Assembly (NCBI GenBank): GCA_028707535.1
Contig: JAQWAU010000004.1
Span: forward strand, 46,129-79,293
DNA: 33,165 bases
Direction: 5' to 3'
Source of the DNA: Heliobacteriaceae bacterium
GTDB taxonomy: Bacteria; Bacillota; Desulfitobacteriia; Heliobacteriales; Heliobacteriaceae
Numbering within the stretch: position 1 is the stretch's first letter; every line of letters starts with the position of its first letter. This document shows, in pieces, positions 1 through 33,165 of this stretch. A program made the translations under genes and the position numbers. The notes beneath the pieces are model-generated. The model was not told the origin of the DNA. It was given only the letters and a program-made list of their open reading frames with translations, and made no database searches.

Positions 1-213
1 GCAAATCACGGATAGTTACAATGGTGATTTCAATACCATCAAAAACAACCTTAACACCTGCATCGAAGCGGTAAACTTGCTGATTGCCGATGCCAACCTG
101 TTGGCCAAAGCGGCGGTAGAAGGGCGGCTGGAAACCCGGGCCGATGTTTTGAAGCACCAGGGTGATTTCCGGGTCATTGTCGAAGGGGTAAACCATACCC
201 TGGATGCGGTGAT
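1..213 (+). repeat. Tandem repeat copy A in the receptor gene (273-bp period, left part cut by window edge)
   Basis: Bases 1-213 align without gaps to 274-486. The first 127 bases are identical and I count about 11 mismatches over 213, clustered near 131-155. The period is 273 bp, or 91 codons, equal to two HAMP-like units, so the reading frame is kept. Further copies may lie left of the window. Confidence 0.9.
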
Positions 214-1687
214 CGGACCGTTAAACGTAGCGGCTGATTACGTGGCGCGGATCGCCAAAGGGGATATTCCGCCGCAAATCACGGATAGTTACAATGGTGA
301 TTTCAATACCATCAAAAACAACCTTAACACCTGCATCGAAGCGGTAAACTTGCTGATTGCCGATGCCAACCTGTTGGCCAAAGCGGCGGTAGAAGGGCGG
401 TTGGAAACCCGGGCCGACGCCTCACATCACCAGGGTGATTTCCGGGCTATTGTCGAAGGGGTAAACCATACGCTGGATGCGGTGATTACTCCATTGCAGG
501 AATCGGCAATGGTGATGGTGGAGATGGAGAAAGGTAACCTGGGCATAAGTTTACAAGGCAATTATCAGGGTTCTTTTGATCAGGTTAAGAAAACCCTGAA
601 TAATACCATCGGTACGCTCAAGAACTACGTAAACGAGATCGCCGGCGTTTTAACCGAGATGGCCAAGGGCAACCTGGATATCCAAATTACCCAGGATTTC
701 AGAGGAGATTTTAGTGCGATTAAGGATTCGCTTAACTTTATTATTAACGCCATGAACGAAACCTTGGGGGGGATCAATGTAGCCGCCGACCAGGTTGCCG
801 ATGGTTCCGGTCAAGTGGCGCGCTCCAGCCAGGCGCTGGCCCAGGGAGCAGCTGAACAATCCAGTGCCATTGAGGAGTTAACCGTTTCTGTAACCCAAAT
901 TGCTGCTCAGACCAACCAAAATGCGGCTAACGCCAACCAGGCCAATGATCTGGCCTTGAATGCCCGGGATAATGCCGTAACGGGAAACGACCAGATGAAA
1001 AACATGCTGGAAGCGATGGAGGCCATAAACGAGTCCTCCAATAACATCTCCAAAATCATTAAGGTAATTGACGAGATTGCCTTCCAGACTAATATTTTAG
1101 CGCTTAATGCAGCGGTGGAAGCGGCACGGGCCGGACAGCACGGTAAAGGTTTCGCCGTTGTGGCCGAGGAAGTGCGGAACCTGGCTGCCCGTAGCGCCAG
1201 CGCCGCTCGGGAAACAACGGACATGATCGAGGGTTCCATCAAGAAAACCGAAGCAGGAACCAGGATCGCCAATGAAACCGCTGAAGCGCTGGGTAGAATT
1301 GTGGAGGGTGTTTCCAAGATGGCTGCCCTGGTTGCGGATATTGCTGTCGCCTCCAACGAGCAGGCTACCGGCATAGCTCAAATCGATAAAGGAGTGGAAC
1401 AGATTTCCCAGGTGGTGCAAACTAATGCGGCCACTTCCGAAGAAGGTGCTGCCGCCGCCGAAGAGCTGTCTTCTCAAGCCGAATTATTGAAAGGGCAAGT
1501 CGGTAAATTCACCTTGAAAAAACTCAATCATCGTGGGCGGCAGTTGGCGGATCTGGACCCGGAAGTGTTGGCTGTCCTGCAGGAATTACTGCAAAAACAC
1601 GACCTGAACCAGTTAATGACAAACAATTCCGCTACTACCCCCAAGATGCCGGTTTCGCTCAGCGACAGCAGTTTTGACAAGTATTGA
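2..1687 (+). CDS. Methyl-accepting chemotaxis protein with poly-HAMP array (5' partial)
   Basis: Signalling part of a chemoreceptor that would control a CheA-type kinase. The frame is open from base 2, so the true start and any sensor or membrane segments lie left of the window; the first internal ATG at 77 falls inside a repeat and is not a credible start. The N-terminal part is a chain of HAMP-like units with recurring GDF/GSF turns ([39 protein letters not shown]); two are copies in a 273-bp tandem repeat. The rest is the classic MCP coiled coil with the conserved hairpin tip ([20 protein letters not shown] followed by [15 protein letters not shown]). No transmembrane segment is visible here, and the C-terminus (SDSSFDKY) lacks the NWETF-type CheR tether. 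The stop overlaps the cheR start. Family assignment is certain; the stimulus is unknown. Confidence 0.95.
274..486 (+). repeat. Tandem repeat copy B in the receptor gene
   Basis: Second copy of the 91-codon HAMP-pair unit, about 95% identical to 1-213. Downstream units (from about 487) have similar protein patterns but diverged DNA, so this duplication is recent compared with the rest of the HAMP chain. Confidence 0.9.
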
Positions 1688-2496
1688 TGATTACCTTGTC
1701 CCAACGGGAGTTTCAATTACTGGTGGGTTATATTAGTGATTATTGCGGTATTGATCTTAAACAAAAAAAACATCTGATCGAAAGCCGCTTAAATAATCAC
1801 TTAGTGAAACTGGGTTTCTCAAATTTCACTGATTTTTACAGATACTTGTGCACAGATGGCAGTGGGGAAGCAGTATCCAACGTTGTGGACCTACTCTCGA
1901 CCAACCATACCTATTTTATGCGTGAGCGCCGCCATTTCGATTTTTTTCGGGAAATGGCATTACCTGAAGTAACCTGCAAAGTAAAAAATGGGGACCTGCG
2001 CATTTGGTGCGCCGGCTGTAGTACCGGTGAGGAACCGTATACCCTGGCCATGATTATGCTGGATTTTTTCGGTCCGCAACATCACAACTGGGATACCCGG
2101 ATCCTGGCTACGGATATTTCTTCACGGGTACTGCAAAAAGCGCGGATGGCCGTTTATCCGGCAGAGGGGCTTCAATCACTGCCTACTACTTGGCGGGTAC
2201 GCTATTTTCAGAGCGTAGACCAAGGTAAATTCAAGATTATTGATCAAGTTAAGAAACAAGTTATTTTTCGCCGGTTTAATCTGGTGGAAAGCAGCTTTCC
2301 CTTTAAGCAGCAGTTCCACATTATTTTCTGTCGCAATGTCATGATTTATTTTGATGCGGCCACTAAGAAAGAATTGCTTAATCGTTTTTATTCCTTCCTG
2401 GTTAAGGGTGGATATCTCTTCATCGGTCAAGCTGAATCAATTAATTGGGAGCAAAGCCGGTTCAACTATGTAATCCCGTCCGTTTACAGAAAGTAG
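1687..2496 (+). CDS. cheR: Chemotaxis protein methyltransferase CheR
   Basis: Uses S-adenosylmethionine to methylate glutamates on chemoreceptors, setting adaptation; the receptor just upstream is the likely substrate. The protein has about 269 residues, normal for CheR. An N-terminal all-alpha domain (to about residue 80) is followed by the methyltransferase domain with the SAM-binding loop (IWCAGCSTGEEPYTLAMIML), an ATDIS strand and a late CRNVMIYFD motif, all typical of CheR. The ATG at 1687 shares a base with the receptor stop (TGATG), showing translational coupling; a TTG at 1684 is possible but weaker. No cheB, cheW or cheA is present in the window. Confidence 0.95.
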   Translation: MITLSQREFQLLVGYISDYCGIDLKQKKHLIESRLNNHLVKLGFSNFTDFYRYLCTDGSGEAVSNVVDLLSTNHTYFMRERRHFDFFREMALPEVTCKVKNGDLRIWCAGCSTGEEPYTLAMIMLDFFGPQHHNWDTRILATDISSRVLQKARMAVYPAEGLQSLPTTWRVRYFQSVDQGKFKIIDQVKKQVIFRRFNLVESSFPFKQQFHIIFCRNVMIYFDAATKKELLNRFYSFLVKGGYLFIGQAESINWEQSRFNYVIPSVYRK

Positions 2497-2512
2497 TAAG
2501 AGGTGAAAACTG

Positions 2513-4804
2513 ATGTCGGTACCGAGCGGCGAGGAAAAGCTTACCGCCAGGTTAACGAAGGAAAAAGAATTGCTGGAGATTACGCTGCAGAGTATCGGTG
2601 ACGCCGTCATTACCACCGACCTGGAGAGCCATGTGACCATGATGAACCCGGTGGCGGAAAGGCTTACTGGTTGGACCGGCGCAGAAGCCATAGGAAAAAA
2701 ACTGGATCAGGTTTTTAAAATTGTTGATCACAACACCAACCAGGAATTGAAACATCCTTTCGCCGCCGTTTTCACCCAGGGTGTCAGCCAGGGACTGCGC
2801 CGAAACTCCGTACTGCTGAACCGTAACGGAGAAAGGCATTTCGCTTCTGCCTGTGCTGCACCGATTAGAGACCGGCAGCAGGCGACGGTGGGGATGGTTA
2901 TTGTTTTCCGGGATATAAACAGGCTTAAAAAAACCGAGGAAGAGATCCGCCGGCTATCTTCAATTGTGGAGCATAGCCCAAGTGCGGCCATTATTATCGA
3001 TCCCCAAGGTTTTATCGAATATATTAACCCTCATTTCACCCGGCTTACCGGTTACAAGCCCCAGGACTTAGCGGGAATATCCGTTTTCTGTTCCGATCTG
3101 CTCCAAAACTTACCCTTAGATACTAAAGAAGTGAATGCCGCCTTGCTAGCCGGTAAGGAGTGGCAGAAAGAGGTTTTTTTCTACAATGACCGGCAACAAC
3201 CCTGCTGGTGGTCTATTTATTGTGCCCCGGCAAAGGACGAGGATGGCAAGGTTAAAAATTACTTCAGTATAATTGAGGACATTACCCGGCGAAAGATGGC
3301 GGAAGAAAAGCTGAAAAAAGCCAAGGAGGAAGCGGAAGTCGCCAACCGGGCCAAGGCTGAGTTTCTGGCCAATATGAGCCACGAAATCAGAACCCCTTTA
3401 AACGCCATTATCGGCATGACTTCCCTAAGCCTTTTGGCCAACCCGGAACCGGACCAAAAGGAAAACCTCGAGATAATCAAGATGGCGGGTGACGCCTTAT
3501 TAAAGATCATTGAAAATATTCTTGACTTTTCCAAAATCGAAGCCGGCAAAGTAAATATTGAAAAGGTTGATTTTAATCTGCACCAGCTGTTGGCAAAGAA
3601 CATGGCCATGCATAGCCCCCGGGCGCAGGAAAAAAGTCTAGACATGTTTTATGAGATCGATCCTGCCCTACCCGCCTTGGTAAATGGTGACCCCTACCGT
3701 ATTCAACAGGTTCTAAGCAATTTGATTGGTAATGCGATCAAGTTTACCGACCGGGGTAAGGTGGGTGTGCGTCTAAAATTACGGCAAAAAACTGATTCCG
3801 GGCTCCTTTTGGAGGCATCGGTAAGCGACACCGGTATCGGGTTAGCCAAAAAACAATTGGATCAGGTGTTTGATAGTTTTTTCCAGGCAGACGGGTCAAT
3901 CAGTCGCACTTATGGGGGTACAGGGCTCGGGCTAAATATCTCTAAGAATCTGGTTGAGCTGATGGGTGGTGAAATCTGGGCGGAAAGTACCCCGGGAACG
4001 GGCACCACCTTCCATTTTACGCTTACACTTGATTTTCCCGATCAAGAAAAATCTGGTGCCGCTGAACGGAAAGACATTTACGAGGATATTGAGCAAAAGA
4101 CACCGGCTTTATCCATCTTGGTGGTTGAAGATAACCTGATCAATCAAACGGTGCTCATTAACCTGCTCCGGGTGCAAGGGCATCATGTAGAAACTGCCGC
4201 TAACGGCCGGGAAGCGCTGAGCTTGCTGGCGGAAAACAATTATGATTTGATCCTGATGGATATCTTGATGCCGGAAATGGATGGGCTGGAAACTACCCAT
4301 TGGATTCGCAAGCAGGAAGCGGGAACGGGAAGGCATATTCCCATTATTGCCCTTACCGCCCATGCCATATATGGTGACCGGGAGAAATTCCTGGCGGCGG
4401 GTATGGATGATTACCTGGCCAAGCCGGTACAAATGGAGGAACTCTTTCAGGCTATAGCCAGGGTGGTGCGGAATGCCAAGGAAAATAAATGCGGGAGAGA
4501 ATACGCCGGTATAGAGGCCTTAAGCCCCAAGGATCTATTTTCCCGGGTTGATGCCGATTTTCTGACCGAACTCGAGAATGCTTTACGCGAACTGGATTCG
4601 GCTTTAGTCGATGTTGCGCTGCATCGCGTGGAAAAGTCGGCCCACCAAATCAAAGAACTTGCTTATAAAATGGACGAAAATACGATTAAAAACCTGGCCT
4701 TTAAAATAGAGCTTGCGGCCCGCAAGGGAGATGTTGACCAATGCCGGAAACTCTGGGACAAGCTCCAAGAGAAATTCCGTTACCTGTCATCTATGGGATC
4801 TTGA
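2513..4804 (+). CDS. Soluble hybrid sensor histidine kinase (PAS-PAS-HisKA-HATPase-REC-HPt)
   Basis: Multistep phosphorelay kinase of 763 residues. It begins with two PAS domains (about 22-140 and 145-262; AVITTDLESHVTMMNP and AAIIIDPQGFIEYINP), then a short coiled coil. The HisKA H-box FLANMSHEIRTPLNAIIGM places the phospho-acceptor at His290. The ATPase domain has an N-box (NLIGNAIKFTDRG), DTGIGL and GGTGLGLNISK. A receiver follows with Asp583 in LILMDILMPEMDG. The last 80 residues resemble an HPt domain with candidate His711 in AHQIKELA, somewhat degenerate. No transmembrane segment is seen, so it should sense a cytoplasmic or diffusible signal. It starts 16 bp after cheR behind an AGAGGTGA ribosome site, and the response regulator lies 14 bp downstream. 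HPt is the least certain domain. Confidence 0.93.
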   Translation: MSVPSGEEKLTARLTKEKELLEITLQSIGDAVITTDLESHVTMMNPVAERLTGWTGAEAIGKKLDQVFKIVDHNTNQELKHPFAAVFTQGVSQGLRRNSVLLNRNGERHFASACAAPIRDRQQATVGMVIVFRDINRLKKTEEEIRRLSSIVEHSPSAAIIIDPQGFIEYINPHFTRLTGYKPQDLAGISVFCSDLLQNLPLDTKEVNAALLAGKEWQKEVFFYNDRQQPCWWSIYCAPAKDEDGKVKNYFSIIEDITRRKMAEEKLKKAKEEAEVANRAKAEFLANMSHEIRTPLNAIIGMTSLSLLANPEPDQKENLEIIKMAGDALLKIIENILDFSKIEAGKVNIEKVDFNLHQLLAKNMAMHSPRAQEKSLDMFYEIDPALPALVNGDPYRIQQVLSNLIGNAIKFTDRGKVGVRLKLRQKTDSGLLLEASVSDTGIGLAKKQLDQVFDSFFQADGSISRTYGGTGLGLNISKNLVELMGGEIWAESTPGTGTTFHFTLTLDFPDQEKSGAAERKDIYEDIEQKTPALSILVVEDNLINQTVLINLLRVQGHHVETAANGREALSLLAENNYDLILMDILMPEMDGLETTHWIRKQEAGTGRHIPIIALTAHAIYGDREKFLAAGMDDYLAKPVQMEELFQAIARVVRNAKENKCGREYAGIEALSPKDLFSRVDADFLTELENALRELDSALVDVALHRVEKSAHQIKELAYKMDENTIKNLAFKIELAARKGDVDQCRKLWDKLQEKFRYLSSMGS

Positions 4805-4818
4805 TAAGGGGTGAAAAA

Positions 4819-5214
4819 ATGAGAGTATTAATTGCCGAGGACGATTTGGCCAGTCGGAAGTTCCTGTACAAATTCCTCTCCAGTTATGGAGATTGCGATA
4901 TCACGGTGGATGGGATCGAAACCGTTGACGCTTTTTTGCTGGCCTGGGATGAAGGCCAGCCTTACGACCTGATCTGCCTGGATATAATGATGCCAAAACT
5001 GGATGGAATCAAAACCCTGAAAACTATCCGTGAGCTTGAGAAACAACGAGGGTTGAAAGGTTCCAAAACGGTTAAGATTATTATGACCACCGCCCTCAAT
5101 GAACCGGAGACCGTTTTCAATTGTTTCGATACCGGTTGCGAAGCCTTTGCCGCCAAACCCATCGATACCGAGAAAATGTTGGAGGCGATCAAACGGCTGG
5201 GATTGTTAAGCTGA
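4819..5214 (+). CDS. Single-domain CheY-like response regulator
   Basis: A 131-residue stand-alone receiver with the acidic pocket (AEDD, residues 6-9), phospho-acceptor Asp55 in LICLDIMMPKLDG, the switch Thr in IIMTTAL and the Lys in AAKPID. It has no output domain, so it probably works by protein interaction or as a phosphorelay intermediate fed by the upstream hybrid kinase. ATG 4819, preceded by AAGGGG, is preferred over an in-frame ATG at 4741, which would overlap the kinase gene by 64 bp and add 26 residues outside the receiver fold. Last gene of the cluster; hairpins with T-runs follow. Confidence 0.9.
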   Translation: MRVLIAEDDLASRKFLYKFLSSYGDCDITVDGIETVDAFLLAWDEGQPYDLICLDIMMPKLDGIKTLKTIRELEKQRGLKGSKTVKIIMTTALNEPETVFNCFDTGCEAFAAKPIDTEKMLEAIKRLGLLS

Positions 5215-5326
5215 TTATCCGGGTTTGCTTTTGCTGGCAATGGTATAAAATACCAGGAAAATGGCCCTTGACGACAAAGTGGACCATGAATAAGTGCGGA
5301 TATTAAAGGGGAAAATACTAGCGGAT

Positions 5327-5346
5327 AGGGGATTACCCCTTTTTTT
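5327..5346 (+). terminator. Probable intrinsic terminator after the signalling cluster
   Basis: Perfect 5-bp stem AGGGG/CCCCT with an ATTA loop, followed by a run of T. Short but well formed, about 110 bp after the response regulator stop. A second, GC-rich 10-bp hairpin with no T-run lies at 5365-5390. Confidence 0.55.
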
Positions 5347-5404
5347 CCCCTATGTTTCTCCTCTGGAAGCTCCTCCCCCAAGGGGCTTCCCCCCCGAAAA
5401 ATTC

Positions 5405-5434
5405 AGCCCCGGGAAGAGCGGGGCTTTTTCTTTT
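5405..5434 (+). terminator. Second intrinsic terminator, or attenuator, before the phospholipase-like gene
   Basis: AGCCCC pairs with GGGGCT across a 9-nt loop and runs into TTTTTCTTTT. Only about 70 bp separate it from the next gene, so it could end the upstream unit or act as a leader attenuator. I see no convincing promoter between it and 5502. Confidence 0.6.
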
Positions 5435-5501
5435 GCACAGGAGATGACGGTCATAATTGAAATGGTCGGTTATGCCGGAAGGAAGGTAGGTAAGTCTGCG
5501 G

Positions 5502-6206
5502 ATGTCTTTTGGGGTGCCTGGTTTACAGGTGGCAACCCGGTGGTTGCTGGCAGTCACTACACCGGTGCAGGGAATTGTCGGCGGTCTGGCTGGCTTAACC
5601 CATAATTTTTGCAATGCCCAAGCCCGGGAAATCCTGCGGAATGATGGCCATGAATCCATTGCCCGCATCTTGGGAAAGTTTGGGGAAAGTTTGAACCTGG
5701 GGGCGGCGTGGGTAGACCAGGGCTGGAAAAATGTCAGCCATTATTACAATCCGGTTACCCAGCGGGGTTGGCGGGGTTGGCCAAGTGCAGCGGTGGAAGT
5801 TGAGCGATATTTTATGCGGGCGGGGTATCTTTATCGGCGCGGTAATCCGGAGAAGGCCATGTTTTTACTGGGTGCTGCCGGTCATTTAGTTCAGGATCTT
5901 TGTGTACCCCACCATGCCCATGGGGTAATTTTTGCCGGACACCGTGAGTTTGAAGTTTTTGCGGAGGTAAACCGGAATGCATACCCGGCGTCCACGGGCG
6001 GTATGTATGGCGGCAATTGGTCCCCGTCGCGGTGGATCGTCACTAATGCTCAGGTTGCCTACGATTTTTTTTCAGTCGTTACTGATGGTAATACCAGGGA
6101 ATACGACCAAGCCTTGCAAACTTTGTTACCGGTAGCCCAGCGCAGTACCGCCGGATTATTTAAGTGTTTTTTTGACCGGTTTGGGTTGCAGGAAAATCGG
6201 TTTTGA
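5502..6206 (+). CDS. Zinc-dependent phospholipase C / S1-P1 nuclease-fold protein
   Basis: Member of the zinc phospholipase C family, whose fold uses three zinc ions to hydrolyse phosphodiesters of phospholipids. All spaced ligand motifs are visible in the 234 residues: an early TH (LTHNFC), an Asp in AAWVDQGW, a His in NVSHYYNP, then HLVQDLCVPHHAH (HxxxD...H) and the late GHREFEVFAE (HxxxE). Compared with Bacillus PC-PLC, the N-terminus is short (MSFGVPGLQVATRWLLAV) and shows no clear signal peptidase site, so export is unproven. The frame has a stop at 5487; ATG 5502 is the only ATG start, and the GGAAGG 15 bp upstream is distant. It stands alone between terminators and the cooS leader. Substrate unknown. 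Confidence 0.78.
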   Translation: MSFGVPGLQVATRWLLAVTTPVQGIVGGLAGLTHNFCNAQAREILRNDGHESIARILGKFGESLNLGAAWVDQGWKNVSHYYNPVTQRGWRGWPSAAVEVERYFMRAGYLYRRGNPEKAMFLLGAAGHLVQDLCVPHHAHGVIFAGHREFEVFAEVNRNAYPASTGGMYGGNWSPSRWIVTNAQVAYDFFSVVTDGNTREYDQALQTLLPVAQRSTAGLFKCFFDRFGLQENRF

Positions 6207-6400
6207 TGACGAATGTAATTAAGATTACGTCGATAAAAGGGGTAAAGCTGCCCCTGGATGACGCAAAGCACCGAATGGTGGTTTTCAGAAATGCCTGAAT
6301 ATTTCGGAAAGGGCAAAATATTAGCAAAGTTCTATCTGCCCGGTGCAAACTCTTGGTGTGCTGATTAGCCAAAAAGAGAATTAGGAGGTTGATTAACAAC
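6207..6400 (+). other. Leader region of cooS with several small hairpins
   Basis: This 194-bp gap holds a chain of possible stems: AGGGG/CCCCT (6238-6255), CACC-GAAT-GGTG (6269-6280), TTCAG/CTGAA (6284-6299) and GGGCA/TGCCC (6311-6341). The motif GACGCAAAGC at 6260-6269 recalls cyclic-di-GMP-I riboswitches, but the rest of that consensus is absent. An AGGAGG ribosome site at 6383-6388 precedes ATG 6401. It may be an untranslated regulatory leader; no known class is assigned. Confidence 0.4.
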
Positions 6401-8422
6401 ATGCCCAGATTTCGAGACACCCAAATGGGCTCTAAACCGTCGGGCGCACCCAGAGTGGTAGAACCCAAAAACGTGGTTCGCATGGTCGATGAAGCGGGGA
6501 TAGGTGCCTTGAACCGGGCCCGGGAGTTGGGGATTTGTACCGTATTTGACCGTTTCGTGGCCCAACAGCCCCAGTGCGGGTTTGGTTATAAAGGCATTTG
6601 TTGCCGGATTTGTATTGCCGGGCCCTGTCGGATCAAGGCCGGTGACGGCCCTGGTTCCCGGGGGATTTGCGGGGCTACGGCTTATACGATTGTCGCCCGG
6701 TATATTGCCCGTTTGATTGCTGGTGGGGCAGCTTCCCATTCTGACCACGGCCGGCATCTTGCTTACGTCTTAAGCAAGGTAGCCGCTGGTAACCTCGCCG
6801 ATTACCAGGTGACCGATCCGGCGAAGCTGGTGTGGTTGGCCGGGCGGCTTGGCCTGGATCCTACGGGGAAGGACCACTTAACCTTGGCGGCGGAAGTCGC
6901 CCGGACAGCGTTGAACGATTTCAGCAAGCACGATGAAGAGCCGTGCCTGTTTTTAGATTCGACGATTACGGCCGCCCGGCGCCGGAAGTTTGACCAGACC
7001 AACATTTACCCGCGGGCGATCGACCGGGAAGTGGTCAATGTTTTGGCGGGGACGACGATGGGCATGGATGCCGATCCGGTAAACATCATTTTTCAAGGGT
7101 TACGCACCGCTTTGGCAGACTATACGGGTATGCAGATTTCTACCGATCTTAGCGATGTTTTGTTTGGTACCCCGCAGCCGGTGGTGTCTGAGGCCAACTT
7201 AGGAGTATTAGATCCCCAACAAGTGAATATCGCTGTCCATGGCCACAATCCCCTGGTTTCCCTGATGTTGGTTGAGGCGGCCCGGAAACTGAAAACCGAA
7301 GCGGTGGCAGTTGGGGCATCCGGGATTAATCTGGTTGGCATTTGTTGCACCGGTAACGAAATGTTAATGCGGGCAGGGGTCAAAATGGCTGCTAACGTGG
7401 CTTCTCAAGAGTTGGTCCTGATGACCGGGGTGGTAGATGCCATGGTGGTAGATGTGCAGTGTATTATGTCTTCACTGCCGGTAATCTGTAATTGTTTCCA
7501 TACGAAGATGTTTACCACCAACTGGGTGGCTAAGATTCCCGGTGCCGAACATATGGCTTTTAACGAAGCTACTGCCCAAGCAGATGCCGAGCATATGATC
7601 CGTGAGGCGATCCACGCTTTTAAGAACCGGGACCGGGAAAAGGTTACTCTTTTTGAGATTAAAAACCAGGTCGTTGCCGGATTTTCCTTGGAGGCCCTAT
7701 ATGGATTGTTCGGGGCGATTGATCCGGAAACCCCGGTTAAAGTGTTAACTGACGCCATTTTGGCGGGCAAGATTAAAGGGGTTTGCTTGTTTGCCGGCTG
7801 TAACAACCTGAAATCTTTCCAAGATGCCAGCCATTTGGGCATTGTTAAGGAGTTGGCTAAAAATGACGTCTTTTTGGTGGCAACCGGGTGTTCCGCCGGG
7901 GCTTTTGCCAAGGCCGGGTTGCTCAATGCAGCCGCCGTTGAGGCTTATGCCGGGCCGGGGCTCAAGGCCTTCCTCAAGGAGCTGGAAATAGCCAACCAAG
8001 GTAAACTCGAGGCCGGGTTACCCTTGATTTTTCATATGGGGTCCTGTGTGGATAACGTCAGGGCGATGAATTTATGTACGGATATGGCAAACCAGCTTGG
8101 CGTCGATGTGCCGAAAGTTCCTTTTGTGGCTTCAGCGCCGGAAGCAATGCATGAAAAAGCGGTGGCGATCGGTTCCTGGGGTGTGGCTATGGGTCTGCCT
8201 GTCCACGTTGGCGCAATGCCTCCCATTGAAGGTAGTGAATTGGTTTACGGGCTGACAACGCAAATTGCCGCAGATGTTTTCGGCGGGCACTTTATCTTCG
8301 AGATGGATGACCAGGTAGCAAGTGAAAAATTGCTGGCTGCTTTGGAGTACCGAACCTGGAAGTTGGGGGTCCATCACCAGATGAAGGAAAAGTATGCCAC
8401 GGCGTTGTATCAAGGTTATTAG
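6401..8422 (+). CDS. cooS: Anaerobic carbon monoxide dehydrogenase catalytic subunit
   Basis: Ni-Fe CO dehydrogenase that interconverts CO and CO2, the carbonyl branch of the Wood-Ljungdahl pathway; paired with acsB it is the AcsA-type beta subunit. The 673 residues match the family. The D/B cluster cysteines are at 59, 67, 68, 71, 76 and 90 with exactly the spacing of Carboxydothermus CooS. C-cluster ligand motifs follow in order: AVHGHNP (His), GICCTGNEM, VDVQCIMS, FAGCNNLK, ATGCSAGAF and HMGSCVDNVRA. ATG 6401 is preferred over a TTG at 6389 that abuts the AGGAGG site with no spacing. acsB starts 18 bp downstream. No cooC or cooF accessory gene is next to it. Confidence 0.97.
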   Translation: MPRFRDTQMGSKPSGAPRVVEPKNVVRMVDEAGIGALNRARELGICTVFDRFVAQQPQCGFGYKGICCRICIAGPCRIKAGDGPGSRGICGATAYTIVARYIARLIAGGAASHSDHGRHLAYVLSKVAAGNLADYQVTDPAKLVWLAGRLGLDPTGKDHLTLAAEVARTALNDFSKHDEEPCLFLDSTITAARRRKFDQTNIYPRAIDREVVNVLAGTTMGMDADPVNIIFQGLRTALADYTGMQISTDLSDVLFGTPQPVVSEANLGVLDPQQVNIAVHGHNPLVSLMLVEAARKLKTEAVAVGASGINLVGICCTGNEMLMRAGVKMAANVASQELVLMTGVVDAMVVDVQCIMSSLPVICNCFHTKMFTTNWVAKIPGAEHMAFNEATAQADAEHMIREAIHAFKNRDREKVTLFEIKNQVVAGFSLEALYGLFGAIDPETPVKVLTDAILAGKIKGVCLFAGCNNLKSFQDASHLGIVKELAKNDVFLVATGCSAGAFAKAGLLNAAAVEAYAGPGLKAFLKELEIANQGKLEAGLPLIFHMGSCVDNVRAMNLCTDMANQLGVDVPKVPFVASAPEAMHEKAVAIGSWGVAMGLPVHVGAMPPIEGSELVYGLTTQIAADVFGGHFIFEMDDQVASEKLLAALEYRTWKLGVHHQMKEKYATALYQGY

Positions 8423-8440
8423 GTGGGAGGATTAGTGCCG

Positions 8441-10630
8441 ATGAGTGCCTTGAATTTCGATAAATTATTTTTAGGGGCGATTCCCGAAGGGGAGACCGGC
8501 CCGGTAGGGCTTTTCCAAAAGGGTTATAATGGTGCGGTGATGGCCGTTTCCTATGCAGAGATCCTCCTGAATCGGGCGTTAGCCAAATCCGGTCCGGAGC
8601 AACCGGTCAGTTACCCGAATACCGGTTATTTTCTTCCTGTTTTTATGGCTTTGTCCGGGGAGCAGATCACTAAGCTGGGAGAGATTCCAACAGCCTTAAA
8701 CCGGATGCGGGCCCAGGTGAAGCCGGTTTTCACTTTTGAACAGGCCCGGCTGAACGGGGAGGCGACTTTGTACGCCGCCGAGGTAATCGAAATTATCAAT
8801 TATCTGGAAGGAAACAACCCGCAAGCGGAACCCTGGACCGGTTTTCTTGAGGATCCTGTTTTCCGGCAATACGGGATCAAGATGGTGGACTGGACGATCC
8901 CCGGGGTGGCGATCATTATTGGCCGGGCCAAGGATAGCAAGTTGGCGGCCAAGATTGTCGGCAGCTTGATGAGCCAAGGGATGATGCTCTTTTTGTGTGA
9001 CGAAATTGTGGAGCAGCTTTTGGAAGAGAATGTTAAGCTGGGTGTCGATTACATCGCTTTTCCGGTCGGGAACTTTACTCAGGTGGTCCATGCCGTAAAC
9101 TACGCCCTGCGGGCGGGGATGGCATTCGGGGGGATTGCCCCCGGGGCCCGGGAAGAGGCTCGCGACTACCAGCGCCGGCGGGTAATGGCCTTTGTTTTGC
9201 ACCTGGGTGAACTGGATGATGTTAAGGTGGCGGCCGAATTCGGCGCGATCTTTTTGGGGTTTCCCGTGCTAACCGACCAGGAGCTCGGGCCTGAACTGGA
9301 ATTACCGGACTGGTATGTCTCTCATCCGAATTACGAAACTATTGTCCGTGATGCTCTGGAACTACGGGGGGTCAAGCTCACCGCGATTGAAGTCGATATT
9401 CCGGTGAACTTCGGGCCGGCGTTTGAAGGGGAGACCGTCCGGAAAAAAGACACCTATGTTGAATTTGGCGGTGGTCACTCGCCGGCTTTTGAGCTGGTGC
9501 GCTCTATTGGTTCTGAAGAGATCGAGGATGGCCGGATTACGGTGGTTGGGCCAACCCTGGATCAAATGCAGGAAGGGGAAAAGCATCCTTTAGGGATCAT
9601 GGTTGACATTTATGGCCGGAAAATGCAGGTGGATTTTGAACCGGTGCTGGAGCGACGGATCCATTATTTTGCCAACTACGCCGAAGGGCTTTGGCATGTT
9701 GCCCAGCGGGACCTGTGTTGGGTGCGGATCGCCAAAGAAGCTCAGGCTAAAGGGTTTCAACTTGAGGACATCGGGAAAATTTTGATTGCTAAATACAAAG
9801 CGGATTTCCCCTCCATTGTTGACCGGGTGCAAGTGACTATTTTGACCGACGAGCGGGCAGTGGCCGAAAATATCCAACTTGCCCGGCAGTATTACCGGGA
9901 ACGGGACGACCGGATGCGTGGTCTTACCGATGAAGCCGTCGAAGAGTTTTATTCCTGTATTTTGTGCCAGTCTTTTGCTCCCAATCATGTCTGTGTGGTT
10001 ACCCCGGAGCGAGTGGGCTTATGTGGGGCGGTAACCTGGCTGGATGCTAAGGCATCTTACCAAATTAATGCGCTTGGCCCGAATCGGATCATCGAGAAAG
10101 GTCCGGCTCTCGATGCGGAAAAAGGCAGTTGGCAGACGGTTAACGATTATGTAGCGGTAACCTCCAACGGGGCGATGGAGGAGGTCTGCTTATACACTTT
10201 GAACGAGGCGCCAATGACTTCCTGCGGCTGTTTCGAGGCGATTATGTGTATCGTGCCCGAAGCAAACGGTGTCTGCGTTACTACCCGGGAGCATGCCGGC
10301 ATGACGCCGGTAGGGATGAGTTTTTCTACCCTGGCGGGGATGATTGGCGGCGGGGTGCAGACCCCGGGTTTTATGGGTATTGGTAAGTCCTTCGTTGTAT
10401 CCCGGAAGTTTATTCCGGCCGATGGGGGGCTGGCCCGGATCGTCTGGATGCCCAAAGCCTTGAAGGAATTCTTGCGGAATGACTTTGTTGCCCGGTCGCA
10501 GGAGGAAAACCTCGGGGAAGATTTTATCGACAAGATTGCTGATGAAACGATCGGCATATCGATTGACGAAATCCTGCCTTTTTTGGAAGAGAAAGAACAC
10601 CCGGCCCTGAATATGGATTCCATCCTTTAA
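8441..10630 (+). CDS. acsB: Acetyl-CoA synthase catalytic subunit (CODH/ACS alpha)
   Basis: Joins CO, a methyl group from the corrinoid protein and CoA into acetyl-CoA at the Ni-Ni-[4Fe-4S] A-cluster. From ATG 8441 the protein has 729 residues and the A-cluster ligands fall at Cys506, Cys509, Cys518, Cys528 and Cys595-Gly-Cys597, the same numbers as in Moorella ACS; this supports the start over GTG 8423 or GTG 8435. GGGAGG lies 10 bp upstream. Motifs visible are SCILCQSFAPNHVC, GLCGAVTWLDAKAS and MTSCGCFEAI. The corrinoid protein genes (acsC/acsD), methyltransferase acsE and nickel-insertion ATPase are not in the window, so the rest of the pathway must lie elsewhere if it is present. A bidirectional terminator follows. 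Confidence 0.97.
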   Translation: MSALNFDKLFLGAIPEGETGPVGLFQKGYNGAVMAVSYAEILLNRALAKSGPEQPVSYPNTGYFLPVFMALSGEQITKLGEIPTALNRMRAQVKPVFTFEQARLNGEATLYAAEVIEIINYLEGNNPQAEPWTGFLEDPVFRQYGIKMVDWTIPGVAIIIGRAKDSKLAAKIVGSLMSQGMMLFLCDEIVEQLLEENVKLGVDYIAFPVGNFTQVVHAVNYALRAGMAFGGIAPGAREEARDYQRRRVMAFVLHLGELDDVKVAAEFGAIFLGFPVLTDQELGPELELPDWYVSHPNYETIVRDALELRGVKLTAIEVDIPVNFGPAFEGETVRKKDTYVEFGGGHSPAFELVRSIGSEEIEDGRITVVGPTLDQMQEGEKHPLGIMVDIYGRKMQVDFEPVLERRIHYFANYAEGLWHVAQRDLCWVRIAKEAQAKGFQLEDIGKILIAKYKADFPSIVDRVQVTILTDERAVAENIQLARQYYRERDDRMRGLTDEAVEEFYSCILCQSFAPNHVCVVTPERVGLCGAVTWLDAKASYQINALGPNRIIEKGPALDAEKGSWQTVNDYVAVTSNGAMEEVCLYTLNEAPMTSCGCFEAIMCIVPEANGVCVTTREHAGMTPVGMSFSTLAGMIGGGVQTPGFMGIGKSFVVSRKFIPADGGLARIVWMPKALKEFLRNDFVARSQEENLGEDFIDKIADETIGISIDEILPFLEEKEHPALNMDSIL

Positions 10631-10665
10631 GCCCGGGAAACCCACCGTGTAAATACAAGTAAATG

Positions 10666-10700
10666 CACAAAAAGGCCGGTTTTTAACCGGTCTTTTTGTG
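10666..10700. terminator. Bidirectional intrinsic terminator between acsB and bioY
   Basis: Near-perfect 15-bp inverted repeat (CACAAAAAG, one G-T wobble, CCGGT; loop TTTTA) with A/T runs on both flanks, so it can end transcripts from either side. It lies exactly between the convergent genes. Confidence 0.92.
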
Positions 10701-10709
10701 ATGCGAATT

Positions 10710-11255
10710 TTAGGATATCAGGTGTTGCTGCAAAGCCAGCCGTTTGCTAACGGAAACTGCACAAAATGAGGCGAGGCCCACCTTAACCAAGTCACCGGGC
10801 AAAAATGGCCAAAGGCCGAGTACCAGGGCCTTCGCCAAGGATATGTTCAGGGTGAGGACCATCCCGGTTACGCCGCAGACATATATAACCCCAAGGCCAA
10901 CCAGGCTAAGGAGTAGATTGCGGATGAGGTCGGAGCGGGGCCAAAGTTTGGCCAACTGGCTGATTACAATGGTGGCCAGAAGGAAACCGAGCAGGTAACC
11001 GCCTTTGGGGGTGAGCAGGATCCCGATACCACCGGAAACACCGGCAAAGACCGGCAATCCGATTAACCCGAGGGCGAGGTACACACAAATCCCGGTTACG
11101 GCGATCCGGGCCGGCAGGATTAGCGGGAAGAGTAAGACCGTAAACACCTGCAAGGTTACCGGTACCGGACTAAATGGCAGGGGAAACGCAATTTGAGCCG
11201 AAATAAATATAATGGCGGCAATTAAGGCGGACAGGGTAAGGGATTGGGTTTTCAT
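10710..11255 (-). CDS. bioY: Biotin transporter S component BioY
   Basis: Substrate-binding membrane subunit of the ECF-type biotin importer. The protein has 181 residues and is almost wholly hydrophobic, with about six membrane segments. BioY hallmarks are visible: an N-terminal helix leading to QIAFPLPFSPVPVTLQVF, GLPVFAGVSGGIG and TPKGGYLLGF. ATG at 11255 is preceded by GGAAGGAG. No bioM/bioN-type ATPase or EcfT genes adjoin it, so it either uses a shared ECF module or works alone. The promoter overlaps a BirA-type operator, implying repression when biotin is plentiful. A link to acetyl-CoA metabolism is only positional. Confidence 0.95.
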   Translation of the reverse strand: MKTQSLTLSALIAAIIFISAQIAFPLPFSPVPVTLQVFTVLLFPLILPARIAVTGICVYLALGLIGLPVFAGVSGGIGILLTPKGGYLLGFLLATIVISQLAKLWPRSDLIRNLLLSLVGLGVIYVCGVTGMVLTLNISLAKALVLGLWPFLPGDLVKVGLASFCAVSVSKRLALQQHLIS

Positions 11256-11290
11256 AGCGGGTTGCTCCTTCCCTTGGATTATTTTTTCTT

Positions 11291-11319
11291 ATTGTAAAGT
11301 CCCCAAAGCCAATTGTCAA
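11291..11319 (-). promoter_or_regulatory. Sigma-A promoter of bioY
   Basis: Read on the minus strand: consensus -35 TTGACA (11314-11319), a 17-bp spacer and -10 TACAAT (11291-11296), about 35 bp before the bioY ATG. The -35 lies inside one arm of the inverted repeat 11312-11345. Confidence 0.87.
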
Positions 11320-11345
11320 CATAAATATCCAAAGTGGTTGACAAT
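11312..11345. promoter_or_regulatory. BirA-type biotin operator
   Basis: Perfect 9-bp arms ATTGTCAAC and GTTGACAAT separated by 16 bp, matching the known Firmicute BirA operator layout. The bioY-proximal arm contains the bioY -35 box, so binding should block the promoter. The other arm lies just upstream of recD2, whose expression could also be affected. Confidence 0.85.
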
Positions 11346-11369
11346 CCGAGCAGAAGGTGGGTGACCGGG

Positions 11370-13577
11370 GTGGCTTTTTTGCAGGGTGAGTTGGTGCGGG
11401 TTATTTTTCAACAGGAAGACTTTGTTGTTGGGGTGTTTAAAAACGAAGACGGGCGAAGCACGGCGGTCGGTCCGCTACTCACCCCGGAAACCGGCTTGGT
11501 TTACGCCTTGGAAGGGGATTGGGGGGAACACCCGAAATTCGGCCGGCAGTTTCGCTTCTCCACTTACCGGTTAGTGCCACCGGCAACGCCCCGGGCAATG
11601 GAGAAGTTTTTGGCTAGTGGCCTGATTAAGGGGATCGGGCGTAAGACAGCCCGGAAGCTGGTCAAGGCTTTCGGCGTAGAGGTGCTGGCCATAATCCGGG
11701 ACGAACCGGACCGGATCCGGATGGTTCCCGGCATTTCTCAAAACAAGGCAGCAACGGTTATCGCTTCCTACCAGGAGTTTGCCGTAGCGGAAAACTTGCT
11801 GGCGGTGCTTACGGAATATGGCCTTACCAGTGATCTTGTTTTCCGGATTTTTCGCCGTTATGGCCGGGACAGTCTAGCCATGATCGAAGAAAACCCTTTC
11901 CGGTTATGTCTCGAATTGCCGGGGGTATCTTTCGCGAAGTGTGATGCAATCGCCCATCGGTATAGCTACAATGGTGATGAGTCAAAACGGATCCAGGCGG
12001 GTATACTTTATACCCTGGCTGAAGCCCGGGATGCCGGCCAGGTATATTTGCCGGTGGCGGAAACCGTGGCCAAGGCCGGAGAGTTATTGACCCGGTCAGT
12101 GACTTTTTCCCCCGGCCCAACGCTGGACCAGGTGGCCGCAGAGCTGGTGGCGGTGGCTACGGCAGGGGAAGTACATGTTTACGCGGATGGGTGTTATCTT
12201 CCGGAGCTTTGGATTGCCGAAGCAACTGTGGCCCGGCTGTTGGCCCGGTTGGCGATTAGGCGTCAGCCTTGGGCTGTGGATGTGGCGGCGGTTATTCAGA
12301 CAATGGAAAAAGATTTCGCGATTTCCTATGCCCCGGAACAAAAAGCGGCCTTTTCCGCTGTAGCCAACCATGATTTGATCGTGATTACCGGGGGGCCCGG
12401 TACCGGCAAAACAACAATTGTCCGGGGACTCCTGGCCCTGATCAACCGGGCCCGACCCCAAGCTAAGGTGGTGTTGTGCGCCCCGACCGGGCGGGCCGCC
12501 AAGCGCCTGGCGACAACCACCGAACACCCAGCCAGCACGTTGCACCGGCTCCTTAAAATAACGGCCTTCGAGGGGGACCGCTTGCTCAGCGGTCTTGAGC
12601 CGCTGGAGGCCGATGTGGTTGTGGTTGACGAAGTTTCTATGGTTGACCTGGTGATGATGGCGAATTTGTTAGAAACCTTGCCCCCGGGAACCAAGTTGAT
12701 TCTGGTCGGCGACCAGGACCAGTTACCTTCGATCCGGGCCGGCCAGGTCTTGAGGGATCTGGTCGAACACCGGATCGGGAAACTGATCCGGTTGCAGCAT
12801 GTATTCCGCCAGGCTCATAACTCGGCGATTGTAGTCGGGGCTCACCAAATTAATCGGGGGGAGGTCCCGGATTTAACCGGTACTGCGGAGTTTGTTTTTT
12901 TAAAACGCCAAACCCCGGCCCATATACTGGAAGCCCTGGTTTTAACCGTAGAGCGGGCGGTGGAACGGGCGGGGTTTACCCTTGACGATATTCAGGTATT
13001 GACGCCGATGCGGTACACTCCAGTCGGCGTTTGGAATCTAAACAAGGTTTTGCAGGCCCGGTTCAACCAGCCAGGGGTTGGAAAACGGGAGGTGCAATTT
13101 GGAAACCTGGTTTTCCGCACCGGGGACAAAATAATGCAGGTGGTCAATAATTACGATAAAAATGTATTTAACGGTGATACCGGCATGATTACGGAAATCT
13201 TATTGGCTGGGGAGGAAGAGGCCGACGAGGATACGATCATGATCCGGTTTGATGAAGAAAAGGTAACTTATGGCCGTTCTGAATGGGAGCAGCTGACCTT
13301 GGCTTATGCTGCGACGGTACATAAAGCCCAAGGCAGTGAGTATCCGGTCGTGGTGATGCCGGTTACCTTGCAGCACCACCGGATGTTACGCCGTAATCTT
13401 GTTTATACGGCAGTCACCAGGGCTAGGGAGAAAGTGGTTTTGATCGGTGATCCGGCGGCATTGGCGGTAGCCGTCAGCAATGACCGGGATGTGCTGCGGA
13501 ACAGTCGGTTACCCGCCCGTTTCCAGGAGGAAGTCATGGCCGGGGAAAGCCGCGCGAATGAAGCGGAATTTTGCTGA
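11370..13577 (+). CDS. recD2: RecD2-type 5'-3' DNA helicase
   Basis: SF1B helicase of the RecD2 (YrrC) group, which works without RecBC in DNA repair and replication-fork maintenance. The N-terminal OB-like region opens with FLQGELVRVIFQQEDF, followed by helix-hairpin-helix elements (LIKGIGRKTARKLVKAFG near residues 80-100). The motor has Walker A GGPGTGKTT, Walker B VVVDEVSMVD, GDQDQLPSIRAGQVL, and C-terminal AATVHKAQGSEYP and YTAVTRAREKVVL. GTG 11370, about 10 bp after AGAAGGTGG, gives 735 residues and the usual family N-terminus; the in-frame GTG at 11334 lies inside the biotin operator and is less likely. Single gene followed by a new promoter for xseA. Confidence 0.95.
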   Translation: MAFLQGELVRVIFQQEDFVVGVFKNEDGRSTAVGPLLTPETGLVYALEGDWGEHPKFGRQFRFSTYRLVPPATPRAMEKFLASGLIKGIGRKTARKLVKAFGVEVLAIIRDEPDRIRMVPGISQNKAATVIASYQEFAVAENLLAVLTEYGLTSDLVFRIFRRYGRDSLAMIEENPFRLCLELPGVSFAKCDAIAHRYSYNGDESKRIQAGILYTLAEARDAGQVYLPVAETVAKAGELLTRSVTFSPGPTLDQVAAELVAVATAGEVHVYADGCYLPELWIAEATVARLLARLAIRRQPWAVDVAAVIQTMEKDFAISYAPEQKAAFSAVANHDLIVITGGPGTGKTTIVRGLLALINRARPQAKVVLCAPTGRAAKRLATTTEHPASTLHRLLKITAFEGDRLLSGLEPLEADVVVVDEVSMVDLVMMANLLETLPPGTKLILVGDQDQLPSIRAGQVLRDLVEHRIGKLIRLQHVFRQAHNSAIVVGAHQINRGEVPDLTGTAEFVFLKRQTPAHILEALVLTVERAVERAGFTLDDIQVLTPMRYTPVGVWNLNKVLQARFNQPGVGKREVQFGNLVFRTGDKIMQVVNNYDKNVFNGDTGMITEILLAGEEEADEDTIMIRFDEEKVTYGRSEWEQLTLAYAATVHKAQGSEYPVVVMPVTLQHHRMLRRNLVYTAVTRAREKVVLIGDPAALAVAVSNDRDVLRNSRLPARFQEEVMAGESRANEAEFC

Positions 13578-13599
13578 TCAGGAGCGCTTATGGTACAAT
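13571..13599 (+). promoter_or_regulatory. Probable promoter of the xseA-xseB-ispA operon
   Basis: TTGCTG (13571-13576), a 17-bp spacer and TACAAT (13594-13599), about 27 bp before the xseA ATG and overlapping the recD2 stop. The -10 is good and the -35 moderate. Confidence 0.55.
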
Positions 13600-13625
13600 C
13601 GTTCTGTAAAGCAAGGGGGGACAAG

Positions 13626-14981
13626 ATGGAAATCTGGTCCGTTACCCAATTAAATAAGTATATTCAAGGTCTGTTGGAACAGGCTCCAGAGTTAGCGGCG
13701 GTTTGGGTGAAGGGTGAACTATCGAATTTTAAGCACCATCCTTCCGGTCATATGTACTTTACCCTGCGTGACCGGGATAGTGCCGTAAAAGCGGTGATGT
13801 TTCGCGGGCGAAACCGGTTTTTGAAATTTCGTCCCGAAAACGGCCTTCAGGTGTTGGTAAAAGGCCAAGTGGCGATCTACCCCCGGGACGGGGTCTACCA
13901 AGTCTATGCCCAAGAGATGGAACCAGCGGGGCTGGGGGGCATATTTCTGGCCTTGGAACAGACCCGGCAGCGGTTGGCAGCGGCAGGCCTGTTTGCCCCG
14001 GAACGAAAACGGCCTTTACCCTTATTGCCCCGGAAGATCGGGATTGTAACGGCACCGTCGGGAGCGGCGATCCGGGATTTGTTGGCGGTAATCAGGCGGC
14101 GTTTTCCCCCGATGCCGGTGGTTTTGTCGCCGGCGATTGTGCAGGGGGCGGAGGCGGCGCCTAGCCTTATTCACGGCCTCGAACGCCTTGCCTCGTGGCC
14201 TGGGGTTGATGTGGTGATCATCGGTCGGGGTGGTGGGTCGCGGGAAGACCTGTGGGCTTTTAATGATGAAGCCTTGTGCCGGGTGGTCGCTGGACACCCG
14301 GTACCGGTTGTAGCGGCAGTAGGGCACGAATCCGATGTGTCACTTTGTGATTTGGTGGCCGATGTCCGGGCGGCAACCCCTTCGGCAGCAGCGGAACTGG
14401 CGGTCCCGGTTCTGGCAACCTTGGAGCTCCGGTTGAACGAGCAGAATCTGCAGTTGCAACGGGCAGCTCTACACCGGCTGCAGCGGGCCAGATTGACGGT
14501 TGATAAATTAGGGGACCGGACTACCCTGGGCCGGCCATTGGAACGTTTGCGCGTACCCCGCCAAAGGGTTGACGACCTAACTGAACGTTTAAAGCGTACC
14601 GGTGGTGGGGGACGGGTGGCGGAACGTCGAACCCATCTGGCGGAAATGGAAAAGACCTTGCACGTCTTGGCGGCTAACGCCTTGACGGTAAGGGGACAGT
14701 GGGTAGCCATGGCTCGCGAACAGCTGTTTGGACTGGTCACTAGCTTGCTCCGGGACCGGCGGCGGCATTTATCATCGACGGCCGTGGTTTTGGATGCCCT
14801 TAGTCCTTTGGCGATTTTGGAACGGGGTTTTTCCCTCTGCCTGGATCGAGAGGGACAGTCGGTTCGAAACGCCGGGGCAGTGAGTACCGGTATGGTGGTG
14901 GACATAGTCCTGCAAAAGGGCGAACTGACCTGCCGGGTTGAGGAAAGGAAGGAGGAACACCGGTGGACAAGGATAGAATAA
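13626..14981 (+). CDS. xseA: Exodeoxyribonuclease VII large subunit
   Basis: Catalytic subunit of exonuclease VII, which degrades single-stranded DNA from both ends. It has an N-terminal OB fold (WSVTQLNKYIQGLLEQ, then VKGELSNFKHHPSGHMYF) and the catalytic domain with GIVTAPSGAAIRDLL, VVIIGRGGGSREDLWAFNDE, AAVGHESDVSLCDLVAD and RAATPSAAAE, followed by the long C-terminal helices that bind XseB. Length is 451 residues, normal for the family. ATG 13626 follows a GGGGGG run; a longer frame from 13590 adds 12 non-conserved residues overlapping the promoter. It overlaps xseB by 19 bp, implying translational coupling and co-assembly. Confidence 0.96.
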   Translation: MEIWSVTQLNKYIQGLLEQAPELAAVWVKGELSNFKHHPSGHMYFTLRDRDSAVKAVMFRGRNRFLKFRPENGLQVLVKGQVAIYPRDGVYQVYAQEMEPAGLGGIFLALEQTRQRLAAAGLFAPERKRPLPLLPRKIGIVTAPSGAAIRDLLAVIRRRFPPMPVVLSPAIVQGAEAAPSLIHGLERLASWPGVDVVIIGRGGGSREDLWAFNDEALCRVVAGHPVPVVAAVGHESDVSLCDLVADVRAATPSAAAELAVPVLATLELRLNEQNLQLQRAALHRLQRARLTVDKLGDRTTLGRPLERLRVPRQRVDDLTERLKRTGGGGRVAERRTHLAEMEKTLHVLAANALTVRGQWVAMAREQLFGLVTSLLRDRRRHLSSTAVVLDALSPLAILERGFSLCLDREGQSVRNAGAVSTGMVVDIVLQKGELTCRVEERKEEHRWTRIE

Positions 14982-15253
14982 CTACGGGGATAACTTATGA
15001 GCAAGCAGTAGCGCGTTTGGAAGAAGTGATCCGGCAACTTGAAGCGGGTGAACCTACCCTGGACGAATCATTACAGTTGTTTGAAGAAGGCATTGGACTG
15101 GTTCGTTCATGTCATCGCCAGCTTGACGCATACGAAGCCAAGGTACAGATGTTAATTGATACCCTGGAGGGCATACAGGTTGAAGATACCCAGGTGGCTG
15201 AAGAGATGATTGTTCCCGAAGCGCTGTTTTGCGCGGAGGGGGGCAAAGGATGA
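14963..15253 (+). CDS. xseB: Exodeoxyribonuclease VII small subunit
   Basis: Small helical subunit that coats the XseA stalk. The 96 residues contain the family signature: YEQAVARLEEVIRQLEAGE, LDESLQLFEEGIGLVR and CHRQLDAYEAKVQML. The C-terminal 20 residues extend beyond the conserved core and look unstructured. GTG 14963 follows a strong AGGAGG; an in-frame ATG at 14996 would remove the conserved N-terminus. It overlaps xseA at its start and ispA at its stop (ATGA), so all three genes form one translationally coupled set. Confidence 0.95.
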   Translation: MDKDRITTGITYEQAVARLEEVIRQLEAGEPTLDESLQLFEEGIGLVRSCHRQLDAYEAKVQMLIDTLEGIQVEDTQVAEEMIVPEALFCAEGGKG

Positions 15254-16140
15254 ACCTGAAAGTCGAATTAAAGACTTTAGCTGCCCGGGTCGACGCGGAA
15301 TTGGTCAGGTGGTTACTGCCGGCAGATGCTTTTCCGCCGGTAATTCACCAAGCGATGCAGTATAGTGTCTTTGCCGGTGGAAAACGGTTGCGGCCGGTGT
15401 TGGCCCTGGCTGCCTGCCAGGCAGTTGGCGGGGAAGAAAGCCGGGTAATGCCGGCTGCTTGTGCTTTGGAGATGGTTCATGCCTATTCATTGATTCATGA
15501 TGACTTGCCGGCTTTAGATGATGATGATTTCCGGCGGGGGCAACCGACAAACCACCGGGTATACGGGGAAGCATTCGCCATTTTAGCGGGAGATGCTTTG
15601 TTGACCCGGGTTTTTGAGATCTTGGCGATCGCCGGTGCCCGGAATAAAGAACAGGCTGCCCTTTATTTGCAGGTGATCCATGAATTAGCTGGGGCTGCGG
15701 GCACCTTAGGGATGATCGGGGGCCAGGTGGTTGACCTGGAGTCCGAGCAAAAAGAAGTTGACCTGGCAACCCTTGAATACATACACCAGCATAAAACTGG
15801 AGCCTTGATTCGGGCTTCACTGCGCACCGGGGCCTTGTTAGGGGGTGGTACCCCGGCGCAGGTGACCGCTTTATCCTGTTATGGGGATAGTTTGGGGTTG
15901 GCTTTCCAGATTACCGATGATTTGTTGGATGTCCAAGGTGATCCGGCTAAACTCGGAAAGCCGGTCGGTAGTGATGCGAAAAACCGCAAGGCCACTTATC
16001 CGGCGTTAATTGGCTTGAAAAAAGCAAAAGAGGCCGCAGCAGAGGCTGTTGAAGCCGCTTTGGCCTGTCTTACCGGATTCGGTACCGAAGCCGATTTTTT
16101 GCGGGCGTTGGCCCGTTACTTGTTAGTACGGGAAAACTGA
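15250..16140 (+). CDS. ispA: Farnesyl/geranyl diphosphate synthase (polyprenyl synthetase)
   Basis: Condenses IPP with DMAPP/GPP to give farnesyl diphosphate, precursor of undecaprenyl carriers and quinones. Its 296 residues contain GGKRLRPVL, the first Asp-rich motif in HDDLPALDDDDFRRGQ, GDALLT, GQVVDLESE, and the second Asp-rich motif in ITDDLLDVQGD. ATG 15250 overlaps the xseB stop and is preceded by AAAGG. In other Firmicutes ispA leads into dxs; here an opposing gene overlaps its last 25 bp and separates it from OLE/oapA/dxs by about 3.3 kb. Confidence 0.96.
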   Translation: MNLKVELKTLAARVDAELVRWLLPADAFPPVIHQAMQYSVFAGGKRLRPVLALAACQAVGGEESRVMPAACALEMVHAYSLIHDDLPALDDDDFRRGQPTNHRVYGEAFAILAGDALLTRVFEILAIAGARNKEQAALYLQVIHELAGAAGTLGMIGGQVVDLESEQKEVDLATLEYIHQHKTGALIRASLRTGALLGGGTPAQVTALSCYGDSLGLAFQITDDLLDVQGDPAKLGKPVGSDAKNRKATYPALIGLKKAKEAAAEAVEAALACLTGFGTEADFLRALARYLLVREN

Positions 16141-17951
16141 GCCGACGTAAGCGGGCAACCTGGATGGAAAACGAAAGCGGTTTCTTGCCCGAGGTAGATG
16201 ATGTCACCATCTTGCAGGTAATAAGGGGCATTTAACCGGCTATTCTGCGGTGAGGCTAAAAAGGTGCCGTTGGTCGACCCTTTGTCGGTAATAATGATCG
16301 TAGCAGGGTCAAACGCGTCTGGCCCGAGGTAGGCATGTTGTTTGGAAATGACCGGGGCCGGGATCACCAGTTGACAAGTCCCGGTATCACGCCCGATTAA
16401 AAACCCTTCCGGGGGGATTGTGAAGGTTTTACCGGCGAGTGGACCGGCCAGAAATTCGATGGTCGGTTCCGCCACAGTGGTAGCGATGGTTGTTGCAACC
16501 TCTTCCGAAGCACTGGTCATCGGCGCCGGTACCGGTGTAGCAATAACAGGAGTAACCGGTTCGGGTGCTGGTTCAACGGGTGGGGCAGGGGGACTAAGGT
16601 CAAAATGCCACCTGGCTATCGGTTTTGGTTCCGGTGGTATTTGGCGTCGCTGCCGACGCCGGTAAAACCATAATCCGGCAAAGCCGGCCGGAGCAAGAAC
16701 CGCAGGGATCATGAAAATCAGGTAGTCGGGCCAATAGATGCGGTCATCCCCTGCTTTTTGGCGGTGGCGGGCTTCGGTCAGTAATTGTTGGGCGTAAACA
16801 TGGTTTGGATTAGTGGCCAGGAAATCTTCCAGCAAAGCCACCGTTTTGCTGACATACCCCTGGTTAAACATTGCCAGAGTATCGGCGTAAAGGCGGGTGG
16901 CTTGCGAAGTCTGATCAGCGGCCTGGGCCTGAACTAAGGCTTCCCGGATAGCCTGGGTGGTGATCAAGGGATAGATCCCGGTTCCTTTTGCCGTGGGCCC
17001 AGCCAATCCTACTACTTTGTTACCGGCGATCACCGGCCCCCCGGCGGCAGCCGGAGCCAAAGGGGCCGCAAGATCGGTGGTGGGTCCGTACGGAGATTCG
17101 TTCTTGCCGGATGTGGCAGGCGACAGTTTGCCGGTAATGATGGTGGCTTCGGTAACCAATGGTGAGGAAAGCAAGGCGGTTGCCTCCGCATTGCCGGCAA
17201 AACCGATAACCGTGGCCTCTTCAGAGACATCACCATTGGTGAGCGGGCTCAGACGTATTGCGGGCAGATTATCGCCTGGGATCTTGATTACCGCCACCTC
17301 TTGAACCGGGTCAAACCTAGGGCCGGTGGGGTTGGTGGTACCAAGGCGGCTGGTTGACCGGGAAGGAGGATTGCGGCTAATCAAGGCCAGGGTGGTACTT
17401 TGGGTATCAGCCGGAACCGGATTTTCCGGTAAAAGGATTTCGGGGGTAGGGGTACCGATCCAGGCAATTTCAAAATCGACTGCTGTACCACCGGGAAGAA
17501 CTACTTCCCGGTAGTATTTTACATCGGTTAGTAAAGTGGTATGTTCGGCAATATAGATCCGTTCGCTTTCAGCAAGACGGTGGCCGATTTGCTTCTGAAC
17601 ATCGGTAAAAAATCGCTCGATTAAGGCGGTCCGGAGGGCATCCCGATCCCGGGTGAGCAATTCTAAGGTCCGGGCGGCGGTAACCGTCGTACCATTCGGG
17701 TTTACTACCAGCCCGGAAGCAGTGCCACCGACGGCAACCGGCCAAGCCTGGTTATTGAACCGGAATGTCGCCGTGGCACCGGCCCGGACTTGGACAACAG
17801 CTGGTTTGACTAGGTTCACACCGGTAATACCGGCTGGTAACTGTTCCGTTGCTGCCGGAAGGACCGGTGGGAAAACCAGGAAAGCGAAAAATACACCGAC
17901 CAGGAACGGAAGGAGCCGGAACGAAATGAAAAAACGGCTACCACCGATCAA
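16116..17951 (-). CDS. Membrane protein with catalytically dead HtrA-like protease domain and cytoplasmic FHA domain
   Basis: A 611-residue protein of unusual build. An N-terminal signal or anchor helix (about 12-35) is followed by an extracytoplasmic trypsin-like domain (about 42-340) in which all three catalytic positions appear replaced: TAART (Arg94 for His), QEVAVIKI (Glu218 for Asp) and AAAGGPV (Ala303 for Ser). Next come TPR-like helices (about 350-400), a membrane helix (409-430), a Pro/Ala/Thr-rich linker (438-495) and an FHA domain (497-597) with GRD, SKQHA and KGSTNGTF, the phosphothreonine-binding residues. It starts at TTG 17951, 7 bp after AGGAGG. It lies opposite its neighbours, overlaps ispA by 25 bp and sits between ispA and the OLE RNA. 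Probably a scaffold or sensor coupled to Ser/Thr phosphorylation; function inferred only. Confidence 0.82.
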   Translation of the reverse strand: MIGGSRFFISFRLLPFLVGVFFAFLVFPPVLPAATEQLPAGITGVNLVKPAVVQVRAGATATFRFNNQAWPVAVGGTASGLVVNPNGTTVTAARTLELLTRDRDALRTALIERFFTDVQKQIGHRLAESERIYIAEHTTLLTDVKYYREVVLPGGTAVDFEIAWIGTPTPEILLPENPVPADTQSTTLALISRNPPSRSTSRLGTTNPTGPRFDPVQEVAVIKIPGDNLPAIRLSPLTNGDVSEEATVIGFAGNAEATALLSSPLVTEATIITGKLSPATSGKNESPYGPTTDLAAPLAPAAAGGPVIAGNKVVGLAGPTAKGTGIYPLITTQAIREALVQAQAADQTSQATRLYADTLAMFNQGYVSKTVALLEDFLATNPNHVYAQQLLTEARHRQKAGDDRIYWPDYLIFMIPAVLAPAGFAGLWFYRRRQRRQIPPEPKPIARWHFDLSPPAPPVEPAPEPVTPVIATPVPAPMTSASEEVATTIATTVAEPTIEFLAGPLAGKTFTIPPEGFLIGRDTGTCQLVIPAPVISKQHAYLGPDAFDPATIIITDKGSTNGTFLASPQNSRLNAPYYLQDGDIIYLGQETAFVFHPGCPLTSAQFSRTNK

Positions 17952-18066
17952 CGTGATACCTCCTTAAAAGGCGGGGTTAAACAACTTTGTCTTTTCGACA
18001 TCAGCTGGTATTTTTCCTTTGTTTACGAGGAAGATTTCCGGGGTGGCCGGGGAACCGGGCTCTTTC

Positions 18067-18095
18067 TTGAAGGATCCGATTTCAAATGCTATAAT
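18067..18095 (+). promoter_or_regulatory. Extended -10 promoter for OLE RNA
   Basis: TTGAAG (18067-18072), a 17-bp spacer and a perfect TATAAT (18090-18095) preceded by TG at 18087-18088, giving an extended -10. It predicts a start near 18102, three bases before the 5' strand of the RNA-closing helix. Confidence 0.85.
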
Positions 18096-18101
18096 CAAGG
18101 G

Positions 18102-18720
18102 TAATGTCTGAAGACGGTGGCGCAGTATTCTAGTCAGGACCACCCGCTTTGAAGGCGGGCCTAAAAATCCGCCGAGGGCACATCGATGAAGTTCCTGGTG
18201 CTGGCTGCCGACGCCCAGTTGGGGGTTGGTGCTGGGAGTTAAGGAGGATGGGGCGATCCGCAATGGCATGCGGGCGTTGACCCCGCTTCCGTGGAGACCC
18301 AAGTGCGTGGGGAAGACCAGTTTTAACAGGCGAGAACTACGGCTTGGGTAAGGAACCTGCAATTCGGTACATGCTGGGTGCAGTGTAGCCTGCCTTGAGT
18401 GGGGTTGGCGGATATGAGGCTAACGAGTCTTTATCCCCGGCCAGGGAAAGAGATTCTCGCGAATTGAAACCAATTCTGCAAAAGAGGCTAGGGGCGGGCT
18501 GGCCTGTAGAAGAAAATTCCTAGACTGTTCATTAATTGAGGTCCGTTGAGGATTAAAGTGTGGACTAAGTGGTGATCCGGTTCGGTTGCCGGTAACGGAG
18601 CCGTTCCCGGCATAAAGGGAAACCGCCGGTAGGGCAACCTGTCGGTGCCGGGTAGGGAAAACCTACCGGACCTAAGCCATAACGTTTACTTGGCGGGCTG
18701 CCACCGACAGACATTCTCTT
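18102..18720 (+). ncRNA. ole: OLE RNA (ornate large extremophilic RNA)
   Basis: Large structured non-coding RNA known from anaerobic and extremophilic Firmicutes; it forms a membrane complex with OapA and has been tied to cold, alcohol and magnesium stress in Bacillus halodurans. Seen here: no plausible gene for about 650 bp, a strong promoter at the 5' end, and terminal pairing of TGTCTG (18105-18110) with CAGACA (18708-18713) and CGGTGGC (18115-18121) with GCCACCG (18700-18706), closing a 609-nt domain, the expected size. Internal stems include CCCGC/GCGGG (18143-18159), CTTCC/GGAAG (18286-18315), GGTAGG-GAAAA-CCTACC (18651-18667) and a possible long-range pair GGCTTGGG (18341-18348) with CCTAAGCC (18671-18678). 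The setting ispA...OLE-oapA-dxs is diagnostic. No terminator separates it from oapA. I identified it from context and structure, not by alignment. Confidence 0.88.
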
Positions 18721-18748
18721 GCGGCAAGGCTGTTTGAGGTGAAAATAT

Positions 18749-19375
18749 TTGGGTAAAAAAGGAAAGAGCTTACGACAAGCGACTCGGCACGCTACGCTGA
18801 TCAGTATTATTACGTTTATGCTTGCAATGGGGATCAGCGTGGGTTCCGAGTTTTTTTTGAGCCGAATTTTTTCGATTGCGCTTTCCTTTGGGCTTCTGTT
18901 TATCTTGATCCTGATCGGGGTCCTTTTTGATGTTATCGGGATTGCGGCGACGGCAGCCACAGAGAAACCGTTTCACGCGAAAGCAGCAAAAAAAGTAACT
19001 GGGGCCGTACAAGCCTTGTGGTTAGTTAGAAACGCCGACCGGGTTGCCAATTTCTGCAATGATGTGGTTGGGGACATCTGTGCGGCGGCTTCGGGTGCTG
19101 TTGGGGCGACAATTGCCTTGCGGCTGACGCAGTTTTTTGGGACAGAGACTTTTTTCTGGGGTATTGTGATGACTGGTTTTGTAGCCGCGTTTACTGTAGG
19201 CGGCAAGGCCTTCGGCAAATCATTGGCAATAAGGCGTTGTCACGAAATTATTTTTCTGGTTGCCGGGTGGGTGGCCCAGGTAGAGACCATATTGGGGTGG
19301 CAATTGTTTCAGATTAAGCGAAATAAAGTAACAGAACCAAAAAATGGCGCATCGGGTAAGCCATCCCGGGGATAA
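18749..19375 (+). CDS. oapA: OLE-associated membrane protein OapA
   Basis: Membrane partner that binds OLE RNA and holds it at the inner face of the cell membrane. The 208 residues start with a basic tail (MGKKGKSLRQATRH), followed by hydrophobic segments near 15-34, 41-68, 110-128, 135-152 and perhaps 166-184, and end in a polar basic tail. A DxxxD motif (DVVGD, residues 105-109) at the edge of a membrane segment matches the motif reported for OapA; loops rich in Lys, Arg and His (75-100) could contact RNA. Start TTG 18749, 7 bp after GAGGTG, about 35 bp after the RNA-closing helix. It is probably co-transcribed with OLE upstream and dxs 46 bp downstream. Its biochemical activity is unknown. 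Confidence 0.87.
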   Translation: MGKKGKSLRQATRHATLISIITFMLAMGISVGSEFFLSRIFSIALSFGLLFILILIGVLFDVIGIAATAATEKPFHAKAAKKVTGAVQALWLVRNADRVANFCNDVVGDICAAASGAVGATIALRLTQFFGTETFFWGIVMTGFVAAFTVGGKAFGKSLAIRRCHEIIFLVAGWVAQVETILGWQLFQIKRNKVTEPKNGASGKPSRG

Positions 19376-19421
19376 CGGATGGTTTCTCGCTTTACCGGAA
19401 AAGAAGAGGTGACCTTGCGGT

Positions 19422-21371
19422 ATGAGCCATATACTCAGCCGAACCCGGTGTCCGGCTGACTTGCAGCAATTAACCGGAAACGAATTAAAACAATTGGCCG
19501 CCGAAATCCGGGATGTGTTAATCCGGACGACGGCGAAAAATGGGGGTCACTTGGCCCCAAATCTAGGGGTTGTGGAGTTGACCTTGGCTTTACATCTGGT
19601 GTTTTCTACGCCTTTAGACAAGATCGTCTGGGATGTTGGGCACCAGTCCTATGTGCACAAGTTATTAACTGGACGCCAAGATAATTTTTCCTCATTGCGG
19701 TCTTACCGCGGTATGGCTGGTTTTCCTAAACGGGCGGAAAGCATTCACGATGCCTTTGGTACCGGTCATAGTTCTACCTCCATTTCGGCGGCGACCGGCT
19801 TGGCTTTTGCTAGGGACCTGAAAAAGGAGCCAGGTGCCGTAGTAGCGGTTATTGGTGACGGCGCCATGACCGGTGGGATGGCGTTTGAAGCGTTAAACTA
19901 TGCCGGTCAAGCGGAGACCGACTTGATTGTGGTACTCAATGATAATGAGATGTCAATTGCCAACAATGTCGGCGGTTTGGCTACTTACCTTACCCGCATG
20001 CGCACTGATCCCCGGTATTTCCGGGGTAAGGAAGACATCGAAGAACTGGTTAAACGGACTCCTATTGGGCCACAGGTATTAAAGGTGCTGGAAAGATTAA
20101 AAGATGGCTTAAAACAATTGGTTGTTCCCGGAATGTTGTTTGAGGAGCTAGGTTTCACCTACCTTGGCCCGATTGACGGACATAACTTACCGGAACTCCG
20201 GCAGGTGTTTACCAATGCCCGTCGGATCAAGGGGCCGGTTTTGGTCCATGTATTGACCAAAAAAGGCAAGGGGTATCAGCCGGCAGAGGAAAATCCGGAT
20301 GTGTTTCATGGGGTTGGTGCTTTTGATATCCCAACCGGAAAGCCTTTGCCGAAAAATGGTGCACCAGCCTATACCAAGGTTTTTAGCGATGCTTTGATCG
20401 AATTGGCCGGCCGGGATGACCGGATTATCGGGATTACGGCAGCCATGCCGGATGGGACGGGAATGACTCCTTTTAGCCAGGCTTTTCCGGGCCGGTTTTT
20501 TGACGTCGGCATCGCTGAACAACATGCGGTGACCATGGCGGCGGCCTTAGCACTGCAAGGATTCCGGCCGGTGGTGGCAATTTACTCGACGTTTTTGCAG
20601 CGGGCCTATGATCAGGTTTTACATGATGTTTGCCTCCAAAAGGCTCCGGTTGTATTTGCGATTGACCGGGCCGGCCTGGTAGGGGAGGATGGGGAAACCC
20701 ATCAAGGGCTGTTTGATTTTTCATTTTTACGCCACATTCCGGGAATTGTATTAATGGCCCCGAAGGACGAGAATGAGCTACGGCACATGCTTTGTACTGC
20801 GCTCAATCATCCCGGACCGATTGCTTTGCGCTATCCGCGCGGGGCCGGCTTAGGAGTAACCTTGGATCCGGTTTTGCAGGAACTGCCGATTGGCAAAGCG
20901 GAGTACTTGCGGCAAGGACGGGATCTGGCGATCTTGGCCATCGGCAATATGGTGCAGCCCGCCTTGACAGCGGCGGAAAAACTGGCTGAAAATGGCGTTC
21001 AGGCGGCGGTTGTCAATGTACGGTTTGTCAAACCCTTGGACGAGGAGTTAATTTTGGACCTGGCGGCTAAAACCGGGCGTCTAATCACTGTGGAAGAAAA
21101 TATGTTGGCCGGAGGGTTCGGTGGGGCGGTGTTGGAGTTGTTGAGTGGGCATACTGTTAATTGCCAAGTGAAACGGCTCGGAATTCCGGACATTTTTGTC
21201 CCGCACGGAGCGACTGGGATCTTACGGGATGTGTACGGGCTGACCGCAGACCATATCGCCCAGGCTGCCGGCGAATTGTTGACTGAAGGCAAAGCGCCGA
21301 ATAAGTGGGGGCGTAAAGGGAAAGGACCTTTAGCGGCCGTAAAAATCGTTTTTCGCGGGGATGCCGGCTAG
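19422..21371 (+). CDS. dxs: 1-deoxy-D-xylulose-5-phosphate synthase
   Basis: Thiamine-diphosphate enzyme joining pyruvate and glyceraldehyde 3-phosphate, first step of the MEP isoprenoid pathway. The protein has 649 residues, slightly longer than usual because of a basic C-terminal tail. Seen are [26 protein letters not shown], the ThDP motif [15 protein letters not shown]...NDNEMSI, the transketolase Pyr domain with [10 protein letters not shown], and [18 protein letters not shown] 19422 follows GAGGTGA. It works in the same pathway as ispA upstream, and tlyA begins on the base after its stop. Confidence 0.97.
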
Positions 21372-22196
21372 ATGGCGCCGCCTAAACTTCGGTTAGACCA
21401 GTTGCTGGTGGAAAAAGGACTCATCCCGACCCGCCAGAAATCAAGGGCAACAGTGCTGGCTGGGTTGGTAATGGTAAATGGTCAGCGTGTGGACAAGGCC
21501 GGCACACTGGTACCGGTCGATGCGGTGTTGACCATAACCCGGGATGTTTGTCCTTATGTTAGCCGGGGAGGGTTTAAGCTAGCTCGCGCCTTGGCAGTTT
21601 TCGGTTTGGATCTGAAGGGCAGTACCATCTTGGATGTGGGGGCATCGACCGGGGGATTTACCGATGTGGCCCTCCAACATGGAGCCAGCCGGGTAATTGC
21701 CGTTGATGTGGGTTATGGCCAACTGGCCTGGTCTTTGCGGACAGATCCCCGGGTACGTTGTTTGGAGCGGACCAATATCCGCTATTTAACCCGCGAAACA
21801 TTAGGGGAGCTAGCCGACCTGGCGACGATTGACGTTTCGTTTATTTCGCTGACGAAAGTTTTGCCGGCGGTTTTTCCTTTATTGCACCCCTCCGGTCAAG
21901 CTATTGCTTTGGTAAAACCCCAGTTTGAAGCCGGGCGAGAGAAAGTTGGTAAAAAAGGTGTTGTCCGCGATCCTAGTGTCCACCAAGAAGTTTTAACGGA
22001 GGTTATTTTCGCCGCCACTACTCAGGGATGGCAAGTGGCTGGGCTGACATATTCACCGGTAACCGGGCCACAGGGGAACATTGAATTTTTACTTTGGCTG
22101 CAAAAAGCTTCCACCCATGCCGGCCCGGTGGGTCTGTTTCCGGAGGAAGTTGCCGTGGTTGTGGCCCAGGCACAAACAGCCCTAAAAAAAGGCTGA
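21372..22196 (+). CDS. tlyA: TlyA-family rRNA 2'-O-methyltransferase
   Basis: S4-domain methyltransferase of the TlyA/YqxC group; mycobacterial TlyA methylates the 2'-OH of rRNA cytidines. Residues 5-65 form the S4 RNA-binding domain (LRLDQLLVEKGLIPTRQKSR, VMVNGQRVDKAG). SRGGFKL then leads into an FtsJ-like SAM domain with ILDVGASTGGFTDVALQ, VIAVDVGYGQLAW, TIDVSFISL and VKPQFEAGREKVGKKGVVRD. It has 274 residues, a normal length. There is no gap after dxs and only a weak ribosome site, so translation is probably coupled. A terminator starts right at the stop. Confidence 0.93.
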   Translation: MAPPKLRLDQLLVEKGLIPTRQKSRATVLAGLVMVNGQRVDKAGTLVPVDAVLTITRDVCPYVSRGGFKLARALAVFGLDLKGSTILDVGASTGGFTDVALQHGASRVIAVDVGYGQLAWSLRTDPRVRCLERTNIRYLTRETLGELADLATIDVSFISLTKVLPAVFPLLHPSGQAIALVKPQFEAGREKVGKKGVVRDPSVHQEVLTEVIFAATTQGWQVAGLTYSPVTGPQGNIEFLLWLQKASTHAGPVGLFPEEVAVVVAQAQTALKKG

Positions 22197-22223
22197 GGGC
22201 TCCAACGGGGCCTTTTTGTTTTT
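22197..22223 (+). terminator. Intrinsic terminator after tlyA
   Basis: GGCTCC pairs with GGGGCC (one wobble) across an AAC loop, followed by TTTTTGTTTTT, directly after the tlyA stop. It would end the OLE-oapA-dxs-tlyA unit, so nadK and its neighbours probably form a separate unit or depend on read-through. Confidence 0.75.
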
Positions 22224-22301
22224 CCAGGCAGGACAAGATTTGCCGGATGTAGAACATGAGATAAAACTACAATGTCCAAGCTATGGGTGGGGAGGCCGTT
22301 G

Positions 22302-22769
22302 ATGCCCGGGTTAACTGACAACACCGCAATATTGTTGCTGACTGTAATTGCGGCATTTTTGGGTGGGGCTTTATTTTGCAGCTGGTTGCGCCACCGCTGG
22401 CAGCGGTGGCAAGGTTTTCGACGGATGTGCCGTGGCCGCCGGGGGGAACAGCAGGCGGCCCGCTTGTTGCAAGCCAGTGGGTTTAGGGTACTCAGCACCC
22501 AACCGGCGGGCAATCTTATGGTGCGTGTCGATGGGAAACCGGTGCCGGTAACGGTCCGGGCCGACTATTTGGTTTCCTGCCAAGGAAAAACCTACGTGGC
22601 CGAGGTAAAGACCGGAAAGCCGGCGCCCCGTCCCACCCAGGGGGATATCCGGCGGCAGTTGCTGGAATATTCCCTGGTATATGCGGTAGATGGCGTCTTG
22701 TATGTTGATATGGCTAGGGGTAAGATTCAGCGAATTGTCTTTGAGTATCCCCAGCATCAAAAAAGCTGA
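22302..22769 (+). CDS. Membrane-anchored PD-(D/E)XK nuclease-like protein
   Basis: A 155-residue protein with one N-terminal membrane helix (about 8-28), a basic stretch (RHRWQRWQGFRRMCRGRRG) and a restriction-endonuclease-like core. Candidate active-site residues follow family order: Glu49 in RRGEQQAARLL, Asp88 in RADYLVS, Glu101-Val-Lys103 in YVAEVKTG, and Gln119 in RRQLLEYSLVY. This resembles Holliday-junction-resolvase/Mrr-type folds, but the substrate and even nuclease activity are unproven. ATG 22302, 6 bp after GGGGAGG, is preferred over ATG 22272, which has no ribosome site. It heads a group with nadK, mnmM, argR and recN after a terminator; with RecN nearby, a DNA role is possible but not shown. 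Confidence 0.65.
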   Translation: MPGLTDNTAILLLTVIAAFLGGALFCSWLRHRWQRWQGFRRMCRGRRGEQQAARLLQASGFRVLSTQPAGNLMVRVDGKPVPVTVRADYLVSCQGKTYVAEVKTGKPAPRPTQGDIRRQLLEYSLVYAVDGVLYVDMARGKIQRIVFEYPQHQKS

Positions 22770-22790
22770 TTTAGCCTAAGGGGGAGTTTG

Positions 22791-23642
22791 GTGACAGCTG
22801 TCGGTGTAGTGGTAAATGATCAAAAACCGGAAGCTCACATTGTAGCCCGACGGATGGCCGTCTGGTTGGCAGAACGCGGCATCGGCATGGGTATTCCTTT
22901 GACTAAAGTTACCGAACTGGTTCATTCCCCGTCCGAAGAACTCCAGAGGCGATTGGGAAAACTAGATTGGGTAGTTGTTTTGGGCGGTGATGGCACCTTA
23001 TTGAACACCGCCCGGTTGGTTGCTCCTTTTGCAATACCGGTGTTAGGGGTAAATCTGGGCCGGTTAGGCTTTCTTACTGAGATTGAGGTTTCCGACTTGT
23101 TTCTGACTTTGGACCGGATTATTGCCGGGGATTATCAGATTGATGAACGAATGATGTTGGAGGCCCGGTTGATCCAGTCTTCTGGGACTGATCTTCCGTT
23201 TTACGCGTTAAATGATGTTGTGGTTACCAAGGGAGCTTATTCGCGGATGATCTGGCTAGAAGCGGCAGTTGGTGATGAAGTAGTGGCCACTTATACCGCG
23301 GATGGTTTAATCGTTGCTTCACCTACCGGGTCAACCGCCTATTCATTGTCTGCCGGTGGTCCGATCATCGCCCCGGAACTGCAGGCTTTACTTTTGACCC
23401 CGGTATGTCCGCATGTGCTTGATGCGCGGCCCTTGGTGGTTTCCGGTGAACAAAGGATTACGCTAACCGTCCGTTCGCCTCATGTGAACGGGATCGTTAC
23501 GGTGGATGGCCAGCCTGGTTTACCTTTAAAATATGGAGATAGTGTTGTCGTTAAAAAGGCGCCGGTGGTGTGCCGTTTAATTAAACTGGCCAACCGGAGC
23601 TTTTTCCGGATCCTGCGGGAAAAAATGCAGCAGGGGAGGTAA
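22791..23642 (+). CDS. nadK: NAD kinase
   Basis: Phosphorylates NAD to NADP using ATP or polyphosphate. Seen are the GGDGTLLNTAR motif, GVNLGRLGFLTEIE, ALNDVVVTKG, the catalytic-loop signature TADGLIVASPTGSTAYSLSA and a C-terminal VTVDGQPGLPL. About 283 residues, typical of the family. GTG 22791 has the better spacing from GGGGGAG; a TTG at 22788 is adjacent. The order nadK-mnmM-argR-recN is common in Firmicutes and supports the call. mnmM follows after 3 bp. Confidence 0.96.
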   Translation: MTAVGVVVNDQKPEAHIVARRMAVWLAERGIGMGIPLTKVTELVHSPSEELQRRLGKLDWVVVLGGDGTLLNTARLVAPFAIPVLGVNLGRLGFLTEIEVSDLFLTLDRIIAGDYQIDERMMLEARLIQSSGTDLPFYALNDVVVTKGAYSRMIWLEAAVGDEVVATYTADGLIVASPTGSTAYSLSAGGPIIAPELQALLLTPVCPHVLDARPLVVSGEQRITLTVRSPHVNGIVTVDGQPGLPLKYGDSVVVKKAPVVCRLIKLANRSFFRILREKMQQGR

Positions 23643-23645
23643 CCG

Positions 23646-24308
23646 ATGAATTCGATGAATTCTGCGGTTAGCTGGGCGCAAAAAATGCTGGCGGAAGTTA
23701 TTTCTCCGGGCAGTTTTGTTATTGATGCCACAGCCGGGAACGGTAACGATACCCTTTTCCTGGCAAATAGGGTCCTTCCCAGTGGTTTGGTTTGGGCAGT
23801 AGATATTCAGCCGGCCGCCATTGCCGCTACCGAGGGCCGGCTCCGCCAGGCCAACATCAAGCGCATTCGTAAAGTGGTTAATGGGTCGGTAGACGAGACT
23901 TGCCTGGTTGGGGATGAAGTAATTTTATTGCAGCGTGATCACGGGGATTTAGGGCCTTTGATGGCTTTGACCAATAGGTTGCGGCCTGCCTTGGCGGCAG
24001 CGGTTTTAAACCTTGGTTATTTGCCTGGTGGTGACCATAGTGTGATCACTGGTTCCGTTTCGACAATTTGTGCTTTGAACACTTTGGCGGCTGAACTAAC
24101 GGGCGGTGGAAGATTGGTTGTTGTTGTCTATACAGGCCACCCCGGGGCAAGCGCCGAGGTAAGGGCGGTTAGTGGTTGGTGGCAGGCTTTGCCGCCCCAG
24201 AATTGGGATGCGGTAAGCATTGGTTTTCCCAACCGGTCGTCCTCACCACCGGTAGTTTTTGTGGCGGAAAAAAAATTAAGCGGGCGAAGGCGGGTGCCCT
24301 TGGCATGA
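23646..24308 (+). CDS. mnmM: tRNA 5-aminomethyl-2-thiouridine methyltransferase (YtqB/MnmM family)
   Basis: SAM methyltransferase of the YtqB family; Bacillus YtqB (MnmM) adds the methyl group in mnm5s2U34 of tRNA. The 220 residues show motif I in VIDATAGNGNDTLFLA, VWAVDIQPAAIAAT, the family's NLGYLPGGDHS catalytic-region motif and VVVVYTGHPGA with a downstream Trp-rich segment. ATG 23646 is 5 bp after GGGGAGG; ATG 23655 is an alternative. It overlaps argR by ATGA. The family is clear; the exact tRNA reaction is inferred from the Bacillus enzyme. Confidence 0.88.
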   Translation: MNSMNSAVSWAQKMLAEVISPGSFVIDATAGNGNDTLFLANRVLPSGLVWAVDIQPAAIAATEGRLRQANIKRIRKVVNGSVDETCLVGDEVILLQRDHGDLGPLMALTNRLRPALAAAVLNLGYLPGGDHSVITGSVSTICALNTLAAELTGGGRLVVVVYTGHPGASAEVRAVSGWWQALPPQNWDAVSIGFPNRSSSPPVVFVAEKKLSGRRRVPLA

Positions 24309-24760
24309 AAAGCAAAAGGCAGCGGGCTATCCTAGACATTATTCAGCATCAGGTCATCGGTACACAGGAAGAACTGGCCCAAGCATTACGGGAACGGGGA
24401 ATAGAGGTTACACAAGCAACAATTTCCCGGGACATTAAGGAGCTTGGTTTGGTCAAGGTGCCAGTAAGCAAGGAGGAATCCAGGTATGCCGCTCCTGGTG
24501 ACCCGCCGCCTTTGCCTGCTTCCGACCGGTTACGGCGTTTATTACGGGATACGGTGAGCAGCGTCGAATATAGCCTGAACATTGTAGTTGTAAAAACGCT
24601 GCCGGGGCATGCCCATGCAGTTGCTGCGGCAATCGACGGCAGTCAATGGCCGGAAGTGATCGGCACGGTTGCCGGTGATGATACAATTGTTATCGTTGTT
24701 AAACCGTTTGAAGTGGTAACGGATCTGGTGGCCAAGATTTCCGGCTGGCTAAATGATTAA
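24305..24760 (+). CDS. argR: Arginine repressor ArgR/AhrC
   Basis: Arginine-dependent hexameric regulator of arginine synthesis and breakdown. The 151 residues have the winged-helix N-terminal domain (KSKRQRAILDIIQ, TQEELAQALRERGIEVTQAT, then SRDIKELGLVKV) and the C-terminal oligomerisation/arginine-binding domain with LPGHAHAVAAAID and GTVAGDDTIVIV, where the GDD aspartates bind arginine. ATG 24305 overlaps the mnmM stop; a longer frame from 24176 would overlap mnmM deeply. recN follows, the usual Firmicute neighbour. No arginine genes are in the window. Confidence 0.96.
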   Translation: MKSKRQRAILDIIQHQVIGTQEELAQALRERGIEVTQATISRDIKELGLVKVPVSKEESRYAAPGDPPPLPASDRLRRLLRDTVSSVEYSLNIVVVKTLPGHAHAVAAAIDGSQWPEVIGTVAGDDTIVIVVKPFEVVTDLVAKISGWLND

Positions 24761-24782
24761 CGGGTGATGAGGTGATACCGCC

Positions 24783-26513
24783 ATGTTGGAGAGGCTGCGG
24801 GTGGAAAATTTAGCCTTGATTGAATTGGTGGAGCTTAACCTGTCCCCGGGATTGAATTTGTTAACTGGGGAAACCGGGGCTGGTAAATCTTTAGTGATTG
24901 ATGCCGTAAATCTGCTGATTGGTGGCCGGGCCAATAGTGAGGTGATCCGGACTGAGGCAGTAAAAGCCCGCATTGAGGGACTGTTTCGAATCAATGGACC
25001 GGGGGAATTATGGAACAGTTTGGCGGAACTAGGGGTTGATTTAGAGGAAGATGACTGTCTGTTATTAACCAGAGAAATTTCCCGGGCCGGAAAGAGTGTT
25101 TGTCGGATTAATGGCCGGAGTGTACCGGTTAGTGTTTTTCGGGAAGTCGGGGGTCGATTGTTAGACCTGCAAGGGCAACATGAACAGCAATCCCTATTAA
25201 ACCCACGGAAACATTGCCTTCTGGTTGACCGGCTAACCGGTACGGAAGGAGAAAAAGCCTTAACCGCCGTAGGCATTGCTTACCGGGATTGGCAGGACGC
25301 CTGCCGGCAAATTGAACGGCTGGAAGTAGAAGCAGTCGGGCGGGAAGAACGTTTGGCTTCACTTACATACCAAAAGATAGAGATAGAAAATGCCCGGCTG
25401 CAAGTTGATGAAGATCTGCAGTTGGAAAATGAATATAAACGGCTGCAAAACAGCGAAAAAATGATCACGCAAGTCAGTGCTGCCCATCTCGCCTTAACGG
25501 GAGAAGATGGTTTCGGCATTTTGGATCTGGCGGACCGGGCAAGACAGGCCTTGCTGGTTTGTGCCGGTTATGATGACGGCTTAGGAGAATTGGTCCAACA
25601 AGCCGAAAATATTTATTATCAAAGTGAGGAACTGGCCCGGCAATTGGTGGATTACCGCACCGGCCTGGAGTTCCAACCGGGCCGGTTGGAGGAGGTCGGC
25701 GACCGTTTAGACCTGATCCGGCGTCTAAAACGTAAGTACGGGAATAGTGTGGCGGAAATCCTGCAGTATGGTGAAACGGTTAAATTAGAAATTGCCGCCC
25801 TGGAACAACATGATGAACAGCTGGCTGAACTGCGCCGGCAATGGGATACCCAGTTGGTGGTTTATAACCGGGCAGCAGCCGTTTTATCCCGGTTGCGCCG
25901 GGATACGGCAGCAAAGCTCCAGGCAGCCATTGAACAGGAGCTGGCTTATCTTGGTATGCCCCAAGCCAGCTTGACCGTGCAGTTTTCCAACCGGACAGAA
26001 CCGGCCAAAAACGGGGCGGAAGATATGGAATTTCTATTTACGACTAATCCCGGGGAGCCGGTTCGACCTTTGGCCAGAATTGCTTCCGGTGGGGAATTGG
26101 CCCGGATTTTATTGGCATTCAAAACGGTTTTGGCCGGTGTAGAAGGTATCCCCACCCTGATTTTTGATGAGATTGACACGGGAATTGGGGGACAAGCCTT
26201 ACAGGCGGTGGCCGAAAAATTGGCTCAAGTAGCCGGGAACGTCCAGGTAATCTGTGTGACTCACGCGCCCCAATTGGCGGCTTACGCCGATACCCACTTT
26301 CTGATTTATAAAGAGGTATGTAGTCAAAGAACGATCGCCCAAGCTAAGCCATTGAACGAAGCTGAACGCATTAATGAACTTGCGCGAATGCTGGCCGGCG
26401 AAAAGGCAACTACTGTCACTTTCCATCATGCCCGAGAAATGGTTGGCCAGGCAAAAAAACCGGCAATTTCCGGTTTAGAAAAAACCAGTGAACTGGAAAA
26501 ACATAAGTCTTAA
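24783..26513 (+). CDS. recN: DNA repair protein RecN
   Basis: SMC-like ATPase acting early in double-strand break repair. The 576 residues have an N-terminal ATPase half with Walker A GETGAGKS (29-36), LLTREISRAGKSVCRINGR and LLDLQGQHEQQSLL, a central coiled coil (about 150-380), and a C-terminal half with the signature ASGGELARILLAFK and Walker B TLIFDEIDTGIGG, then VICVTHAPQLAAYAD. Length is normal. It starts about 10 bp after GAGGTG. Last gene of the unit, followed by a strong terminator. Confidence 0.97.
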   Translation: MLERLRVENLALIELVELNLSPGLNLLTGETGAGKSLVIDAVNLLIGGRANSEVIRTEAVKARIEGLFRINGPGELWNSLAELGVDLEEDDCLLLTREISRAGKSVCRINGRSVPVSVFREVGGRLLDLQGQHEQQSLLNPRKHCLLVDRLTGTEGEKALTAVGIAYRDWQDACRQIERLEVEAVGREERLASLTYQKIEIENARLQVDEDLQLENEYKRLQNSEKMITQVSAAHLALTGEDGFGILDLADRARQALLVCAGYDDGLGELVQQAENIYYQSEELARQLVDYRTGLEFQPGRLEEVGDRLDLIRRLKRKYGNSVAEILQYGETVKLEIAALEQHDEQLAELRRQWDTQLVVYNRAAAVLSRLRRDTAAKLQAAIEQELAYLGMPQASLTVQFSNRTEPAKNGAEDMEFLFTTNPGEPVRPLARIASGGELARILLAFKTVLAGVEGIPTLIFDEIDTGIGGQALQAVAEKLAQVAGNVQVICVTHAPQLAAYADTHFLIYKEVCSQRTIAQAKPLNEAERINELARMLAGEKATTVTFHHAREMVGQAKKPAISGLEKTSELEKHKS

Positions 26514-26544
26514 GATCAGGTCCCAGGATGGTAAATTACGCCTG

Positions 26545-26590
26545 AAAAGCAGCGAACTACCCCGGTAAACCGGGAGTTTGCTGCTTTTTT
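26545..26590 (+). terminator. Strong intrinsic terminator after recN
   Basis: A long near-continuous stem: AAAAGCAGC with GCTGCTTTT, AACT with AGTT, then CCCGG with CCGGG across a TAAA loop, ending in TTTTTT. Flanking A/T runs could let it work in both directions. Confidence 0.95.
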
Positions 26591-26741
26591 GTGTAGACAA
26601 ATGGCCGAATTACCAAGGGCTTGCGGGACTTCCAGGGGTTATGGGGCATAGGTGGTCAGGTCAACGGAGAAAGTAGAAATGTCGTCGCGAAAAATGGCAG
26701 GCAAATGGAAAATAAAGCGGGAGTCTTGAAGGAGGTGGCTG

Positions 26742-28295
26742 ATGGAGAAGCATTGGGTAAAAAAAGTTTGCGGCACTTTATTGGCTTTCTTATTGATTTC
26801 GGCCAGCCTGACGGAGGAAGCTTTTTGTTTGTGGCTGATACCATCACAATTGCGCACAGTCGTAGGTGCGGAAGTACCAATTCAGCGGATGTTTCCGGAA
26901 AACGTTTTGCGCCATGTAACCTTAGATATTCAACGGATTAACCTGCCGGCATTTCAATCCATGCCGGCATCTCCGGAAAACCAGGAGGCTACTTTCGCCG
27001 GTTTGACCACAGGGGAGATCGTGGAACCTGGTCGGTTTAACCTCACCCTGCGGTTAATGGGATTCATTCCTTTAAAAAAGATCATCGTGGATGTCCTACC
27101 ACCGGTTGAATTGATCCCCGGTGGACATTCCATCGGCGTGATGTTGCACTCTGCGGGGGTTTTGGTAGTTGGGCAAGCACCGGTAGTTGACGAAGCAGGC
27201 CAAAAACAATATCCGGCCAAACAAGCAGGAATTCAGGTAGGTGATACGATTAATCGCGTTAACGGTCAAGTGATAAAAAGTGATAGCGAACTGGCCAAAA
27301 TAATTCAAGAAGCCGGCCAAACCGGCCAAGCGGTGGAATTAGAATGGTCACGCAACGGACAATTATATCATTCCCCGATCACTGCCATTCCTTGCCGCGA
27401 GACCAAACGTTACCGGGTGGGTTTATATGTCCGGGACCGGGCTGCCGGGGTCGGCACCTTGACCTTTCTTGACCCTAAGAGCCGCACTTACGGTGCTCTC
27501 GGGCACGTAATCAATGATATCGATACTAATCAACAGATCAATGTGGCGGATGGCCGGATTGTACCGGCTTTCGTGAAAGCAATCCAACTGGGAAAGCGGG
27601 GGATTCCCGGTGAAAAAGTTGGTGTTTTTCAAGAAGAAAACGCTGCCTTTTCCGGTAACATTCAGGGGAATACCAAGGTAGGGATTTTTGGTCAGATGGA
27701 TGGTGAATTAAGAAACAACCATTATCCGCTGGGATTGCCGATTGCTCTTTCCGCCCAAGTATTAGAAGGTCCGGCAGAAATAATTACCGTGATCGAAGGA
27801 GACAGATTAGAGAAATTTCAAATTATAATCGAACAAATTATGCCCCACCGGTCAGACGGAAAAGGTTTGATTATCCGGGTTACGGATGCCAGGTTATTAA
27901 ACATTACCGGAGGAATTGTTCAAGGGATGAGTGGCAGCCCAATTATCCAAAACGGCAAGCTGGTTGGCGCTGTTACGCATGTGTTTATTAATTCTCCCCA
28001 AAGTGGATATGGCTGTCTAATAGAAAACATGTTGGAGGAAGCGGGACTTTGGCAGCCAAGTAATCAGGTAAGTGGGGCTTTGTCTAAGCAAAGCCCAATT
28101 TTTTTGAAAATTTCCTCTTATAAAGGGAATTTGTTTCGAGAGTATCTTTATTTATGTTACAATATGATGGCAAATTCAAAAAAATTAAATACCAGTTCTA
28201 GAATAAATTTGTCAATAGACGTCATTTTTCCTCGATTACATTTTTTGGTAGAAAGCAGGAATTTTCTTTGTTTTGTCGAAAGAAAATTTCAATAA
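26742..28295 (+). CDS. spoIVB: SpoIVB signalling serine protease (PDZ, S55 family) with read-through C-terminal tail
   Basis: Forespore-secreted protease that triggers pro-sigma-K processing in Bacillus. It has an N-terminal membrane or signal segment (8-26), a PDZ domain (about 155-210; [18 protein letters not shown]) and the S55 catalytic domain. His255 (GALGHVI), Asp382 (VTDARLL) and Ser397 (GMSGSPI) keep exactly the spacing of the Bacillus triad (142 and 15 residues), so the enzyme should be active. Start ATG 26742 is 7 bp after AGGAGG. Oddity: conserved sequence ends around residues 435-445, yet the frame continues about 75 codons through a terminator and the spo0A promoter region and overlaps upstream spo0A start candidates. 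The tail is probably not native, from a lost stop or an indel. Confidence 0.93.
28075..28105 (+). terminator. Intrinsic terminator inside the extended spoIVB frame
   Basis: Perfect 8-bp stem GGGCTTTG/CAAAGCCC with a 6-nt loop, then AATTTTTTT. It sits where spoIVB genes normally end, suggesting the ancestral stop was just upstream. Confidence 0.85.
28135..28163 (+). promoter_or_regulatory. Possible vegetative (sigma-A) promoter of spo0A
   Basis: Extended -10 TGTTACAAT (TACAAT at 28158-28163) with a weak -35 TTCGAG 17 bp upstream, just after the terminator. It fits the known dual-promoter design of spo0A, but the weak -35 limits certainty. Confidence 0.5.
28208..28216 (+). promoter_or_regulatory. 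Upstream 0A box (Spo0A binding site)
   Basis: TTTGTCAAT matches the 0A box consensus TTTGTCRAA at 8 of 9 positions. It lies between the two candidate spo0A promoters, suggesting control by phosphorylated Spo0A. Confidence 0.55.
28255..28283 (+). promoter_or_regulatory. Sigma-H promoter of spo0A
   Basis: GCAGGAATT (28255-28263) is a full match to the sigma-H -35 (RNAGGAWWW). After 11 bp comes GTCGAAAGA (28275-28283), close to the -10 RNNGAATWW. It lies about 44 bp before the spo0A start, as expected for the sporulation-onset promoter. Confidence 0.75.
28272..28280 (+). promoter_or_regulatory. 0A box overlapping the sigma-H -10 region
   Basis: TTTGTCGAA is a perfect 0A box and covers part of the predicted sigma-H -10, implying direct autoregulation of spo0A by its product. 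Confidence 0.75.
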
Positions 28296-28326
28296 CATGG
28301 AAAAAACAGGGAGGGTCAACAAAATA

Positions 28327-29106
28327 ATGGAAAAATTCCGGCTGGCGATCGCGGATGACAATCAGGAGTTTTGCTATATCTTACAGGATTTCTTAAGCAG
28401 ACAAGAGGATTTTGAAGTAATCGGTATTGCCAAAAACGGCTTGGAAGCCGTGAAATTGATTCAAGAACAAACCCCTGACCTTGTAATCCTGGATATCATT
28501 ATGCCCCATTTAGACGGGATTGGTGTATTAGAGCGGATGGCTGAGTTAAACTTGGTTAAACGCCCCCGGACGATTATCTTGACGGCTTTTGGGCACGAAA
28601 TATTGACCCAACGGTCCGTAGCCCTTGGGGCCGATTATTATGTTCTTAAACCGTTTGACATGGAAATTTTGGCCAACCGGATCAGACAATTGCTTTCCGG
28701 TAATATGCCGGTAGTTAGTGTTAATCCGGCGGCTGTGCCTCCGGCCCGAACACGGAATCTGGATGTTGATGTGACCAACATAATTCATCAGATGGGTGTT
28801 CCTGCCCATATTAAAGGCTATCAGTACTTACGTGATGCGATTATTATGGTAATAAACGAAGTAAGTCTCCTCGGGGCAGTCACTAAGGAATTGTACCCGA
28901 TGATTGCGCAAAAATACCTGACAACACCTTCCCGGGTCGAACGGGCAATCCGTCACGCTATTGAATTGGCCTGGGATCGGGGGAATGTGGAAATGATGTC
29001 CAAGTTTTTTGGTTATACGATTAACTTAGAACGTGGCAAGCCTACCAACAGTGAATTTATTGCGATGGTAGCCGATAAATTACGGTTGCAACAAAAAGTG
29101 GGTTAG
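28327..29106 (+). CDS. spo0A: Stage 0 sporulation transcription factor Spo0A
   Basis: Master response regulator of sporulation entry. The 259 residues comprise a receiver (acidic pocket ADD; phospho-Asp in [24 protein letters not shown]), a linker (about 125-145), and the Spo0A-type DNA-binding domain with [27 protein letters not shown] and [20 protein letters not shown], the recognition-helix region. ATG 28327, about 11 bp after GGGAGGG, aligns with the family N-terminus; ATG 28297 and an upstream TTG would translate the leader. It follows spoIVB as in Bacillus and most spore-formers, with its own sigma-A-like and sigma-H promoters and 0A boxes, and is ended by a terminator. Confidence 0.97.
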
Positions 29107-29130
29107 TTTCGAATACTTTAACTGGAACCA

Positions 29131-29157
29131 GAGGGTGACCCGAAAGGGTCCCCTTTT
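29131..29157 (+). terminator. Intrinsic terminator after spo0A
   Basis: GACCC-GAAA-GGGTC stem extended by GGG/CCC across a single bulged T, then TTTT. It lies 25 bp after the spo0A stop. Confidence 0.8.
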
Positions 29158-29258
29158 GATTTCGACGATGAAAAGTTTCTTTAGGGAAAGGGAAAACCAA
29201 CAGTAATGCCGAAAATTATATCATACTGTTTATTGGGTAAAGGAGGAGAGGGTAACCC

Positions 29259-30413
29259 TTGGTTCAACGGGAACGGATTGTCCGGGAATTCATCAAATTA
29301 TGTTCCATTTCTTCACCTGGGGGTAGGGAACGGAAAATAGCCGACCAGGTAAAGACTGTCCTTGTCGACTTGGGGTTAGAGGTGGAAGAGGATGCGGTCG
29401 GTGTGGTTACCGGTGGCAATGCCGGCAATGTTTTTGCCCGGGTAAACGGCACGGGACCTGGGCCGGCGCTATTTTTCAGCGCTCATCTGGATACGGTCAA
29501 TCCTTGTGATCAAGTGGTGCCGGTAGTAAAGGAAGCAGTGGTTTATTCCGATGGAACAACGATCCTGGGAGCCGATGATAAAGCTGGAATCGTTGCGATA
29601 TTGGAAATGTTACGGATGCTTAAAGAGATTAACCAGCCTCATCCAACGGTTGAGGTGATTTTTACCGTTCAGGAAGAAGGGGGCCTTAAAGGGGCAAAAG
29701 CGTTCGATACCGGGTGGTTGACAGCTCAGATGGGGTATGTTTTGGATTCATCAGGGCCGGTTGGCAGTATGGTAATCCAAGGCCCCGCCCATAACGGAAT
29801 CGAGGCCTTATTACATGGGCAGGCCGCCCATGCGGGCGTTTGTCCGGAAGAAGGGATTAGTGCCGTTAAAGTGGCGGCCCGGGCCATTAACCGCATGCGT
29901 TTGGGGCGAATTGACCCGGAAACAACCGCTAATATTGGTACGATTAATGGTGGTACTGCTGCCAACGTTGTTCCGGAACGGGTTCTGATCAAAGGGGAGG
30001 CCCGCAGTTTGGATCCGCAAAAACTGGTCAAGCAAACTGCCCATATGGTGGCCTGTTTTGAGCAGGCTGCCCAAGAAATGGGGGCCAAAGCGGAAGTAAC
30101 TACTTTTTTGGAATATCCGGGTCTTCGACTGGATCCTACGGAACCGGTCGTAGCTTTGGCGGTTCAGGCAGCTACTGCTATCGGTCTGGAACCACGATTA
30201 GAGTCTACCGGTGGTGGTTCAGACGCTAATGTATTTAACGGGGCCGGTTTGCCGACCGTAAATTTTGGGATTGGGATGCAAAAGGTGCATACCTTAAAAG
30301 AGCATATTGCCATCCGCGATCTAGAAACGATGGCCCGGCTTTTGTGCTCAATCGTCCGTCAGGCAGGAAGTGAAAATGGCGGCGGGGATGCTGCCTGGTT
30401 CCGAAAGGAGTAG
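29259..30413 (+). CDS. M20-family zinc peptidase (peptidase T-like)
   Basis: Predicted cytosolic di-zinc aminopeptidase or amidohydrolase of 384 residues. Metal and catalytic residues are visible in FSAHLDTV (His, Asp), LGADDKAG (bridging Asp), TVQEEGGLKGA (general base Glu and ligand Glu), the later STGGGSDANVF and the final ligand His in KVHTLKEH; the dimerisation lid lies between about 180 and 290. It resembles the PepT-like/YqjE group, so peptides are the likely substrate, but this is not settled. The start is TTG 29259 after AGGAGGAGAGGG. First gene of an apparent four-gene operon; nudF follows after 2 bp. Confidence 0.9.
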   Translation: MVQRERIVREFIKLCSISSPGGRERKIADQVKTVLVDLGLEVEEDAVGVVTGGNAGNVFARVNGTGPGPALFFSAHLDTVNPCDQVVPVVKEAVVYSDGTTILGADDKAGIVAILEMLRMLKEINQPHPTVEVIFTVQEEGGLKGAKAFDTGWLTAQMGYVLDSSGPVGSMVIQGPAHNGIEALLHGQAAHAGVCPEEGISAVKVAARAINRMRLGRIDPETTANIGTINGGTAANVVPERVLIKGEARSLDPQKLVKQTAHMVACFEQAAQEMGAKAEVTTFLEYPGLRLDPTEPVVALAVQAATAIGLEPRLESTGGGSDANVFNGAGLPTVNFGIGMQKVHTLKEHIAIRDLETMARLLCSIVRQAGSENGGGDAAWFRKE

Positions 30414-30415
30414 GC

Positions 30416-30970
30416 ATGGAACACCTAAAAGAAAAAATGGTGGAAAGTGAGCTTATTTATTCAGGCAAGTTTGTTAACTTGCGCAAAGATCGGGTCACCC
30501 TGCCGGATGGGGCAACCGCTTTCCGGGAGGTGGTCGAACATCCGGGGGCTGCCGCGATCATCCCGATTACGTCAGGGGGCGAAGTTGTTTTGGTCCGGCA
30601 GTGGCGCTATCCGGTCGACAAGGTTTCCATTGAGCTTCCGGCGGGGAAATTGTCTCCCGGAGAAGAGCCGCTTGCTTGTGCGCAAAGAGAACTGGCCGAA
30701 GAGACCGGGTTTGCCGCCCGGCGCTGGCAACATTTGCTCACTTTTTATACCAGCCCAGGGTTTTCCAGTGAGCTCATGCATTTGTTCCTTGCTGATAAAC
30801 TGGTGGTTGCCAATGCTCACCCTGATGACGACGAATTTGTTGAACCCTTGGTAGTGCCCCTGGCGGCAGCTTTAGAGATGGTAGAGACCGGGGAGATTTG
30901 TGATGCTAAGTCCATTATTGGTTTGTTGGAAGTAGCCAGGATTCTCCAGGGGAAATCGGTAGAAAGGTAA
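30416..30970 (+). CDS. nudF: ADP-ribose pyrophosphatase (Nudix hydrolase)
   Basis: Hydrolyses ADP-ribose to AMP and ribose 5-phosphate. The 184 residues contain RQWRYPVDKVSIELPAGK, the Nudix box from GKLSPGEEP through AQRELAEETGF (G-x5-E-x7-RELxEExG pattern), and FYTSPGFSSELMHLFLA, typical of the ADPRase branch. ATG 30416 follows AAAGGAG and starts 2 bp after the M20 gene; endoQ follows after 3 bp. The order nudF-endoQ-spoIIM is shared with Bacillus-type genomes. Confidence 0.94.
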   Translation: MEHLKEKMVESELIYSGKFVNLRKDRVTLPDGATAFREVVEHPGAAAIIPITSGGEVVLVRQWRYPVDKVSIELPAGKLSPGEEPLACAQRELAEETGFAARRWQHLLTFYTSPGFSSELMHLFLADKLVVANAHPDDDEFVEPLVVPLAAALEMVETGEICDAKSIIGLLEVARILQGKSVER

Positions 30971-30973
30971 GCT

Positions 30974-32194
30974 ATGCCGGTATTTTACGGGGATTTTCAT
31001 GTCCATTTGGGTCGTTCGGGAGACGGGCGACCCATAAAAATTACTGCTGCCCGTAACTTGACTTTGGAAACAGTTTTGTGGGAAGCCCAGTACCGTAAAG
31101 GAATCGACATTGTTGGGGTGGTTGATGCAGCAGCCCCTGGGGTGGTTGCCGATTTGACCGCCCTAATTGACCGGGGAGAATTACGGGAACTGGCCGGGGG
31201 TGGGTTTTGTTTCCGGGAGAAAACTGTTCTGTTACCGGGAGCAGAATTGGAAACCCGGGAAAAACGGGGATTTGCTCATTTTGTGGCGTTTTTGCCTACC
31301 TTGGATGCTTTGCGGTCTTTTTCCCGGCAGTTGCCGGAATGGGTGACCAACCCCAACTTGAGTTCTCAACTTTGTCGTTGCCGGGCAGCTGATATTTTGG
31401 AATGCGTCACCGATCTGGCAGGAATCTTGATTCCTGCACATGCTTTTACGCCGCATAAAGGGCTACTTGGGCAAGGGGTTGATCAATTAACGGAAGCGTT
31501 TACGGATCGGCAGTTGGCCCAGTTACCCGCCATGGAACTGGGCCTTTCCGCAGATAGCTTGATGGCCGACGAAATCCCGGGTCTAAAACAATTTGCCTAC
31601 CTGTCCAACTCTGATGCCCATTCCGTCCAAAAGATTGCCAGAGAATATAATGTGCTGCATTTAGCCGAGCCGAATTTTACCGAATTCAAACGGGCGTTGT
31701 GCCGGGAAAATCAACGGGGGATCGTGGCAAATTACGGCTTGGACCCCCGGTTAGGAAAATATTACCGCAGTGCGTGTGGCACCTGTGGTTTGGTAACCAC
31801 GGCTGCTCCACCGTATTTCGGCCCTTGTGCCGGGTGTGGCAATACCCACCTGACTCCAGGGGTATGGGACCGGATCAAGTGGTTGGCTATCCGTTATCGG
31901 GGGGAAGTATCTTGTGATAATTTACACCGGCCACCTTATATCCACCAGGTCCCCTTGGATTTTTTACCTGGGGTCGGGACCAAAACCAGAGAAAAGCTAC
32001 TGGAGATATTCGGTACCGAAATGAATTTGTTGCACCGCGTAACAGATGCGGAAATCCAGGCAGCGGTAAAGCCACAGTTAGCTGCTACTTTGCTGGCCAT
32101 GCGGCAAGGGACCTTAACTGTTCTTCCTGGTGGTGGTGGCCGTTATGGCCGGGTAAAGGTATGCCCGTCCCCTTTTACGCATACAGTGGATTAA
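30974..32194 (+). CDS. endoQ: Endonuclease Q (PHP-domain repair endonuclease)
   Basis: Cuts DNA 5' of deaminated bases (uracil, hypoxanthine, xanthine) and abasic sites. The 406 residues begin with a PHP metal-binding domain (DFHVH at 7-11, Glu91, His156 in PAHAF, SDAH at 213-216), followed by a zinc ribbon (Cys268, Cys271, Cys285, Cys288) and a helix-hairpin-helix (LPGVGTKTREKLLEIFG, 331-347), the known EndoQ layout. ATG 30974 is 3 bp after nudF. Found in archaea and some bacteria, including Bacillus (YqxK). The gene sits directly upstream of spoIIM, so spore DNA repair is a reasonable but unproven role. Confidence 0.92.
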   Translation: MPVFYGDFHVHLGRSGDGRPIKITAARNLTLETVLWEAQYRKGIDIVGVVDAAAPGVVADLTALIDRGELRELAGGGFCFREKTVLLPGAELETREKRGFAHFVAFLPTLDALRSFSRQLPEWVTNPNLSSQLCRCRAADILECVTDLAGILIPAHAFTPHKGLLGQGVDQLTEAFTDRQLAQLPAMELGLSADSLMADEIPGLKQFAYLSNSDAHSVQKIAREYNVLHLAEPNFTEFKRALCRENQRGIVANYGLDPRLGKYYRSACGTCGLVTTAAPPYFGPCAGCGNTHLTPGVWDRIKWLAIRYRGEVSCDNLHRPPYIHQVPLDFLPGVGTKTREKLLEIFGTEMNLLHRVTDAEIQAAVKPQLAATLLAMRQGTLTVLPGGGGRYGRVKVCPSPFTHTVD

Positions 32195-32226
32195 ACGGGA
32201 GACACTGGAAAAAGGGGCGGTTACCG

Positions 32227-32841
32227 GTGTTGGCAGCCTTGGAACAGCTTTGGCGTCACCATTTACAGGCTCATTGGCGGTATTATATTTTGGTTGCCGG
32301 GGTAATTGCGGCCGGGATTGCCGGGGGTACCCTAGCGGCTAAGATGTTGCCAACCGGTCAAGTTGTGGAGCTCCAGGCCAGATTAGGGGAAGCTTTCTAT
32401 GGTTTGGCCGGAGGGGTAAACTACCAATCACTGGCTAATTTCGCGGTTTTGCGGAATTTGCAGGCGGTTGGGTTGGTTTTGTTTTTGGGGCTAACTGTGA
32501 TCGGGTTGCCATTTATTTTGGCCTTTTTGTTTTTCCGCGGTTTTGCGCTGGGATTTACCGTTGGCTTTTTAATGCTGTCCCGGCCAAATGATGGTTTATT
32601 GATTGTGTTATTAGGCTTGGTGCCCCCCAGCCTGGTTTTTCTTCCTGGCTTGGTGGTTGCCGGTGTGGTTGCTTTGGCTTTTTCTCTTTGGCTGGTTAAA
32701 GGCCGGTCGACAGAACGGGTATCCTTAAGTAGCGCCTTGGTAGTTTATTGTGGAGTTGGGTTTGGCACCTTGGCCTTAGCGTTTTTTGCCGGACTGTTGG
32801 ATGCTTATGTCGCACCTTGGCTATTGCGTTTGTGTTATTAA
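32227..32841 (+). CDS. spoIIM: Stage II sporulation protein M
   Basis: Integral membrane part of the SpoIID-SpoIIM-SpoIIP complex that remodels peptidoglycan during engulfment. About 204 residues with five or so membrane helices (YYILVAGVIAAGIAGGTLAA; VGLVLFLGLTVIGLPFIL; FALGFTVGFLML; LLGLVPPSLVFLPGLVVAG; a last helix near the C-terminus) and the family's NLQAVGLVLF and VPPSLVFLPGL motifs. GTG 32227, 6-8 bp after AAAAAGGGGCGG, is preferred; ATG 32161 would add 22 residues and overlap endoQ by 34 bp. Last gene of the operon; an IS fragment begins 28 bp later. Confidence 0.92.
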   Translation: MLAALEQLWRHHLQAHWRYYILVAGVIAAGIAGGTLAAKMLPTGQVVELQARLGEAFYGLAGGVNYQSLANFAVLRNLQAVGLVLFLGLTVIGLPFILAFLFFRGFALGFTVGFLMLSRPNDGLLIVLLGLVPPSLVFLPGLVVAGVVALAFSLWLVKGRSTERVSLSSALVVYCGVGFGTLALAFFAGLLDAYVAPWLLRLCY

Positions 32842-32876
32842 ACTAAAAACAAAGCCATCCCATAATGATGATATGC

Positions 32877-32930
32877 TCCCCCTTGAGTAGACACCTGAAA
32901 AAACAAAAATTCAGGACTACACAAGGGGGA
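32877..32930 (+). promoter_or_regulatory. Long hairpin over the IS orfA ribosome site
   Basis: TCCCCCTTG (32877-32885) pairs with CAAGGGGGA (32922-32930), GTAG (32887-32890) with CTAC (32917-32920), and CCTGAA (32894-32899) with TTCAGG (32910-32915). The 3' strand includes the AAGGGGG ribosome site 5 bp before ATG 32936, so transcripts from outside the element would mask it. Confidence 0.65.
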
Positions 32931-32935
32931 TTTTT

Positions 32936-33165
32936 ATGGGAATAAACGGGATCGATTGGAGCAAGAAAATTGAAGCTGTAGAGAAATATAAGCGAGGAGA
33001 AGGAAGCCAATTAGTCTAGGTTAAGCAAGGCTGGAATGACACAAAGCATGTCGCGTGTTGGTCGCTGCATTGATAACGGTCCCATGGAGGGCTTCTGGGG
33101 AATTCTTAAATGCGAAATGTACTACCTTGGCAGCTTCAAGGATTACGACAGCCTGGAAAAAGCAA
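32936..33165 (+). pseudogene. Broken IS3-family transposase (orfA start joined to orfB end)
   Basis: ATG 32936 opens a 27-codon orfA start (MGINGIDWSKKIEAVEKYKR) that stops at 33017-33019. In another frame, 33021 to the edge encodes the C-terminal part of the integrase-like orfB: AGMTQSMSRVGRC, DNGPMEGFWGILKCEMYYLG, the region around the last catalytic Glu of the DDE triad. The middle of both frames is gone, so no active transposase can be made here. Confidence 0.85.

Follow-up and report, generated by a model that had tools for sequence, protein, structure and literature searches.

A very probable OLE ribonucleoprotein locus in a member of the Heliobacteriaceae, and the joint absence of ole and oapA from six of its relatives

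Background

The OLE RNAs are among the largest structured RNAs of bacteria. The closest described systems are those of Halalkalibacterium halodurans and other Bacillota (Rfam family RF01071), in which ole is followed directly by oapA, the gene for OLE-associated membrane protein A, with dxs beyond it and ispA upstream. A single polycistronic RNA is reported for the H. halodurans cluster, and the published model of the RNA names two helices P1 and P2 (PMC12265935). Cryo-EM work describes dimers of the OLE RNA that are joined by the A-rich loop L4, by L5.1 with L6.1 and by the palindromic L9 (PMC12286853, PMC12265935). A relation between OapA and the CNNM proteins has already been published by Fernando and Breaker (PMC11332333). 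An anticorrelation of MpfA and OLE has also been published, with more paralogues in genomes that lack OLE.

Here we describe an OLE locus in a draft genome of the Heliobacteriaceae (87.62% complete, 2.93% contamination), within a stretch of 33,165 nucleotides that we refer to as the window. Among the literature matches listed, the term OLE RNA was not found together with heliobacter or Heliorestis, and the main text of PMC11332333 is without the word heliobacter; these organisms may be among the 2,822 genomes that it covers. OLE is common: of 299 genomes sampled from the phylum 217 have it, as do 44 of the 82 genomes of the class, and the locus therefore adds a further member to a class already known. 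A preliminary description of the region had valued it as a new natural context for OLE, which is weakly supported, as the order ispA-ole-oapA-dxs is the usual setting. The window copy alone adds little; the part worth keeping is the comparison within the family, where three genomes with OLE and six without it have the flanking genes in common and offer a close natural comparison.

Results and discussion

A complete OLE RNA with its closing helices and dimer loops

A scan with the Rfam models gave a single match in the whole window, the OLE model RF01071, which was aligned from end to end (positions 1-616 of 616) at 525.1 bits and E 2e-151, with a gathering score of 50. This also exceeds the 390 bits of the full-length class in PMC11332333, a comparison that is indicative only since the model used there was another one. 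An alignment of the window OLE with 30 RNAs from the 59 other OLE loci (A2, 31 sequences) has 250 columns conserved at 93% or more among those 30, and the window OLE is identical at every one of them. Judged by its sequence, the copy is complete, well conserved and typical of its class.

In the Rfam structure, 143 of 159 base pairs are standard in the window OLE. Seven of the 16 non-standard pairs lie in helix 5 and five in helices 10-11, and these helices are poorly kept throughout the set (72.8% of cells paired for helix 5, 70.3% and 41.8% for helices 10 and 11). Across the complete set of 31, paired cells make up 87.0% compared with 73.8% for shuffled and 39.6-47.8% for slid partners, and the covariation score is 0.445 compared with 0.195 after shuffling; the pairs evaluated are those of the Rfam model fitted to the window OLE, which biases these values somewhat in favour of the structure. 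Homology and covariation establish both the identity and the structure of the RNA.

The preliminary description had proposed an OLE RNA whose ends pair in two helices to close a domain of 609 nt, and these claims agree with the covariance-model match and with the pairings themselves. Helix P1 is a perfect 6 bp helix in the window, or 8 bp when extended, and the stretch that it closes (18105-18713) is 609 nt long. The seven positions of P2 are paired in 28, 31, 31, 31, 31, 29 and 30 of the 31 sequences, with compensatory changes. Both helices are absent from the Rfam structure line. When the two ends are matched with each other, the longest helix measures 6.6 bp on average for true pairs and 5.6 bp for ends swapped between genomes, and none of 300 swaps reached the mean of the true pairs.

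The window OLE also has the sequence elements for the L4, L5.1/L6.1 and L9 contacts of the published dimer (Table 1). At the L9 stretch, all 31 sequences have either GGCC or AGCT. The varying pair between L5.1 and L6.1 was counted in the 59 of 60 loci with both loops readable (L036 was left out) and is A-U in 44 and C-G in 4, with the positions unpaired in the other 11 (six A-A, five A-C), so that the L5.1 position is paired with L6.1 in 48 of 59; all four loci with C in L5.1 carry G in L6.1.

Table 1. Features of the OLE locus and its neighbours, in window positions
Feature	Position	Strand	Basis
ispA, farnesyl diphosphate synthase, neighbour	15229..16140	+	NF045485 above cut-off
protease-FHA gene (trypsin-like protease with FHA domain), 611 aa, neighbour outside the ribonucleoprotein	16116..17951	-	PF00498, PF13365
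Predicted sigma-A type promoter of ole, TTGAAG-17 nt-TATAAT	18067..18095	+	Consensus scan, 10 of 12 matches
OLE RNA gene (ole), full length	18101..18720	+	RF01071; 250/250 conserved columns; covariation over 31 sequences
P1 5' arm	18105..18110	+	Perfect complement of 18708-18713
P2 5' arm	18115..18121	+	Pairs with 18700-18706; compensatory changes
L4 AAAAA, A-A bridge in the published dimer (PMC12286853)	18163..18167	+	Invariant in 31/31
L5.1 GCCCA, kissing with L6.1 of the second RNA in the published dimer	18213..18217	+	
L6.1 AUGGCA, kissing partner of L5.1	18263..18268	+	
L9 GGCC palindrome, symmetric kissing loop of the published dimer	18439..18442	+	
P2 3' arm	18700..18706	+	Pairs with 18115-18121
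P1 3' arm	18708..18713	+	Perfect complement of 18105-18110
oapA ribosome binding site GAGGTG	18736..18741	+	Read from sequence
oapA, OLE-associated membrane protein A, 208 aa, TTG start	18749..19375	+	Alignment A1; AlphaFold2; Foldseek
DVVGD codons (DxxxD, residues 105-109)	19061..19075	+	D105, G108 and D109 invariant in 32/32
dxs, 1-deoxy-D-xylulose-5-phosphate synthase, neighbour	19422..21371	+	TIGR00204 above cut-off

Promoter and gene order

The RNA had been credited with a promoter of its own, and a site of this kind is found upstream of ole (Table 1). It ends five bases before the OLE match and has a TG before its second hexamer, and the RNA would start near 18101-18105. Two promoter-like sites were found in 17800-19600 where shuffled sequences gave an expectation of 0.9. 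Of 33 loci of the window's kind (L001, which is the window, to L035, without L004 and L007, which are cut by contig ends), 27 have a similar site in a 77-base interval around the start of ole, and the remaining six have none. For loci of two other families of the class (L036-L060) the count is 12 of 25, which gives 39 of 58 for both kinds together, or 32 of 58 under a stricter rule for position. Control windows further upstream contained such sites in 11 of 232 cases (4.7%); these windows are probably largely coding, so that the contrast with the ole starts would be flattered.

The same scan of 17800-19600 gave three terminator-like sites, with 2.7 expected, all of them inside oapA and none between ole and oapA. 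Because such a site is absent between them, the two genes are probably read together. The preliminary description had placed the pair between ispA and dxs, and ole does lie in that interval; the placement overlooks, however, a reversed gene for a 611-aa protein that divides ispA from ole. This gene, which encodes a trypsin-like protease with an FHA domain, sets the window apart from H. halodurans and other Bacillota; in full length, conserved nucleotides, P1/P2, dimer loops and the genes of the neighbourhood the window is like them. With the reversed gene lying between ispA and ole, transcription of ole most likely depends on the promoter directly upstream of it.

OapA and its likeness to CNNM proteins

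For the open reading frame downstream of ole, Pfam and NCBIfam yielded matches below threshold only and no OapA family, and OapA was therefore identified by alignment. The protein shares 35-56% identity with its counterparts next to ole at 31 other loci (alignment A1, taken from 34 such loci after three near-duplicates were dropped), and the closest named OapA is that of Heliorestis acidaminivorans. Eleven residues are invariant in the alignment (S33, D61, G85, V99, D105, G108, D109, G116, G152, K153 and K157). This comparison, made with ole-adjacent proteins other than the H. halodurans OapA, upholds the earlier assignment of the 208-residue protein, and on the alignment the open reading frame is OapA. 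The small basic protein with a DVVGD motif that had been noticed directly after the RNA is also as described, with 23 K+R and 10 D+E when counted by eye. It shares with known OapA proteins its size and charge, long hydrophobic helices, the DxxxD motif, a place beside ole and a predicted CNNM-like fold. It has no notable difference from them; it does start with TTG, and automatic start choice gave TTG for several relatives too.

The AlphaFold2 model of the monomer (pLDDT 88.4) consists of long helices. Its five best Foldseek matches among solved structures are all CNNM proteins (CNNM/CorB/CorC), with a best E of 4.3e-3, so that none reaches 0.001, and TM-scores of 0.43-0.49 on the query, and the core fold is predicted to be like that of the CNNM transmembrane domain of MpfA and CorB. 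Sequences of the PDB, searched with an OapA profile, gave no match up to E 1. The likeness of fold, with a Pfam match to CNNM (PF01595) at E 0.004 and 17.3 bits, would suit an alternative in which the protein is a Mg2+ exporter of the CNNM/MpfA type that acts alone, beside an RNA that is there incidentally. We regard this as very improbable. The Pfam score is below the cut-off of 28.4 bits, and Pfam lists no CBS or CorC domain for the 208-residue protein, as would be seen in MpfA/CorB. A profile comparison with CNNM covered 26 columns only (E 0.08, probability 0.7%) and put G156 of OapA at the conserved CNNM proline; this alignment is weak because the CNNM side consists of five domains that are at least 90% alike. 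Furthermore, OLE and OapA occur together even where their genes are unlinked, as described below. The reading that we prefer is that the protein is the OapA partner of OLE, with the relation to CNNM proteins already published; its membrane location, its dimer and its binding to OLE would follow by likeness to described OapA.

Distribution and linkage of OLE and OapA

Loci L002-L035 are not a fair sample: 30 of them are those with the highest scores in the phylum sample, and the other four come in pairs from the window's family and from a related one. Among them oapA lies beside ole in 34 of 34 and dxs beyond it in 31 of 34, and the protease-FHA gene is found in none of the 34. The arrangement is different in the two other families of the class (L036-L060), in which oapA was found within 1.5 kb of ole in none of 25 loci and ispA, dxs, tlyA and xseB were likewise absent within that distance in all 25. 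The OLE RNAs of these 25 loci are shorter and score lower (576-592 nt, 401-439 bits). In two of six such loci that were inspected for open reading frames, a small protein of some 85 aa with a single hydrophobic segment is encoded upstream of ole, and the two proteins are similar (L041:1072-1329 and L049:558-818).

These families were considered as cases of OLE without OapA and rejected as such, since oapA is encoded elsewhere in 24 of the 25 genomes, the exception being G344, which is 76% complete. In the ten genomes of these families with both genes on one contig (G124, G155, G181, G206, G255, G305, G308, G309, G351 and G352), the distance between ole and oapA is at least 61 kb. Across the 82 genomes of the class, 42 have both OLE and OapA, 36 have neither and four have only one (Fisher p 2e-18, in a test that ignores shared ancestry). 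OLE alone occurs in G344 and G347 (76% and 83% complete) and OapA alone in G348 and G354 (86% and 95% complete), and the last two represent either missing contigs or real exceptions.

The distribution also bears on whether the region could be a long leader or riboswitch for oapA and dxs rather than an independent RNA, a possibility less probable still than that of the solitary exporter. The region does lie just ahead of both genes in the same orientation, and no terminator-like site separates it from oapA; yet the OLE model is matched along its whole length, the 25 unlinked loci have no oapA, ispA, dxs, tlyA or xseB within 1.5 kb, and OLE and oapA still co-occur across the class.

A putative ribonucleoprotein particle

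Genes for OapB and OapC are present in the window's genome. The OapB homologue (PDB 7k9b, 'OLE-associated protein B', E 2.4e-12) is encoded at 6949-7245 of locus L225, in the map-infA interval (both flanking genes identified by eye). The Pfam KOW model was discarded as a finder of OapB in this genome, where it returned two other proteins only; the map-infA position revealed the gene. A protein of 87 aa of the L7Ae family is encoded between genes read as rpoC and rpsL, an interval which we take to be the place of YbxF/OapC. This assignment of YbxF by gene position applies to the window's genome only.

Taken with the RNA, its promoter, OapA and the co-occurrence across the class, these genes make it very probable that the window holds a working OLE ribonucleoprotein locus. 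RNA polymerase would start at the promoter upstream of ole and transcribe ole and then oapA, and an RNA of about 610-620 nt would adopt the OLE structure with P1 and P2 closing it. Two copies would be joined through L4, L5.1/L6.1 and L9, a dimer of OapA, as a CNNM-like membrane protein with a DxxxD motif, would anchor the RNA at the membrane, and OapB and OapC would bind to it from genes elsewhere in the genome. By analogy with H. halodurans, the particle may aid survival under stress (cold, alcohols, Mg2+, poor carbon sources). The least probable reading is that of a decayed remnant, alike in sequence with its function gone, for which the 16 non-standard pairs and the relatives without ole may be cited and against which stand the intact conserved columns, the promoter, the open oapA frame, the OapB and OapC genes and the preserved dimer loops.

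Joint absence of ole and oapA in the Heliobacteriaceae

OLE was found in three of nine genomes of the family, that of the window and two of one genus (Heliorestis type). The six OLE-negative genomes are 96-99% complete, and OapA is likewise absent from all six. At their corresponding loci (L246-L251) the reversed protease-FHA gene adjoins dxs in six of six, with ole and oapA missing between the two. The window is like these loci in having the protease-FHA gene and dxs; ispA lies next to them in five of the six, and for the sixth, G301, the 14 kb covered showed no ispA. Two loci of the Heliorestis type (L252-L253) and two of the related family have the order ispA-ole-oapA-dxs, and the window has ispA, the reversed protease-FHA gene, ole, oapA and dxs in succession (16116-19375 from the reversed gene to the end of oapA). 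Orthologues of the protease-FHA gene were found in the window's genome and its six OLE-negative relatives, with no match in the two Heliorestis-type genomes; class-wide, 52 of 82 genomes gave matches in all, those elsewhere being far weaker and nearly all to the FHA part alone.

The OLE-negative loci look like the result of removing ole and oapA together, and some relatives appear to have lost the two in this way. From an arrangement such as that of the window, with both the protease-FHA gene and the ole-oapA pair, they could be derived by one deletion. Trees place the window's genome either with Heliorestis (support 47.6/38) or with the OLE-negative genera (90.9/71), so that there may have been one loss or two.

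OapB was found in eight of the nine family genomes and two L7Ae-family proteins in each of the nine. On these assignments OapB persists in the family without OLE, and OapC probably does so too, in agreement with published work. The map-infA interval of G050 (locus L231) is without OapB, which the other eight members have at that place.

The family, in which RNA and protein are absent together, allows a test of the published proposal that MpfA takes the place of OLE. Across the class, 29 of the 44 genomes with OLE and 29 of the 38 without it have CNNM proteins above the cut-off (Fisher p 0.34), and the number of copies, counted by eye with OapA matches excluded, is 34 compared with 52, a direction that agrees with the published one. 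The Heliobacteriaceae show the opposite direction, with CNNM in two of three OLE-positive and none of six OLE-negative genomes, although these genomes are few and related. CNNM proteins occur in both genomes of the Heliorestis type and not in that of the window, and the six OLE-negative genomes gave no CNNM match at E 0.001. This absence does not fit a simple replacement of OLE by MpfA, and compensation by MpfA in the Heliobacteriaceae is unsupported. We tentatively suggest, as a possibility that we hold to be somewhat doubtful, that the heliobacterial ole and oapA were lost as one unit with no gain of CNNM/MpfA, and that their selective role was other than Mg2+ export. If so, the role of OLE in the family is perhaps linked to lifestyle, with the RNA kept in Heliorestis and in the window's genome and absent from six other phototrophs. 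Heliorestis convoluta is termed alkaliphilic (PMC7143216).

Other features of the window's genome

BchL, of bacteriochlorophyll synthesis, is above the cut-off in all eight relatives; the best match in the window's genome (G000) has 25.4 bits and is below it. This organism may be a non-phototroph of a phototrophic family, or BchL may be missing from the incomplete draft. Two large adjacent open reading frames at 6389-10630 of the window presumably encode carbon monoxide dehydrogenase and an acetyl-CoA synthase subunit, which they resemble. The same cluster as ole includes what we take to be an argR-like gene (24308-24760), and ArgR has been mentioned, from unpublished data, as a possible partner of OLE (PMC12265935).
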